From positions 1-64,000 of the forward strand of contig CALWKF010000001.1 of the NCBI GenBank assembly GCA_944381215.1: a stretch of DNA of 64,000 nucleotides, given 5' to 3'. A program made the position numbers and the translations under genes. Positions 1-64,000 of this stretch are shown piece by piece (positions within the stretch are counted from its first letter, which is position 1; each line of letters opens with the position of its first letter). The notes beneath the pieces were generated by a model. The model did no database searches. It worked only from the letters and a program-made list of their open reading frames with translations, and had not been told where the DNA came from. Origin of the DNA: an uncultured Clostridia bacterium (GTDB lineage: Bacteria > Bacillota > Clostridia > Christensenellales > UBA1242).

Positions 1-193
1 AGCTCTTTTCTTTTTTCTAATTTTTGACATAAAAAGCGACAAAAAGACAAAAAATAAACCCGTAAACAAGCCCTAAAAAGTCTTCAAAAAGCGCGATTTT
101 TGTGTAAAATAGTAATTTTTACGAAGCAGACTGGGAATTTACAAAAAAATTTATTTTGCCAGCTTAAAAAGTTTCGATTGTTTGCTAATTTGC

Positions 194-222
194 TTGCTTT
201 AATTAACGAGATTTTATATAAT
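194..222 (+). promoter_or_regulatory. Promoter of the giant surface-protein gene
   Basis: TTGCTT (194-199), a 17-base spacer and TATAAT (217-222) form a sigma-A type promoter. It would give a leader of about 80 bases before the start codon at 308, which has a GGGGGA ribosome site directly upstream. The rest of bases 1-193 is AT-rich and shows nothing I can call. Confidence 0.6.
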
Positions 223-307
223 TGATTATATGCAGAAATTGTTTTTTCTTGTAGGGTAACATTGAATTTTGTAGAAATCTTAGACAAAACAAAAATAGGG
301 GGAAAAT

Positions 308-3300
308 ATGTCTAAAACAGCAAAAATCGTGATTTCCGTAGTTGTGATTGTTTTGTTAGTCGGGCTGATACTCGGTTTAATTTTTATATTCCAGGATAGC
401 CCAAGGCGCAATACTTCTCTAACCTCTAGGCTCGACACACCAACAAACGTGCGCGTCGACCTCGATAATCGAATATTGTCGTTCGACCCTGTTGAAAATG
501 CGGAAAATTACCAAATTTATGTAAATGGTGGCCAAAATGTGTTTAACAGCAATCAAACACAGGTGGACATCTCGGCGTATATTCGCGATTACGGGCTGTA
601 TTCGTTCCAAGTGCGCGCTCTGCACTCGACCCCCGACTACAACTCGTACCTAAGCGATACGGCCTTTGTCGAGTACTCGACTACACTTCTAGCCCCCTCA
701 AATTTATCCCTCGATTCAAACAGTATTTTGTACTGGTCATCGGTTGCAAATGCGGTAAGTTATAATATCATTATCGCATCGGACTTCGACTCAAATGGCG
801 ACCCAATTCCACTGACCACCGAGCCTCTAAGATCGGACGCAAACAACTTTGACTTCTCTACAATTTTAAACCAATACCCATATAGTGAACTAAACTTCAT
901 TGCCTTTTATGTGCAAGCAACCTCGGTAAATCTAATCACGGGCGAGGAGAATAGATATGTCCACGCGAGTGAGTACAGCGAACCTACCAACTTTTTCAGG
1001 TCGACTACCATTCGCGCGCCAGTAATAGAACTTGATCCAGACGCCACAAACTTCGCACAAGGGACCCCGAAAAGTCTTGTGTGGGACATCGACTCCGCAG
1101 TTGACGAGTACGAGGTATATATCGACGGAATGCTGGCTACTACGATTTTAACCGAAGGCCTCGCCTCGAATACTCAATACTCCCTCGACCTTAGCACGCT
1201 CACTATTAACAGCGTGCCAGTGTCCGACACCTTAGGCTCCCACAGTATCTATATTCGCGCAATTCCTAAGACCAACCCGAATTTTGTGATTGCGAGTCAA
1301 GACAGCGAGGTAATCAACTACACGGTTACTCACACCTTATCCACACCCGACGCTAACTCCGTGAGCATTACAAAGGAAGGCAACAACCTGGTCATCCGCT
1401 GGGACCCAGTTAGCGACATAAACCCATACGACCCAAACACTCCGTATGTTGCGTCATCATACAACTTAGTTCTGCTCGCAAACAGCAACATCGAAACTGG
1501 CGACTTCTTCGACTTCTTGAATGTTACGGGGCTGTTGACTACGATGTACACGATTCCGCTAGATGACCTTGTCGATGTCGGCAGTTCGTTCTGCGTGCGC
1601 ATCCAGGCCGTCCGCGAGGGGAATCAATACATATACAACAGCGATTACAGCGAAGAGTCCGCGCCATACAACGCGGTCAGCCAAATGCAGACGCCTGCCG
1701 ATGTGCGCATAATCGACGCGAATGGTGTCTACTCTATGGCGTGGCGCGAGGTGAGTGGGGCACAGGCTGGGTACCTCGTGCGCGTGCATGAGGCCATAAT
1801 GGTTGGTGGCACTCTGCAACTCGGCAGTATCGTGCTAACCCAAACCGTAACGTCAACCAGCCTACAAATTTCCGACTATATGAACGACCGAAGCCTTTCC
1901 CCAGGGCTGTACGCAGTTGACGTAATCACACGCGGGTACTCGGTATACTTTACCGACTCCAACCCTTCTGACCCCGTGTCCTTTGATTACAAGGTTCGCC
2001 TCTCGACCCCTGTGATTCAGTCGCCGATTGTGAGAACTAATACGGATGTTCCAAACAAGTTTACATTCACCGTAAACTTTACCTACGTTGAGGGCGCGCA
2101 GTATTACAATATCCAAGTGGACAATAACGACGCAGGTGTTATTGCGCAACCCGCCGTGCGTCCCGAGAGCGGATACATAACTGACACCTTGTATGTTACC
2201 AACTACATAAACGGCTACAATGTGCCAGGGCAGTATAGGGTAACAGTCCAGGCGATTGTCCGCGACAACGTCGATGACTTAAATTACATAAACAGCGTGC
2301 CGTCTGCTGCGGTGTCCGTCGTAAACTCCTACTACCACAGCGCACCCACGAACCTCCTTTACGAACAGACCGGCAACACCGTAGCAATTTCGTGGGACCC
2401 TGTGGACACCGTAACCAACTCGGGCGGTACATACAGCGTCGAGATAAATGGCGTGTTAATTCCCGACCTTACGACAACGAACACCTATGTCGCTGACATC
2501 AGTGAGTATTTAAGTCTAGGGCAGAATAGCGTGTCCGTCTACTCATCCGCTTCAGGACAGTTGTATATCGAGAGCGAGAGAACTACCGTTAACCTAAACT
2601 ATTCTTACGTACTCTCTGGTAGCACAGAACTTATCTTTTCCGCAGCACCCGACTCCCGCGAAGTGCAGATTACAATACCTTCGCTAAATAGGTACGTTAC
2701 GCACTACTACCTCGAATTCAGTACAGGAGAGACTAGGACCGCTGTCAGCATGAATGAGTCGGGCAAGATTACCCCAGGCCTCGACGCAGTTATAAATGTC
2801 GATTTTGACTGCCTGCCTCTACACCGCGAAACGACAATTACCGTGTACGCAGGACGAATCGATGCGACCACATACCAGGAAAACCTAACTTCGTGCAACT
2901 GGGACACAACGTTTACAAACGCATTGTTTATCGATGCGCCCGCGATTACACTAGACGAGTCCTCATATATTCTAACGCTTACTATAACCGCTGAGTCAAT
3001 TCCGTACACCCAGGCAATCGAGTGGAGATTGTCAGGCACGACTGGTGTAAACTACACCGCCTACATTACCGACCTAACCAGCACAACGTACACCCTCAAC
3101 CTAAGACAACTGAACCTTATTAACGACGGCAAGGAACTACTGGTAGGCGACTACAACATCTACGCCGCCGCTATCGCAAGTGCTAATAATATGCGCTCGC
3201 CCGATAACTCAAGGTCCTTTAGGATTTCAAATCAACTCGCTACTCCTACAAACTTTATAACCGCCGATGACAACTCGTATCTGCAATGGGACTATGTAGA

Positions 3301-6300
3301 GGACGCAGTAAGTTATGAGGTAAAAATCGACGGAGTGATATATGATAACTTCGTGTTCGGTGAATATACCGCGGTCGTAGATGGCGAATATAGGCGCGTC
3401 GTCCGCATGACTATACCAAGTAACTTCTTTACCGAAGTCAGGTCATACAACTTCGAAATAACCGCTCTTCCTGGCGATAACGCCTTTTATGAGCCTAGTG
3501 AGGCAGGACTGTTTGAATGGGAGTTCTCAAACCAAATTCCCAGCCCCATTGTATCCGTGATTCAGCGTAATAACCAAGACTACTTGCAGATTGTCTACAA
3601 TTCTCTTGTCGCAAATTATGAATTAACTTGCAGTCTGCTCCCAGGCCTAAACACGACAATTCCCGCTAGCAACACCGACGGCTTTGTCTACTACAATATC
3701 GAGAACCTCATGACTACGAACTCTGCTCCAGCAGGCGAGTACACATTCGAGATTGTGGCAAACCCGGTCGACACCTCGATTTACACTCCAAGTAGACCTA
3801 CATCCGTATTATTTACTTGGTACAGAATGTTCGACACTCCGACAATTACCGTTTCACAGGATATGGCCGAGAACGCAGTAGTTATCATGTGGAACCAGAT
3901 TGTTGCTGAACTTATAGGCGGAGAAACGATTTCGCCTAGTGAGTACGAGGTCGTAGTAACTGGTGTCAACGATAGCCTTATATATGTATCCACGAGCGTA
4001 TATACTAATAGTTACGCAATCAGCAGTGAAGAACTCTCACGCATGGCTAGTGGCGACTACTTTGTGTCCGTTACAGCAATAGGGAACGGCGCAATGCTCG
4101 ATAGTTACACAGGCTCAATTCGCTTTATTTACCAAGAGCAACTAAACACCCCAGTAATCGTCTACACGGCAAACTCGGGGCAGTCATACAGCACCCTTGT
4201 TGACGACAACCAAGTTTTCATCACTCTACAAAACCCCGACTCACGTGCAAACCAGTTTGAATTGCGTGTTGAACTGCTCGACAGCAACGGCGACATTACA
4301 AAAAGCGAGATTTTCGACAGCCTAACCTGGCAAAACAACCAGTACACCTTGTACGGAGATACTCACTTTGCCGACCGTGGTATCTACCAAATTTCGGTCC
4401 GTCACGCTAGAAACGACAGGTACGCACCAAGTGCTTGGAGCGACCCGCTGATTCTGTACGTCGCAAAAACCTTTGACGTGGCTAGCAACATCACACTCTC
4501 AAATCCGAGTGGCACCGACTTTGTAGTAACATTCGACGAACTCACAATTCCAGGTAGCCTAACCACATTCATTGGCTACACCGCAACTGTCGCTTATAAC
4601 AACGCAGGTGCTACCGACTCGATAAACTTCCTGTCTACACAGATATCAAATGGCCAGTTTAGTTTCACAGGCGACGAGGACTGGGTAACCGCGTTTACAA
4701 CTCCAAACTCGCGCTTTACAATCACAATTTCAGCAGTAACCTCGGCAGTAAATTGTTCGCCTAGCAACCTAGGACTCGAGGTGTTCAACTTCGCGCCAAA
4801 TAGTTCGACAGTATACACCTTTGTCGTAGGCGAGATGAACGCACCTAGTGGCTTTATAATGTCGGCAGACGGCTCAAATATCACGATTTCGTGGGTAGGC
4901 GACCAGCGTTACCCCGACAAGACCTATGATTACAACCTCTACGTCGTATCTAGCGACAACACAACCTATTATCTATCGAGCGACGGCTCTTGGGTTGAGA
5001 GTCAGCAAGACCTTTCGACCACCACAGAGTCGATTACATTCGCTCTGCCTAGTGACGCAGTCTACGGCATCCACCTCTCTATCATGGCCCGCTCCAATAC
5101 GGACAAAACGAGCAGTGCTAGAGTAAATGAAACGTTTATCAACACTCGCGACCTCCCCGAAATCACAGGGGTCAGCATCTCGTATAATGAGCAGACTGGA
5201 TATACTGCCACATGGAATGATGTGTTGCAAAATTCCGCAGTATTCACAGGTGGCGCGTACACCTTCCGCATAAACGGACAAGATATTACTATGAGTGGGG
5301 CTAATATCTCGGGCGGTACCGTTAGCGTAACAGTACCGAATGAAATTGTCGAGACCGCAATTTTGGTTAGCCGTACAGCAATTTGGACAGTTGTCGTGTC
5401 CGATACTATGTATAATGGCCTTATTGCATATCGCGGACAGACCTTCTCGAACTCGCTAAACCTCCCAGTAATTATTAGTTCCGCACCCGAAAATCTAAGT
5501 ATCGACGGCACCACGGTTACTTGGGACCCCGTAATGCACGCCACTAGGTATGAAATCTACATTTCGCTCACCGAAAATGGCGAGGTATATAACGGCCTTG
5601 TGGACATCACAAACTCCACGACCTATAATATAAATGCTCTTATTGCCGACTTAACGGCAGGGGAGTACTATGTTGTGGTAAGAGTTGCCGAGGACGTAGC
5701 GCAAAACGTCTACGTTAGCCCCGATGTGCAGTCTAGTAGTGTAACTTACACCGTACGCACTCAAATTTCGGGCATAACGAACCTAAATGTTACCTCCATG
5801 GCAAACGCTGGTGGTGTAACGTATGTAACGACAATTACTTGGTACTACCCTAGCATTACATACCCCGTTCAGCAGGGAGAGGGTACCGAGCCACTTCGCT
5901 TTACCGTGTACCTAACCGACAGTGCTGGTAACGTTCAGTACGTGCGCACGAATGTTGCGCCGAATGCAGGCGACGCCTCGACCAGCCAGTTCTACTATGA
6001 GTACCGCGGGGAGAGCGGATACCTGTTTACATTTGCATACCTCGATGGCACTCGCGATGACGTGTCGCGCAGTATGACAGCAGGGGACTGTGTAGTCAGC
6101 GTAGTTGTATGCGGAAACGATATCTACCTCGACTCAGCACCCGTAAACCGCACCTTCCAAAACAAATTTGCAGTCGCTCAAATTACCGATGACAGCCTGT
6201 TTGCCGTGCTTCCCGATGCATTTGTTAGTGAAGGCAGTATCGTAGACCATGAAATTACCGACCCGAGCGCAGATTTGCAGTCTTATGAAAATAGTTTTGG

Positions 6301-9300
6301 CTTTAATGAAAAGTACCTAATTATTCGAAATGACATGCTCTCATACGCTCAGTACTTCAAGGTTTACATCGCAACCTCGACTAACGAAGATGGCGAGGAC
6401 GTCTACACCTATGTAGGTACAATCGAAAACCATGCGACAGAACTAACATACGACGCCTTTATCAACACGACCTACAAACTTCGCCTGCCTAACACCGTGG
6501 CTGGAATTAATAAGATAAAGCTCATCCCTTACGGCGATGAAAACTACTACTTCTACCTTAGTGGTGGCGCAGAAGTGCCACTTACGGACCCGCTAGCCGA
6601 GTCTAGCACTTCGAGCTTCTTCGAGCGCGAACTGTACCTTAGAAACGACGCACCACTGCTAACAGAACTCTCAATTGACGTAGGCTTCTCCGACAGCCCC
6701 ACAAACCACGATGTAAACAGAGTAAATATAGTGTTTAGAAACGCAGAGCTAGGTGCTACTTATCGTGTAGTCCCGCATTATAAGGACTACTACAACGGCT
6801 ATACCGACACAGTGGGCGAGGCATTCCTAATCACCCTCGGCACCGACGACTTTGACGGCAACGTGCCCCTAGGACTCGCTGTCTACGACTTTATCAAGCA
6901 CTATGGCCCGTTCGAATTCTGGTTCGAGGTACAAAACATCACCGATACCGAATTTAGGCTCAACAGCCACACGGCGACCACTCCAAATAGTTTTATATTC
7001 ACCACAAAACTTATGGAGTTTGCTCCCGAGCGTAACGGCGATTCGAGTGTAAATAGCCTTGTTACCGAGATAACCGCAGATAACGAGGACGATTTTGCTA
7101 AAAACGGAAGCCTTACTTGGACACTGCCAACTCATCCGTACAGCATCCGCGTGCAGTATGTGGTGTCCGTGTCCGACCTCAGCCAAGAGTTTGGCGCACT
7201 CACTCAGTACCAGCGTCACACCCTAAGCTACACGGCATACTTAAATGTAATTGTATCTAGCGACGGCACAATTACTTACACAATCGACCAAAATGACAGT
7301 GGGTACTTCACCCTCGACACCCCGAACAACCGCCTGATTTTCGACATGCGCGGGTACTTTAATAACACCATCCGCGTGGGCGACACTGGGGCATATTACC
7401 TGGCTGGAACCTATGAATATATGATTACGGCCACAGCGTTTGACAAAAACGGCCAGACAATTGCTACCCGTATTTACAGCCCGAACTCATATGGTACGCT
7501 TGAATCAATGCAACCATACACCTACCGCGACATTCCGTTCCCGTTTGCACCAACTGATGTAGTATTGAATATGGACGGCGTGCTGAGTTGGGGCTTTAAC
7601 GACACAATTTACGGCAGTAACAGCGTTTCGACCTCGAACTTCAAAATTCTCGTTCGCACTTGGGATGAGGCACACGAAACCTCTACTGACTACTTTATCG
7701 AAGTGTCCAACACCACGACCGCCACAATTCTCGACAGCCTAATCGCAGGTGGTGGTGCTAGAAACGACGTGTACATCTACACCACGAGCCCTATGGAGTA
7801 CTATCTCGATAGCGAAATGGTTAAGGTAAACACCGACAGCCTGCCTACGAGCACGGGCCTGCCTGAGTTGCAACTCAATTGGTCCGACCACCGTAGCCTT
7901 GGCATCACTCTCACTCACGACATCAGCCAGGCAATCTACGATGACATTATAAATAACGACAACGAAATTTGGATAACCGTCAGCCTCTTAAAACTTGCTA
8001 ACTGGTCAGTGGGCGACCCAACCCCCGCACCTGGCAGGTCGTACGACGATGTCCGCAACTCTGGCGACGCGCTCGCCGAAATCGTGTGGGACCAGCCCGT
8101 TGACTCGCAATTTTACAGCTACATCCCATACTACCCAGGCATTACTCAGTACAACTTCGACTTTATTAGCGAATTAGTAGGCCTCGCTGGGGCAGGCGAG
8201 ATTGTGTCGAGTACGTGGCTGTCTGGTGGCGACTCCTTATCTAGCGGATATTACTATGTTAAGGTTAGCCTATCTACCTCGAGCAGTAGCTATCAAAGTA
8301 GCATTATCGAAGGCGAGAAAATGGTCCGCGAAGTATGGCGTAGTAGCACCCAAGATGCCTCAATCGAGGGCCCGCACTTAACCACCAAACTCCAAACCGA
8401 GGTCGCAAACCCAGTCAATGGTAACGACAAACTTTGGGGCGAGGACCAGTATAAGAACGCATACCTAACCATTTACGTAAACTCAATTTCACAGGTTATC
8501 GACGGCGTAACTTACTACAGACTCCCTGAAACTATCTCCGTTACCGCTAGACTTTACACAAACCCGGGCTACGACATTGAAAACTACTACACTGAAACCT
8601 ACTCGATTCCCGACCCGACGCTACTAGGCACCGCGGACACATATCTAGACCCCGACAACCCCGATGTGCGAATCACCAGAGTGTATAACAACGGCGTGCT
8701 AGATAACACCCGCTTCCAAATCACAATCGACATCCACTTGCTTTTTGACTCGAACATCAGCGCCGGTGTCTACCACATATACTGGGTGCTAAACGGTGAC
8801 GAGGTGGGCGACAGCAGTTCGACCGCAGACCCATACAGGCTCACTCGCGAGGTCTGCCACTATGTAACAATTCCTAGGCCGATTCTCGACTACCGCCTCG
8901 ACTACACAGGCACAAATTATAGTAATTACGTGCTGAATTGGACCTTGACGCCTGACCAGTATACCTACCAAATCAGCGACAACTGCGACTATAATGTAAA
9001 CATTTTCGCCTTTGAACAGACCGAGGACGGCACCTACGCTAGCGACATTTTATATAATAGCCTAACTCCAGAGGAGCAGGCCGAGTTCTACTCCTCGGAA
9101 ATGCAGGACGTCTACTTTACAAACAATCCAAATGTTACGACAAAACTGCTAAATTACTCAAATATTAGCGAACTAAACGGCAGAGATTGCTACATCCACC
9201 TAGCCACCGACAACGGCCTGCACCTAACACCTAATAAGTCCTATAAAATCTACATCTTCTTGTCAAACCCAGGCTGGAATGACTCCATGTCCCTAGAAGA

Positions 9301-12300
9301 GCTCAACCAGCAGTACTACTTGCCAAGCGATACATCCCTAGGTGTCGAGTACGTCTACAAGCAAGTCTCAGGCCAGCACCAAAACGGTGCAGTAACTGTT
9401 TTGCCTAGTGGATACCCGCTCGAAAACACCGAGATAAACGACGGCAAGTACTATAACTTTAGCTCAACACAGCCCGACCAATATAACAACGCGTTCGAGC
9501 TCTACATCTACAACACTCAGGACCCTCGTGCAAGTTCAAATACTAACTGGACCGCACTCCAAGAGGCCGAGGGCACATACCTCGCTCACTGGATAATCGG
9601 TACCAGGGACAATGTTGCTGGTGTCGATAGCGAGGGAAGAGTGTCGCCACAGAGCCTTTACATCCTCTACGACTACGAGGACAAACTCGTAAACTCAGGC
9701 AACTGGGACTACACGCGCTCCATAGGTACACTTGCAGACCGCACAATCAGCTTTGACGACTTGACGCTTACCGAGCTACTTTATAACGACTTAAACCAAA
9801 ACAACGTGCTCGATAAACGTCTAACTCCTACCACATACTACTGCAAGATTAAAACTTGGATTAATAACAACGAAGTGAACGCAAACGCTCCTACCGATGA
9901 CGCAACAGGGCTATACTACGAGGACGACGTGATTTACAGCGAAAAGTGGATAAGAAATAATGTCCCGTATGTAAAGAACGCCGACGGCACGATAAACGAG
10001 GAAATGGTGGCAAACTTCTACAACTCGCTACAAGAATACCAAATCACCGTGCCATACCTCGACATCAATTCGCTAAACCCGAGCTATTACTTCGTGTTTG
10101 AGCATCACATCAAGTACGCAATGCCGTACCTTGCTGATTCGGGTGCCGTAGAAATTCTCAACACCGCCGACAGCTCCGACTACACAGGCTACTCTTCACT
10201 CGGCGCAACGGACGGATACATTATTGCCGACTCCGATTACGGATATTACTACCGCATCTGGCTCGAAAACGTCTACACCCTTGACCCGCTGATTCGCGAT
10301 GACAAGGAAATCTACATGGACATTGGTTATACAAACTATGACGGCACCGACGGCGGTTCTAGTGGTACAGGCAACGCAGGGAACATGTGGACCTGGACCC
10401 AGACCCCAGTACGCCTAAAAATTCACTATGTAGATGACCCCGAGGACGAAAACTTCGGGCGCGCCTATGTTGAATTGCGCCACGACAGCCCCGAGAGCTC
10501 GCTCGCTCGGCAAATGTTTGACACCTTGGATTCGTATTTACCTAATGTCGTGTCGTTTAACTTTAGAGCGGTTAACTCCGAGGATGTCGCAGAACTCAAC
10601 GCAGGTGGCGAGAACACCGACAACTTCTTCCTTGTCGCTAACAACCTCCGCCTAGGCGCGTTTGACGGGGTCAGCAGGCAAGGCATGGTTCGCTACTACG
10701 AGAACTCGGAGCAGTCGGAGTCAAACGACTACTTAACTATTAGAAAGCAGTACACTCCTGCAAAACTCACTATTATGTTTGACGACATGTCTAATACGCT
10801 TCAACCCGACCAGTCCATGCAGAAGACTGAGGAAAATGGCTCCATTATCTACTCAAACCTCATCTCCGACGTCAGCAAGAACTCCTACACAGGCCTCGCC
10901 GCTAACCCATACGCATACACAGATAAAAACAGCCTCGACTGGAACAGCGACAACACCGCAGGCCAGTTCTTCGAGTATGGAATGGTAACAACAAACCTCG
11001 ATACGATTTACGAGATTCGCATACGCTACGGAGACTTGGAGCGACTTGTCCAAATCAAGACTAACGATGTAAATAATACAATTTCGCGCTTTACCCAGGC
11101 CGTAAACACCGCAATCAACGGCGGTAGTACAATAGACGAAGTGCGCTTCAATTACTCTAGTTACACTGACATCTATCCGTACAGCGAAACCTGTCTATAT
11201 GAGGCAATGTACGACCTCATTAACGACTCCGTGTCTGCAGGAAACTACCACGGTGGCAGAATTACCCTCGACATCCGCACAATCGCACCTAGCGACCAAA
11301 CCGCACTCAACTGGGTGTCGAGTGAGTGGTCGAGCGACGCCCGCGGGACGTTAGGCGTGTACACCCTTGACTTTAATGTTCGGTTAGAGACCGTGAACAC
11401 GAGATTCACCCAAAGTAACTGCAACTTTACCACGAACTTCAACGGCGAAATCTCATCGTACTACAGCTACAACGGCTACTATTACTACTATCAATCATAC
11501 ATTCCGCTAGAATACCAGAGCATCAGCCGTCCAGCCGACTACTATATCACCCTTACTCGTGATGGCCACGCAACATATAGTATCGATAACGCAGTGGTGA
11601 GAAACGCTTGTATAATCAACCCAAGCAACACGAACTCGTGGAACACAAAGAACTTAACCGACATCCTCTCAATCGACTTAATGTCGCCCGAGACTTACTA
11701 CCCCGCATTGCAGGGGAATAGCAACATCGAGGAGCACAACCAGTGGATGTTGCCGAGAAACTCTAACGATTCGTGGCATATCAACATCATTGCTGCAGTC
11801 GACGACTCCATGGAATATGTCGGCCGTGGGTTTAATAGTAAGTCAAGTGGCATGGACTACATGGTAAACCTAAAAATTAAAATGGACATCCAGAGCCTAT
11901 CTATGTCGCTAGAGCCACTGGTAGAGTGGGGGACAAACACCATGTCCGACCTACAACCCTCTGACTTTGTTACAAACTCCGAAATGTGGTATAACTTCTC
12001 AACCAGTGAGGACAAAGCTGGGCAAACCTACAACCTCGCAGCAGGGTATGCAAACATCCGCGTGTGGTACCCGTACGGAAAGAGGTGGATAACGTACAAT
12101 AATATTTCTATTGACCAAGGTAGCGACACTAGGTACCAGCGTCTATTCTACGACTTGATTAGTAGACTTAGTAGCAACATCAGCATCCGTGGCTCCGACG
12201 GCTTTAAACTCCGCGTAACCTTTGGTACCAATGCTGGCGACAACTTCAGTTCCTCATATATCCAAAATAGTGAGGAGTCAAACGAACTATACCTAAACTA

Positions 12301-13798
12301 CTACCGCGAACTTCCTTTTGATACCAGCAATATTAATTTCTACTCGTCAAGTTCGGGTATTAGAATGACTGCCGAGTACTCCTCGGACAACCAGTTCTCG
12401 ACTTTTGCTGTTACCCTCGACCAGTACGACATGACTAGAAACAATATGCCTACCTCGACTCCGCTAACGACCTCGCGCAGTGGTAGCGGTATCGTAACAT
12501 ACAGTGCTAGCGCGTACTTCGACTACAACAATGCCGACTGCTTTAGCACAAGATCTTATTCCACCTCCGACACAAATAACTGCATAAATAATTGCTATAC
12601 TAGGTTTACAGGCTACGTCCAGGGCGGAAATAACCGCTTTACCGTAACCCCAATTCATGACGGATACGAGCCTCAGCACAATCTGCTCCCCGTAGGCAGT
12701 GTTTACTACTCGCCAGACATTTGGTATTCCGTATCAATGGGGCCTAGTGTCGAGATGAGCACAACCTATTTATCTCACGAGGACTCCGCCGAAATTACCG
12801 AGGGTGAATGGGTGTGGGATGACTTTACTGAAAATGCTGGATCGACTTACATTGTCAAAAAGTCTGAAACAAAAGGCACTTGGGGTACAATTGGCTCATT
12901 TAGCGCAAAATTTAGTAACATGAATGGTAGTACCGTAAAGGCTGAATGGGAATATGGTTTCGATATGGGCGACTTCACTTACTCATCTTATGCAACCGCT
13001 TACCCTGATTCTCCAATGCTTTCCACTTACCAAGCAATGGCAAACACCGCTGACGGAAGTGGTAAAACCGAAAAGCAAAACGGCATCGAAAAACTATCGC
13101 TACCAACATACACTAACTGGTTAAATATTACGATAACCATGACTTGTAAGGAGGGCTTCAGTTCTGTATTTAGTAGTGATGGCGTATGGACAGAAACTCT
13201 CGAGGTTAGCCCTGGCAGTGGCAGAAATAGTAGAGAATCTAAGAGTGAGATGACCTCGGTTTCTAGAATTACAGCCATTATACCACCAACAATTCGCCCA
13301 CCAGAAGGCGTTATTACTGGCCCTGAAAACTCAGGATCGACTTCTAGTGGCAATACTTCTGACACTCTTATTCCATTTACTCCTAGGACTATTGAATACA
13401 CCGATTCAACTGATATTTCTCGAAATGTAACATATAATATGACTTCTGGTAGAATTAGTCAGTGTAGTTTCTGGGAGGGCTTGCTTAACTGGGGTGGCGC
13501 AAATCGTGATGCAAGTTCTACTCTCGAGGTTTCACTAACGCTTCCCGAGGGAGCAACTGGCTTTACTCTAAATGGTGATTTTAGTGGTACTATAACCTGT
13601 AAAGGTGATGGCATATTAGGTAGTAGTGGTACTAGGACAGCAAATGTCAGTGGGAGTGGAGCTTTTGGTACAAACGCTACATCTATCAGTATGACTGGTA
13701 CTTATTGGGAAAGCGAGTTTAAAGGTTGTAAAATAGCATTGGATGACGGACTAGAAGGCTGGAGTATTACATCAGCAAGCTACACCCGTGGCTCCTAG
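308..13798 (+). CDS. Giant membrane-anchored protein with fibronectin-III-like modules
   Basis: This 4,496-residue protein begins with a short basic segment and one hydrophobic helix (about residues 7-28) with no signal-peptidase or lipobox site, so it is probably a signal anchor with almost everything outside the cell. The first roughly 1,900 residues are a chain of 90-120 residue beta modules. Each opens with a TP or AP (LDTPTNVRV, LLAPSNLSL, LATPTNFIT, SAPENLSID) and carries a W-D-P-V...A..Y.V.I core typical of fibronectin-III-like folds. The middle is beta-rich, with many Y, N, S and T residues. No LPXTG motif, C-terminal helix or catalytic motif is visible. The start follows a GGGGGA site. 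The gene stands alone between its promoter and a strong terminator. A role in adhesion or envelope structure is inference. The lipoprotein at 27280 has similar modules. Confidence 0.9.
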   Translation: MSKTAKIVISVVVIVLLVGLILGLIFIFQDSPRRNTSLTSRLDTPTNVRVDLDNRILSFDPVENAENYQIYVNGGQNVFNSNQTQVDISAYIRDYGLYSFQVRALHSTPDYNSYLSDTAFVEYSTTLLAPSNLSLDSNSILYWSSVANAVSYNIIIASDFDSNGDPIPLTTEPLRSDANNFDFSTILNQYPYSELNFIAFYVQATSVNLITGEENRYVHASEYSEPTNFFRSTTIRAPVIELDPDATNFAQGTPKSLVWDIDSAVDEYEVYIDGMLATTILTEGLASNTQYSLDLSTLTINSVPVSDTLGSHSIYIRAIPKTNPNFVIASQDSEVINYTVTHTLSTPDANSVSITKEGNNLVIRWDPVSDINPYDPNTPYVASSYNLVLLANSNIETGDFFDFLNVTGLLTTMYTIPLDDLVDVGSSFCVRIQAVREGNQYIYNSDYSEESAPYNAVSQMQTPADVRIIDANGVYSMAWREVSGAQAGYLVRVHEAIMVGGTLQLGSIVLTQTVTSTSLQISDYMNDRSLSPGLYAVDVITRGYSVYFTDSNPSDPVSFDYKVRLSTPVIQSPIVRTNTDVPNKFTFTVNFTYVEGAQYYNIQVDNNDAGVIAQPAVRPESGYITDTLYVTNYINGYNVPGQYRVTVQAIVRDNVDDLNYINSVPSAAVSVVNSYYHSAPTNLLYEQTGNTVAISWDPVDTVTNSGGTYSVEINGVLIPDLTTTNTYVADISEYLSLGQNSVSVYSSASGQLYIESERTTVNLNYSYVLSGSTELIFSAAPDSREVQITIPSLNRYVTHYYLEFSTGETRTAVSMNESGKITPGLDAVINVDFDCLPLHRETTITVYAGRIDATTYQENLTSCNWDTTFTNALFIDAPAITLDESSYILTLTITAESIPYTQAIEWRLSGTTGVNYTAYITDLTSTTYTLNLRQLNLINDGKELLVGDYNIYAAAIASANNMRSPDNSRSFRISNQLATPTNFITADDNSYLQWDYVEDAVSYEVKIDGVIYDNFVFGEYTAVVDGEYRRVVRMTIPSNFFTEVRSYNFEITALPGDNAFYEPSEAGLFEWEFSNQIPSPIVSVIQRNNQDYLQIVYNSLVANYELTCSLLPGLNTTIPASNTDGFVYYNIENLMTTNSAPAGEYTFEIVANPVDTSIYTPSRPTSVLFTWYRMFDTPTITVSQDMAENAVVIMWNQIVAELIGGETISPSEYEVVVTGVNDSLIYVSTSVYTNSYAISSEELSRMASGDYFVSVTAIGNGAMLDSYTGSIRFIYQEQLNTPVIVYTANSGQSYSTLVDDNQVFITLQNPDSRANQFELRVELLDSNGDITKSEIFDSLTWQNNQYTLYGDTHFADRGIYQISVRHARNDRYAPSAWSDPLILYVAKTFDVASNITLSNPSGTDFVVTFDELTIPGSLTTFIGYTATVAYNNAGATDSINFLSTQISNGQFSFTGDEDWVTAFTTPNSRFTITISAVTSAVNCSPSNLGLEVFNFAPNSSTVYTFVVGEMNAPSGFIMSADGSNITISWVGDQRYPDKTYDYNLYVVSSDNTTYYLSSDGSWVESQQDLSTTTESITFALPSDAVYGIHLSIMARSNTDKTSSARVNETFINTRDLPEITGVSISYNEQTGYTATWNDVLQNSAVFTGGAYTFRINGQDITMSGANISGGTVSVTVPNEIVETAILVSRTAIWTVVVSDTMYNGLIAYRGQTFSNSLNLPVIISSAPENLSIDGTTVTWDPVMHATRYEIYISLTENGEVYNGLVDITNSTTYNINALIADLTAGEYYVVVRVAEDVAQNVYVSPDVQSSSVTYTVRTQISGITNLNVTSMANAGGVTYVTTITWYYPSITYPVQQGEGTEPLRFTVYLTDSAGNVQYVRTNVAPNAGDASTSQFYYEYRGESGYLFTFAYLDGTRDDVSRSMTAGDCVVSVVVCGNDIYLDSAPVNRTFQNKFAVAQITDDSLFAVLPDAFVSEGSIVDHEITDPSADLQSYENSFGFNEKYLIIRNDMLSYAQYFKVYIATSTNEDGEDVYTYVGTIENHATELTYDAFINTTYKLRLPNTVAGINKIKLIPYGDENYYFYLSGGAEVPLTDPLAESSTSSFFERELYLRNDAPLLTELSIDVGFSDSPTNHDVNRVNIVFRNAELGATYRVVPHYKDYYNGYTDTVGEAFLITLGTDDFDGNVPLGLAVYDFIKHYGPFEFWFEVQNITDTEFRLNSHTATTPNSFIFTTKLMEFAPERNGDSSVNSLVTEITADNEDDFAKNGSLTWTLPTHPYSIRVQYVVSVSDLSQEFGALTQYQRHTLSYTAYLNVIVSSDGTITYTIDQNDSGYFTLDTPNNRLIFDMRGYFNNTIRVGDTGAYYLAGTYEYMITATAFDKNGQTIATRIYSPNSYGTLESMQPYTYRDIPFPFAPTDVVLNMDGVLSWGFNDTIYGSNSVSTSNFKILVRTWDEAHETSTDYFIEVSNTTTATILDSLIAGGGARNDVYIYTTSPMEYYLDSEMVKVNTDSLPTSTGLPELQLNWSDHRSLGITLTHDISQAIYDDIINNDNEIWITVSLLKLANWSVGDPTPAPGRSYDDVRNSGDALAEIVWDQPVDSQFYSYIPYYPGITQYNFDFISELVGLAGAGEIVSSTWLSGGDSLSSGYYYVKVSLSTSSSSYQSSIIEGEKMVREVWRSSTQDASIEGPHLTTKLQTEVANPVNGNDKLWGEDQYKNAYLTIYVNSISQVIDGVTYYRLPETISVTARLYTNPGYDIENYYTETYSIPDPTLLGTADTYLDPDNPDVRITRVYNNGVLDNTRFQITIDIHLLFDSNISAGVYHIYWVLNGDEVGDSSSTADPYRLTREVCHYVTIPRPILDYRLDYTGTNYSNYVLNWTLTPDQYTYQISDNCDYNVNIFAFEQTEDGTYASDILYNSLTPEEQAEFYSSEMQDVYFTNNPNVTTKLLNYSNISELNGRDCYIHLATDNGLHLTPNKSYKIYIFLSNPGWNDSMSLEELNQQYYLPSDTSLGVEYVYKQVSGQHQNGAVTVLPSGYPLENTEINDGKYYNFSSTQPDQYNNAFELYIYNTQDPRASSNTNWTALQEAEGTYLAHWIIGTRDNVAGVDSEGRVSPQSLYILYDYEDKLVNSGNWDYTRSIGTLADRTISFDDLTLTELLYNDLNQNNVLDKRLTPTTYYCKIKTWINNNEVNANAPTDDATGLYYEDDVIYSEKWIRNNVPYVKNADGTINEEMVANFYNSLQEYQITVPYLDINSLNPSYYFVFEHHIKYAMPYLADSGAVEILNTADSSDYTGYSSLGATDGYIIADSDYGYYYRIWLENVYTLDPLIRDDKEIYMDIGYTNYDGTDGGSSGTGNAGNMWTWTQTPVRLKIHYVDDPEDENFGRAYVELRHDSPESSLARQMFDTLDSYLPNVVSFNFRAVNSEDVAELNAGGENTDNFFLVANNLRLGAFDGVSRQGMVRYYENSEQSESNDYLTIRKQYTPAKLTIMFDDMSNTLQPDQSMQKTEENGSIIYSNLISDVSKNSYTGLAANPYAYTDKNSLDWNSDNTAGQFFEYGMVTTNLDTIYEIRIRYGDLERLVQIKTNDVNNTISRFTQAVNTAINGGSTIDEVRFNYSSYTDIYPYSETCLYEAMYDLINDSVSAGNYHGGRITLDIRTIAPSDQTALNWVSSEWSSDARGTLGVYTLDFNVRLETVNTRFTQSNCNFTTNFNGEISSYYSYNGYYYYYQSYIPLEYQSISRPADYYITLTRDGHATYSIDNAVVRNACIINPSNTNSWNTKNLTDILSIDLMSPETYYPALQGNSNIEEHNQWMLPRNSNDSWHINIIAAVDDSMEYVGRGFNSKSSGMDYMVNLKIKMDIQSLSMSLEPLVEWGTNTMSDLQPSDFVTNSEMWYNFSTSEDKAGQTYNLAAGYANIRVWYPYGKRWITYNNISIDQGSDTRYQRLFYDLISRLSSNISIRGSDGFKLRVTFGTNAGDNFSSSYIQNSEESNELYLNYYRELPFDTSNINFYSSSSGIRMTAEYSSDNQFSTFAVTLDQYDMTRNNMPTSTPLTTSRSGSGIVTYSASAYFDYNNADCFSTRSYSTSDTNNCINNCYTRFTGYVQGGNNRFTVTPIHDGYEPQHNLLPVGSVYYSPDIWYSVSMGPSVEMSTTYLSHEDSAEITEGEWVWDDFTENAGSTYIVKKSETKGTWGTIGSFSAKFSNMNGSTVKAEWEYGFDMGDFTYSSYATAYPDSPMLSTYQAMANTADGSGKTEKQNGIEKLSLPTYTNWLNITITMTCKEGFSSVFSSDGVWTETLEVSPGSGRNSRESKSEMTSVSRITAIIPPTIRPPEGVITGPENSGSTSSGNTSDTLIPFTPRTIEYTDSTDISRNVTYNMTSGRISQCSFWEGLLNWGGANRDASSTLEVSLTLPEGATGFTLNGDFSGTITCKGDGILGSSGTRTANVSGSGAFGTNATSISMTGTYWESEFKGCKIALDDGLEGWSITSASYTRGS

Positions 13799-13899
13799 AT
13801 AAAAAAACTATTGAATTATATTAAAACCACCTAATATAATTAAATTACTTTAATCTTTACTATATTGCCTATTTTACATTCTATGTGACTAATCTCTAT

Positions 13900-13938
13900 A
13901 AAAAGAGAATATATGAATTTCATATATTCTCTTTTTTG
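13900..13938 (+). terminator. Terminator after the giant gene
   Basis: A perfect 17-base-pair inverted repeat (13901-13917 with 13919-13935) ends in a T run. It lies about 100 bases after the stop and is symmetrical enough to work on both strands. The remaining AT-rich bases up to the tRNA promoter hold nothing else I recognise. Confidence 0.8.
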
Positions 13939-14053
13939 TTTTAATCTACATAATATAGAAACATTATTTATATAAAATAATGGTATTTAAATTTATAAAT
14001 ACTTAAACACTGATATAAATTTTGTCAAATTTTTAAGTTTTTTGTAAAAATGC

Positions 14054-14082
14054 TTGAAATTTATATTTTTATATGCTATAAT
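14054..14082 (+). promoter_or_regulatory. Promoter of tRNA-Glu
   Basis: TTGAAA (14054-14059), a 17-base spacer and TATAAT (14077-14082), with an extended -10 TG at 14074-14075. The tRNA starts 19 bases after the -10. Confidence 0.8.
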
Positions 14083-14100
14083 GAATCTACAATTTAATAT

Positions 14101-14175
14101 GCCATCATAGTATAAGGGTTAGTACACCAGCCTCTCACGTTGGACATAGGGGTTCGAATCCCCTTGGTGGTACCA
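14101..14175 (+). tRNA. tRNA-Glu (CUC)
   Basis: The cloverleaf folds fully: acceptor GCCATCA/TGGTGGT with G1-U72 and U5-G68 wobbles, D arm GTAT/GTAC, anticodon arm CCAGC/GTTGG around the loop CTCTCAC (anticodon CTC), and T arm AGGGG-TTCGAAT-CCCCT. CCA is encoded. A terminator follows at once. Confidence 0.92.
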
Positions 14176-14181
14176 TAGGAG

Positions 14182-14207
14182 AAAGTGCTGTTTATATGGC
14201 ACTTTTT
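14182..14207 (+). terminator. Terminator after tRNA-Glu
   Basis: AAAGTGC (14182-14188) pairs with GCACTTT (14199-14205), followed by T residues. A related hairpin, enlarged by an inner insertion, lies upstream of rpoB near 34815-34855. Confidence 0.8.
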
Positions 14208-14253
14208 CCATTTTTTATCTTTAATATAGTTGTTTTTCAAAATAGGGGAAGTT

Positions 14254-16689
14254 ATGATAGTTGCTTTTACAGGAATTACGGGAAATATGGGGCAGGCCGT
14301 ATTAGAGGAAGTCTCAAAAAACCCGAAAATTGATAAATTCGTTTTTCTAGTACTGAATCACGACAGAAGAATTAAAAAATTATTAAGAAAACACAAAGAA
14401 ATTCGCAGTAAATGCGAGGTAATTTACGGCAGTTTAGCAAACGCGGAGGCTTGCAGAAAACTTGTGAGCCGGGCCGATTATGTCGTAAACATGGCGGCAG
14501 TCATCCCACCGCTTTCAGACCAGTGTCCAGAAAAGGCGGTCGAGTGCAATCAAATCGGCGTAAATACTCTAGTTTCAGAAATTGAAAAGCTCGAGCACCA
14601 GCCAAAACTAATTCACATTTCCACGGTCGCGCTTTATGGAAATAGAGCAGGCGAGCACCTTTGGGGGAGAGTCGGCGACCCGTTACTTTGTAGCCCGCTA
14701 GACATCTATTCCGCCACCAAACTCCGTGGCGAGTGGCGAGTGTTAGAGTCGAGTGTTAAAAATTGGGTAGTGCTCCGCCAAACCGCGATGCTACACAAGC
14801 ATATGCTCTCGGACAACCTAAACGACGGCTTAATGTTCCACACCTGCTTTAATGCGCCCTTAGAGTGGGTAACCGCGCACGACAGCGGGGTGCTAATCAA
14901 CAATATTTTATCTTTTGATATAGAGAACGACCTAGGCAATAAATTTTGGCACCACTGCTTTAACATCGGTGGTGGCGAGGTTAACTGCAAGACTGGTTAC
15001 GACGTCCTAAACGACGGCTTTTCAATCATCGGGGGTGGGGTAAAGGACTTTTTTAAACCCAATAACAACGCGACTCGAAATTTCCACGGCATGTGGTTTT
15101 ACGACAGTCAAGAATTAAATAATTTATTCCACTTTCAATCGCAGTCGACCGCAGACTTTTGGCGCGAGTTTTTAGAGTCGCACGCCTACTTTAAACTAGG
15201 CAAAATCGTCCCCAAAGGCCTGATTCGAAAGTTGGCAATCGAACGCCTGTTTAGCGATAAAAATGCCCCAAAATACTGGGTAAAGCACGACGATAAGGCA
15301 AAAATTCAGGCCTTTTTTGGCGGAATTGACAAATTTAACGCAATCGGCACCGACTGGGACACCTTCGACCTCTTAATCGAAAACCGCGAAAAAGGTAAAA
15401 ATATAGACTACGCAAGCCTAAATAACCGCGAAAATGTAAAACTTATCGACTACGGCTACGATATTTCAAAGCCCGACGCCGACATTACTCTTGAAGACCT
15501 GCAAAACGTGGCTAATATGCACGGCGGAACGCTAATAAGTGATGAATTTGACGGCGATTTGTATAAAAAACTTAAGTGGAAAAACTCCGACAACGTAGAG
15601 TTTGAGGCGACCCCATACACGATTGTGAGAGCGGGCCACTGGCTAAACAAGCTTTACTTTGAAAACCGCTGGGAGTTCGATAGGCTCTCTAAACTAGACA
15701 AAATTTATGCGCAAGTTTGGTACGATTCGCACGACAAAAACGAGGACTACACCTACTACCTCGACGGCAATTACGACGCCCAGATGTTTGAGGGCCCCGA
15801 GAAGCCGAAAAATATTCTCATTTGCTACTTTTCGGGCACTGGAAACACAAAGAAAATCGTAAACAAATACGTCGAGGAATTGGCAAGACGCCACCAAAAC
15901 GTTACAGTATATCGCATTGAGGAGGGTAACTTTGACCTCGATCTAAGTGAGTTTGACATGCTGGGCATCGCATATCCAATTCATGCATTTAACGCGCCCT
16001 CGATAATCGTAGACTTTGTTAAGAAACTTAAAAAACAGCCAAAGCACATAAAAACATTTATACTAAAAACCTCGGGCGAGCCCTTGGCATTAAACAACAT
16101 TTCCTCAACAAAAATCAAAAAATTACTCCGCAGGCGCAACTTTATCCTCACAAATGAATATCATTACGTTATGCCATATAACATAATTTTCAGACACTCA
16201 AACAATATGGCGTACAAGATGTGGGAAACCGCTCAAAATCTCGTGCCCGTGCATTGTAGCGAAATTTTAGGCAACCAAAACTCAAAGCTTAGCTCCATTT
16301 TCTTTGGTGGCCTACTCGCGTGGGTGTTTAGAATCGAGTACTGGGGCGGGCGGTTTAACGGCAAGCGATACAAGATAAACGAAAACTGTATAAAGTGCCA
16401 GAAGTGCGTGCGCGCTTGCCCGACACACAACATAACTATTAAAAACGGCGAAATCGAGTTCGGCGACAAGTGTATCATGTGCATGCGATGCTCCTTTTTT
16501 TGCCCCACGAATGCGATAAAAATCGGTTTATTTAACAGTTGGAAGGTCAACGGCGAGTACAATTTCAATGATTATTCCGCAGACGAGGAGCAAACGCACA
16601 AAAAGTTCTGCAAAAAGTCGTACGCAAAGTACTTTAATAAGAGCGAGAAAAAGATAGCCGAATACAAGGCAAAAAATAATAGACCATAG
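14254..16689 (+). CDS. SDR (NAD-binding)-flavodoxin-ferredoxin fusion protein
   Basis: An 811-residue cytoplasmic protein with a new domain combination. Residues 1-300 are an extended SDR domain: TGITGNMG (6-13) binds NAD(P), and Tyr152 and Lys156 form the YxxxK pair. Residues around 415-470 resemble a treble-clef zinc finger (HGGTLIS...LKW...F.A.PYTI...GHW), but the cysteine ligands are gone. Residues 525-680 are a flavodoxin domain with the FMN loop SGTGNT (527-532). Residues 712-750 hold two 4Fe-4S sites (C712-C715-C718-C722P and C740-C743-C746-C750P), so the C-terminal half matches the EFR1 family. I chose ATG 14254 over an in-frame TTG at 14230 because AGGGGA sits just before it. It probably passes electrons between a ferredoxin, flavin and a nicotinamide or a substrate bound by the SDR part. 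The substrate is unknown. Confidence 0.87.
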   Translation: MIVAFTGITGNMGQAVLEEVSKNPKIDKFVFLVLNHDRRIKKLLRKHKEIRSKCEVIYGSLANAEACRKLVSRADYVVNMAAVIPPLSDQCPEKAVECNQIGVNTLVSEIEKLEHQPKLIHISTVALYGNRAGEHLWGRVGDPLLCSPLDIYSATKLRGEWRVLESSVKNWVVLRQTAMLHKHMLSDNLNDGLMFHTCFNAPLEWVTAHDSGVLINNILSFDIENDLGNKFWHHCFNIGGGEVNCKTGYDVLNDGFSIIGGGVKDFFKPNNNATRNFHGMWFYDSQELNNLFHFQSQSTADFWREFLESHAYFKLGKIVPKGLIRKLAIERLFSDKNAPKYWVKHDDKAKIQAFFGGIDKFNAIGTDWDTFDLLIENREKGKNIDYASLNNRENVKLIDYGYDISKPDADITLEDLQNVANMHGGTLISDEFDGDLYKKLKWKNSDNVEFEATPYTIVRAGHWLNKLYFENRWEFDRLSKLDKIYAQVWYDSHDKNEDYTYYLDGNYDAQMFEGPEKPKNILICYFSGTGNTKKIVNKYVEELARRHQNVTVYRIEEGNFDLDLSEFDMLGIAYPIHAFNAPSIIVDFVKKLKKQPKHIKTFILKTSGEPLALNNISSTKIKKLLRRRNFILTNEYHYVMPYNIIFRHSNNMAYKMWETAQNLVPVHCSEILGNQNSKLSSIFFGGLLAWVFRIEYWGGRFNGKRYKINENCIKCQKCVRACPTHNITIKNGEIEFGDKCIMCMRCSFFCPTNAIKIGLFNSWKVNGEYNFNDYSADEEQTHKKFCKKSYAKYFNKSEKKIAEYKAKNNRP

Positions 16690-16784
16690 CAATTTAACAC
16701 ACAGAATACATAATTTAGTAGTACTATACAATCGACTCCGATTTGTAAAAAAATCTAAATTTAGCGAAAAAGGCGAGTGGGAAT

Positions 16785-19097
16785 ATGTTAAAACTTGTTG
16801 ATATAAAAAAGGCATACGGAGATAAGGACTTTATCGTACCCGCATTGAAGGGCATCAGCCTCGAATTTAGAAAAAGCGAGTTCGTCTCCATTCTAGGTCC
16901 CAGTGGGTGCGGAAAAACGACCTTACTTAATATCATCGGCGGACTCGATAAGTACACCAGTGGCGACCTAATAATAAACGGCAGGTCTACAAAGGACTAC
17001 CAGGACAAGAACTGGGACGCCTACAGGAACCGCACAATAGGCTTTGTTTTCCAGGACTATAACCTTATTCCACACTTAACCGTTGTCGAAAATGTCGAGC
17101 TTGCCCTTACTCTCTCGGGTGAGAAAAAGGCAGTTAGACGCGAGCGCGCAGTTAAAGCCCTCGAGCTCGTAGGCCTTAGCGAGCATATAAAGAAGAAACC
17201 CAACCAACTCTCGGGCGGGCAGAAGCAACGCGTGGCAATCGCGCGTGCGATTATAAATAACCCCGACGTAATACTAGCCGACGAACCCACAGGCGCACTG
17301 GACAGCAAGACTAGCATCCAAATTATGGAAATCTTAAAGGAAATCAGCAAAGACAGGCTCGTCATCATGGTAACTCATAATAACGACCTTGCCGAGCAGT
17401 ATAGCACCCGAATTATTAGCCTACTTGACGGCGTGGTAACAAATGACACCAACCCCTATACAGAGTCTAATGAGGCGGTAGAGGACAAACTCGCCACCGC
17501 TAAAACCAGCATGAGTATATTTACAGCCTTCGGTTTGAGCCTAAAAAATCTGCTAACTAAAAAGACACGCACAATACTTACTGCCCTTGGCTCGAGTATC
17601 GGCATAATTGGAATCGCGCTGATTTTGTCATTAAGTAACGGCTTTAATATCTATATAAATAATATGCAACGCGACACCTTGTCCACCTTGCCAATTTCGA
17701 TTAGTTCGACAGCCCTAGGAGATTTGAGTAACGTTGAGATTGACACCTCTTCGCCTGAAATTTCGGACGATGTGATTATTTCCTATGTGCCCTCGAGCTC
17801 GATTATTCACCGCAACAACATAACCGAGGAATATGTAGACTACCTCGAGGCGCGCCCTGATTTGTATAGTTTTATCTCATATAGATACAACATGGACTTC
17901 AACATCGCAAAGGAGCAAAACGGCTCTTACTCCTATTTAAGAAATATCAGCATTTTCCAACTCGCAAGTAACGAAACCATGCTAACAAACGAGTACCCGC
18001 TCCTCGAAAACTGCGGTAGATACCCCGAGAATGCGAACGAAATCGTGTTGGTTCTCAATAACGACCGCCAAATCAGTGAAACGGTGCTAACTGAACTCGG
18101 TCTCAGTAAAGGCACGGGCTCGGGGGAGGCTTACGAGTTTAGCGACTTTGTCGGCAAGACTTTTAAAGTGATTTTAAATAACGAGGCTTACTCAAAGGAT
18201 CTAGACACTAACATCTACTCTAAAAACACCTTAAACAGCAGTATCTACAACAACGAAAACGCCGTAACACTTGAAATCGTAGGGGTCGTGTATAACAACA
18301 GCACCTCGAGCCAGTTCGATATGTCGAGTATTTTAGGCGGTGCTAGCGACTACGAGGGAATAGGGTACACCAGCGCACTTGCCGAATACATCCACACCCA
18401 AAACTACGAGTCTAACATAGCAGTCGACCAGCGCGCCGACATGACCACAAACGTGCTAACAGGCGAGAGTTATGGCCCACTTGGCACTCAAACAGCTCTT
18501 AGTAACCTGCAAAAGCTCGGCGGTTACGCGCTCCCCACATCGATTTATATCTACGTTAACGACTTCGAGCAAAAGACCGACTTAAAGGCCTACCTGGACG
18601 CCTACAACCTAAACCTCAGCACTGAAAATCAAATCGTGTACACAGATTCGAGTGAGATGATTTCGGAAACTTTAAGTACCATGATTGACGCGATTTCGAT
18701 TGTGCTAATCATCTTTGCAGCCATTAGCCTAGTTGTGTCGAGCATAATGATTGGAATTATTACCTATGTATCTGTAATCGAGCGCACCAAGGAAATCGGC
18801 GTGCTCCGCAGTATCGGTGCTAGGAAACGCGACATTTCTAGGGTATTCAATGCCGAGACCTTGCTAATTGGCTTCGGCTCGGGAGTGCTAGGTATACTCA
18901 TTAGTTTAATCTTGCTAATTCCAATTAACCTAATCGTGTCCGCGCTCGCAATGGGGGTAGACATCAGTGCCGTGCTCAACCCGCTACACGCACTAATTCT
19001 AATTGCTTTAAGTACTATTCTAACCGTGATTGCTGGCCTAATTCCCGCTAGCATTGCTAGTAAAAAGCAACCCGTTCTCTGCCTCCGCGCAGAATAA
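16785..19097 (+). CDS. MacB-type ABC transporter, ATPase fused to FtsX-like permease
   Basis: A 770-residue fusion. Residues 1-230 are an ATPase with Walker A GPSGCGKT, signature LSGGQ, Walker [13 protein letters not shown] and an H-loop VTHNN, closest to LolD/MacB-type ATPases. One membrane helix near residue 270 is followed by a large extracellular domain (about 300-620) and three C-terminal helices containing the FtsX motif ([23 protein letters not shown]). This is the MacB layout. In Gram-positive bacteria such proteins move peptides or sense envelope stress rather than pump through an outer membrane. No partner periplasmic gene is present. The gene stands alone: the upstream SDR fusion is 95 bases away and a terminator follows. 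Confidence 0.92.
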
Positions 19098-19148
19098 AAA
19101 AGTATGCTCTATATTCACCCAATCAGGTGTATTAGGGCACTTTTTTAT
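19098..19148 (+). terminator. Terminator after the ABC transporter
   Basis: A long imperfect hairpin (AAAAAGT...TGCTCT pairing with AGGGCA...ACTTTTTT, with an inner CACC/GGTG stem) ends in a T run directly after the stop codon. Confidence 0.75.
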
Positions 19149-19240
19149 TAAAAAGGCGCCAAATGTACCAATTTATATTTAGTTACGCCTTTAATTTCAA
19201 CAAAATCGGCCAAAATTCGACAAAAAATTACAAAAGCATC

Positions 19241-19268
19241 TTGTAAAAATTTGCAGATTTGCTATAAT
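19241..19268 (+). promoter_or_regulatory. Promoter of comEC
   Basis: TTGTAA (19241-19246), 16 bases, TATAAT (19263-19268). The start codon at 19286 follows with an AAGGAGAAG ribosome site. Confidence 0.7.
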
Positions 19269-19285
19269 TCCCAAAAGGAGAAGTT

Positions 19286-20887
19286 ATGGTAACGCATTTT
19301 AGGCCGATATTTCTGTGCTTTCTAGGTCTAGCTTTTGGAATTTGCTTAGCCCTAGTTAGCGCGGTTTACAGCATTTGGTTTTTAGTGGCCACTATATGTA
19401 TTATAGGCATTTTTAGCATACTCTTAGTTATCAGCCGTTTTAAAAAGTCGGCCTTTTTCCGCGTTATCTTTTCAACTAGGTGGTATTTTATAATTATACT
19501 GATTGCGTTAATTTTAGGCTCGTGTCTGTATCTTATTACCACCACAAAATACAATCTCGACTTCACGCCCGAGGAGAATAAGTATTACGGGCTCAGTGGC
19601 GTGATTGACTCAAATTATATCGAGACCAACAACGGCTTTTACTTCTTTATATCTTCTGCAACAGTCTTAGATGACGGTGAGACCATTCCACTTGAGCGCA
19701 ATGTCTACGTCTACATAACAAAGGGCGAGGACACCGAGGTAACCGAGGGGCAACTCAACTCCATTCTGGCTGGTAACGAGGTCTTTATCACATCAAGACT
19801 TACCGCAACTCCCGTGTTTAGTGAAGACGGCTTCAATTCCTTTGCATACAAAAATAACTTCCAGCACACCGCCTACGCAGTTTTTGATAACATTTTAGTA
19901 ATGGACGGGAATTTAAGTTTTATGGACGGCGTGCGCGAGCACATCCGCGATTTATACCAGCAATTTATGGACGAACGGTACGCAGGGCTTGCCTTTTCAG
20001 TGCTAATCGGTGACAAGGCCGAACTCAATCACGACATCGAGGAAAACTTCCAAATCTCAGGCATCGCGCATGTTGTCGCGGTGAGCGGACTAAATACCGC
20101 ATTTATTATGCTACTACTTCTGTGGCTCCTAAAATTATTTAAGGCTAACCGCTGGGTAAAAATCGCGGTCGTGGTAGTTGTGTTACTACTGTACGCGTGG
20201 CTGTGCGACTTTACACCGAGTATAATTAGAGCAAGTTTGATGTCCGTATTCTTGCTACTCGGGAACCTGTTTGGCAAGCAGTCCGACAAACTCAACAACG
20301 TGTCCCTTGCTGGTGTAATAATTTTACTATTTAGGCCACTATATATCCTTGATTTAAGTTTCTTGCTCAGTTTCTTCGGCGTGTTTGGAATTTTTATGCT
20401 TTATCCAATTATGCAACGCGCCTTTAAATTCCTCCGCTGGCGACCGCTCGTCGACTCAATCGCGCTTACCGTTTCCGCCACAATCGGCACCGCACCGCTA
20501 ATTATTAACGCGTTCAATTACTTTTCCCTTATCGGCTTTGTTGCGAACCTAGTGCTCGTTCCACTATTTGGCTACGCCTTTATGCTTTTGTTTATTGTAA
20601 CAATCTTTGCCCTAATTATTCCCGTGCTAGGCTATTTGCTTGTGCCCATTCAGTACGGCTTTTGGCTGGTGGACAAGGGCGCGTGGCTGTGCGCAAGCGT
20701 GCCTTTTGCCTCGGTCTACGTGCCGACAGTGTCCACATTTTATACAATCAGTTACTACCTTGGCATATTTTCTGCCAGCAGATATAATTTAGTTAGTGAG
20801 GGTACAAAGGTCGTCTCCACCACAATTTTGTTTGCAATCTACCTCTTCGGCCTGCTTTACGCGATTGTTGCTAGCCTAGCGACATAA
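19286..20887 (+). CDS. comEC: ComEC/Rec2-family DNA-uptake channel, lacking the C-terminal domain
   Basis: A 533-residue polytopic membrane protein. An N-terminal group of helices precedes an extracellular domain (about residues 90-215), then the competence core: FSVLIGDKAEL, the HVVAVSGLNTAF motif typical of ComEC, and helices with IIRASLMSVF. ComEC forms the inner-membrane channel for single-stranded DNA in natural transformation. Full-length proteins of 700-800 residues end in a metallo-beta-lactamase-like domain, which is absent here. The stop is clean, with no sign of a frameshift, and many Clostridia have this short form. The start is supported by an AAGGAGAAG site. holA follows 41 bases later from its own promoter. 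No other competence gene is in view. Confidence 0.9.
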   Translation: MVTHFRPIFLCFLGLAFGICLALVSAVYSIWFLVATICIIGIFSILLVISRFKKSAFFRVIFSTRWYFIIILIALILGSCLYLITTTKYNLDFTPEENKYYGLSGVIDSNYIETNNGFYFFISSATVLDDGETIPLERNVYVYITKGEDTEVTEGQLNSILAGNEVFITSRLTATPVFSEDGFNSFAYKNNFQHTAYAVFDNILVMDGNLSFMDGVREHIRDLYQQFMDERYAGLAFSVLIGDKAELNHDIEENFQISGIAHVVAVSGLNTAFIMLLLLWLLKLFKANRWVKIAVVVVVLLLYAWLCDFTPSIIRASLMSVFLLLGNLFGKQSDKLNNVSLAGVIILLFRPLYILDLSFLLSFFGVFGIFMLYPIMQRAFKFLRWRPLVDSIALTVSATIGTAPLIINAFNYFSLIGFVANLVLVPLFGYAFMLLFIVTIFALIIPVLGYLLVPIQYGFWLVDKGAWLCASVPFASVYVPTVSTFYTISYYLGIFSASRYNLVSEGTKVVSTTILFAIYLFGLLYAIVASLAT

Positions 20888-20893
20888 AAAAAC

Positions 20894-20922
20894 TTTACAA
20901 ATTCCTTTTTCCATGGTAAAAT
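20894..20922 (+). promoter_or_regulatory. Promoter of holA, predicted leaderless
   Basis: TTTACA (20894-20899), 17 bases, TAAAAT (20917-20922) with an extended -10 TG. Only six bases separate the -10 from the ATG at 20929, so transcription should begin at or next to the start codon. No ribosome site is present. Confidence 0.65.
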
Positions 20923-20928
20923 TTAATT

Positions 20929-21888
20929 ATGAAGTTCCAAGATTTAAAGAAAAGTTTATCAAACCTTATGCCCGTGTACTATATCTATGGCGACGATGCT
21001 TTCCTTAGACAAAAGGCCGTTGAGATGATAGAGGCGCGCGCTGTTAAGTTTAGAGATTTAAATGTCATCCGCTTTGACGACGAAAACACCGATATAAATA
21101 ATATCGTAATCGCGTGCAGGGCTTTGCCTATGATGGACGAGCACCGCGTTGTCGTTTGCAAGGACCTAAGTGTAAAAAAGCAGGAGGAAATAAAGCCCCT
21201 AGTTGACTATACTAAGAGCCCCACATCAACTACAATTTTAATCGTTGTCGACAGCGCGGGGGCGGGGGTGTATAAAAAGTTTATCGAGAACGCCACCAGC
21301 GTCGATTGTAGTAAACTCGATGTGAATTTGCTAGGTAGGTTAGTGCTAAACGAACTTACGCACTACGCGTGCAAAATAAACTCGGACGCGCTGTCCACAC
21401 TGATTGAGTACTGCAACCTCGACTACACCCGCATAAATAACGAAATTATTAAACTCGCCTCACTTGTCGGCAGTGGCGGGACGATTACACTAGATGATGT
21501 CGTAAAAAATGTCAGTCGCGAGATAGATTATGATATTTTTGAATTGAGTAACGCCGTGAGTCGTCGCGACGGCAGGACCGCTGTCGCAATTGTAAAAAAC
21601 CTGCTCGAAAAAAAGGAGTCCCCGCAAAAACTTTTAATGCTGATTCAAAGCAATTTCCGCCGTATGTTTTACGCAATCAACACGAAAGAGAGCACCACGG
21701 AAATCGCAAACAAACTAGGGGTAAAGGAGTATGCCGTTCGCAAATCAAAGGAGCAGGCCACGAAGTTCGCGCCCGCAAGGTTAAAAAAGATTTTAGATTT
21801 AGGTGCCAGCCTCGACTATCAAATCAAGGCAGGGCAGATGACCGATGAAAACGCGATTTTGTACTTTGTCGCAAATATTTGTGTTTAG
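20929..21888 (+). CDS. holA: DNA polymerase III subunit delta
   Basis: A 319-residue protein that opens the sliding clamp as part of the DNA polymerase III clamp loader. The N terminus PVYYIYGDDAFLRQKAVEMI matches the family start, where a P-loop-like fold lacks ATPase function. The middle (KKQEEIKPLVDYTKSPTSTT) and the C-terminal helical collar (ISREIDYDIFELSNAVSRRD, LLMLIQSNFRRMFY) are also typical, and the length is normal. The gene appears to be read from a leaderless transcript. Its stop codon overlaps the stop codon of the convergent alanine racemase gene, leaving no room for a terminator between them. ComEC next to HolA is a common order in Bacillota. Confidence 0.93.
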   Translation: MKFQDLKKSLSNLMPVYYIYGDDAFLRQKAVEMIEARAVKFRDLNVIRFDDENTDINNIVIACRALPMMDEHRVVVCKDLSVKKQEEIKPLVDYTKSPTSTTILIVVDSAGAGVYKKFIENATSVDCSKLDVNLLGRLVLNELTHYACKINSDALSTLIEYCNLDYTRINNEIIKLASLVGSGGTITLDDVVKNVSREIDYDIFELSNAVSRRDGRTAVAIVKNLLEKKESPQKLLMLIQSNFRRMFYAINTKESTTEIANKLGVKEYAVRKSKEQATKFAPARLKKILDLGASLDYQIKAGQMTDENAILYFVANICV

Positions 21889-22934
21889 TGTGCCTTTTTA
21901 AAGTTGGTTAAAATTTCATATTCTATCGTTTTTGTGGCCTCTGCAATCTCAGTAGCAGTGATTTCCAGCCCGCCGTTTTGCCCGAGCACTGTCGCATAAT
22001 CGTTGACTTTTACGTCGACATTGGATACGTCGATTATTGTCATGTCCATGCAGATATTCGCGCAAATCGGGCAGGGGATTCCGTGCACCAGCATATATCC
22101 GCGCTTTGCCCATATTCTCGGCAAGCCTTCGCCGTAACCGATCATCACGGTTGCGGTTTTCATATCTTTGCGCGCTCGATGCTTATTGCCGTAGCCGATG
22201 TACTCGCCCTTTTTAATGCTTTTTATCGCGACAATTCGCGCGTTAATATTGAGTATCGGGCGCACCTCGGGGAAGTGGTACCCATACAGCGCAATGCCTA
22301 CACGCACCATGTCGTAGCACGGTTTTTCGGCATAAAAACTGCTGTTACACAAGTGCCTAGTAATCGACACGGGGCTAAGGTCGCAAAACTGCTGGAAAAG
22401 TAAAATCTGGTCGTAATTGCGCTTGCAATACTCATCCCCACTGCCTAAGTGGCTAAAAATTCCAACTAGACTGATATTATCATATTTTTTTAACTCGGCA
22501 TAAAATTGTGTCAATTCGCTTTTTTTATCGAGCCCGAGTCTGTTCATCCCAGTGTTGACCTTTATGTGTATCTTTGCGTGCTTGTGTACGAGTTTGCAGT
22601 AGTCAGCCAGCATTTCTAGGTCCTGTATATTATCAATGCCAAACTCGACCCCCAGGCTGATTGCGGGGAGCAGGTAGTATGTAGAAAATGCACCCAATAC
22701 TAACACGTTAGTGTTAGGATACCGCTTTTTTATTAGGACCGCCTCGCGATTGTTGGTTACGGCAAAATAGTCGATTTTGTCTACAATCTCATCACAAACC
22801 GCCTTGAAGCCATGCCCGTACGCATCGCACTTTACGACCGCACATAACTTTGTCCCCTCAATCATCTTTTGCCTAATTATGTCAACATTCTTGTTTAGCC
22901 TTTCTTTATCAATCGTTACCACAATATCTTTCAT
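21885..22934 (-). CDS. alr: Alanine racemase
   Basis: A 349-residue PLP enzyme that interconverts L- and D-alanine for peptidoglycan synthesis. Lys35 in CAVVKCDAYGHG is the PLP-binding lysine. The glycine-rich phosphate-binding and barrel segments (VNTGMNRLG, GIFSHLGSGDE, MVRVGIALYG) are present, as is the C-terminal beta domain with VMIGYGEGLPR, ANICMDMTIID and the late TEYE-like end (TIEYEILTNF). The length is slightly below the usual 370-390 residues, but nothing essential appears missing. The gene is convergent with holA and their 3' ends overlap by four bases. Upstream I see TATATA/TATAAT four to six bases from the ATG and no ribosome site, so it may also be leaderless, but no good -35 is visible. 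Confidence 0.95.
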   Translation of the reverse strand: MKDIVVTIDKERLNKNVDIIRQKMIEGTKLCAVVKCDAYGHGFKAVCDEIVDKIDYFAVTNNREAVLIKKRYPNTNVLVLGAFSTYYLLPAISLGVEFGIDNIQDLEMLADYCKLVHKHAKIHIKVNTGMNRLGLDKKSELTQFYAELKKYDNISLVGIFSHLGSGDEYCKRNYDQILLFQQFCDLSPVSITRHLCNSSFYAEKPCYDMVRVGIALYGYHFPEVRPILNINARIVAIKSIKKGEYIGYGNKHRARKDMKTATVMIGYGEGLPRIWAKRGYMLVHGIPCPICANICMDMTIIDVSNVDVKVNDYATVLGQNGGLEITATEIAEATKTIEYEILTNFKKAH

Positions 22935-23032
22935 ACAAATTATATATGTTTGTCGCCAACTTTTTGTACAAATTTATTTGCGTATTTTTGAATTTGCTAT
23001 TATAATAAATAATAAAAATTCAGGCAGGAACA

Positions 23033-24382
23033 ATGGGAATTATGAGTACAAATAGTTTCACCTACGATTACAGCAACCTATTTTGTGAAGATTCGAATGA
23101 AAATGGTATAAAAAAAGAAGATGTCCAGCATCTCTCTAAAATAATAGATATCGCCTACGAGCGCGTTTTTAATCAGCCAAATGCCGACACTAAGGCTATA
23201 TTTGATTGCGTTAACAATGATAATGTAGATGAATATATCAATTTTAGCAACAATGTTAGTAAAAATTTTAAAAATTTTGTAGTTTTGGGAATAGGTGGGT
23301 CATCATTAGGTGGCAAGGCAATTTTAAATGCCTTTTTACCAAATTATTTTAACCAACTAAACAATGCACAGCGAAATCATAGGCCAAAGTGCTATGTGAT
23401 TGACAATATCGATCCCGAAAAGATAAGTGAACTTCTAACCAGCCTAGACTTAGAAAAGACATTTTTTTGCGTCATTAGTAAGAGTGGGAATACTGTCGAA
23501 ACACTAGCCCAATTTTTCACATTTCAAAAGAAATTAAAAAGCATCGTAGGTGAGCGGTGGAAGCAACATTTTGCCATTATAACTGGGGCTAATAATGGTA
23601 TTTTATATAAGTACGCAAGCGACTTAGGCCTAAAAACTTATCATGTTCCCGAAAGTTTAGGTGGCAGGTTTTCCGTGTTTTCTGCAGTTGGTTTGTTTCC
23701 TGCTGCTGTATTTAATATAGATGTAAAGGCCCTGCTTTTAGGTGCCCGCGAAATGCTAACCATTGCTAAAACCAAGAATGTTTGGCAGAATGCACCACTT
23801 TTAAGTGCTGCACTTAATTACTTAAATTATCAGCGCGGAAAAAGCATGTCCGTACTAGTCGTTTACTCGGAAGCATTAAATTTAATAGGCGAGTGGTACT
23901 GCCAGTTGTGGGCTGAGAGTTTAGGAAAAGACAACATAGGGCAAACACCTATCAGCGTGCTAGGGACGACTGCACAACACAGCCAGTTCCAGTTGTACCT
24001 AGATGGTCCTAATGACAAAATATTTACTTTTCTCGGTGTAAACAAGTTTAGAGCCGATGTGGAGTTGCCAAAGGAAATCAACACTCTTCTGTCTTGCGAA
24101 AAAATCAAAAATTATTTAGACTTATTTGAACTTGAAAGAGATGCCTCAGTTGCTGCTTTGACGCTTTCTAATAAGCCAAATGAAAGTATTTTAATTGAAG
24201 AAATCGACGAAAAAATATTTGGCAAAATTCTAATGTTTTTTATGTTAAAAACAATTTTCATGGGCGCGATGTTAGATGTAAATCCCTATGGACAACCAGG
24301 CGTTGAACGAATAAAACAACAAATAAAGTGCCTTACAAACGACAAAAAACAATCGAAAAATGACAAAATCATAAAAATTTAG
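23033..24382 (+). CDS. pgi: Glucose-6-phosphate isomerase
   Basis: A 449-residue glycolytic enzyme that interconverts glucose 6-phosphate and fructose 6-phosphate. The sugar-phosphate-binding signatures are clear: VLGIGGSSLGGKAI, FCVISKSGNTVETLAQF and GGRFSVFSAVGLFPAA. The length fits the short bacterial Clostridia type (about 450 residues). Two starts are possible: ATG 23033 after GGCAGGAA, or ATG 23042 three codons later after GGGA. I keep the first. The sequence is more AT-rich than its neighbours. No terminator is obvious, and the tRNA-Lys promoter begins 21 bases after the stop. Confidence 0.95.
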   Translation: MGIMSTNSFTYDYSNLFCEDSNENGIKKEDVQHLSKIIDIAYERVFNQPNADTKAIFDCVNNDNVDEYINFSNNVSKNFKNFVVLGIGGSSLGGKAILNAFLPNYFNQLNNAQRNHRPKCYVIDNIDPEKISELLTSLDLEKTFFCVISKSGNTVETLAQFFTFQKKLKSIVGERWKQHFAIITGANNGILYKYASDLGLKTYHVPESLGGRFSVFSAVGLFPAAVFNIDVKALLLGAREMLTIAKTKNVWQNAPLLSAALNYLNYQRGKSMSVLVVYSEALNLIGEWYCQLWAESLGKDNIGQTPISVLGTTAQHSQFQLYLDGPNDKIFTFLGVNKFRADVELPKEINTLLSCEKIKNYLDLFELERDASVAALTLSNKPNESILIEEIDEKIFGKILMFFMLKTIFMGAMLDVNPYGQPGVERIKQQIKCLTNDKKQSKNDKIIKI

Positions 24383-24403
24383 TAAAATTTTATTTCAAAA
24401 CTC

Positions 24404-24432
24404 TTGATTATAATAATTAAATGTGTTATACT
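24404..24432 (+). promoter_or_regulatory. Promoter of tRNA-Lys
   Basis: TTGATT (24404-24409), 17 bases, TATACT (24427-24432). The tRNA begins 20 bases after the -10. Confidence 0.75.
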
Positions 24433-24452
24433 AATCAAGTACATTTTGAAAC

Positions 24453-24528
24453 GGATGATTAGCTCAGTTGGTAGAGCAACTGACTCTTAATCAGTGGGTC
24501 TAGGGTTCGAGTCCCTAATCATCCACCA
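24453..24528 (+). tRNA. tRNA-Lys (CUU)
   Basis: Acceptor GGATGAT/ATCATCC, D arm GCTC/GAGC, anticodon arm ACTGA/TCAGT around the loop CTCTTAA (anticodon CTT), T arm TAGGG-TTCGAGT-CCCTA, and CCA encoded. Its 3' end from the T arm on, together with the terminator, is duplicated 148 bases downstream. Confidence 0.95.
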
Positions 24529-24534
24529 ATATGA

Positions 24535-24560
24535 GAGCGGAGTTTATGCTCCGTTTTTTT
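24535..24560 (+). terminator. Terminator after tRNA-Lys
   Basis: CGGAG (24538-24542) pairs with CTCCG (24549-24553), followed by seven T residues. Confidence 0.8.
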
Positions 24561-24708
24561 GTTACAAGTGTGAAGTCCAAGGGACTCGAACGGGCACGCC
24601 CGAAAAAGTCCCCAGTGGGGAGTTTTTAGTGCCCCGGCATGAAAGTGAAACGGCGTGAGTCCCTAATCATCCACCAAAATGAGAATGGAGCGTTTGCTCC
24701 GTTTTTTT
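24561..24708 (+). repeat. tRNA-Lys-associated element with a second tRNA 3' end and terminator
   Basis: This stretch begins just after the tRNA terminator. It contains a minus-strand copy of a T-arm core (GGACTCGAAC near 24589), hairpin-forming GC-rich DNA (AAAGTCCCC/GGGGAGTTTTT), and then an exact 21-base copy of the tRNA-Lys 3' end (24657-24677, matching 24509-24529). A second terminator follows (GGAGC/GCTCC at 24687-24700 plus T run). The copy has no 5' half, so it cannot make a tRNA. It may be the remnant of an element that inserts at tRNA 3' ends. No coding sequence is inside. Confidence 0.75.
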
Positions 24709-24753
24709 GTTTAATTTAACACCTTTTATAATTTTACAATTGGGGTTTCTAGT

Positions 24754-24831
24754 AAAAAAGAGAGCGGTCAAAAGCCCACTCTCCAATCTGCAACGGATTT
24801 AGTATTCCATTGTCACTCAATTTCTTGAGTT
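24754..24831 (-). ncRNA. Putative small RNA, about 78 bases
   Basis: The minus strand carries a complete small transcription unit. The promoter is TTGACT (24865-24860), 16 bases, TATAAT (24843-24838). The RNA would begin near 24831 with a six-pair hairpin (ACTCAA/TTGAGT, 24830-24815) closed by a GAAA tetraloop. About 30 mostly unpaired bases follow, then an intrinsic terminator (GAGAGTGG/CCGCTCTC, 24783-24760, then six T residues). A three-codon frame (ATG GAA TAC TAA) inside the linker has no ribosome site. I do not recognise a known RNA family. It is divergent from the Nmad3 gene at 24990. Confidence 0.65.
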
Positions 24832-24837
24832 AATAAT

Positions 24838-24865
24838 ATTATACCACAAAGTAGAAAAAAGTCAA
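24838..24865 (-). promoter_or_regulatory. Promoter of the putative small RNA
   Basis: On the minus strand, TTGACT at 24865-24860, a 16-base spacer and TATAAT at 24843-24838. Confidence 0.7.
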
Positions 24866-24936
24866 AATTTTAATTTATTTATGAAATAATATTTGATTAA
24901 GTCTAAACTTATATTTACTTCATTTTAAAATATAGT

Positions 24937-24965
24937 TTGCAAAAAGTTACATATTTTGCTATAAT
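24937..24965 (+). promoter_or_regulatory. Promoter of the Nmad3-family gene
   Basis: TTGCAA (24937-24942), 17 bases, TATAAT (24960-24965). Confidence 0.75.
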
Positions 24966-24989
24966 TATATAAAAGTTGTGGAGGGGGAA

Positions 24990-25919
24990 ATGAAGATAAT
25001 TTTAAGCAAAAAGGGCCTCGACAGCACTTACGGTGGCTACGCAATAGATTTAGATAGAATGCTAGACAAAATTAATAATAAAATGCTCTACATACCTATG
25101 CCAATGCTCGATAATAAAGACGATAAAGGCAGAAAATACAAAGACATTCAATCAAACTACTGTAATGGTAGTACCTTTTTGCAGTTATATAAAGAATTAG
25201 TAAACAACGAAGCAAAAATAAAAGTTCGTGGTAAAACTTATGATATTGACGATAAAAACATTTTTTGCCACCCCGACCCATATATCCTCGAGTTGTATAA
25301 GCATGAAACTCTCAGCGGTTTTGATAAAAATAAAGAGTTTAATACACATTCAATTACCCAAGGAGTTAGTAGTTTTGGCCAAGCGGGGAAGGCTGTCTCG
25401 CATCTAAACAACCAAAAAGTCGGCGAGGGTGACCTGTTTTTGTTTTACTCTTCTTACAAAAGAAATAATAAATACATCCACGCAATTTGGGGGTATTTAG
25501 AGGTAGGCAAGGTGATTGAATGTAGCGAACTTAGCGATGATGACAAGAATTTTTGGCTCAATCAATTAGGCGACCAGCCACATAAATCAGTTATCGCGAC
25601 CCTTTGTGATGACGTTATCTATGTTGCAAAAAGGGGAAATTTGAGTTTTAACCCAAAATTTCCTAGCAACGGGCTGTTTACTTTTAGCGAAAAACTAATT
25701 TTAACTGACGAAAACGAAAATGGCCGTACTTTTTGGCGTGTGCCAGACCTTAGCGGTGTAACGCCATCGTGGAACGGCGGAAAGTCTTTTAGCACGAGCG
25801 CGACTAAAAAGGGTAAACTTCGCGTGTCGTGTTGTGGCCAAGAGTTCGTAATGAACGACAAAAGAGCGGAAAAATGGGTAAAAAGTTTATTTAATGACAA
25901 AAATTTCCAAAATGTCTAA
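24990..25919 (+). CDS. Nmad3-family protein (nucleotide-modification-associated domain 3)
   Basis: A 309-residue protein whose N terminus MKIILSKKGLDSTYGG and central HPDPYI resemble the signature of the Nmad3 family (MK.ILSRKG.DS..GG and H.DPD). Comparative genomics links that family to phage and mobile-element DNA base modification, but its biochemistry is unknown. A later segment, GEGDLFLFYSSYKR...YIHAIWGYLEVGKVI, has the EVE/PUA-like look expected of a base-reading fold. The start ATG 24990 follows GGAGGGGG; an in-frame GTG at 24978 would lie inside that ribosome site. The gene stands alone behind its own promoter, with no methylase, nuclease or phage gene near, and it is more AT-rich than most neighbours, consistent with transfer. 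The family call rests on motif recall only. Confidence 0.75.
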   Translation: MKIILSKKGLDSTYGGYAIDLDRMLDKINNKMLYIPMPMLDNKDDKGRKYKDIQSNYCNGSTFLQLYKELVNNEAKIKVRGKTYDIDDKNIFCHPDPYILELYKHETLSGFDKNKEFNTHSITQGVSSFGQAGKAVSHLNNQKVGEGDLFLFYSSYKRNNKYIHAIWGYLEVGKVIECSELSDDDKNFWLNQLGDQPHKSVIATLCDDVIYVAKRGNLSFNPKFPSNGLFTFSEKLILTDENENGRTFWRVPDLSGVTPSWNGGKSFSTSATKKGKLRVSCCGQEFVMNDKRAEKWVKSLFNDKNFQNV

Positions 25920-26059
25920 AAAATCACGCAAAAGTGCATATACTTTAAAAATTTTGAAATAATATGTAAAATCGTTAGGAATTTTTAAAATATTATAGTA
26001 AAATATGTTGTATAAAGTAACCAAATTGACAAAAAATAGTACATATACGGGAGGTATGT

Positions 26060-27157
26060 ATGGCTGAGAATAATAATGAGAAAAGGTTCGGTGGAGACAC
26101 ACCTAATTCGACATCGCAATCTCAGTTTGGTCCAAATCAGCCAGATTTTCAACAGAGCAACTTGAATACGAATGGAGTTAATCCCGTAAACCAGGCTCAA
26201 GTTAATCAACCGCAGGCTACCCAAGCCCCAACTCCAAATGCACCCAAGCGTAATGTCGAAAATCAAAAGACCCTAACAGAAGAGGACCGCGAACGTCTAT
26301 ACGAGTTCAATAAAGACAACTCTGAGATTAAGAAGTTAAAAAAGCGTGTTAAAAAGCCTTCGCTTACCGAAAACGCAAGGCCTTTGTATAAGGTCCGCCG
26401 TCTATATAGTGCGCGTATCGCACGTAGGATGTACTTTGAGCAAATGCTCGAAATTGCAAGGCTCCGAGCCCTCGCTGGCGAAAGTGGGAAGAAAGGTGCC
26501 GCTCTTATCGGTGCCGCCGCTAAAAAGACTCGAAACCTAGTCGTAACCCTTCTAATCGTGTTCGCAATTCTAGCAGTCATTGGTACGGGTACCTTGGTAA
26601 CAGTCTTGCTCTTAAACGAGGACCGCGGTAACTTTGAGTTAACTGGCGAGATTCACATCACGGGCGAGGACACGACCCAGCGAATTGACAACTATAGGCT
26701 CGGTACCGACATCACGACCCCAATTAGCATAAACAACGAAACTGGCCAAAACATCATGATGAAAATCACCGTTACCATGACCGCAAACGACGCACTGGCC
26801 CTTAGCCTTGACGAAGGTATCACAAACGGCCTTGACTATGATGATTTGGTATTTGCCTTTAATCTGTCTAACACAAATGTATGGGTGCAAGAGTATGAAT
26901 ACAACTCGACAACTTATACAAAGACATACGATTTCTACTATGTCGGCCAAGTTTCTAATGGCGGGAATATGAATATTTTCTCAAGTTACAGAATCGACCT
27001 TGCTGACCCGACTGAGAGTTACAACCCTTGGGCAAACGGCGTGTACGGCGTAGATCTAACATTCACCGTCGAGGCTCACAGTGCGAAAGGTGTCAGCCCT
27101 TCAACCCTTGGCTGGCCTAGCGAGTGGCTACGCGCATACCAAAGCTTGTATAGTTAA
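26060..27157 (+). CDS. Membrane-anchored protein with TasA/camelysin-like outer domain
   Basis: This 365-residue protein has a Q/N/P-rich disordered N terminus (1-75), a strongly basic helical segment (75-160), one membrane helix (about 165-188, NLVVTLLIVFAILAVIGTGTLVTVLLL), and an extracellular domain of about 175 residues. The outer domain has features seen in SipW-dependent TasA/camelysin proteins: NETGQNIMMKITVTMTAND and, near the end, VDLTFTVEAHSAKG, which resembles their V.AEAIQA strand. That family assignment is inference, and the long cytoplasmic N terminus is not typical of it. The start follows GGGAGGT. It lies upstream of the FN3/transglutaminase lipoprotein on the same strand (122 bases apart), so both may act in the cell envelope. 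Confidence 0.75.
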   Translation: MAENNNEKRFGGDTPNSTSQSQFGPNQPDFQQSNLNTNGVNPVNQAQVNQPQATQAPTPNAPKRNVENQKTLTEEDRERLYEFNKDNSEIKKLKKRVKKPSLTENARPLYKVRRLYSARIARRMYFEQMLEIARLRALAGESGKKGAALIGAAAKKTRNLVVTLLIVFAILAVIGTGTLVTVLLLNEDRGNFELTGEIHITGEDTTQRIDNYRLGTDITTPISINNETGQNIMMKITVTMTANDALALSLDEGITNGLDYDDLVFAFNLSNTNVWVQEYEYNSTTYTKTYDFYYVGQVSNGGNMNIFSSYRIDLADPTESYNPWANGVYGVDLTFTVEAHSAKGVSPSTLGWPSEWLRAYQSLYS

Positions 27158-27279
27158 TATTTATATGAATATAATTATTACTAACTACTAGACTACACAA
27201 AATTTTATTTCGTCGAATAAATTTAATTATCTCGTAGGCTTATATAGTTTACGAGATATCTTGTATAAAAGGAGCTTTT

Positions 27280-29424
27280 ATGAATAAAACTAAGTCAATT
27301 GCGATAATATTACCTTTTATATTGTGTATGCTCGTTCTGCTAACCCTTCTTGCAGGCTGTTCAGTCAGCACGCCTACGCTCACAGTCGACGGTTACACGG
27401 TTTCGTGGAATGCGGTCGACCGCGCCAGTGGGTACGAGGTCAACGTCGATAACGTAACCTTTACCACCACAGATAACGAGGTAAACCTAATCACGTACCT
27501 GCAAAAAGGCAATATTGCGAGCGTAAGAGTAAGGGCGATGTCCAATAACTTCTTGTACGGCTCTTCTTCTTACTCAAATTCGATTAGCATAACCGTGAGT
27601 GAGCAACGCCTCAGTACGCCGATTAATTTCGTTTTGGCGCAGAACGAGGACGAATTTGTGTTCAGTTGGGACGCAGTTGCAGGTGCACAACATTACTGCT
27701 TGCGTATTGTCGACGACTCGAACCAAGCGCAGTACTTTTATACCGACGACACGACCATTGATATTACAAACAAACTCGATAAATATGGCGAGCTTTACGC
27801 TACAGTCTTCGCTTATGCGGACAACATCAGCACACTTGCTCCCTCGGAATATTCCGCAACTATCGACTTTGTCAACCCTTCAATGCTTGACATCCCTACA
27901 AATGCAAAAATCGTGGCAAGTGGCAGAAATCTAACTTATTCTTGGGACCCTGTCGAGAATGCGGTGGGGTATAACGTTAGTGTCATAAATGGCGATAGTT
28001 ATTACACGACCAGCACAAGTTACACCTTGCATTCAGCAATTAATTCGGGCGAAGCAGTGTTTGTCTCAGTCCAGGCCGTTAGTGGCGACACAACCCTGCG
28101 TCTAAACTCTGCATACTCTGGCGTAAATGCCTACTACCCAGCAGGCTCTGCACAAAGCTACACTGGTAAAAACTTCACTTTTGGCGACGAAACCTTCGAC
28201 CTAGTTGCAGATAGTTATGACGAACTCGAAACTATTATTCACTTTGGCCTTTTCTATCGTATCGACAATATTAATTATTTCGTAAATTATAGTGGCTTTA
28301 ATGCAGGCACGTTGTATGTCGAGGGTGATGCCGACCGCGCTATCGAATCCTATGCCGAAATCAAAGCGCTGTCATACAATCGTCCCGCACGTACGATAAA
28401 CAACTACGGGATGTACAACTTGCAAATTACTAATTACTATAACCCAATTTACCCGACTGGTGTAGCGGAAGGGGATATCTATAACCACCAGAACCAAACC
28501 GTAACCCCCAGCTCCTTTACCGACACTCCTCGTGTTAGCGACTACGACGACTTTAAAATCAACGAGCGCACACGTACTATGACTGTTTACACTAGCGACC
28601 AACTTTACTACGCAGTAGAATATGGTTGCAAGCCTGTATTCCCCGAGGGCAATTCTCCCGCTGAGCAGGCTTACGACAGAGCCAAGGAAATTTTGCGTGA
28701 AATCATCGACGACTCAATGACCGATTACGAAAAAACCCTCGCAATTTACGATTGGATAAGTTTTAATGTCGCTTACGACTACAACCTCCTAGAATTCGTG
28801 GATGAAATTAGCATCAGCGAGGCCTACAACTACCGCGACTTCTATGTCGAGGGCGTGCTCTTCGATAACGGGCAGGCTGTCTGCGACGGAATTTCCAAGA
28901 CTTTCGCACTGCTCGCAAACATTGAGGGTATCGAGTGCTACAAGGTTACTGGCATGACCTCCGGCGGTGGCCACGCTTGGAACAAGGTTAAACTCGACCT
29001 AAACGACGACGGCGAGACTGAGTGGTATTGCGTTGACACAACATCTACTTGGGGCGACCTCGTACAAATGGACCGCGAGCAAAATATCTATACCGAGTAC
29101 CTTGCTCACACCATGTTTTTGGTAACCGACCAGTTTTTAACTAACAACGACCACACCGAGACCAGCCCGCTTACCGATGTTGCCGTTACCGAATGGGACT
29201 ACTACGAAAACACACTTTACGACGGCGTTAACTCGCTCTATGTAACTAACCTATTTGAAGCTTATTCAGTTGTAGACTATATACTAACCAACAAGCTCGA
29301 CCACTTCGAGATTAAGGCAGGAGGTATAGGTGTTAGCGCTGTCGAGAGCGAACTTCCCACCCTCAAAAACGATGGCTACGCTATTTTAAGAATGAATAAT
29401 ATATATATTATATATAGGATATAG
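27280..29424 (+). CDS. Lipoprotein with FN3-like modules and a transglutaminase-like domain
   Basis: A 714-residue exported protein. Residues 1-26 form a lipoprotein signal ending in the lipobox LLAGC. Three FN3-like modules follow (about 30-290), each with the W.(A/P)V..A.(G/H)Y pattern also found in the giant protein. A linker leads to a transglutaminase-like papain-fold domain (about 470-610) with a complete catalytic triad: Cys535 (AVCDGISKTFALL), His565 (GGGHAWNKV) and Asp586 (CVDTTST). Such domains in bacterial surface proteins act as peptidases or crosslink/cyclise peptides; the actual reaction here is unknown. The start is clear after AAAGGAGC. A terminator follows 60 bases after the stop. 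Confidence 0.9.
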   Translation: MNKTKSIAIILPFILCMLVLLTLLAGCSVSTPTLTVDGYTVSWNAVDRASGYEVNVDNVTFTTTDNEVNLITYLQKGNIASVRVRAMSNNFLYGSSSYSNSISITVSEQRLSTPINFVLAQNEDEFVFSWDAVAGAQHYCLRIVDDSNQAQYFYTDDTTIDITNKLDKYGELYATVFAYADNISTLAPSEYSATIDFVNPSMLDIPTNAKIVASGRNLTYSWDPVENAVGYNVSVINGDSYYTTSTSYTLHSAINSGEAVFVSVQAVSGDTTLRLNSAYSGVNAYYPAGSAQSYTGKNFTFGDETFDLVADSYDELETIIHFGLFYRIDNINYFVNYSGFNAGTLYVEGDADRAIESYAEIKALSYNRPARTINNYGMYNLQITNYYNPIYPTGVAEGDIYNHQNQTVTPSSFTDTPRVSDYDDFKINERTRTMTVYTSDQLYYAVEYGCKPVFPEGNSPAEQAYDRAKEILREIIDDSMTDYEKTLAIYDWISFNVAYDYNLLEFVDEISISEAYNYRDFYVEGVLFDNGQAVCDGISKTFALLANIEGIECYKVTGMTSGGGHAWNKVKLDLNDDGETEWYCVDTTSTWGDLVQMDREQNIYTEYLAHTMFLVTDQFLTNNDHTETSPLTDVAVTEWDYYENTLYDGVNSLYVTNLFEAYSVVDYILTNKLDHFEIKAGGIGVSAVESELPTLKNDGYAILRMNNIYIIYRI

Positions 29425-29483
29425 GGCACAAAATTTGCCTTCAATATGCAAAAATTTAAAAATCTAAATTATCAATATTACAT

Positions 29484-29514
29484 TTGAAAAGGCCCCAAAA
29501 AGCCTTTTCTTTTT
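29484..29514 (+). terminator. Terminator after the transglutaminase lipoprotein
   Basis: AAAAGGC pairs with GCCTTTTC and is followed by TTTTTG. It isolates the rRNA unit from the upstream protein gene. Confidence 0.75.
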
Positions 29515-29606
29515 GTAGTTTTATGGACACACACGGTAGAGTGTCCTAAAATCTAGCAAAAATCGCAAAATTTTTCACTTTTTTAATATTTTTTTCGAAA
29601 AAGTAG

Positions 29607-29635
29607 TTGACGGTTTCGAATTATATTGCTATAAT
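29607..29635 (+). promoter_or_regulatory. rRNA promoter directly upstream of the 23S gene
   Basis: TTGACG (29607-29612), 17 bases, TATAAT (29630-29635) with an extended -10 TG. This is one of the strongest promoters in the window. The leader (about 29642-29885) contains the boxA-like TGATCTTTGACAA (29693-29705), seen before rRNA genes and used for antitermination. Confidence 0.85.
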
Positions 29636-29885
29636 GTCCAAGTATCATCGCTCGAGTGCGAGAGTTGATACGCGGTCAATCGACCGCCAGTGTGATCTTT
29701 GACAACTGAATAACTGATTATTGAATTAAGAAATTTTCTTAACACAATATTCTACGAAATAGTGTAATATGTAATTTTTCACAAATACAAAATTATGCTA
29801 AGTTTTTTAACAGAACAAATGCTAATGCAATTCCTATATATTATTATAGGGATGCCAGAACGCAAAATAGCAATTCGATGTATAC

Positions 29886-32803
<2,918 letters not shown>

Positions 32804-32871
32804 GATTGGGAAAAAATCGAATGATTGTTCCCACACGATTAGCTATTGTTAAAAAATTCTGTGATATTGTG

Positions 32872-32900
32872 TTGACAAAGTTAAATAAATTTGATATATT
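32872..32900 (+). promoter_or_regulatory. Promoter between 23S and 5S genes
   Basis: TTGACA (32872-32877), exactly 17 bases, TATATT (32895-32900), with TG at 32892-32893. It could drive the 5S gene separately from the 23S transcript. Confidence 0.6.
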
Positions 32901-32934
32901 AGTTATACAGTTGTGAAGTTCACACTGAGCCATT

Positions 32935-33051
32935 TCCGGTGATTATAGCGAAGGGGTCCCACCTGTTCTCATTCCGAACACAGCAGTTAAGCCCTTCTGC
33001 GCCGAGGATACTTGGCGGGTAGCCGCCTGGGAAATTAGGACGTTGCCGGAT
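32935..33051 (+). rRNA. rrf: 5S ribosomal RNA
   Basis: About 117 bases. The terminal stem TCCGG.../...CCGGA closes the molecule. The conserved segments GGTCCCACCTG, CATTCCGAACAC and AGTTAAGC are present. It follows the 23S gene by about 130 bases and is followed by a terminator. Confidence 0.95.
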
Positions 33052-33056
33052 TCTAT

Positions 33057-33092
33057 TACCGATTACGACATTAGTTGTAGTCGGTTTTTTAT
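33057..33092 (+). terminator. Terminator of the rRNA unit
   Basis: ACCGATTACGACA pairs with TGTAGTCGGT (with G-U pairs), followed by six T residues. Confidence 0.85.
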
Positions 33093-33165
33093 TTTGTTTA
33101 GGTGGATTTATTACTTCAAGTTTAGTAGCATATCCGCCCTGAAATTGATTTAAACTAGGTAAATG

Positions 33166-33194
33166 TAAAAAAATACACCATTATTTAGGTGTAC
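33166..33194 (-). terminator. Terminator after the glycosyltransferase gene
   Basis: On the minus strand TACACC (33193-33188) pairs with GGTGTA (33179-33174), followed by a run of seven T residues. Confidence 0.8.
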
Positions 33195-33204
33195 TTATAA
33201 TTTA

Positions 33205-34350
33205 TTATTTCGAGTGTTCAATAATAAAATCACAAATTTTTTGAGTTGAGTCTTTTGGGGCGAAAGAGGCGCAATTCTTTCGCATTCTTTCGAGTTTGTC
33301 TGGGTGATTCTGTAAGTCTTCTATAATTTTATGTAAAGACCTGAAATGCTTCATTTTAATAGAAATTCCCAGTTCTTCAAGATACAAGGCATTTTCTTTT
33401 TCGTTTATTCTCAAGTTTTCACGTGTAATAATGGGTAATTGCCTTGCGATCGCCTCGTTTAATGTGCTACAGCCTCCGCGCGATACTACACAATCACTCG
33501 CATCCATAACATCTACAATGTCATCGACAAAGCCATAGTTTACTACATTTTGTGCCTTGTACCGCTTTATGACTTTGTTTACTTTCGTTACATTTTTAGC
33601 GTTTTTGCTACCAACACTTATAATTTGAATGTCTAGCTTGTGTTTTAGTAAATGCTTTACTAACTTTGCGTTTTTACCAATTCCAAATCCACCGCCCATA
33701 AGCATAATAGTAAATTTATCTTGTATTCCTAATTTTTGGCGCAGTTCAGTTTTGTCTGTTTTAGGTCGTAAAAATTTTTCATTTATAGGGAAACCAACTG
33801 GCACGATTTTTGCAGTATCTTTTTCAAAACCTTCAGGGCAAAAACCTTTATCAATTAGTGCCCCATAACTATACATATCGGGAGATAAGATGTAATCACA
33901 AAGCCTACTGTACTCCCAAAACGGGTGGGGCAAGAAGTCGGTAAGGATTGAAAATAGTTTGATTTTATTACTAATTTGCTGTTTATTCTTTAAATAGCAG
34001 ACTAACGCACTCGCATAATTGGTAGTGCACACAATCGCATCAGGCGCATACTCTTCAATAACTTGTCTATTAGCCTCAGCCAAGGGCTTTAGTTCGTTTA
34101 AAAAGGAACCGCGATTCGTATTTTTATAGTTTTTCTTTTTACAACATGTCCAAATTGCGGAATAAATGTGGGGAATAAATTTGTAACATAATAAGTATCC
34201 CTTACTGTTAATTATAAATTTGCGCCTATTGGATGAGTAAATATCGTATATTTTATTTTCAATACCAGTTTCATCAAACTGCTTTGACAAAGCCCGTGCA
34301 ATACTATTATGCCCCTCGCCAGCGGTCATCGTTAGAATTAAAACTTTCAT
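33205..34350 (-). CDS. Processive diacylglycerol glycosyltransferase (UgtP/MGDG synthase family)
   Basis: A 381-residue GT28 enzyme. The N-terminal loop TMTAGEGHNSIARAL matches the family's acceptor-side S.G.GH..A motif. The MGDG-synthase-like N-terminal domain (residues 15-175) includes IVCTTNYASALVCYLK. The C-terminal donor-binding half has GFPINEKFL, MLMGGGFGIGK, VSRGGCSTLNEAIARQLP and an ExxxA-type ending. It is expected to add glucose or galactose from UDP-sugar to diacylglycerol at the inner membrane face, making glycolipid anchors. The start follows GAGGAAATT. The gene is alone, pointing away from rpoB. A DnaA-type box lies about 100 bases upstream. Confidence 0.9.
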   Translation of the reverse strand: MKVLILTMTAGEGHNSIARALSKQFDETGIENKIYDIYSSNRRKFIINSKGYLLCYKFIPHIYSAIWTCCKKKNYKNTNRGSFLNELKPLAEANRQVIEEYAPDAIVCTTNYASALVCYLKNKQQISNKIKLFSILTDFLPHPFWEYSRLCDYILSPDMYSYGALIDKGFCPEGFEKDTAKIVPVGFPINEKFLRPKTDKTELRQKLGIQDKFTIMLMGGGFGIGKNAKLVKHLLKHKLDIQIISVGSKNAKNVTKVNKVIKRYKAQNVVNYGFVDDIVDVMDASDCVVSRGGCSTLNEAIARQLPIITRENLRINEKENALYLEELGISIKMKHFRSLHKIIEDLQNHPDKLERMRKNCASFAPKDSTQKICDFIIEHSK

Positions 34351-34446
34351 AATTTCCTCGTAAAATTAAAAGTATGTATGTGGAAAGCTTTTGTAAAAAA
34401 TAAGGATATAAATCTATTTTTTATAAAAAGTACTAGAATTTAGCAG

Positions 34447-34455
34447 TTATCCACA
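34447..34455 (+). promoter_or_regulatory. Single consensus DnaA box
   Basis: TTATCCACA matches the DnaA-box consensus exactly and is followed by an AT-rich stretch. Only this one perfect copy is present between the glycosyltransferase and rpoB, so it is not an origin by itself. Confidence 0.45.
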
Positions 34456-34501
34456 GATATAATTATTTTAACATATGTATAGAAGTTTTGTCTAGCATAT
34501 C

Positions 34502-34530
34502 TTGCTTGTAATTTATAAAATTTGTATAAT
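34502..34530 (+). promoter_or_regulatory. Upstream promoter in the rpoB leader
   Basis: TTGCTT (34502-34507), 17 bases, TATAAT (34525-34530). Confidence 0.55.
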
Positions 34531-34665
34531 AGTGAAAGACCGTTTTGGACTTTCAAATTTGTGCTATTATGCTTTGTTTTTCGCAAAATATCGGGGAGAT
34601 TACTTTAATTTTTAGCCTTTATACATCAAACACGTGATTGTTTAGAGAAATTTTACTTTTTTATG

Positions 34666-34694
34666 TTGACAACAATTGCAATTTGTGTTATACT
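34666..34694 (+). promoter_or_regulatory. Main promoter upstream of rpoB
   Basis: TTGACA (34666-34671), 17 bases, TATACT (34689-34694). It lies 270 bases upstream of the rpoB start. A weaker -10 (TATAAT, 34871-34876) with a poor -35 lies nearer the gene. Confidence 0.75.
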
Positions 34695-34787
34695 ACTAGA
34701 ACTATTATATTCGTATATTGTAAATAATCGGGTGGTCAGGTTGAATTTGTCGAGAAAATTCGGTGTAATTTAATTGAATAATGTAGG

Positions 34788-34856
34788 GGCAACTATGCCT
34801 TTTTGGTGCTGTTTTATATAGCATTTTTTTGCTACGGACGGCACTTTTTCCACTTT
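34788..34856 (+). terminator. Possible attenuator in the rpoB leader
   Basis: An AGGGGC/GCCTTT hairpin is followed by GTGCTGT (34807-34813) pairing with ACGGCAC (34838-34844), an inner TAGCA/TGCTA stem, and then a T run. Transcripts from 34666 must cross this terminator-like structure to reach rpoB. It is either an attenuator or the end of a separate RNA of about 150 bases. Confidence 0.5.
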
Positions 34857-34964
34857 TATTTCTATATGTCTATAATACTCACTATATCATAAAGTATTCC
34901 ACTTGGCAACTAAATTTTGTTGCAAATTAAAAATTTTTAATTGTAAAACAAGGAGAATTAACTA

Positions 34965-37900
34965 ATGCCAGCAAACAATCAAACAAAAAAGACCTCACTG
35001 AATCTTAAAAAGATTATGTGTGGTAAGACCGAGCGTGTCTCTTTTGCAAGAGTTGAGGAGCCAATCGAGCTTCCATATCTCGCCGCAATTCAAAAGGACA
35101 CTTACAAGGAATTTTTGGAAAAAGGAATTGGTGAGACTATCGCTGAATTTTCTCCTATTGAAGATTTTAGCGGGAAGGCGGAACTGCATTTTCTCGACTA
35201 TTCGATCGACTACGATGCCGTAAAGTACTCGATTGACGAGTGCCGTAGGCGTGCGCTTACATACAGTGCACCGATTAGGGTAAATGCGCGCCTTATAAAC
35301 AAGGACACTGGTGAGGCAATCGACCAAAACGTGCTACTTGGTGATGTGCCTTTGATGACCAAGGACGGTTCCTTCTTAATCAGCGGTGTCGACCGTGTAG
35401 TAGTCAGCCAAATCGTGCGTAGCCCTGGCGTGTATTGTGAGAAAATTGACGACAAAAACACTGGTAAGACCACATTTACTGCAAAACTCAACCCGAACCG
35501 CGGTATGTGGCTCGAGTTTGAGCAAACCCAGCAGGACACTATCCGCGTAATCATGGACCGCTCCGTAAAGGTATCTGCGGGCATTTTGTTACGCGGTTTA
35601 GGCCTAGGCTCTGACAAGGAAATTGCAAAGCTGTTTGGAAACCACGAGTTGGTTTTAAATACTCTTGACAAGGAACCCCAAAAGACTGAGGAAGAGGCAC
35701 TACTTGAGTTGAGTAAGAAGTTAAAGCCTAGCGAACTTCCTAGTGCAGACGCAATTAGGACCCACATTTTCAACACTTTCTTTACTAACCTCCGCTATGA
35801 TTTAGCTAAAGTTGGTAGATACAAATTTAATAAAAAACTCAACCTCTGCAATCGTTTACCTGGGCTAACCCTTGCCGAAGAGATTACTCTTCCTGACGGC
35901 ACCGTTTACCCCGCTGGCACCGAGATTTCAAAGGAGCAGGCAAACGCTATTCAAAACGCAGGCGTAAATGAGGTTTGGGTGCAACTCGACAACGGCAAAA
36001 AGCACTTTATGCGCGGTAACAACCGCGTGGCTCTCGACGCACTTATTAAGTGCGAGCCCCGTGACTACGGTATTTACGAGTTGGTGCACTACCCGACATT
36101 GCAAGAGTTGTGGAAGGGGGCTAAGACCAAAGAGGCGAAACTCGAAATCGCAAAGGAAAATGCTGAGGCACTTATTAACCGCCATATCGTTATCGACGAT
36201 ATTTTAGCGGCTATTAGTTATTTGCTTGACTTGACCGACGGTATCGGCTCTGTTGACGAAATCGACCACTTGGCAAACCGTCGTGTAAGTAGCGTGGGAG
36301 AACTGATGAACATCGCCCTTCACTCAGGTATGGCTAAACTTGCCACTCTCGCTCGCGAAAGTATGCAGGGTCAAGACCTAACTCAAGCAACTCCTTCAAC
36401 TATTATTAATGCTCGCCATGTTAACAAGGCCTTCCTCGACTTTATGAAGACAAGCCCCTTATCTCAAAGCATGGACCAGGTAAACCCACTAAGTGAACTC
36501 ACGCAAAAGCGTAAGACCAGTGCGGTAGGCCCTCGCGGTGTCCGTAAGGAGCGCGCAGGCGTTGAGGTCCGCGATATTCACTACACCCACTACGGCCGTA
36601 TCTGTGCGATTGAGACCCCAGAAGGTCAGTCCATAGGTCTTATTAACTCGCTAGCAACTTATGCTCGCCTAAACGAGTATGGCTTTTTGGAGGCTCCTTA
36701 TAAAAAGGTCGACAAAAAAACTGGCAAGGTAACAAATGAGGTTGAGTATTTAATGGCCGATGTCGAGGAGCGCAACAAGATTGCTCCCGCAGTTGAGCCA
36801 CTTGATGCCGAGGGTAGATTTGTAAACAAGACCGTCGTATGTAGATACAAAGACCGCTTTATCGAAATTCCTAGGGAAGAGGTCGACTATGTCGATGTTT
36901 CTCCAAGGCAGATGATGTCGGTAGCGACTTCGTGTATTCCGTTCCTAGAAAACGACGACTCCGCGCGTGCACTACTTGGTAGTAACATGCAACGTCAGGC
37001 CGTTCCCCTAATTAGGACCGAGGCACCTATCGTAGGTACTGGTATTGAATACCGTGTAGCCCGCGACAGTGGCGCATTGGTACTTTCAGACTGCGATGGC
37101 GAGGTTAAGTATGTTGACTCTGCCGAGATTCGCATTCAAGATAACGAGGGCAAACTCCACACCCACCACTTAGTAAAATTTGCAAAGACCACAAAAGATA
37201 CCTGTCTAAACCAAAAGCCTATGGTTAAACTCGGCGACAAGGTCAAGGCAGGCGAGCCTATTGCAGACGGCTTGTCTACCTGCAATGGCGAGTTGGCACT
37301 GGGTAAGAATGTGCTAGTTGCCTTTATGAACTGGGAAGGATACAACTACGAGGACGCAATTTTGATTAACGAACGCCTCGTAAAAGAGGACGTTTACACC
37401 TCAATTACGCTAAAAGTCGAGGACATCAAGTGCCGTGCAACCAAACTCGGTAACGAGGAAATCACCCGCGACATTCCAAACCTTGGCGAAGATGCCTTGA
37501 AGAACCTCGACGAGAATGGTATTATCCGCGTCGGTGCCGAAGTGCGCCCTGGCGACATTTTGGTAGGTAAGGTTACCCCGAAGGGCGAGACCGAACTAAC
37601 CCCTGAGGAACGTTTGCTTCGTGCAATTTTCGGTGAAAAGTCCCGAGAAGTAAGGGATACCTCGTTGCGTGTTCAACACGGTAGAGGCGGTGTCGTAGTA
37701 GATGTACAGGTGTTTAGCCGTGCTAACAAGGACGAACTCGAGGCTGGCGTAAACATGCTAGTAAAAGTTTACATCGCGCAGAAGCGTAAATTGTCAGTCG
37801 GTGACAAGATGTCTGGTCGTCACGGTAACAAGGGTATCGTATCCCGCATTTTACCGAGCGAGGACATGCCATTTATGGCAAATGGACAGCCTGTCGATGT

Positions 37901-38693
37901 AGTACTTAACCCTCTAGGTGTGCCTAGCCGTATGAACATAGGTCAGTTACTCGAGGTGCACCTTGGCCGTGTCGCAAAAGTACTCGGCTGGAAGGTCGCA
38001 ACCCCCGTATTCGACGGTGCTACAGAACAGCAAATCAGTCAGTTATACCGCGAAAACGGGCTAGATGAGGATGCGAAAATGGTGTTATATGACGGCCGTA
38101 CAGGTGAGCCGTTTGATAACCGCGTAACAGTAGGTTACATGTACATGCTGAAGCTTACCCACATGGTAGATAACAAGATGCACGCCCGTAGTATTGGACC
38201 GTACGCACTCGTTACCGCGCAACCACTGGGTGGTCAGGCAATGTTCGGTGGTCAGCGTTTCTCTGAAATGGACGTTTGGGCACTCGAAGGTTACGGCGCT
38301 GCGAACTTGCTACAAGAAATGCTTACAATCAAATCGGACGATGTCGCTGGTAGGACCAAGGTTTACGAGTCTATTGTAAAAGGCCTGCCGATTGCCGAGC
38401 CAGGTATACCTGAATCATTTAAGGTATTAGTTAAGGAACTCGAGGCATTGGGACTAGATATCCGTATTTTAACCGAAGATGCTCGTGAAATCGATATGAG
38501 CGACCTAACTAACGACGAGGTCGAAGTGGCAATGGCTACTCGCGACCGCAACAACGAAACCAAAGATGTCGAGCTTAACTTTGACGACATCGAAGGCGAA
38601 TCAAGTGGCAGTATTATTAGCGAAAGCGAATTTAATGCCGAAAATGAAGACGCGTTTAACGCAGGCAACTTGTTTGATGATTTTGACGAATAG
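34965..38693 (+). CDS. rpoB: DNA-directed RNA polymerase subunit beta
   Basis: A 1,242-residue core RNA polymerase subunit. The family's blocks are all present: PGVYCE near 150, the rifampicin pocket (about 497-530), VEVRDIHYTHYGRICAIETPEG, the central GYNYEDAILINE and the C-terminal QPLGGQAMFGGQRFSEMDVWALE. Three rifampicin contacts differ from the usual residues: Ser502 (Phe514 in E. coli), Gln514 (His526) and Lys517 (Arg529). The C terminus ends in an acidic tail (FDDFDE). The start follows AAGGAG. rpoC begins nine bases after the stop and its ribosome site overlaps this stop codon, so the two form an operon. The usual upstream partners rplJ-rplL are not here but at 52 kb. Confidence 0.98.
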   Translation: MPANNQTKKTSLNLKKIMCGKTERVSFARVEEPIELPYLAAIQKDTYKEFLEKGIGETIAEFSPIEDFSGKAELHFLDYSIDYDAVKYSIDECRRRALTYSAPIRVNARLINKDTGEAIDQNVLLGDVPLMTKDGSFLISGVDRVVVSQIVRSPGVYCEKIDDKNTGKTTFTAKLNPNRGMWLEFEQTQQDTIRVIMDRSVKVSAGILLRGLGLGSDKEIAKLFGNHELVLNTLDKEPQKTEEEALLELSKKLKPSELPSADAIRTHIFNTFFTNLRYDLAKVGRYKFNKKLNLCNRLPGLTLAEEITLPDGTVYPAGTEISKEQANAIQNAGVNEVWVQLDNGKKHFMRGNNRVALDALIKCEPRDYGIYELVHYPTLQELWKGAKTKEAKLEIAKENAEALINRHIVIDDILAAISYLLDLTDGIGSVDEIDHLANRRVSSVGELMNIALHSGMAKLATLARESMQGQDLTQATPSTIINARHVNKAFLDFMKTSPLSQSMDQVNPLSELTQKRKTSAVGPRGVRKERAGVEVRDIHYTHYGRICAIETPEGQSIGLINSLATYARLNEYGFLEAPYKKVDKKTGKVTNEVEYLMADVEERNKIAPAVEPLDAEGRFVNKTVVCRYKDRFIEIPREEVDYVDVSPRQMMSVATSCIPFLENDDSARALLGSNMQRQAVPLIRTEAPIVGTGIEYRVARDSGALVLSDCDGEVKYVDSAEIRIQDNEGKLHTHHLVKFAKTTKDTCLNQKPMVKLGDKVKAGEPIADGLSTCNGELALGKNVLVAFMNWEGYNYEDAILINERLVKEDVYTSITLKVEDIKCRATKLGNEEITRDIPNLGEDALKNLDENGIIRVGAEVRPGDILVGKVTPKGETELTPEERLLRAIFGEKSREVRDTSLRVQHGRGGVVVDVQVFSRANKDELEAGVNMLVKVYIAQKRKLSVGDKMSGRHGNKGIVSRILPSEDMPFMANGQPVDVVLNPLGVPSRMNIGQLLEVHLGRVAKVLGWKVATPVFDGATEQQISQLYRENGLDEDAKMVLYDGRTGEPFDNRVTVGYMYMLKLTHMVDNKMHARSIGPYALVTAQPLGGQAMFGGQRFSEMDVWALEGYGAANLLQEMLTIKSDDVAGRTKVYESIVKGLPIAEPGIPESFKVLVKELEALGLDIRILTEDAREIDMSDLTNDEVEVAMATRDRNNETKDVELNFDDIEGESSGSIISESEFNAENEDAFNAGNLFDDFDE

Positions 38694-38702
38694 GAGTGAA
38701 AA

Positions 38703-41700
38703 ATGTTTGAATTAAAAAACTTTGACTCAATTAAAATAGGTTTGGCTTCACCCGAAAAGATTCGCGAGTGGTCTCACGGTGAGGTTACAAAGCCTGAAAC
38801 TATAAACTATCGTACACTTAAACCCGAAACAAATGGTTTGTTCTGCGAGAGAATTTTTGGACCATGTAAGGACTTTGAGTGCCACTGTGGTAAATACAAG
38901 CGCGTTAGATACAAGGGCCACCACTGTGAAAAATGTGGTGTAGAAATCACACGAAGTAAGGTCCGCAGAGAGCGTATGGGCCACATCGAACTCGCGACCC
39001 CTGTATCGCACATTTGGTTCGTGCGCGGAGGTACGTCAAGGGTGGGTAGTATCCTCGACATGACCGCAAAGAACCTTGAGCAAGTGCTTTATTACGCTAG
39101 TTACATTGTGCTCGACCCAGGCAAGACAAACTTTGAGAAAAAGCAGGTAATTACCGACAAGGAATACCGCGACGCAATCGAGGAGTTTGGACCCAACTCA
39201 TTTAGGGCTGGAATGGGTGGCGAGGCAATTCGCGAACTGCTCGACGAGATTGACCTAGAAAAGGAAAGCAAGGAACTCAAAGAGTTTATTGCCACTTCTA
39301 AGGGACAAAAGAAGTTAAAGGCAGTTAAGAAACTCGAGACTGTTGAGGCATTCTTAAAGAGTGGGAACAAGCCACGCTGGATGATCTTAGAGGTGCTTCC
39401 TGTATTACCACCGGACCTGCGCCCCATGATTCAACTAGACGGTGGCAGGTTTGCCGCAAGTGACCTAAATGACCTTTACCGTCGTGTTATTAACCGTAAC
39501 AACCGACTAAAAAAACTTATCGACCTCGCAGCACCCGATGTCATTATCCGTAATGAAAAGCGTATGCTCCAAGAGGCCGTTGATGCCTTAATCGACAACG
39601 GTAAGCGCGGAAAGCCTGTGTTAGGCGCAAAACAGCGCGAGTTGAAATCACTAACCGCTATGATTAAAGGTAAGCAGGGTCGTTTCCGCCAGAACTTACT
39701 TGGTAAACGTGTGGACTACTCTGGTCGTTCCGTAATCGTAATCGGTCCTGAACTAAAATTATATCAATGTGGTGTGCCAAAAGAAATGGCATTGGAGCTA
39801 TTTAAACCCTTCGTTATGCACAAACTCGTAGACCTAAACTTTACCCAAAACGTAAAGAGCGCAAAGCGTATGGTAGAGCGCGAGCGTCCCGAGGTGTGGG
39901 ATATCCTTGAGGATGTAATTAAGGATCACCCCGTAATTCTCGACCGTGCACCTACACTACACAGACTCTCTTTGCAGGCATTCGAGCCCGTGCTAGTCGA
40001 GGGTCGTGCGATTAAACTACACCCGCTTGTGTGTGTGGGCTTTAACGCGGACTTCGACGGTGATACAATGGCTATTCACGTGCCCTTGTCAATTGAGGCA
40101 AGGACTGAGGCGCGCATGCTGATGCTCGCTAGTAACAACATTTTAAAGCCCGCAACTGGTTCGCCAGTTGTTGACCCTCAACAGGACATCATCTTGGGTG
40201 TCTACTACATGACTATCGAAAACCCCGACGCAAAGGGTGCTGGTTCGATTTTCAAGGATGAGGACGAGGCTATCACTGCCGAGCAGAATGGGTATGTTCA
40301 CGTAGAGGCTCCAATTCAAGTGCGTAGAACGGTTATGGTCGACGGCCAGCCCGTTACAGGCCGTGTTTCAACTACCGTTGGTAGAATATTGTTTAACCGT
40401 TGTATTCCGCAGTGCATCGGCATCGTAAAGCGCGAAAAGCCCGAGGACTACCTTGAATATGAGGTAAATTACACTGTTACCAAGGGTAAAATGGGTGAGA
40501 TTGTTGCCCAAACTTACCAGGCATTAGGTACGACCCCAACCGCCATTATGCTAGACAAGGTAAAGGCGTTTGGTTACAAATACTCCACATTAAGTGGTAT
40601 CACCATCAATGTGTACGACATGTTGATTCCTGAAAACAAAAAGGACATCATTGCAAAGCACAAAGAGATGGCGCAACAGAACGAAAAATTATACATCCGT
40701 GGTCTAATCACCCGCGATGAAAAGGTAAACAAGAACATCGAGCTGTGGAACGAGGCCACCGCCGAAGTAAAGCAAAGCGTGGTATCGAACCTCGGCACAT
40801 TCAACTGTTTAAAAATGATTGTGTCGTCAAAGGCTCGTGGTAGTGATGACCAGGTTAACCAGTTAAGTGGTATCCGTGGTATCATGACCAACACGTCTGG
40901 TACTAAGGTAGATATCCCGATTACCTCGTGTTTCCGCGAAGGCCTTAGCCCTATTGACTACTTTATCTCGGCCCGTGGTGGTCGTAAAGGTCTTGCCGAC
41001 ACGGCATTGCGTACTGCAGATGCAGGATATCTTAGCCGTAGGCTCGTAGATATCGCGCACGGCGTTGTCGTTACCCAAGACGACTGTTTTGCCGAGGCTG
41101 GCGAGACAATAAAGGGTCTAACTGTAACCGATTTGGTTAGTGGCGACCACGTTATTGAAACGCTTGAGGGCCGAATCAAGGGTAGAGTGTCCGTTGAGGA
41201 TGTAATTGACCCAAACACTGGCGAAGTGATTGTGAAGTCGAACGAGCTTATTACTCCTGACAAGGCAAAGGCAATCGTTGCTGCTGGTATCAAGGCCGTA
41301 AACATTCGTACCTTGCTCACATGTAAGTGTAAGCACGGCGTATGTGCAAAGTGTTACGGTCGTGATATGGTGTCGAAAGGGTTAGTTGAAGTCGGCGAGG
41401 CAGTAGGTATTATTGCCGCTCAATCAATCGGTGAGCCTGGTACTCAGTTGACGATGAGAACTTTCCACTCTGGTGGTGTCGCATCCGTTGCCGACATGAC
41501 CCAAGGTCTACCGCGTGTCGAGGAACTATTCGAGGCGCGCAAGCCAAATAACGCCGCAATCGTCAGCGAAGTCGCAGGAAAAGTACACATCCACGAGGTT
41601 AACAACCGTAAGTGCGTAGTCGTACACACCCCTAACGGTGATGTCGAGTACTTGCTCCCTGCAAAGAGCATAATTACCGTTACCGAAGGGCAGGTTATCG

Positions 41701-42374
41701 AGAGTGGTACACCGCTAACTTATGGTAGTCTGTATCCATTAGATATCTTGCGTACTCGTGGGCTTAAAGACGTCGAGGAGTACCTACTTAAAGAAGTATT
41801 GTCTGTCTACAAATCTCAAAGTGTAGACCTTGATGCAAAGCACATCGAGATTATCATTAGGCAAATGCTCCGCAACGTACGCGTTGAGTCGAGCGGGGAC
41901 ACCGACCTAATTCCAGGCGACATTATCGACCTAAACGACCTTGAGGAGATTAACTTAAAGGCGATTATGGCTGGTAAAATGCCCGCTAGTGCAAAGCGTA
42001 TTTTACAAGGTCTAACCAAGGCTAGCTTGTCGACCAACAGTTTCCTCTCTGCTGCATCCTTCCAGGAGTCTAGTAGGGTGCTAACCGATGCCGCTATTAA
42101 GGGTAAGGTTGACCACCTAGTAGGCCTCAAGGAGAACGTCATCATTGGTAAACTTATTCCCGCTGGTACAGGTTTAAAGAGGTACAACACTATTGAACCT
42201 ACCGTTTATGAAGAGGTAAAGGAAGAAATCGCCAGCGAGAACGAGAGATTATATCCTAATGCAAAGACTGAGGAAGTTACCGAAATGGGCGAGATTAACG
42301 AGGGTGCTACCGAAGAGTCTGCTCCGCAAGTTGTGGATGATATCGAACTCGATGATTTTGACCTCAATATTTAA
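38703..42374 (+). CDS. rpoC: DNA-directed RNA polymerase subunit beta'
   Basis: A 1,223-residue RNA polymerase subunit. The N-terminal zinc site ([20 protein letters not shown]) and the lid/rudder segment are clear. The active-site loop reads NADFDGDTM, so the three Mg-binding aspartates are intact but the next residue, glutamine in most bacteria, is Thr455. The trigger loop and bridge helix ([29 protein letters not shown]), the second zinc site ([13 protein letters not shown]) and the C-terminal [25 protein letters not shown] are typical. The end is acidic ([12 protein letters not shown]). It is cotranscribed with rpoB and followed by a terminator. Confidence 0.98.
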
Positions 42375-42377
42375 TAT

Positions 42378-42411
42378 AAAAAGACTTAAGTTTTTAACCT
42401 AAGTCTTTTTT
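42378..42411. terminator. Bidirectional terminator between rpoC and the DUF378 gene
   Basis: AAAAAGACTTA (42378-42388) pairs with TAAGTCTTTTT (42400-42410). The right arm overlaps the last codons of the convergent DUF378 gene. Confidence 0.85.
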
Positions 42412-42788
42412 ATTGCTTTTATTTGCTTGCTTGACTTGTTTTTGGGCTTTACCGTAATGGTTACCGACTCGGCCTCGGCCTTTTTATCCTCGTTTCCACT
42501 CTCATCTTTGTTGTCGTTGTTTTCACTTTTGTCTTTGCTATCGTTGACCGCGGGGGCGGAAAGGGCTCCTTTTTTGCTCTTTTTCGGCTCGTAAATTTGT
42601 CCTTTTTTAATGGGTAGGGCAATTACCGAGTAAACTGCGCAGATACCTATTATACAGTACAGGAATCGACTCACAAAGTGCGCTTGACTGCCGAAAATTC
42701 CCGCAATGATGTCAAACTGGAATAAACCTATGCAAAACCAGTTTATTCCGCCAAAAATTACGATTAAATACGCAATTAAATTAAACAT
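42399..42788 (-). CDS. DUF378 family membrane protein with charged tail
   Basis: A 129-residue protein. Residues 1-66 match the DUF378 (YuzA-like) family: two membrane helices with FGGINWFCIGLFQFDIIAGIFG and FVSRFLYCIIGICAVYSVIAL. Residues 70-129 form a lysine- and acid-rich cytoplasmic tail that the usual 65-75-residue members lack. The family's function is unknown. The start follows AAAGGAG. It is convergent with rpoC and shares its terminator, whose right arm lies inside the coding end. Confidence 0.85.
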   Translation of the reverse strand: MFNLIAYLIVIFGGINWFCIGLFQFDIIAGIFGSQAHFVSRFLYCIIGICAVYSVIALPIKKGQIYEPKKSKKGALSAPAVNDSKDKSENNDNKDESGNEDKKAEAESVTITVKPKNKSSKQIKAIKKT

Positions 42789-42907
42789 ACCTACTCCTTT
42801 ACAAATAAAGTGTGATATTATTACAAAATTTATGCATTGCTACTCTAAAATCTCTTAAAATTGCGCCGAAATTTCTATTTAGACATTTTTTTCAATTTGT
42901 TTATATA

Positions 42908-42918
42908 TTACGACAAAA
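42908..42918 (-). promoter_or_regulatory. Spo0A-box-like site upstream of spo0A
   Basis: On the minus strand the site reads TTTTGTCGTAA, one base from the core of the Spo0A box (TTTGTCGAA). It lies about 30 bases before the -35 of the spo0A promoter, so autoregulation is possible but unproven. Confidence 0.4.
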
Positions 42919-42945
42919 TATGCGAGTCTTTGCTAATGTAAAAAA

Positions 42946-42974
42946 TTGATTTAGATTCGGTTTAGGTCTATACT
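42946..42974 (+). promoter_or_regulatory. Promoter of spo0A
   Basis: TTGATT (42946-42951), 17 bases, TATACT (42969-42974). Confidence 0.7.
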
Positions 42975-43004
42975 TTTAGTATGAATTTTTGAAGGAGTAA
43001 GAAA

Positions 43005-43799
43005 ATGGAAAAACTTAAAATTGCTATTATCGATGATAGTCAGCAAATGAAAAAGAATATTGAAGAGTACTATAAAAATAACGAAAACTACGAAATAGTT
43101 TTTGAGAGTGGCGACGGCGCAATCGCTGGCGAAAATGTGCTAAATAGTGGCGCGCAGGTGGTTTTGCTTGATTTAGTGCTACCAAACCGAGACGGTTTGA
43201 CTGTATTAGGTGATATCATGTCGGCCCCAAATCCTCCAAAGGTCATAATTGAGACTGCTCTTGTAGGTGATGCCTTTGTTCACAAGGCTATGCAACTAGG
43301 AGCTAGCGACTACGTAGTAAAACCCTACGACCTAAAACTCATGGATGAAAAAATTCGCGAGTCAGTGTCTACTCCGCGTGGCGAGAACATGACACAAGAA
43401 AGGGTGGACAGAGTGGTCGAGAGTTACTCTAAAAAGGCACCCACTCGCAACCGCAACCTCGACGAGCGCATTAGTAACATTTTTATCACTGTCGGCATTC
43501 CTGCTCATATAAAGGGCTACCAGTTCCTGCGCGAAGCAATCAAAATGGCCGTGGACAGCCCCGAAATTGTGAATAGCATCACAAAAAAGTTGTACCCAAG
43601 TATTGCCGAAAAGTTTGATACCAGCCCTAGTAAAGTCGAGCGCGCCATTAGACACGCAATCGAAGTTGCGTGGAACAGAGGTAAGATTGAAAACATAAAT
43701 AACGTGTTCGGGCTCCAAGTTTATGGGACTAACGAAAAGCCCACAAACGGCGAATTTATAGCACTTGTAGCCGATAAAATGATAATTGAAGGCTGTTAA
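43005..43799 (+). CDS. spo0A: Sporulation master regulator Spo0A
   Basis: A 264-residue response regulator. Receiver domain 1-120: acid pair Asp10-Asp11, phosphoacceptor Asp56 (VVLLDLVLP), Thr84 and Lys106 (YVVKPYD). The C-terminal DNA-binding domain is unmistakable: GIPAHIKGYQFLREAI, SPSKVERAIRHAIEVAWNRG (recognition helix) and PTNGEFIALVADKM. Spo0A turns on sporulation genes and turns off others at TTTGTCGAA sites. Its usual neighbour spoIVB is absent. The start follows GAAGGAG. Its presence suggests the lineage descends from spore formers, though one gene does not prove sporulation today. Confidence 0.95.
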   Translation: MEKLKIAIIDDSQQMKKNIEEYYKNNENYEIVFESGDGAIAGENVLNSGAQVVLLDLVLPNRDGLTVLGDIMSAPNPPKVIIETALVGDAFVHKAMQLGASDYVVKPYDLKLMDEKIRESVSTPRGENMTQERVDRVVESYSKKAPTRNRNLDERISNIFITVGIPAHIKGYQFLREAIKMAVDSPEIVNSITKKLYPSIAEKFDTSPSKVERAIRHAIEVAWNRGKIENINNVFGLQVYGTNEKPTNGEFIALVADKMIIEGC

Positions 43800-43832
43800 A
43801 GCAAAAAATTTTAAAAAAATGCATATTTTTAG

Positions 43833-43861
43833 TTTACTTTTTTATAATTACTATATATAAT
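43833..43861 (+). promoter_or_regulatory. Promoter of the zinc-ribbon/acidic gene
   Basis: TTTACT (43833-43838), 17 bases, TATAAT (43856-43861). Confidence 0.7.
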
Positions 43862-43890
43862 AAAAGCAAATTTCAGTTAGGAGAGTAATT

Positions 43891-44502
43891 GTGGAAAAGA
43901 AAATTGAATTTATACGTTGCCCAAGATGCGAGTTAAACTTTATTAATAAGGCAGATAAACTCTGTAGCGTTTGCAAGAAGGAAGTCGAGGCAGCATTTAA
44001 TAAAGATGATGATATCGAGGCCGACCTCTCTGCGCTTGAGATTTGCCCAATTTGCAAGACCAACTACATTACCGATGATGAGGACTGCTGTGCCTCTTGT
44101 AGACGCGAGCGCGAAATGGATGCTGATCTCGATGATGAGGACTTTGATGAAGATTACGATGACGAGGACGACGGCACCAGTCTGCCACTCGACCCAGAGG
44201 ATGATCTAGGCGACATGGTGAACACTATCGATGTAGACGACACAGACGACGACTTAGGCGGGCTTGATGACCTCGACCTCTCTATTCCTCCATTAGATGA
44301 TGACCTAGGCTTTGACGATATGGACGAAGAGGAAGACGATGAGTCTGACGATGTGGACGACTTCGACGACGATTTTGATGACGACTTCGACGACGATTTT
44401 GACGATGACGACGATGATGACGAAGACGACGAGGACGATGATGATTATGATGATGACTATGACGACGAAGACGACGACGATGATGATGACGAAGACGACT
44501 AA
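43891..44502 (+). CDS. Double zinc-ribbon protein with a poly-aspartate tail
   Basis: A 203-residue protein I cannot assign to a known family. Residues 10-28 (CPRC...CSVC) and 52-70 (CPIC...CASC) are two four-cysteine zinc ribbons. Residues 77-203 are almost all Asp and Glu, with FDDDFDDDFDDDFDD and long D runs. The start is GTG 43891 after TTAGGAGAG. Acidic tails of this kind can mimic nucleic acid (as in RpoE delta of Bacillus) or bind basic proteins; with two zinc ribbons, a role near ribosomes or RNA polymerase is possible, but that is speculation. A terminator follows. Confidence 0.85.
   Translation: MEKKIEFIRCPRCELNFINKADKLCSVCKKEVEAAFNKDDDIEADLSALEICPICKTNYITDDEDCCASCRREREMDADLDDEDFDEDYDDEDDGTSLPLDPEDDLGDMVNTIDVDDTDDDLGGLDDLDLSIPPLDDDLGFDDMDEEEDDESDDVDDFDDDFDDDFDDDFDDDDDDDEDDEDDDDYDDDYDDEDDDDDDDEDD
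44345..44500 (+). repeat. GAY codon repeat (poly-Asp coding)
   Basis: A trinucleotide-like run of GAC/GAT/GAA with TTT/TTC every few codons (period partly 15-18 bases) encodes the acidic tail. Because the codons vary, selection for the amino acids rather than recent slippage seems to maintain it. Confidence 0.8.
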
Positions 44503-44526
44503 TTTTTAAAAACTCTTATAAATATT

Positions 44527-44553
44527 AAACTAACCCCTAAGGGGTTAGTTTTT
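44527..44553. terminator. Bidirectional terminator
   Basis: AAACTAACCCCT pairs perfectly with AGGGGTTAGTTT. It serves the acidic gene on the plus strand and the YcxB-like operon on the minus strand. Confidence 0.88.
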
Positions 44554-45037
44554 ATGTTTTATTAAGTTCTGTGATTTTTAATAGTCTGCGAATTTCTATA
44601 AGGTCGTTTTCACTTAGATTGCTTTTTAACACGGGGTAGACCGCAAGCTTGCTAGGGTAGAGAAGTAGGTAGCGGTCCGTCTCCTTTACTTTGTAGAACT
44701 CACTATATTTAGTGGTAATGGTCGCCACTATCTCTTCACCGCGCTTACACTCAATACTTAGGGTATCCACATCAAAGGAATACGTGTTCGTAAACGGGTT
44801 TTCACCTGCCTTCTTAATTGTATTCGTTGTGCTAATTGTAAAGACTAGACCAAAGCCAAAGAACACCGCGAATAGTAGCAGAATGTTTAACAAACTATTA
44901 TCAAAAATCGTTTGCAGTACGATATATGCGACAATTCCCACGATTCCAACAACTAGCATTACAACACAAAGTATCTTCTGCACTCGCAAAATATCGCCTT
45001 GCACACGTTCATCCACGGTGGTTTTGCACTCAATCAT
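44552..45037 (-). CDS. YcxB-like membrane protein
   Basis: A 161-residue protein. Two close membrane helices (about 22-40 and 45-68) follow a short N-terminal strand region. The C-terminal half (TYSFDVDTLSIECKRGEEIVATITTKYSEFYKVKETDRYLLLYPSKLAVYPVLK) resembles the YcxB-type PH-like domain. Function is unknown. The start follows AAGGAGG. It is the second gene of a likely two-gene unit, nine bases after the 138-residue gene. Confidence 0.75.
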   Translation of the reverse strand: MIECKTTVDERVQGDILRVQKILCVVMLVVGIVGIVAYIVLQTIFDNSLLNILLLFAVFFGFGLVFTISTTNTIKKAGENPFTNTYSFDVDTLSIECKRGEEIVATITTKYSEFYKVKETDRYLLLYPSKLAVYPVLKSNLSENDLIEIRRLLKITELNKT

Positions 45038-45046
45038 ATGGCCTCC

Positions 45047-45463
45047 TTAGAGCATTTGCATCTCAGATTGTCGCTCTTGCTGTTTTGGGGTGTACCTACT
45101 CAGTATTTTTTCACGCATAAAGTTAGTATACGCTTCGTTCGCCTCGGCAACGAGATAAGGGTAGTTTTTATTTATGTCTAGGGAAGTAACAGGGCGGTTT
45201 ACCAGCCTTGAAAGTTGGTCAATAAATCGCGTATAATCTACCAGCATCGAGTCGATTTCCTTTAACTGATGGTACGCCATGTTTTCGTTTTCCTCGAGCC
45301 ACCAAGGGTTGTTTTCGCTCGAGTATTTGTCCATCATGGAAACAATTCGCCCGAGATTTTCCTCAATATAACGGTTGCACGCCTCCATATTTCCATTAAA
45401 AAGTTCGTGAACATGACTTTTGGTAAAATGAACGAAATAATTAATGTTTTCACTACTTAGCAT
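45047..45463 (-). CDS. Hypothetical helical protein
   Basis: A 138-residue soluble, probably all-alpha protein that I do not recognise. Visible features are an aromatic NNPWWLEENENMAYHQLKEID segment and a C-terminal QQERQSE tail. It has no signal peptide, membrane helix or metal motif. The start follows AAAGGAAAGG. It has its own promoter and is followed nine bases later by the YcxB-like gene, so the two may work together. Confidence 0.75.
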   Translation of the reverse strand: MLSSENINYFVHFTKSHVHELFNGNMEACNRYIEENLGRIVSMMDKYSSENNPWWLEENENMAYHQLKEIDSMLVDYTRFIDQLSRLVNRPVTSLDINKNYPYLVAEANEAYTNFMREKILSRYTPKQQERQSEMQML

Positions 45464-45496
45464 AGCATATACCTTTCCTTTGTAAACTTCTAAAAA

Positions 45497-45525
45497 ATTG
45501 TAGCACCCAAATTATAGTTTGGCAA
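45497..45525 (-). promoter_or_regulatory. Promoter of the 138-residue hypothetical gene
   Basis: On the minus strand TTGCCA (45525-45520), 17 bases, TACAAT (45502-45497). Confidence 0.65.
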
Positions 45526-45535
45526 GCAATTTTGA

Positions 45536-45817
45536 TTACTTTTTATTTTTATCTTTATGTAAATCTTCGTCAAAAATTTCAACTACCATTTTGTCAAAAT
45601 TGACATGCTCGACAAAGTCCTCTGGGCGAAAGTGCGTGTTGTTAAACTCGTTTAAGTGCCTAATGTGCTTGTTTAGCACCACAGGGGTCGGCTCGTCAAG
45701 TTCGTTGCATATAGTCTCAAGATAGTCGCGCAAGGCCTTGTAGTCGAACACAGTGGGCTTAAAAATATTGTCCTTTAAAATCTTTTCGCCCAAAATGATT
45801 TTCGTCCATAACTGCAT
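45536..45817 (-). CDS. Small hypothetical protein
   Basis: A 93-residue soluble protein of unknown function. It has a helical KALRDYLETICNELDEPTP segment, then histidines in KHIRHLNEFNNTHF, and an acidic/lysine-rich end. No known motif is seen. A strong ribosome site (AAGGAGAAA) and its own promoter support it as a real gene. Confidence 0.7.
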   Translation of the reverse strand: MQLWTKIILGEKILKDNIFKPTVFDYKALRDYLETICNELDEPTPVVLNKHIRHLNEFNNTHFRPEDFVEHVNFDKMVVEIFDEDLHKDKNKK

Positions 45818-45844
45818 AATGTTTCTCCTTATTTACAAAAAACT

Positions 45845-45873
45845 ATGTTACCACAAAATTTATAATTTTACAA
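45845..45873 (-). promoter_or_regulatory. Promoter of the 93-residue hypothetical gene
   Basis: On the minus strand TTGTAA (45873-45868), 17 bases, TAACAT (45850-45845). The same TAACAT -10 is used before the genes at 56220 and 62564. Confidence 0.55.
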
Positions 45874-46018
45874 ACAAATTGATATAATTTTTATTTAAGT
45901 ATTTTTTAAAATGCCCAACTTATATGAGTGCGCCTCAAATTTAAAAAAACTTTTGCGAATTTGTTTTGAAAAAATGAAAAAATGTAGTAAACTTAACTTA
46001 TATACTTTAGGAGCGGTT

Positions 46019-47218
46019 ATGGACAAGGTTTCTCTGTTTAAGTGTGATAACTATGATGAAAGCACGGTAGAAAGTGCTGTAAAGCAGGCAATCGATGCTC
46101 TGGGTGGAATGGAGTGCTTCGTAAAACCTGGGCAAACGGTCGTTTTGAAGGCTAACATGGTCATGAAATGCGAGCCCGAGAAATGCGCCACCACGCATCC
46201 AAGTGTCGTTGCGGCAGTAGGTAAACTCGCGCTCTCCGCTGGCGCAAGCCAAGTAATGCTTGCTGACAGCGCAGGCGGGCCCTTTAATGAGGCCTACATG
46301 GGCGCAATTTATAAAACGAGTGGCTTTACCGAGATTGCCGAAAAGTACGGCTTTACTTTAAACCACAACTTCGACTCTTTCGCTGTTGATATGCCGAATG
46401 CACGCGTAGGCAAGCACTTTTTAATTTGCGACTGCCTTCAGAGTGCTGATGTAATAATTAATATTAGCAAACTCAAAACCCACTCGTTTACAGGCTATAC
46501 TAACGCCGTTAAAAACATGTTCGGCGCAATTCCAGGACTTAGTAAGGTCGAAATGCACGGCCAGTTCCGCACTCTCGACGTCTTTGGCGACTTTATATAC
46601 GATATACTCGACTATTTTGGCAAAAAGCTTACCTTGAATGTAACCGATGCCGTGATGTGTATGGAGGGCGAAGGTCCCACAAATGGCACGCCCAGAAAAG
46701 TGGGCGCAGTGCTCGCTAGTGTCAACCCCGCGAGTGTCGATGCAGTTGCATTAAAACTTATGAATATCGACCCAATTACCATGCCCTTTATTAGCAAAGG
46801 TGTCGAGCGCGGGTACTTGGATAAGGACTTGAAATTAGAGGTGGTAGGGGACAGTGTGGAAAATTTTGTCGTGCCAGACTACGAGTATATAACACCTAAT
46901 AACTTCAAGCCTTTTGCAAACCTACCACAGTGGTTACAGGGGCCAGTTAATAAAATGATGACCCAACGCCCTACAATCAACAAGAAAAAGTGCAAGGGCT
47001 GTAAAAAGTGCTTCGAACACTGCCCTGTAAAAGCGATTTCAATGGTAGAAACACGCGGAAGTGACGTAAAAAAGGCCGAAATTGACTATGACAAGTGTAT
47101 TCGGTGCTTCTGCTGTCAGGAACTTTGCCCATTTGGCGTGGTCAAGGTCAAGTCAGGTATTGTTTACAAACTTATGCACCGAAGTGGCCAAAAAAGAATA
47201 AAAAATAAAAGCAAGTAA
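46019..47218 (+). CDS. DUF362 domain ferredoxin protein
   Basis: A 399-residue iron-sulfur protein. Residues 1-300 are a DUF362 domain with VVLKANMV, THPSVV, ADSAGGPFNEAYM and KLKTHSFTGYTNAVKNMFGAIPG. The C terminus holds two 4Fe-4S clusters (CKGCKKCFEHCP and CIRCFCCQELCP). The family is common in anaerobes and its reaction is unknown; it probably moves electrons at low potential. The start ATG 46019 follows TTAGGAGCGG; an in-frame ATG at 45911 adds 36 residues unlike the family and lacks a ribosome site. The gene stands alone. greA follows from its own promoter. Confidence 0.88.
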   Translation: MDKVSLFKCDNYDESTVESAVKQAIDALGGMECFVKPGQTVVLKANMVMKCEPEKCATTHPSVVAAVGKLALSAGASQVMLADSAGGPFNEAYMGAIYKTSGFTEIAEKYGFTLNHNFDSFAVDMPNARVGKHFLICDCLQSADVIINISKLKTHSFTGYTNAVKNMFGAIPGLSKVEMHGQFRTLDVFGDFIYDILDYFGKKLTLNVTDAVMCMEGEGPTNGTPRKVGAVLASVNPASVDAVALKLMNIDPITMPFISKGVERGYLDKDLKLEVVGDSVENFVVPDYEYITPNNFKPFANLPQWLQGPVNKMMTQRPTINKKKCKGCKKCFEHCPVKAISMVETRGSDVKKAEIDYDKCIRCFCCQELCPFGVVKVKSGIVYKLMHRSGQKRIKNKSK

Positions 47219-47230
47219 TGGCATATTTAC

Positions 47231-47259
47231 TTGACTTTTTAGCGATTTTATTGTATAAT
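47231..47259 (+). promoter_or_regulatory. Promoter of greA
   Basis: TTGACT (47231-47236), 17 bases, TATAAT (47254-47259). Confidence 0.8.
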
Positions 47260-47296
47260 AATCGCCATATTTAACATAAATTTAGGAGCAGAAAAA

Positions 47297-47773
47297 ATGG
47301 AAAAAGAAACAGTTGTTACGAAAGAGGGCTTAAAGCAACTTAAAGATAGATTAGAGTTTTTAATTAAAGTTAAGCGTCCCGAGTGCGTTGAAAAAATTGG
47401 TATTGCGCGTAGTTATGGCGACTTGAGTGAGAACGGCGAGTACCAGGCTGCACGCGAAGAGCAGGCAAACATCGAGTCTGAAATTCTCGAAATCGAGGAA
47501 AAACTCCGCCACGTACGCGTAATTGATGAGAACGATATCGACACCAGTACCGTCAGTCTCGGTTGTACCGTGAAAATTCACGACATGAAATTTGACGAGG
47601 ACATGACCTATAAAATCGTAGGTAGTACCGAGTCCGACCCGCTAAATGGCCTACTTAGTAACGAGAGCCCCGCAGGTAAAGCACTAATCGGTGCTAAAAA
47701 AGGCGACATTGTTACCTACAAGTCTGTAAACATGGGCGAAATTCAGCTAAAAGTCCTCGACATCAAAGCTTAA
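47297..47773 (+). CDS. greA: Transcription elongation factor GreA
   Basis: A 158-residue protein that rescues backtracked RNA polymerase by stimulating transcript cleavage. The N-terminal coiled coil (residues 10-75) ends in the GARSYGDLSENGEYQAAREEQ-type tip (here IARSYGDLSENGEYQAAREE) with the acidic residues that hold the catalytic metal. The C-terminal domain includes YKIVGSTESDP, ISNESPAGKALIG-like and GDIVTY segments. Length and all key residues are normal. It has its own promoter and an AGGAGC ribosome site. Confidence 0.96.
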   Translation: MEKETVVTKEGLKQLKDRLEFLIKVKRPECVEKIGIARSYGDLSENGEYQAAREEQANIESEILEIEEKLRHVRVIDENDIDTSTVSLGCTVKIHDMKFDEDMTYKIVGSTESDPLNGLLSNESPAGKALIGAKKGDIVTYKSVNMGEIQLKVLDIKA

Positions 47774-47852
47774 TCTATCAAAGTACTTTATTGCTTTCAA
47801 AAATTTTTTGATTAAATAGTTATTAAAAATTAATATCACAATTTTATAAAAT

Positions 47853-47885
47853 AAAAAGACATATTCATCCGAATATGCCTTTTCT
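47853..47885. terminator. Bidirectional terminator between greA and the dnaI-like gene
   Basis: GACATATTC pairs with GAATATGCC (one mismatch), with A-rich and T-rich flanks that give a T run on both strands. Confidence 0.75.
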
Positions 47886-47916
47886 CATTTGATACTTTAA
47901 ATTTAAAACTATATTT

Positions 47917-48849
47917 TTACTTCAATCTCAAATCGCGACTCTTAAAGGGAATCGTTACAGTGATTCGCTGGTTAAATAGGCGAGATTTGATGCGATTCCC
48001 ATAGCGTTCGTCAATTTGCTGGGGCGTGAGATTTGTGCTCACAATTAGTGCCAGATTGTTGCGTTGACGCTCGTTTATTAGGGTAAAAAGGTTAGACAGT
48101 GTCGACTCGTGGTACAAGGGCTCGGTGCCGAGGTCGTCGATTATCAGTAGGTCGCTCTCAAACAGTGGGGAGAGAATCGTGTCGCGCTCTGCAAAAGGCG
48201 AGTTAAAGGCCTTTATCATGGTCTTGCTAATGTCGTAGGCGGTCGTAAACACAACATAGAATAGTTTACTAATTAACTCGTTTGCAATGCACTCGAGCAA
48301 AAAGGTCTTGCCCGTGCCGACCTCGCCGTAAAAGACTAAGTTTGGCTCTTTGTTGTTAGGGAAGTTATCGCAGTACTTGCGTGCAAAGCGGTACGCTTTG
48401 TTAAGTAGCGGGTTTTCCGCCAAAATTTTTTCATCACTTTTTGAAAAGTCAAAGTTTAGTTTATTGTTTAGCCCCGATTGCTTGATTAAGGCCTTTTGCA
48501 CCTTGGTTTTGAGACACTCGCACATCGCATTGTCTACATAACCCGTGTCGCCACATTTTTTGCAACTATACTTGGGCTCCAGCGCGCTAGCCGAAATGCC
48601 GTGCTTTTTTAACATCTCGAGCCTGCGCTTTTTTAAGGTAGCAAGTTCTTTTTCTAACCTCGCATTTTTCTTGTCCTCAGGGGGAAGTTTTGCAAGCTCG
48701 AGTAAAAGTTTGCGGTAATCATTGTCCACTTTGCAAAATTCGGGTATTTCCCGCGCACGCAGTAGGCGAGTGTTTGCTTCAATCTCAGCACTTGCCTTGC
48801 TGTTATTTAGTTTATTCAATTCGTCTTGAATGATTTGTTTTTTGTTCAT
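47917..48849 (-). CDS. DnaC/DnaI-like replicative helicase loader
   Basis: A 310-residue AAA+ ATPase. The N-terminal 90 residues are helical. A zinc site follows (YSCKKCGDTGYVDNAMCEC, about 95-113), as in DnaI. The ATPase part has Walker A GEVGTGKT, Walker B LLIIDDLGTE, sensor STN and an arginine-finger region ERYGNRIKSRLF. Such proteins load the DnaB-type helicase onto DNA at the origin and at restart sites. It starts two bases after the stop of the DnaD-like gene, so the two are cotranscribed and probably act in one primosome. Confidence 0.92.
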   Translation of the reverse strand: MNKKQIIQDELNKLNNSKASAEIEANTRLLRAREIPEFCKVDNDYRKLLLELAKLPPEDKKNARLEKELATLKKRRLEMLKKHGISASALEPKYSCKKCGDTGYVDNAMCECLKTKVQKALIKQSGLNNKLNFDFSKSDEKILAENPLLNKAYRFARKYCDNFPNNKEPNLVFYGEVGTGKTFLLECIANELISKLFYVVFTTAYDISKTMIKAFNSPFAERDTILSPLFESDLLIIDDLGTEPLYHESTLSNLFTLINERQRNNLALIVSTNLTPQQIDERYGNRIKSRLFNQRITVTIPFKSRDLRLK

Positions 48850-48851
48850 AA

Positions 48852-50309
48852 TTAAATATCCATTGTGTTAAATTTGTCAAATACTGATTCGTCTTCTTCT
48901 TTTGTATAGGTTCGCGAGTTGATTTTGGTCGTGTTTTTAGATTTAGTAACCTTGTAGTTGTCGCTAGCTAGCTTCGCTTGCTCTAAGGTGTAGATGTTTT
49001 GCGAGTGCCAGTCCGCCAAAATCGTGTTGACATATGACAGATTTCCACCTCGTGCCTTAGTGAGTGCTACCGCGTAGTCGATTATCTCGGTGTTAAATGC
49101 CCAGGAAATAGTCCACCTGTTCCAAAACTCCATGTCGAAACTGGTTACATTTCGCACAATTCCCAAAGATTTAAGCATTTTTTCGATGTCCGCCTTTACA
49201 CTTTCTTGGTTCTTGGTAAACTGCTCGTACGACTTTGCAGACACAATACCACGATTAAATAGGGCAGAAATCTCATCATTTAGAGCACTTAGGGTCCGCT
49301 TTCCTTTTAGGTAGCAGTCCTGCGCAATATGTAGTAATGTCGCACCCTCGTACCCAAGGCTCAACCACGGATTTACATACGTCTCGATTTGATTGGACAC
49401 ATCCTCATAATATAGCCCCAAAGTGCGATTAATATCGCGCGCCAAGGTGTAAATTTTATCGAGGTTTTTCTCGTAGTCCTCAATCTCTTTTACGGAAAAC
49501 AGCCTCAATTCCGCGTATTTTTGCAACTTTCGGTCCAGTTTTTCAAAGTTTGCCTTGCCACTCTTTTTTAGTGCCTTAGCAACGGATAAAATGCAGTCAT
49601 CCTGGAACCCCAACTCCTGCCACTTTATGTAGTATTGGTGCTCATCTAGGCTCGTTTTCTTGCTCGACCCCAGTGCTTTTAGAATGCTTGCCACAGCAGT
49701 ACCAGACTTGCTGTACTCCTCGAGCCGTTTTTCGACCTGCTCCAAAGTTACACACCCCGCAGCCGCCCAGTCCCGCGCCACGGTCAAGATGTATCGATAC
49801 CCCACATTGTTGCCCTTGTTTTGCGCACAGTACCGCATAATCATCAGCAACGCCTCGCTACTAATTTTGCGCCCGTCGGGGAGAGTGTAGCCCTCCATTA
49901 GCGTGTAGTACTCCTCATACTCATTAGGCGTAATCATTCGACCACTAAGTATGTTTTGCGCCTCAATGTTGAAGTTTGTAAACTTATCCTTGCTGTATTT
50001 TCGGTTGCTACTGCCGATATTTCTAATAGGCAAGTACTGGACCTCGAACGGCTCCGTGTTTACGATTCGCACAACGCCTTGCTCCTGCCAGTACTCAAAA
50101 CTCTCGATAATCTCCTCGGGCGAGTACCCCATGCTTTCCGCAAACCGATCGAGCGACATGTTGTCATTCTGCGCGCAGACATATAGACCGTAGAGGTAGA
50201 TTGTCGCGTGCTTCGGCGGGGTATTAGGTAAGTACCTGCTGAAAAAAAGGTTGTCAATCACCGTGTACGATTTCGCCACATATTCAGTTGAAAATTTACA
50301 AAATGCCAT
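48852..50309 (-). CDS. DnaD/DnaB-domain primosomal protein
   Basis: A 485-residue replication-initiation protein. The N-terminal winged-helix part includes PKHATIYLYGLYVCAQNDN and EIIESFEYWQEQGVV. Two DnaD-type (DnaB_2) domains follow, each recognisable by the YxxxIxxxW motif: YILTVARDWAAAGC (about residues 170-183) and YVNTILADWHSQN (about 430-442). Bacillus DnaB has the same layout, with DnaD having one such domain. These proteins open origin DNA and recruit the helicase loader. The start follows AGAGGT. It is the first gene of a two-gene operon with the DnaI-like gene. Confidence 0.88.
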   Translation of the reverse strand: MAFCKFSTEYVAKSYTVIDNLFFSRYLPNTPPKHATIYLYGLYVCAQNDNMSLDRFAESMGYSPEEIIESFEYWQEQGVVRIVNTEPFEVQYLPIRNIGSSNRKYSKDKFTNFNIEAQNILSGRMITPNEYEEYYTLMEGYTLPDGRKISSEALLMIMRYCAQNKGNNVGYRYILTVARDWAAAGCVTLEQVEKRLEEYSKSGTAVASILKALGSSKKTSLDEHQYYIKWQELGFQDDCILSVAKALKKSGKANFEKLDRKLQKYAELRLFSVKEIEDYEKNLDKIYTLARDINRTLGLYYEDVSNQIETYVNPWLSLGYEGATLLHIAQDCYLKGKRTLSALNDEISALFNRGIVSAKSYEQFTKNQESVKADIEKMLKSLGIVRNVTSFDMEFWNRWTISWAFNTEIIDYAVALTKARGGNLSYVNTILADWHSQNIYTLEQAKLASDNYKVTKSKNTTKINSRTYTKEEDESVFDKFNTMDI

Positions 50310-50327
50310 ATTAAACCTCTTTACACT

Positions 50328-50356
50328 ATTGTAGCAAAGTTTTTTAAAAAAGGCAA
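50328..50356 (-). promoter_or_regulatory. Promoter of the dnaD-dnaI operon
   Basis: On the minus strand TTGCCT (50356-50351), 17 bases, TACAAT (50333-50328). Confidence 0.7.
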
Positions 50357-50496
50357 GTGTGATGTCCTAAATTATCAACCTACTTTTAAAGATTGGCCAC
50401 TGATAAAAATACCATATTAGCCCTGAAATGCGTGGAGGCGGTCATAATTCCCCTAATTAAGTGCATACATTACCAAAAAAACCTACAGGAGTGTGT

Positions 50497-51996
50497 ATGT
50501 TTAGAAAAATTGGTTCAGTAATGCTTAGCCTTTGCCTTGTTTTGTTTTTATTTGCAGGTTGTGGCGAGGTAAACGCCCTCGAGAGTGCCAGCAAACTAGC
50601 CTCGAATTACAATATTACCGCTACCCTCAATTATGAGGACAAAACCCTCGACGCCACCGAGACCGTGCGCTATATCAACACCAGTAAAAACGAACTTACC
50701 GAACTCAAATTCCACCTTTATCCTAACGCGTTTAGAGAGGAAGCCACCACTTACCGCGCAGTCAGCGAAACCCAAAGTTCGCGCGCCTACCCAAACGGCT
50801 TTTCAGAGGGGAATATCGAGATAAATAAGGTTACCATTCAAAATAAAGACATCGACTTTGCCATATCTGGCGAGGATGAAAATATTCTCTCAATTCCGCT
50901 CGAATCGACCCTCCGCCCGAATAGTTATGTAGACATCGAGATAAAATTTAGCCTACTAATTCCCAACTGCAACCACCGCTTCGGCTACGGCGAGAACACC
51001 CTAAACCTCGGCAACTGGTACCCGATTGCGTGCGTTTTTGAAGACGGCGAGTTTATGACCGACGGCTATTCGCCAAACGGCGACCCCTTTTACAGCGAAG
51101 TCGCGAATTACACAGTCAGCATTACTTATCCAAACACTCTAAAAATCGCCACCACTGGCACCGTTTTAGAGAGTACCACCGACGCAACTAGCACCACCAC
51201 AACCGCCACAGCGCGCGCCGTTCGCGACTTTGCCATGGTGTTAAGCGACAAGTTTGAGACCCTTACCACAACAGTTGGCGACACCACAATCAATTACTTT
51301 TACTACGACGACGAAAACCCCGAGGCACACTTGGAGACTGCAAGGCTCGCTGTGTCCACTTTTAACGAGATGTTTGGTGCCTATCCATATACTATACTAA
51401 ATGTCGCAAAGGCAAACTTTTTGCAAGGCGGAATGGAGTACCCAAACCTTGTCTATATCAGCGACGAGGTCGACCTTGATAGTGAGTACAACAATGTCAT
51501 CATCCACGAAATCGCGCACCAGTGGTGGTACGGAGTGGTAGGGAACAACGAGTGCGAGTACGCGTGGATTGACGAAGGCCTTGCTGATTACTCCACTGCA
51601 CTTTTCTACGACGAAAACCCAAGTTACGGGCGCACCAGTAGCGAGGTTTTCAACTCAGCTCTCAGTTCATACCTGCTGTTTTGCGATGTATACCGCGATG
51701 TCTACGACGACCTCGACACCAGCATGAACCGAAATATTCATAAATTCAACACCGAAACCGAGTACGTGTATCTCACTTATGTAAAAGGTGTCTTGATGTT
51801 CGATAGTATTTCAGAGATAATAGGCGAGAATAGAATGCTGTCAGCTCTTCGCGATTTTTACGAGAATAATATGTTTAAAACCGTTACGCCCGCCGATTTA
51901 ATCGAGTCTTTTGAGTCCGTAACGCACAAAAAACTCGCAGGCTACATCATGTCCTGGCTCGACGGCAGTGTAGTCTTCGAAGAACTCCGCGGCTAA
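50497..51996 (+). CDS. M1-family metallopeptidase lipoprotein
   Basis: A 499-residue exported aminopeptidase-like protein. The signal sequence ends in the lipobox LFAGC (about residue 22). An N-terminal beta domain (35-240) precedes the gluzincin core: QGGMEYP in the exopeptidase-loop position, His337-Glu338-x-x-His341 (HEIAHQWWY) and Glu360 (DEGLADYS) as the third zinc ligand. The C-terminal helical domain is shortened. It likely trims peptides outside the cell. I chose ATG 50497 (AGGAG at 487-491) over the upstream in-frame GTG 50461, because it gives a proper lipoprotein signal. No partner genes are nearby. The 187 bases before it show no convincing promoter. Confidence 0.92.
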   Translation: MFRKIGSVMLSLCLVLFLFAGCGEVNALESASKLASNYNITATLNYEDKTLDATETVRYINTSKNELTELKFHLYPNAFREEATTYRAVSETQSSRAYPNGFSEGNIEINKVTIQNKDIDFAISGEDENILSIPLESTLRPNSYVDIEIKFSLLIPNCNHRFGYGENTLNLGNWYPIACVFEDGEFMTDGYSPNGDPFYSEVANYTVSITYPNTLKIATTGTVLESTTDATSTTTTATARAVRDFAMVLSDKFETLTTTVGDTTINYFYYDDENPEAHLETARLAVSTFNEMFGAYPYTILNVAKANFLQGGMEYPNLVYISDEVDLDSEYNNVIIHEIAHQWWYGVVGNNECEYAWIDEGLADYSTALFYDENPSYGRTSSEVFNSALSSYLLFCDVYRDVYDDLDTSMNRNIHKFNTETEYVYLTYVKGVLMFDSISEIIGENRMLSALRDFYENNMFKTVTPADLIESFESVTHKKLAGYIMSWLDGSVVFEELRG

Positions 51997-52049
51997 CCCC
52001 ATAATATAGAAAAATCGTTAAACTTTTTTAAAAAAGTTGCATAAAAGTA

Positions 52050-52078
52050 TTGCAAAATTAATAAAATTGTGCTATTAT
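52050..52078 (+). promoter_or_regulatory. Promoter of rplJ-rplL
   Basis: TTGCAA (52050-52055), 17 bases, TATTAT (52073-52078) with an extended -10 TG. Confidence 0.7.
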
Positions 52079-52089
52079 ATAATCACTAA

Positions 52090-52220
52090 TTTAATAAAGA
52101 TTTCTTTTGCCAAAGACCGCAAGTGCGGACCTGTCCGCTTAAAGTTGCTTGCCGAGGTGAAGTAACAACTAATAGGTATCCCTATCTCTGTGCTTCATTT
52201 GGCGCAGAGATTTTTGTTTT
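52090..52220 (+). promoter_or_regulatory. L10 (rplJ) leader
   Basis: The leader has GCAAGTGCGGACCTGTCCGC stems and a kink-turn-like TTGCTTGCCGAGGTGAAG segment typical of the Bacillota L10 leader, which binds the L10-L12 complex. It ends in a terminator hairpin (ATCTCTG/CAGAGAT, 52182-52211, then TTTTTG). Excess L10-L12 is expected to stop transcription here. Confidence 0.85.
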
Positions 52221-52255
52221 ATTAGAATACTAGACAAGGGAGGGTTACAGAGTTA

Positions 52256-52771
52256 ATGTCAGCAAATTTTGAGAACAAGAAGAAAATTGTTGAAGACATT
52301 AAAGACAAGATTTCTAAGGCAAAGTGCGTAGTTTTCGTTGACTACAAGGGCATTAACGTGGCAAACGACACCGAGTTGCGTAACAAAATGCGCGAGGCTG
52401 GCTGTGAATACCACGTTTACAAAAACCGTTTGGTAAAACTTGCGCTCGCTGACCTAGGCATCACTTGTCTTGATGGTAAACTCGAAGGCACACTCGCAAT
52501 CGCATTCAGCTACAATGGCGAAACCGATGCGGCTAGCGTTATTGACAAGATGTCCGAGAAGGCAGGCATTTCTATGAAATTCGGCTTGCTCGAGCAAAAC
52601 TACATTGACGACGCTGCTCTAAAGGCCCTTGCTAATCTTCCTAGTAAAGACGTTCTTATTGCTCAACTTATGGGTGTGCTCCAAGGTCCAGCAAGGAACC
52701 TTTGCTACGCATTGAACGGCACCGTTCAGGGATTGGTGCGTTGCTTAAATGGGATTGCAACAAAAAATTAA
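52256..52771 (+). CDS. rplJ: 50S ribosomal protein L10
   Basis: A 171-residue stalk-base protein that anchors L7/L12 dimers to 23S rRNA. The N-terminal RNA-binding part has KCVVFVDYKGINVANDTELRNKMREAG and YHVYKNRLVKLAL. The C-terminal helix that holds L12 dimers is present. The start follows GGGAGGG. rplL follows 28 bases later. It is under the L10 leader. rplK and rplA are not upstream and rpoBC is not downstream, unlike the usual cluster. Confidence 0.96.
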   Translation: MSANFENKKKIVEDIKDKISKAKCVVFVDYKGINVANDTELRNKMREAGCEYHVYKNRLVKLALADLGITCLDGKLEGTLAIAFSYNGETDAASVIDKMSEKAGISMKFGLLEQNYIDDAALKALANLPSKDVLIAQLMGVLQGPARNLCYALNGTVQGLVRCLNGIATKN

Positions 52772-52799
52772 TTAAAACAAATTAAGGAGATTAAACATT

Positions 52800-53192
52800 A
52801 TGGCAAAAATTAACGACATTTTGGAAGAAATCAAAGCATTGACCGTTGTTGAAGTTAGCGACTTGGTTAAATTGCTTGAGGAAGAGTTTGGTGTTAGCGC
52901 TGCTGCTCCTGTAGCAGTTGCTGCTGCTCCAGTTGCTGCTGGTGCTGCTCCCGCTGCTGCTGCAGCTGAGGAGAAGGCTACTTACAACGTAATTCTTAAG
53001 GCTGTTGACGCTAGCGCAAGTAAAGTAGGCATTATCAAAATTGTAAAGGAGATCACTGGTCTTGGCCTTACTGATGCAAAGGCTCTTGTTGAGTCTGCTC
53101 CAAAGGCAGTTAAAGAAAACGCTAGTCCTGACGAAGCTAAGGAAATCGAGGCTAAGCTTAAGGAAGCTGGCGCAGAAGTTGAACTTCAATAA
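52800..53192 (+). CDS. rplL: 50S ribosomal protein L7/L12
   Basis: A 130-residue stalk protein that recruits translation factors. The N-terminal dimerisation helices ([19 protein letters not shown]), an Ala/Pro/Val-rich hinge (about 37-60) and the C-terminal globular domain ([31 protein letters not shown]) are standard. The ribosome site is AAGGAG. It is cotranscribed with rplJ and followed by a terminator. Confidence 0.97.
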
Positions 53193-53216
53193 TTTAAACA
53201 CGCTTTTTGCAATTTG

Positions 53217-53250
53217 AAAACACAAAGGGAATCTCCTTTGTGTTTTTTGT
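53217..53250 (+). terminator. Terminator after rplL
   Basis: AAAACACAAAGG (53217-53228) pairs with CCTTTGTGTTTT, then more T residues. Confidence 0.88.
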
Positions 53251-53307
53251 TTTTTATTCAGTATTCATTTTAAGGACCGCTATCAACTCAAATTTATTAG
53301 TATTAAT

Positions 53308-53336
53308 TTGCAAAACTTAAAAAAGCGTGTTATAAT
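53308..53336 (+). promoter_or_regulatory. Promoter of the Smr-domain gene, predicted leaderless
   Basis: TTGCAA (53308-53313), 17 bases, TATAAT (53331-53336). The ATG follows six bases after the -10, so the RNA should begin at the start codon. No ribosome site is present. Confidence 0.7.
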
Positions 53337-53342
53337 TAAGTC

Positions 53343-53690
53343 ATGAAGTACAAAACGATTAATATCAAGGAAAATAACCCGACCGTCGAATTAGCTCTCG
53401 CGCTTCTCGAAATCGAAATTGAGATTGCCAAGCGCGAGGGTATTGTCGCCATGAAAATAATTCACGGTTACGGCTCGCACGGAGTAGGTGGCGAGATAAA
53501 ACGCGCACTAAAAGTGTGGCTGATTCGCGCAAAGCATCGAGGCATGATTCAAGACTATGTAAAGGGCGAACAGTGGCTCGCAAGCGACATCGCCGAAAAA
53601 ATTAAGCAACTTTGCCCCGAAGTCATTGGCGACCCCGAACTTTTTCACTCAAACTCAGGCATAACTATTTTATTACTTTCCAATAAATAA
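53343..53690 (+). CDS. Smr-domain protein
   Basis: A 115-residue protein consisting mostly of an Smr-like domain: the KIIHGYGSHGVGGEIKRALKVWL segment matches the HGxG loop of Smr/MutS2 nuclease domains, and the C-terminal NSGITILLL matches their last strand. Stand-alone Smr proteins in Bacillota can be nicking endonucleases, on DNA or on RNA at stalled ribosomes; which applies here is unknown. It follows a leaderless promoter. Confidence 0.85.
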   Translation: MKYKTINIKENNPTVELALALLEIEIEIAKREGIVAMKIIHGYGSHGVGGEIKRALKVWLIRAKHRGMIQDYVKGEQWLASDIAEKIKQLCPEVIGDPELFHSNSGITILLLSNK

Positions 53691-53751
53691 GAGGAATCAA
53701 TCTTCTAGTGCATACCCAAAATTTGTACAAAAATTCAATATGATTTCAGTA

Positions 53752-53795
53752 AAAAGCACCCCAAAAGTGGCTTCTAGGGTGCTTTTATCTTTTTT
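53752..53795. terminator. Bidirectional terminator
   Basis: AAAAGCACCC (53752-53761) pairs with GGGTGCTTTT (53777-53786), with T-rich flanks on both strands. It serves the Smr gene and the small minus-strand gene at 53866. Confidence 0.85.
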
Positions 53796-53865
53796 TATTT
53801 TATGTCAATCGCATTTTTAACACAAAATTTTTTATCTAACTAAATTAATTAGCGGAAAAGGGGAA

Positions 53866-54027
53866 TTATCTACTCATTTGCTCCTCATTTTTGTGCAATG
53901 GAGTGCTTTTTTGAGCCTTTTCGCTCATTTTTTTGTGCTTGTGCTCCAAAACAATTCCTTTTATCGAATTATTAATTTTTATTTTTGCATTCACACTAAG
54001 AGTTTTTTCAGATTCTGTTGTTTTCAT
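53866..54027 (-). CDS. Small basic protein downstream of rplI
   Basis: A 53-residue frame, MKTTESEKTLSVNAKI and on, rich in lysine and with no membrane helix. A clear ribosome site (AAAAGGAGT, eight bases before the ATG) and a position 38 bases after rplI on the same strand make it a likely second gene of the rplI operon. I do not recognise it. It ends before the shared terminator at 53752-53795. Confidence 0.6.
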   Translation of the reverse strand: MKTTESEKTLSVNAKIKINNSIKGIVLEHKHKKMSEKAQKSTPLHKNEEQMSR

Positions 54028-54065
54028 AATAAAACTCCTTTTAAAAACCTATTTCTTGTCTAGTT

Positions 54066-54506
54066 TTACATACCTTTTACGGTTACATAAAATTTTGCTT
54101 CAATGCCTTCGGCAAAACGCGCCTTTGCATTGTATTTGCCCACAAGTTTGATAGCAGGCAAGGTGATCATCTTTTTTTCAACCTTGATTCCTAAAGTTTC
54201 AAGTTTCTCTGCCACTTCTTTGTTAGTTACTGCGCCAAAAAGTTTGCCATTTTCGCCAATTTTAACGGCGATTTCAACATTCATTCCGTTTAAATTTTTA
54301 GCTTCAATGGAGTAGTTGTCGCGTTCGACTTGCTTGTGATAGGCTTTTGCCTCTTTTGCTTGCTTGTTTTCGTTTAGATTTGTGCTGGTCGCAGGCTTTG
54401 CCAGTCCCTTTTTAAATAAAAAATTTCTAGCGTATCCATCACTGACATTTACGATGTCGCCCTTCTTGCCAGTGCCCTTAATATCTTCATTTAGAATTAC
54501 TTGCAT
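54066..54506 (-). CDS. rplI: 50S ribosomal protein L9
   Basis: A 146-residue ribosomal protein. The N-terminal RNA-binding domain [36 protein letters not shown] is textbook, the long connecting helix follows, and the C-terminal domain has [19 protein letters not shown]. The start follows AGGAG. Its usual partners (rpsF, ssb, rpsR, dnaB) are not adjacent here. It has its own promoter and a small unknown gene behind it. Confidence 0.96.
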
Positions 54507-54533
54507 AGAATTTCTCCTTTTAAATGCAGTATA

Positions 54534-54562
54534 ATTATATTAATTTATTAGAATTTTGTAAA
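54534..54562 (-). promoter_or_regulatory. Promoter of rplI
   Basis: On the minus strand TTTACA (54562-54557), 17 bases, TATAAT (54539-54534). Confidence 0.75.
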
Positions 54563-54600
54563 CTAAATTTTATAAAGTGCAAAAGTTATTTTAATTTTAA

Positions 54601-55299
54601 TTAACGCATTTGCTCAATTTCGGCAGGGGACAAGTCATAAAAATCTTCTTCCTTTGTCTTATTATATGCCACAAGCAACGCACTTTTTAAATTTCCCAAC
54701 ACTTGTGAGTCGATAACTTCGTAGCGAAAGGAAGGTTCCGCACGGTTCAGTTTCTTGCTAACAGCATCCGCAAATTGTGCCAACTCGTTTATTTCAGTTT
54801 TCAGTAAACCATTTTTTGTGGTGTTGTACGTATCCAGCCTCGGTAGAATATCATCCTTCACCGCTTGCTCAATTACGTTATACGAGTGCTTAATTTCGGC
54901 TAGCCCGTTGTGAATAGTGGCGTCAATGTCCTCGAGATAATCGCTCGCATTTTCCATATCGTAATTAATCCACAAATCTGCCGACCTGCGTAATAAATTC
55001 AAATCTAGCACATATTGTTGAAGCCTACTAACAATGGGAAAATTCCTAAAACTAGAAAATTCAGGCTTCTTGTACGACAGCACTTCGATATCTTTCTTCG
55101 TCGCATTCAGGAGATTAGCAAGTACCTCCTCGACAGTAGCGCACATTTTCTGTTGGCCATGCGAATCTGCTTTGTAGTTGTGAATGGGTTGCTGATACTT
55201 TGAAAGCGTATCGATAATTTTGTAATTTGTATCTGTTTTGGTAACAGGCTGGGTTAGGGCTTCTTTTGCCAGCAGATAAATAAGGCTGTTTATGTACAT
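54601..55299 (-). CDS. Hypothetical helical protein, paralogue of the gene at 55471
   Basis: A 232-residue soluble, mainly alpha-helical protein with no known motif. It shares its beginning (MY, then a hydrophobic helix, then IIDTLSKYQQ) and overall helical layout with the next gene upstream (LIDLLSKYSI), so the two look like distant duplicates. The start follows AAGGAGAAA. It has a perfect-consensus promoter and an 80-base leader. Function unknown. Confidence 0.75.
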   Translation of the reverse strand: MYINSLIYLLAKEALTQPVTKTDTNYKIIDTLSKYQQPIHNYKADSHGQQKMCATVEEVLANLLNATKKDIEVLSYKKPEFSSFRNFPIVSRLQQYVLDLNLLRRSADLWINYDMENASDYLEDIDATIHNGLAEIKHSYNVIEQAVKDDILPRLDTYNTTKNGLLKTEINELAQFADAVSKKLNRAEPSFRYEVIDSQVLGNLKSALLVAYNKTKEEDFYDLSPAEIEQMR

Positions 55300-55381
55300 T
55301 GTTTCTCCTTTGTCGCTTTAAAAACGCTTTGTCAATTTGTCGTAATATTAATTTGTGTCGCTAATTTAAAATTTCATTTGC

Positions 55382-55410
55382 ATTATACCACATATTAGAC
55401 GCGCTGTCAA
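55382..55410 (-). promoter_or_regulatory. Consensus promoter of the 232-residue gene
   Basis: On the minus strand TTGACA (55410-55405), 17 bases, TATAAT (55387-55382): a perfect sigma-A consensus, suggesting high expression of an unknown protein. Confidence 0.85.
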
Positions 55411-55470
55411 TGCATAAACAAATCGCTATTACACAAAATCGCGTAGTAAACTTAACGCCTCAAATTTTAA

Positions 55471-56220
55471 CTAATCACGAAAAAGCATCGAGCCCAAAGG
55501 GTCGTAATTGTATAATTCCATATCAACATACAACTGCCGATCCTTTGCGGTTTGCTCTCCAAAAGTTACAGCTTTGTCTAACGCTGTTAATTTTGACTCA
55601 TCAAAATATTTTAACTCATCATTAACTTTTTTAAAATTAGTAAAGCACTTAATCGATTTTTTAAAATCGGGCAAGGCTATTTCAACTTGCTTAGCATCAC
55701 TAATTTCTTTTAAGGTCAACGCTTCTTTAACTAAACTTTGCGCAACTCGTATAAAAGGGAAAATATTCAGTTCTTCATCGGCAATTTTCGAAAGCCTGCT
55801 TGTGCGCTCTAACATCTTCTCAGTCTTAATAATGGCTAAATACTTGCTAAGATCGTAACCTAGCTTTTCCTCAATTCCAAGTTCAAAAATTCGTTTAAAA
55901 TCAGCTACCAATTCTTTATTTTTGTTGTCTAAACTAATAATATCAGCAATGTAATCAAGTGCCTGCGGAGTTATATTTGTGCTTAAATTTTCAAAATCTA
56001 ATTTAAACATAGTATTAAACATTTTTGAATTATTGATAAAAATATTCCCAGAAATATTTTTTAAGTTATCTTCTAAAGTTTTAGCATAATATTGTTGCTT
56101 GTCAATATAATCAATTGAATATTTTGATAGTAAGTCTATAAGTTCCAAGCACTCAGCCTCTTTATCTGGATTTTTGTATGCATAAAGTGTAAGTTTACTA
56201 ATCGCAGTATGAAAATACAT
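55471..56220 (-). CDS. Hypothetical helical protein, paralogue of the gene at 54601
   Basis: A 249-residue soluble, mostly helical protein without signal peptide or recognisable motif. It resembles its downstream neighbour only near the N terminus (MY..., LIDLLSKY) and in general composition. The start follows AAGGAGG. Its own promoter lies just upstream. It is divergent from the DUF1540 gene. Function unknown. Confidence 0.75.
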   Translation of the reverse strand: MYFHTAISKLTLYAYKNPDKEAECLELIDLLSKYSIDYIDKQQYYAKTLEDNLKNISGNIFINNSKMFNTMFKLDFENLSTNITPQALDYIADIISLDNKNKELVADFKRIFELGIEEKLGYDLSKYLAIIKTEKMLERTSRLSKIADEELNIFPFIRVAQSLVKEALTLKEISDAKQVEIALPDFKKSIKCFTNFKKVNDELKYFDESKLTALDKAVTFGEQTAKDRQLYVDMELYNYDPLGSMLFRD

Positions 56221-56243
56221 ATTGATCCTCCTTGTTTAATGTT

Positions 56244-56272
56244 ATGTTACCACACAAGCGACTTTTTGTCAA
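56244..56272 (-). promoter_or_regulatory. Promoter of the 249-residue gene
   Basis: On the minus strand TTGACA (56272-56267), 17 bases, TAACAT (56249-56244). Confidence 0.65.
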
Positions 56273-56333
56273 TTTGCGCATAATAAAAAGTTTTTGGTCA
56301 ATAATAATGTAATAAAATTTAGGAGAGTTAAAA

Positions 56334-56657
56334 ATGGACATTAAATGTAGAAAAACAAGTTGCAAATTTAATCACGGGTATACCTGTAAGGCTAGGGAAG
56401 TAAATATCGGCTCGCATACAGAATGTGATTCCTTTGATGCAGATAGTACAAAACCAGCCGAAGATTTTAGCAGAAAGATGTTTGAGGCGGATGCCGAAAA
56501 CTATAAAAACTCCCGACACATCCGCGATGTAAAACTATCTTGCGATAAGTGTGAGTGCTTGTTTAATAAAGAAAAATGCTGTTCTGCAAATGGAATTACC
56601 GTCATCGATGAGGGACTTGGTAAGGCTTGTTGCTCCACATATATTAAAGACGAATAG
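56334..56657 (+). CDS. DUF1540 cysteine-rich protein
   Basis: A 107-residue protein with two DUF1540-type modules: CRKTSCKFNHGYTCKAREVNIG...TECDSF (about 5-41) and LSCDKCECLFNKEKCCSANGITV...KACCSTY (about 69-103). The C..C.FN....C.A..I.V pattern is diagnostic. These small cysteine-rich proteins are found in Clostridia and probably bind metal; their role is unknown. The start follows TAGGAGAG. Confidence 0.85.
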   Translation: MDIKCRKTSCKFNHGYTCKAREVNIGSHTECDSFDADSTKPAEDFSRKMFEADAENYKNSRHIRDVKLSCDKCECLFNKEKCCSANGITVIDEGLGKACCSTYIKDE

Positions 56658-56706
56658 TACTTTGCATAGTATTGTTTTTATATAAAAACTAATGCATAGT
56701 ACTCTA
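56651..56706. repeat. Palindromic AGTACT repeat, copy 1
   Basis: AGTACTTTGCATAGTA pairs with TGCATAGTACT across an inner GTTTTTA/TAAAAAC palindrome. Its outer arms match the palindrome at 59074-59110 almost exactly. It begins at the DUF1540 stop and may end its transcript. Confidence 0.6.
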
Positions 56707-56819
56707 AATTTCGTGTAAAAATGCTAATTTTTTATTAAAAATTTAAAAATACAAGCAAAATTAAAGCGCAAATAAAATATTTTTTAATTTTTAACACTTA
56801 AGCGAAATACTAAATTTAA

Positions 56820-56862
56820 ATAAAAAAACACCCCCAAATTTTGTTTTTGTGGTGTTTTTTTA
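56820..56862 (+). terminator. Terminator-like hairpin
   Basis: AAAAAACACC pairs with GGTGTTTTTT around an AT-rich loop, followed by more T residues. It closes the DUF1540 unit or shields the ATP-grasp promoter. The bases between this and the palindromic repeat are AT-rich with nothing callable. Confidence 0.6.
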
Positions 56863-56918
56863 GTATTTGAGTTAATGTGTGATATAGTTATATTAAGGTT
56901 TAATTATGCTCTTTTTGT

Positions 56919-56947
56919 TTGACAAGTTTTCTATTTATTTATACAAT
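56919..56947 (+). promoter_or_regulatory. Promoter of the ATP-grasp gene
   Basis: TTGACA (56919-56924), 17 bases, TACAAT (56942-56947). Confidence 0.78.
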
Positions 56948-56969
56948 AGATAACATTAGGAGGAGTAAA

Positions 56970-57818
56970 ATGATATGGTTTATATTTGATACTTATGGTG
57001 CGACTAAGGAGCAGGCAAAACCAGAGTTTCTACTCGATACTGCAAAATCGTTTAATGTTGTCGCGCAGATAAGATATACCCCTGATTTTTCGTTTGATGA
57101 AGAAAGAGGTGTTTGGCTGTATGGTGGTAAGTCGATTGAACTCGAACTTCCAAAAGTCTGTCTTTTTCGTTGCCCAAAACACGATTTGGGTTTTTGGTTA
57201 CAGAGTAAAGGTGTGAAGGTGGTTAACAAGCCCGAGGTTATCGAGATTGTCCGAGACAAAATTGCCACACATAAAGTGCTAGAAAATCACGGAATACCAC
57301 AGCCCAAATTTCTAGAGTTGACTAACCAAAAGTATGAGGACATTGTCGAGCGCGTGGGCACCCCCTTTGTTATGAAGGATAACTTTGGTATGCAAGGAAA
57401 GGGTGTATTTTTAATTGAGAACAAAGAGCAGTTTAAAAACTCAAAAAAGGAACTAACAAGGCGCATCTTGTGCCAAGAGTATATACCTGAATCTTTTGGT
57501 CGCGATGTCCGCTTTTACTATGTCGGGAACAAGTTGCGCGGAGTGGGAGAGCGAATAAATGAGATGAATGACTTTCGCTCCAACATTGCCCAAGGTGGGC
57601 ACTGCGAACTTTTTAAGCCAACTTTAAAGCAAAAGCATATCGCTAAAAAGATTGCAAAACTGCTTCACCTTGAAGTCGGCAGCGTTGATTTTTTAATCAA
57701 AAATAAAGACTTAATTTTTTGTGAAGCAAATTCGAGTGCTGGGTATCAAATGTTTGTACCCTTCGGTATCTACATAAATGAATATATTATAAATTATTTA
57801 AAACGCTTTGATAAATAA
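56970..57818 (+). CDS. RimK-like ATP-grasp ligase
   Basis: A 282-residue ATP-grasp enzyme. The N-terminal domain ends at LGFWLQSKGVKVVNKPEVIEIVRDKIATHKVLENHGIP, the linker typical of RimK/LysX ligases. The ATP-binding lysines and the lid are in PFVMKDNFGMQGKGVFLI, the Q-E-Y-I segment is LCQEYIPES, the metal-binding stretch is GSVDFLI...FCEANSSAGYQMF. It joins an amino acid to a carboxylate, but substrate and partner are not evident. The start ATG 56970 follows AGGAGGAG; an in-frame start at 56919 would lie inside the promoter. Confidence 0.88.
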   Translation: MIWFIFDTYGATKEQAKPEFLLDTAKSFNVVAQIRYTPDFSFDEERGVWLYGGKSIELELPKVCLFRCPKHDLGFWLQSKGVKVVNKPEVIEIVRDKIATHKVLENHGIPQPKFLELTNQKYEDIVERVGTPFVMKDNFGMQGKGVFLIENKEQFKNSKKELTRRILCQEYIPESFGRDVRFYYVGNKLRGVGERINEMNDFRSNIAQGGHCELFKPTLKQKHIAKKIAKLLHLEVGSVDFLIKNKDLIFCEANSSAGYQMFVPFGIYINEYIINYLKRFDK

Positions 57819-57949
57819 ACTACTATAAATAGTATTTAAATTCAGTAGCATAATATATGATAATTTTATAAATAATAATAAATTATCTTTTAGGCTAAAT
57901 ATTTTTCGATAAAAACTAATATTTAATAGATTTATAAGATAGTACAAAA

Positions 57950-57983
57950 ATAAAAAGGGCATCAAATTGGATGCTCTTTTCTA
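57950..57983. terminator. Bidirectional terminator between the ATP-grasp and DegV genes
   Basis: AAAGGGCATC pairs with GATGCTCTTT, flanked by A- and T-rich runs on both sides. Confidence 0.8.
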
Positions 57984-58019
57984 TATTATATTTTTCAAAA
58001 AAGGCTGTATCAATAAAGA

Positions 58020-58871
58020 TTACTCAGTGCCTTCTTTCACAACGCAGGTAACAGCGCAAGCCCCAGGGCCGATGTGTACGCCGACAACAGGGCCGATCCC
58101 GCTAATCTCGTAGTCACCAAGGTCGTGATTTGCTTTTAACTTGTTAATAAAGGCATTCATAGTATCCTGCCCCATGGAGTAACCAAAAATAAGAGGGTAG
58201 GCTGGGTCGCGGTCGAACTTATCAAACTCAACCATGAGTTGCTCCAAGGCCTTATTTACACCAGGCTTTTTGCCAATCATACGCACTTCGCCGTCGATAA
58301 CCGAAATCAAAGGCTTTATATTTAACAACGTCCCCACAACTTTTGCAGTCCCCGAAAGTCTGCCACCTTTGTGCAAATATTCCAGAGTGTCGATTACGGC
58401 AACCAGCTTTATTCTCTTTTTAAAGTTGTTTAGGTATTCCGCAATTTCGTGTACGTTCATTTTTCCCTCATCGCGCTTTTTGACTGCTTCACGAACGAGA
58501 ATTTTCATCATGTTAATAGTGTTTAACGAGTCGACTATCTCGATGTCAGGGTAGTCAACCTCTTTTCTAAACATGCAAGCATTTCCGTATGAGCCTGAAA
58601 GTTTTGAGGAAATAGTAATCACAAGCAAGCTGTCGCCAGTCTTTGCAACTTCTTCAAAACGCTCGATGTATTCCAAAGGGTTAACCTGTGCAGTGGTGGG
58701 CAACTCCTTTGAATTAACTAGCATATTGTAAAATTTGTCAGCATCAATATCGATACCATCCATATAGGTGTCATTCCCAAAAGAAATGGGAATCGGCGCA
58801 ATTTCGACGTTTAATTTTTCAGCCTCTTCTTTGGACATATCACAAGACGAGTCTGCTACAATTCTAATCAT
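58020..58871 (-). CDS. DegV family fatty-acid-binding protein
   Basis: A 283-residue cytoplasmic protein. The family start MIRIVADSSCDMSKEEAEKLNVEIAPIPISFG, the lipid-contact serine region TTAQVNP, SSKLSGSYGNA and the C-terminal GPVVGVHIGPGACAV are all present. In Gram-positive bacteria such proteins (FakB) bind fatty acids for phosphorylation by FakA; no fakA gene is in view. I chose ATG 58871 (AGGAG nine bases upstream) over the GTG at 58877. The 315 bases upstream are very AT-rich and contain only a palindromic repeat. Confidence 0.94.
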   Translation of the reverse strand: MIRIVADSSCDMSKEEAEKLNVEIAPIPISFGNDTYMDGIDIDADKFYNMLVNSKELPTTAQVNPLEYIERFEEVAKTGDSLLVITISSKLSGSYGNACMFRKEVDYPDIEIVDSLNTINMMKILVREAVKKRDEGKMNVHEIAEYLNNFKKRIKLVAVIDTLEYLHKGGRLSGTAKVVGTLLNIKPLISVIDGEVRMIGKKPGVNKALEQLMVEFDKFDRDPAYPLIFGYSMGQDTMNAFINKLKANHDLGDYEISGIGPVVGVHIGPGACAVTCVVKEGTE

Positions 58872-59073
58872 ATTCACATTCTCCTAAGTTATAGTGTATT
58901 AATATATTTTATACTATATTCAAATTATTGTCAAATATTTTTTATATTATATCATAATTATTTTAATGAATATTTATTCATTTATAATTTAATTCCAGAT
59001 ATTTACATTTTATAATAAATTTTCTAAATGTATAAACAAATAAAGAAAATATTAATATTTTATATAAAAATAA

Positions 59074-59110
59074 TAGTACTATGCAATAGTTTTATATTTG
59101 CATAGTACTA
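59074..59110. repeat. Palindromic AGTACT repeat, copy 2
   Basis: TAGTACTATGCAA (59074-59086) pairs perfectly with TTGCATAGTACTA (59098-59110) around an 11-base loop. The arms match copy 1 at 56651-56706. On the minus strand it lies about 80 bases after the epimerase stop and is followed by AT-rich DNA. Confidence 0.65.
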
Positions 59111-59192
59111 AAAGTGATTTTATATTTTATTCACAAAATGTATAAAAATTCAATAATAAATGTAAATGAAAGTTTGTTTTCTTTTAATTTAA

Positions 59193-60233
59193 TTAAGCTT
59201 CTGCTGGGGCAGTCTTGGGTGCTTTAAATTTCTTTACAATCTTTTTTGCGACTAATTCAGGCTTGTTATAGACAAACCATTTTAGTGCATCACAAAGACT
59301 CTTTTTGTAATTTCGAGTATTAAGGTTTAATTCTTGTTTCGCTTTTTCATTGCTGAAATTTGAATTAACATTTAGGGTGTATAGAGAGTAGTCACTGAGC
59401 GTTGGCTTTTTGCCAAGTCTACGAGCATGGAATGTGCTAATTTTTGCAAAAATTCTAACTAACCATAAGGGCAGTTTTGGTGGCATGTAGTTTTTGTGCA
59501 AGCAAATGTTAAGTGCCTCAAACATCTGCTTTATTGAGACAACGGTGCCAGTTAAATTATACCCTTCGCCACCGCGTCCATTTACTGCGGCAGAAATAAT
59601 GCCGTCTGCCACATCCCGCACATCGACAAAGTTATACCCGCCTTGAATGTAGCAGGGAATTTTGCCGTTAATATAGTCAAGCAACACTTGCCCCAATTCG
59701 GATACTTTATAGTCGCACGGACCGATAACTCCTGAAGGGTAGAGCACCACGGCATCCAGTCCTCGATTTTTTACTGCATCAAAAACATATTCGGTTGCCT
59801 CCGCCTTGGTCTTTGCATAGGTGCCCACGAGTTTATCTAGGTCAAACGCAGTCGGCTCGTAAAGAACTACATCATCGACGGGGGTAATCGTGTGAACTGA
59901 GCTCGTGTAGACAAGTCTTAATTTTTTCTCGACACAGACATCGACAATGTTTTTAGTGCCGTCAACATTCACCTTGCGCACAATCTCATCCCGTCCAGGC
60001 GCAATCTCAATTACGCCCGCCAAGTGAAAGACGACTTCATCCTCCTCAATCGTGTTAAACAAAAATTCACGATCTGTTACATCGCCAGTTACTAGCGTAA
60101 TAGGTAGGTCTTTAATAGGCGTTGTGTCCTCGTTTGGCAAAACCAACGCGCGCACACTGTGCCCAAGCTTTACCAATTTCTTAATCAGCACATTGCCGAT
60201 ATGGCCTGTGCCACCTGTTACAAAACATTTCAT
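59193..60233 (-). CDS. NAD-dependent epimerase/reductase (extended SDR)
   Basis: A 346-residue oxidoreductase. TGGTGHIG (6-13) binds NAD(P), the catalytic Ser is in YTSSVH and the Tyr-Lys pair in TYAKTKAE. Together with VVLYPSGVIGP and FVDVRDVADGI these resemble dihydroflavonol-4-reductase-like SDRs. The substrate is unknown. The start follows CGAGGG. The SDR part of the fusion protein at 14254 is a distant relative. The promoter lies inside the 3' flank of the thyX-like gene. Confidence 0.9.
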   Translation of the reverse strand: MKCFVTGGTGHIGNVLIKKLVKLGHSVRALVLPNEDTTPIKDLPITLVTGDVTDREFLFNTIEEDEVVFHLAGVIEIAPGRDEIVRKVNVDGTKNIVDVCVEKKLRLVYTSSVHTITPVDDVVLYEPTAFDLDKLVGTYAKTKAEATEYVFDAVKNRGLDAVVLYPSGVIGPCDYKVSELGQVLLDYINGKIPCYIQGGYNFVDVRDVADGIISAAVNGRGGEGYNLTGTVVSIKQMFEALNICLHKNYMPPKLPLWLVRIFAKISTFHARRLGKKPTLSDYSLYTLNVNSNFSNEKAKQELNLNTRNYKKSLCDALKWFVYNKPELVAKKIVKKFKAPKTAPAEA

Positions 60234-60257
60234 AATTTGCCCTCGATTTTTTCTTTT

Positions 60258-60286
60258 ATTATAACATTATTAACAAAAGAAGGCAA
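60258..60286 (-). promoter_or_regulatory. Promoter of the epimerase gene
   Basis: On the minus strand TTGCCT (60286-60281), 17 bases, TATAAT (60263-60258). Its -35 overlaps the terminator of the upstream gene. Confidence 0.65.
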
Positions 60287-60303
60287 TTAAAAGCCTTCTT
60301 TGC
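60272..60303 (-). terminator. Terminator after the ThyX-like gene
   Basis: On the minus strand AGAAGGC pairs with GCCTTCT, followed by TTTTG. Confidence 0.7.
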
Positions 60304-60319
60304 GTAAATTTTTCAAAAA

Positions 60320-61501
60320 TTATTGTTTTTCAAGCTCGATTTGCTTAAAAGGTTTGCACGGGCGTGAGCACACACACTTGTAGTCGGGGAAGTCGCGCCT
60401 ATTTTTCCCTTGACCATAGTCGCGAGTCAGCTTTGCAGATAACTCGGGGTCGTAACTTTTTAACCCTGCAAATATCTTGTCAGCCTGCGCTTTGGTAACG
60501 AGCTTGGTCTCTTCTTGAGCAAACTCACAGCACCGCTCCTTCATCTTCATTATGTAACTTGCGAGTTGCCCAGTCTCGCACACATCGAGCATCCGCGCCT
60601 GTGGAACGTTCTTAAGACTCGCAATTTTCTCTATCCACTCTTCACCGAGGTCCAATTCCTTTACAATCGGTGGCACATAATATGTAGTTTTTTCAGGAAT
60701 GCTGAGTTCCATATAAATCGGGCGATGACGTTGCAACTGCGCAACTGCGGTCGCTGATGCCTGATAGTAAATTTCATAGGTCTTGCCAAAGTGCTCGGGC
60801 CTCTTTTTCCCATCGCCAAATAGGTTAAAGTACCTATTGTATGGGTCGCGAATAAGAATAGGGTCAAGCACGGGCTCGCCGTTTATGGTCATCCCCGCAA
60901 TTTGTTCGCAAAAGTCCTGCATGTCGGGTAGCGCAAGGCTTTCGTAAATGTTCGACTCCTCTTTTTCAAGCAAACGTTCAGCCATGCCGTAAATGTAGTT
61001 GAGATTGCGAAGCGAAGTTGAGTAGGTGATATTGGTCTTCGCATCGACATTGGTTACATAGCGCGCATTTTCGAGGGCAATCTGCTTTTTCTCGCGCTCG
61101 GGCCTGTTTGGGTATTTAAGGCACGCGTGATTGTAAAATTTGTCATAAAAGTGGTCGAAAACGGCCTTTTCTTTGGGTGAAAGCACGAGTTCCTTGTGCC
61201 TACCGCTGGTCTCCTCGGTGCTATATGTGTGCAAGTTGTTTAAAAACATGCAAAAAATTTTCGAAACATCATCGATTTCAAAAATCAAGTTGTACATGTC
61301 ATAACCACTGTGGTGTCTCTCTTTTAGCGTGCGCGCTAGTCGTTTTTGCGTCGTCTCCAGGCTTTCCTCGGTCATCTGTTTTAGTGGCGTCGAGGACACA
61401 CATGTAGCCATTGTCTTTGCGCAAAGTTCAAAAGGCGTGTCGGTCCTGTCGTCTGCGTTCTCAAGCCTGCTTTCCGTTGCTCCAATAAGAGTTATTTTCA
61501 T
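60320..61501 (-). CDS. Tandem ThyX-like flavin-dependent thymidylate synthase
   Basis: A 393-residue protein, nearly twice the usual ThyX length. Residues 1-180 look like one ThyX domain: the helix before the motif (SGYDMYNLIFEIDDVSKIFCMFL), then S94-x-x-E97-x-S99-x-R101 in place of the second half of RHRxxSxNExSxRY, and ENARYVTNVDAKTN...TSLRNLNYI near its end. The first half of the motif reads NLH instead of RHR. Residues 230-345 look like a second domain with an intact RHR (258-260) but no S.NE.S.R after it. A cysteine cluster (CVCSRPC) lies near the end. ThyX makes dTMP from dUMP with FAD; whether this one is active is open. The start follows AAGGAGG; the longer in-frame frame from 61597 runs into the promoter. 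Confidence 0.8.
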   Translation of the reverse strand: MKITLIGATESRLENADDRTDTPFELCAKTMATCVSSTPLKQMTEESLETTQKRLARTLKERHHSGYDMYNLIFEIDDVSKIFCMFLNNLHTYSTEETSGRHKELVLSPKEKAVFDHFYDKFYNHACLKYPNRPEREKKQIALENARYVTNVDAKTNITYSTSLRNLNYIYGMAERLLEKEESNIYESLALPDMQDFCEQIAGMTINGEPVLDPILIRDPYNRYFNLFGDGKKRPEHFGKTYEIYYQASATAVAQLQRHRPIYMELSIPEKTTYYVPPIVKELDLGEEWIEKIASLKNVPQARMLDVCETGQLASYIMKMKERCCEFAQEETKLVTKAQADKIFAGLKSYDPELSAKLTRDYGQGKNRRDFPDYKCVCSRPCKPFKQIELEKQ

Positions 61502-61525
61502 AATAGGCCTCCTTTTGTCGAGGGG

Positions 61526-61554
61526 AGTATAACAGCAAAGCGCAATTTTGTCAA
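61526..61554 (-). promoter_or_regulatory. Promoter of the ThyX-like gene
   Basis: On the minus strand TTGACA (61554-61549), 17 bases, TATACT (61531-61526). Confidence 0.8.
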
Positions 61555-61775
61555 ACGAATTAAAGCAAAAATTTTTTGGCAAATTTATCTCTACCATTCC
61601 ACCTTATTCCGTTTAAAGCAAAGTTGCAAAAGAGTCATATTATCTATTTTCGTTTTTAATCAAAAAGATTTACCTTGTCCACCACTATATATATTATATA
61701 GGAATAGTTTAGCAATATATTTTGATAGTGTTAGGCTGGTGATATATTTATATAGATATTTTATAAAAGTGCGCA

Positions 61776-62040
61776 AGATAAAAATAAAAAGCACTAGCGT
61801 CTAAAAGCCTAATACTTTGGAGGTCATCTTAAAAAATACTAGTACTTAAAGCCTAGTGATATTTTGAAAGATAAAAATAAAAAGCATTAGTGCCAAAAGG
61901 TTAGAAACTTTTGATGTCATAATAAAAAATACTAATACTTAATTTATATTTTATATATGAATAGCCTAGTGGTATTTTGATAGGCAAAATAAAAAAGCAC
62001 TAGAATTTGAAAATTAGAAACTTTCAAACGCTAATGCTTA
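61776..62040 (-). repeat. Three tandem copies of a terminator-like hairpin element
   Basis: Three related units lie at about 61776-61850, 61870-61942 and 61982-62040. Each starts on the plus strand with (A)TAAAAATAAAAAGCAYTAG and ends with CTAATACTTA-like arms, forming imperfect hairpins with a T run on the minus strand; GCCTAGTGRTATTTTGA precedes the last two. The unit nearest the gene at 62052 can act as its terminator. The other two look like degenerate duplicates. The rest of the gap from 61555 to 61775 is AT-rich and shows nothing else. Confidence 0.65.
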
Positions 62041-62051
62041 TAGTAAGTAAA

Positions 62052-62564
62052 TTACTTTTTCCTTGCGCCAAGGAAACCAAACACTGATGCGACCAGCATT
62101 CCGGCAACACCCAGCCAGAAGCCAACGCTAGTAACCAATGGCGCAACACTGCTAGCAAATTCAGGCACGGCATTTGCCACAAAAACAAGTCCGCAAACAA
62201 GGGTAGCAACGCATAGTGCTAGTAGTAAAAATGCAATGAACATTCTAATTTTTGAGCAATCAAATTTTACTTTTGTAAAAGTATCAATGCAGTAAAGTAT
62301 GAGGTAAATAGCAGCAAGGCAAAGTCCAGCCACGAACATTGCGCTAACGGCAGTTGTCAATTCAGTTGATTGGTATATGATACCGAAATCAGCAAAAATG
62401 CCATACTCTAGTAATGTTCCGCCTAAGTCTATACCAAAGTCTGAACCACTAACATTTTGTTGGAAAATACTCAAACACATAGGCATAATAAGTAGCACAA
62501 GGCCCGCCAGTACGCAGATACCGCTAATTATTCCCAGCATCGAAACTTTAGATTTTTTAGCCAT
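62052..62564 (-). CDS. Four-helix membrane protein of unknown function
   Basis: A 170-residue integral membrane protein with helices near 10-32, 70-92, 107-131 and 140-163. A short extracellular loop (QQNVSGSDFGIDLGGTLLEYG) follows the first helix, and the C terminus is basic (GARKK). I recognise no family. The start follows AAGGAGGG. It has its own TTGACA promoter and three tandem terminator-like repeats behind it. Confidence 0.8.
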   Translation of the reverse strand: MAKKSKVSMLGIISGICVLAGLVLLIMPMCLSIFQQNVSGSDFGIDLGGTLLEYGIFADFGIIYQSTELTTAVSAMFVAGLCLAAIYLILYCIDTFTKVKFDCSKIRMFIAFLLLALCVATLVCGLVFVANAVPEFASSVAPLVTSVGFWLGVAGMLVASVFGFLGARKK

Positions 62565-62595
62565 TCTAAACTCCCTCCTTATAAAGTATACAATA

Positions 62596-62624
62596 ATGTT
62601 AAAGAAATTTTGTCAAATTGTCAA
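62596..62624 (-). promoter_or_regulatory. Promoter of the membrane-protein gene
   Basis: On the minus strand TTGACA (62624-62619), 17 bases, TAACAT (62601-62596). Confidence 0.65.
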
Positions 62625-62734
62625 ACATTTACGCCCAATTTGTATTTTTAAACAAATCAATTATATTTATTCAATTTAAAACACGCCTGACAAAATAAAT
62701 TTAATAATTTTGAATAACAAACTTTTAAAATGAT

Positions 62735-62785
62735 TGGTCATCCTGAGCCTCGACCCTCGAAGCCTTTAGACGAAGGATCTCATTC
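62735..62785 (+). repeat. Dispersed CAT(C/T)CTG(A/G)GC...GAAGGATCTCAT repeat, copy 1
   Basis: GTCATCCTGAGCCTCGACCC, then AGCCT...AGACGAAGGATCTCAT. A second copy lies at 63012-63060 and a fragment (GCATCCTGAGCC) near 62885. The repeat is GC-richer than its surroundings. The 62786-63010 stretch between has no gene; it is GC-rich to about 62930, then AT-rich. Confidence 0.6.
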
Positions 62786-63011
62786 CTGCCGCTTTAAGAG
62801 GACAGAGGACACGCGGCTGGCGCGAGAGTATTCGTTTCTAATTATACCAATCATTCACGCGCCAGACTTCCCGCAAGCGGGAAGGCATCCTGAGCCCGCC
62901 CCGCGGTGCGTAGGCGCACACCCAATAATTAAGGTATAGCCGTACCAACAAGATAATGTGTTGTTGTGTTATAATTGCATAGTTGTACTAAAATAATACC
63001 AATAAAATTAA

Positions 63012-63060
63012 TGTCATTCTGGGCCTCGACCCGCGTTAGCCTAAGACGAAGGATCTCATC
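63012..63060 (+). repeat. Dispersed repeat, copy 2
   Basis: TGTCATTCTGGGCCTCGACC...AGCCTAAGACGAAGGATCTCAT, closely matching copy 1 at 62735. Confidence 0.6.
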
Positions 63061-63094
63061 CGCTTATAAAATTACTGGACCAGCTCGTTGTTGT

Positions 63095-63151
63095 ACAAAA
63101 CAAAAGAGCACGCCAAACCGCGTACTCATTTTGGTGGGAAGCAATGGACTC
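63095..63151 (-). repeat. tRNA-Ile 3' fragment with terminator (most distal copy)
   Basis: 63132-63151 is an exact 20-base copy of the tRNA-Ile 3' end (minus strand), followed by a near-identical copy of its terminator (63095-63131; compare 63575-63612). The T loop onward (5' side) diverges, so no tRNA can be made. Confidence 0.75.
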
Positions 63152-63258
63152 TTGTAGAGGCTCACTATCAGCTTAATACACATTTTAGCATACTGTTATA
63201 CGGCTCAATCACTTGCTTTTACTAACGTTTAGTTCGCTCTAGCTTCGAGCCCCGCTGT

Positions 63259-63279
63259 AATGGACTCGAACCATCGATC
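63259..63279 (-). repeat. tRNA-Ile T-arm fragment
   Basis: A copy of the T-arm segment (ATGGACTCGAACCATCGA on the plus strand) without acceptor end. Confidence 0.65.
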
Positions 63280-63398
63280 TTTAAAGTGAGACTCGCAAAC
63301 GACCATGCACACATTTTGGGTTAGGTGAGGGTTGAGGTATTCGTACTTGCTTTTGCTTTTTTATTGCTCGTTCTCGCTTTAGGTCTACCACTCATACC

Positions 63399-63466
63399 AA
63401 CAAAAAAACAAGCACAAACACCGTACTTGTCTTGGTGGGAAGCAATGGACTCGAACCATCGACCTC
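63399..63466 (-). repeat. tRNA-Ile 3' fragment with variant terminator (proximal copy)
   Basis: 63433-63466 is identical to the last 34 bases of tRNA-Ile (63613-63646), exactly 180 bases away. A diverged terminator (ACAAGTACGG.../...GTGCTTG) follows on the minus strand. The anticodon half is missing. The bases between these fragments hold no gene. Confidence 0.75.
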
Positions 63467-63574
63467 TTGGGGAGGCTCGCGATTGGCTTATCACTTATAC
63501 AGGCAACACATAGCCCGACTTATCACTTTATCGTGCTTTAATGTCGCTCGCTCCCGCGTTCGGTCTAGCACTTG

Positions 63575-63612
63575 TACAAAACAAAAGAGCACGCCGAACT
63601 GCGCACTCATTT
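63575..63612 (-). terminator. Terminator after tRNA-Ile
   Basis: On the minus strand GAGTGCGC pairs with GCGTGCTC (two G-U pairs), followed by TTTTGTTTTG. Confidence 0.75.
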
Positions 63613-63689
63613 TGGTGGGAAGCAATGGACTCGAACCATCGACCTCACGCTTATCAGGCGTGTGCTCTAACCAGCTGAGCTAGCTTCCC
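63613..63689 (-). tRNA. tRNA-Ile (GAU)
   Basis: Acceptor GGGAAGC/GCTTCCC, D arm GCTC/GAGC, anticodon stem CACGC/GCGTG around CTGATAA (anticodon GAT), T arm ATGG-TTCGAGT-CCAT, CCA encoded, 77 bases. It follows tRNA-Ala in the same unit. Confidence 0.95.
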
Positions 63690-63748
63690 AAAAATAATAA
63701 AGGAGTTGATATTAATATGGGACTACAAGACTAGCTCATAGTCCCAAA

Positions 63749-63825
63749 TGGTGGAGATAAAGAGATTCGAACTCTTGACCCCCTGCTTGCAAGGCAGGTG
63801 CTCTAGCCAGCTGAGCTATACCCCC
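63749..63825 (-). tRNA. tRNA-Ala (UGC)
   Basis: Acceptor GGGGGTA/TATCTCC with the G3-U70 pair that marks alanine tRNAs, anticodon stem CTGC/GCAG around the loop with anticodon TGC, T arm AGAG-TTCGAAT-CTCT, CCA encoded, 77 bases. A hairpin (TGGGACTA/TAGTCCCA) lies between it and tRNA-Ile and may guide processing. Confidence 0.95.
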
Positions 63826-63858
63826 ATAAAGGCCTGTTCTGTCGATTAAGACTTTTTA

Positions 63859-63887
63859 ATAATATCATTTATTTTTATTATTGTCAA
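63859..63887 (-). promoter_or_regulatory. Promoter of the tRNA-Ala/tRNA-Ile unit
   Basis: On the minus strand TTGACA (63887-63882), 17 bases, TATTAT (63864-63859). The remaining bases to 64000 are AT-rich with nothing callable. Confidence 0.75.
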
Positions 63888-64000
63888 CAAAAAATTTGAA
63901 AAAAATTTAAAAATTTACTAGGAACTTTTGTTGATTTAAAAAAATATACTATTTTTGCTCATATTTTGCGCTATTTTTTAGTAAATTTTCGACAAATTAG

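What the first reader, a model, noticed from the sequence alone, without database searches (positions are those of the whole stretch)
63095..63646. Array of tRNA-Ile 3' fragments downstream of the real tRNA-Ile
Four partial copies follow the gene on its own strand: 34 identical bases at 63433, a T-arm piece at 63259, 20 bases at 63132, and a near-identical terminator at 63095. This repeats the tRNA-Lys pattern (3' end plus terminator) at a second locus, so a general process acts on tRNA ends in this genome.
Basis: partly seen in the sequence, partly recalled or inferred. Interest (0 to 1): 0.7.

Follow-up and report, generated by a model that had tools for sequence, protein, structure and literature searches.

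The report
Gene-less guided elements behind tRNA genes
The repeated tRNA-Ile ends are scars of a family of tiny gene-less DNA elements that sit just behind tRNA genes in a group of gut Clostridia and carry a short stretch complementary to the particular tRNA they sit at, so their bodies appear able to spread from tRNA to tRNA while the targeting stretch changes to fit each one.

Summary
The array is three head-to-tail units behind tRNA-Ile(gat), each made of a tRNA 3' part, a terminator and a short structured insert. It is not a single tandem duplication: 11 of 42 tRNAs in this genome have such a 3' copy (control 1%).

The inserts are gene-less and fold. The class at tRNA-Lys and many other tRNAs has: a guide antisense to the local tRNA (positions 53-62), a 3-way-junction body with strong covariation, then a second copy of tRNA 57-76. 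It occurs in 62/147 genomes of the family and 52/297 of the order; apart from weak hits, the copies examined lie at tRNA or tmRNA genes or their displaced fragments. Guides match their own tRNA (344/360 variable positions; shuffled 272±5), yet bodies cluster by genome (84% identity), not by tRNA (74%). The body therefore moves between tRNAs and the guide is re-matched. The Ile units are a sister class with the same layout and their own covarying pairs.

Best reading: a new kind of miniature integrative element recombining at the T loop or variable loop. The enzyme is unknown, and strand chemistry (RNA or single-stranded DNA) is unresolved.

The parts
63613..63689 (-). tRNA-Ile(gat), intact; the target gene
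   Evidence: ARAGORN and Rfam
63573..63612 (-). Terminator of unit 1, directly after CCA (GAGTGCGC..GCGTGCTCTTTTGTTTTG)
   Evidence: sequence; repeated at 63091-63131
63468..63566 (-). Unit 1 insert: AGACC guide arm, covarying P2 arm, variable apical part, GCGAGCCTC right arm (Ile-type, class B)
   Evidence: same fold in 9 Ile-type units of 6 congeneric genomes
63433..63467 (-). First displaced 3' copy of tRNA-Ile (variable loop to CCA)
   Evidence: 34/34 identical to the gene
63281..63432 (-). Unit 2: terminator (GTACGGTGTTTGTGCTTGTTTTTTTG), AGACC guide arm and insert (class B)
63259..63280 (-). Second displaced copy, T arm only (degenerate)
   Evidence: 21/22
63152..63258 (-). Unit 3 insert, degenerate; right arm GTGAGCCTC kept
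63132..63151 (-). Third displaced copy: tRNA-Ile 57-76, junction at the T loop
   Evidence: 20/20
63091..63131 (-). Terminator behind the last copy; similarity to the array ends here
   Evidence: 95% to 63572-63612
24453..24528 (+). tRNA-Lys(ctt), intact; second target gene in the window
24529..24580 (+). Terminator and ACAAGTG spacer of the Lys unit
24581..24591 (+). Guide GGGACTCGAAC = complement of tRNA-Lys GTTC|GAGTCCC (positions 53-63)
24592..24656 (+). Class-A body: P2, P3, P4 junction, right end ACGGCGT; model R1 matches 24579-24646 with 95.2 bits
24657..24676 (+). Displaced copy of tRNA-Lys 57-76 (GAGTCCC..CCA), 3' partner of the guide in P1
   Evidence: 20/20
24677..24713 (+). Downstream terminator (AATGGAGCGTTTGCTCCGTTTTTTTG)

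Best explanation
The Ile array is a stack of units of a miniature, gene-less integrative element that uses tRNA and tmRNA genes as attachment sites. One unit is [tRNA 3' part - terminator - spacer - guide - folded body]. It enters at the T loop between positions 56 and 57 (class A, most tRNAs) or mainly at the variable loop (class B, at tRNA-Ile). The incoming 3' part restores the tRNA, and the old 3' end and its terminator are pushed downstream; repeating this gives the array. The sense strand folds so that the guide pairs with the tRNA-derived sequence at the right junction, rebuilding the target sequence as a stem next to a conserved G-A-rich junction. I propose that an enzyme supplied in trans recognises this stem plus junction and exchanges one strand with the matching tRNA loop, as integron attC or CTX-phage hairpin sites do. 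SHOWN: anatomy, covarying fold, tRNA linkage, guide matched to the local tRNA, body shared between tRNAs within a genome, tandem units, copy-number differences between species. INFERRED: movement by recombination rather than another copying route, single-stranded DNA as substrate, the enzyme, and how the guide is re-matched (templated repair of the P1 hairpin or selection).
For: Fold: 11 of 16 P2/P3 pairs have two-sided changes, 99.6% of cells paired, 0/500 shuffles reach this, slid controls 30-58%. Guide/right-copy helix: covariation score 0.435 against 0.169 (sd 0.022), 32 two-sided cells, all four pair types at one position. The last body base and the R of GGCRTG are linked: 43 G-C, 7 A-T, none mixed. 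Guide matches its own tRNA 344/360 at positions 57-62, shuffled 272.5 (sd 5.1), maximum 295 in 10,000, and falls off at 63 and 64. Targets include tmRNA. Bodies cluster by genome (0.836 against 0.745, permutation p<2e-4), not by tRNA (0.741, p=0.76). Identical or near-identical tandem units at Thr, Arg and Gly tRNAs. The first terminator often differs from the last, with homology ending at CCA, as after integration. Ile-type units: 0 to 3 per genome in one genus, common fold with an R-Y pair covarying 9/9.
Against: No recombinase is linked: units carry no gene, and the five Phage_integrase hits in G000 have no special tie to them. A unit carrying tRNA-X 57-76 that entered tRNA-Y would spoil tRNA-Y, so spread between tRNAs needs the 3' part and guide to be replaced or repaired, which plain integration does not explain. 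No excised circle or same-species empty site was available. Conserved unpaired bases and sheared G-A motifs would also suit a functional RNA. Folding energies of single units are only modestly below shuffles (z -0.5 to -4.7).
Confidence: 0.5

Rival explanations
1. A structured RNA encoded behind tRNA genes acts on the upstream tRNA (the guide can pair with its T arm) or on processing. It is kept by selection and homogenised within a genome by gene conversion.
For: RNA-like conserved junction bases and tandem G-A pairs; non-Watson-Crick pairs on the sense strand are G-T 24 against A-C 6; the fixed place, 36-81 nt behind most tRNAs that carry a first copy, suits a cis role.
Against: A terminator stands between tRNA and element in the loci read. 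Presence at a given tRNA is patchy within a genus. The target range is nearly all isoacceptors plus tmRNA. Gene conversion alone cannot create the second copy of tRNA 57-76 at a new tRNA.
Confidence: 0.2
2. Replication or template-switch errors at the T-arm palindrome: tandem duplication of tRNA 3' end plus terminator, with hairpin-templated correction keeping guide and copy complementary.
For: The guide nearly always matches the local tRNA, as templated correction would produce; truncated last units are common; Lys and Ile terminators are clearly duplicated.
Against: It does not explain a conserved body with 27 two-sided compensatory cells shared between unrelated tRNAs of one genome, nor its spread over an order.
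Confidence: 0.15
3. Ordinary attachment-site scars of decayed phages or ICEs that target tRNA genes, accreted in tandem.
For: T-loop-to-CCA direct repeats are the classical mark of tRNA-targeting islands (PMC4383910); such islands occur here at Glu, Ser and Leu tRNAs.
Against: Units are ~150-250 bp, gene-less, share one covarying body over many tRNAs and carry a tRNA-specific inverted guide; real islands lie between tRNA and element, with a different core.
Confidence: 0.08
4. A retroelement or IS200/REPIN-type element mobilised by a reverse transcriptase or Y1 transposase.
For: Hairpin body, guide complementary to target (as in IS608) and REPIN-like size.
Against: RVT_1 is absent from 10 of 12 element-bearing genomes. 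Y1_Tnp is absent from element-bearing G001, G003, G004, G006, G007, G008, G009 and broken in G000.
Confidence: 0.07

Closest known systems
tRNA/tmRNA-integrating genomic islands (Islander type, T-loop crossover)
   Same: Target tRNA and tmRNA genes; direct repeat from T loop to CCA; tRNA restored and old fragment displaced; tandem arrays
   Different: ~150-250 bp, no integrase or any gene; antisense guide matched to each tRNA; conserved folded body shared between different tRNAs
Integron cassettes / attC sites (and CTX-phage hairpin attP)
   Same: Imperfect inverted core boxes that fold a single strand; cassette-like tandem arrays; structure conserved with a variable terminal stem
   Different: No RYYYAAC/GTTRRRY cores (seen by eye); target is the tRNA T loop; no gene in the cassette; the stem sequence follows the target
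REPINs / IS200-IS605 ends
   Same: Miniature hairpin elements with compensatory changes; guide complementary to a cleavage site
   Different: Confined to tRNA 3' ends; Y1 transposase absent from most carriers; target-specific guide; displaced 20-nt tRNA copy
MITEs
   Same: Short, gene-less, multicopy, inverted ends
   Different: Inverted ends are copies of the target tRNA, not of a transposon; ~20-nt tRNA duplication
Group I intron internal guide / bridge RNA
   Same: Guide complementary to sequence on both sides of the junction
   Different: ~75-nt body, no match to any Rfam family

Membership tests
tRNA-integrating genomic island | Displaced 3' tRNA fragment in direct orientation behind an intact tRNA | tested here: met
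tRNA-integrating genomic island | Integrase gene between tRNA and fragment | tested here: not met
   Units in the Lys, Thr, Gly, Asp and Ile loci are too short to hold a gene; gene-bearing cases are separate insertions
Integron cassette / attC | Folded single-strand site with structure-conserving changes | tested here: met
Integron cassette / attC | RYYYAAC ... GTTRRRY core boxes | tested here: not met
   Ends are ..CGAAC and GGAGY^RANYCC, judged by eye
Integron cassette / attC | IntI-type integrase in the genome | not tested
   Five Phage_integrase genes found, not typed as IntI or otherwise
REPIN / IS200-IS605 | Y1 (PF01797) transposase or RAYT in carrier genomes | tested here: not met
Retroelement | Reverse transcriptase (PF00078) in carrier genomes | tested here: not met
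   absent in 10 of 12 carriers
Known Rfam RNA family | Match to any of 4227 families | tested here: not met
   only tRNA and unrelated hits
Class-A element (this work, model R1) | Match of the Ile array itself to R1 | tested here: not met
   No R1 match at 63091-63612; Ile units are filed as sister class B by shared layout and R-Y/G-A motif
Single tandem duplication | Copies explained by one duplication, no arrays elsewhere | tested here: not met
Any site-specific element | Excised circle or empty site in the same species | not testable with these tools
   One genome per species and no reads

The most novel reading that the evidence does not exclude
A categorically new mobile-element principle: a gene-less nucleic acid whose antisense guide is rewritten from each new target on insertion (by templated repair or copying), so that one body can colonise any tRNA or tmRNA T loop without having to match it beforehand.
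Probability: 0.35. Interest if true: 0.92.

Novelty: new variant of a known kind. Interest (0 to 1): 0.8.

Why it matters
tRNA genes are the classical landing sites of phages and islands, and how elements switch from one tRNA to another is poorly understood. Here a tiny element has spread over nearly all tRNA isoacceptors and tmRNA in a large group of gut Clostridia while its guide stays complementary to whichever tRNA it sits at. That gives a natural data set for target switching, a new structured nucleic-acid family absent from Rfam, and possibly a compact guided integration system. It also explains tRNA-fragment arrays that would otherwise be annotated as junk or pseudo-tRNAs.

Tried and rejected
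(1) Single tandem duplication: rejected. (2) Scars of conventional islands: disfavoured, because islands are present but separate. (3) The element as right end of autonomous gene-bearing islands: orphan copies without a nearby tRNA were followed up; G071 (serine recombinase island), G003 (single large gene), G139 (serine recombinase island) and G006 (tyrosine integrase) are best read as independent insertions between tRNA and element. (4) Y1/REPIN and reverse-transcriptase mobilisation: enzyme families absent from most carriers. (5) Viral or plasmid origin: no match in viral contigs, phages or plasmids. (6) Bradyrhizobium and Tranquillimonas pattern hits and weak R1 hits in 3-Mb genomes of one family and one other genome (L210-L212, L225, L228) are not at tRNAs and were dropped as chance or other repeats. 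(7) Known ribozyme or riboswitch: no Rfam match. (8) Papers: six full-text searches found no description of such elements; the library lacks most subscription papers.

Full report
The repeated unit is longer than a tRNA fragment. It runs from the tRNA 3' end through the terminator and ~50 nt beyond (75-79% over 114-122 nt). The tRNA-Lys locus (24453-24713) shows the same order.

HOW GENERAL IT IS IN THIS GENOME. Forty-two tRNA genes were found and their flanks fetched. Eleven have a >=16/20 copy of their own positions 57-76 within 700 nt downstream, against 1.1% of mismatched pairs, and nine also have the inverted T arm at >=9/10, against 0.9%. Between tRNA and copy, six tRNAs (Lys, Thr-cgt, Gly-ccc, Gly-tcc, Asp, Arg-tct) carry a shared ~70-nt body that BLAST or the covariance model finds only behind tRNAs; at Arg-tct the right-hand copy is lost.

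ANATOMY OF THE COMMON CLASS (A). Reading along the tRNA strand: intact tRNA with CCA; terminator; short spacer; guide; body; junction; tRNA 57-76 again; original terminator. The guide is antisense to tRNA 53-62 (GTTC|RANYCC) and the junction is exactly 56^57. The body is P2 (GGGCAC/GTGCCC and variants), P3, the conserved strip CGGCRTGATAG, a variable stem P4 and the right end CGGAGY. Covariation is very strong: 11 of 16 P2/P3 pairs change on both sides, 99.6% of cells pair, no shuffle reaches this. The guide and the right-hand copy form helix P1 with all four Watson-Crick types at one position. The last body base and the R of CGGCR are linked without exception (43 G-C, 7 A-T). Non-Watson-Crick pairs in P2/P3 are 24 G-T against 6 A-C, so the sense strand is the one that folds.

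DISTRIBUTION. Named records carrying the body pattern are uncultured Clostridia, one labelled Christensenella. With model R1 the element is in 62 of 147 genomes of the family (27 of 42 genera), in 52 of 297 genomes of the order at E<=1e-4 (a minority are weak hits not at tRNAs), and in a few class relatives, two of which were read and sit at a tRNA or tRNA 3' end. No match in viral contigs, phages or plasmids. Targets include Leu, Ser, Arg, Gly, Asp, Glu, Lys, Thr, Phe, His, Pro, Asn, Ala and tmRNA. Copies without a nearby tRNA mostly lie at contig ends or next to a tRNA fragment displaced by a separate island.

THE KEY RESULT. Guides match their own tRNA at 344 of 360 positions (57-62) over 60 elements; shuffling tRNAs gives 272.5±5.1, maximum 295 in 10,000. 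With duplicates removed (46 pairs) it is 260 of 276 against 202±5. Matching falls off at 63 and 64, so the match is a 10-nt guide, not a long tRNA copy. Bodies behave the other way: 84% identity within a genome at different tRNAs, 74% at the same tRNA in different genomes, which equals the background (75%); permutation p<2e-4 for genome and 0.76 for tRNA. In one genome the bodies at His and Arg tRNAs are identical although their guides differ; in another, those at Leu-caa and Leu-tag are identical. So bodies travel between tRNAs and guides follow the target. Orthologous loci are not independent, which is why the tests used permutations and de-duplicated pairs. The right-end search pattern imposes part of the T-loop consensus, so the guide test was made against the tRNA gene itself.

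THE ILE ARRAY. Model R1 does not match it. The Ile loci of congeners show what it is: units AGTG..AGACC - arm - CGAGC - variable - GCGAG - arm - tRNA copy, present 3 times here, 0 to 3 times in relatives (none in G008 and G009). Nine units fold alike: P1 is GACC with GGTC of the variable loop (or, in one unit of G001, a T-loop guide of ~10 bp), P2 differs in sequence from unit to unit but still pairs, and R-CGAGC..GCGAG-Y gives a tandem G-A motif with R-Y covarying 9 of 9 (3 G-C, 6 A-T). The P2 covariation was judged from folds and not counted formally. I call this class B, a sister of class A by layout; common descent is not shown. In this genome the junction is near the variable loop for units 1 and 2 and at the T loop for the last copy. 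Unit 3 is decayed.

MECHANISM. The T-loop-to-CCA repeat, the restored tRNA and the displaced terminator are what tRNA-targeting integration leaves (PMC4383910). The folded strand with the target sequence rebuilt in a stem recalls integron attC and hairpin attP sites (established knowledge). I therefore propose a trans-acting recombinase that uses the folded sense strand. This is inference. The unsolved step is target switching: the 3' part and the guide must both become those of the new tRNA. Templated repair of the P1 hairpin would fix the guide; a staggered or replicative insertion duplicating positions 57-76 would supply the copy. Y1 transposases and reverse transcriptases are absent from most carriers, which argues against REPIN-like and retro routes as far as those Pfam models reach.

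RIVALS. A cis- or trans-acting RNA remains possible because the junction looks RNA-like; slippage plus hairpin correction explains guide matching but not the shared body; decayed islands explain the direct repeat but neither guide nor body.

NOVELTY. No Rfam family and no paper in six searches of a partial library. It works like a miniature integrative element, but fails a defining feature of each known family tested. I rate it a new variant of miniature mobile DNA; the guide-rewriting reading would be categorically new.

Noticed in passing
window 62737-62783 and 63013-63059: Dispersed ~47-nt repeat (GTCATYCTGRGCCTCGACCC..GACGAAGGATCTCAT), also seen in several other intergenic flanks of this genome.
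   Followed up: no
L044, L056 (this genome, Leu-aag and Met-cat), L087, L088, L133, L138 (congeners): Another mobile-looking element directly after CCA: CAAGCAAGGAGAACGAGAAAACTTTTGCGAGAT..TGGACTTGTTCTTTTTTT, at different tRNAs in different species.
   Followed up: no
L041 3181-3400, L070, L171, L174: Elements that look like the class-A body in reverse orientation at the T loop; in L171 the 5' half of tRNA-Lys is duplicated upstream instead of the 3' half.
   Followed up: partly
L058 ~2220-2360 and L098: Large hairpin insert (TTTTGTGTATCTTTTTCGCAAATACTTCG..CTAAACAAAAT) behind the Gly-ccc element in two species.
   Followed up: no
L200 and L202: Large serine recombinase islands inserted at the 3' ends of tRNA-Ser and tRNA-Glu, between tRNA and the small element.
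   Followed up: partly
L203: Cas9-like gene with a Cas1-like and a Cas2-like gene downstream of tRNA-Ser element copies in G170 (named from the sequences, not searched).
   Followed up: no
L210, L211, L212, L225: Dispersed non-tRNA repeats with hairpin CTGTCCAGTGGACAG in 3-Mb genomes of another family of the order, weakly resembling the body.
   Followed up: no
window 29886-33051 and 63749-63825: 23S-5S rRNA pair and a separate tRNA-Ala/tRNA-Ile pair with no 16S gene found in the window.
   Followed up: no
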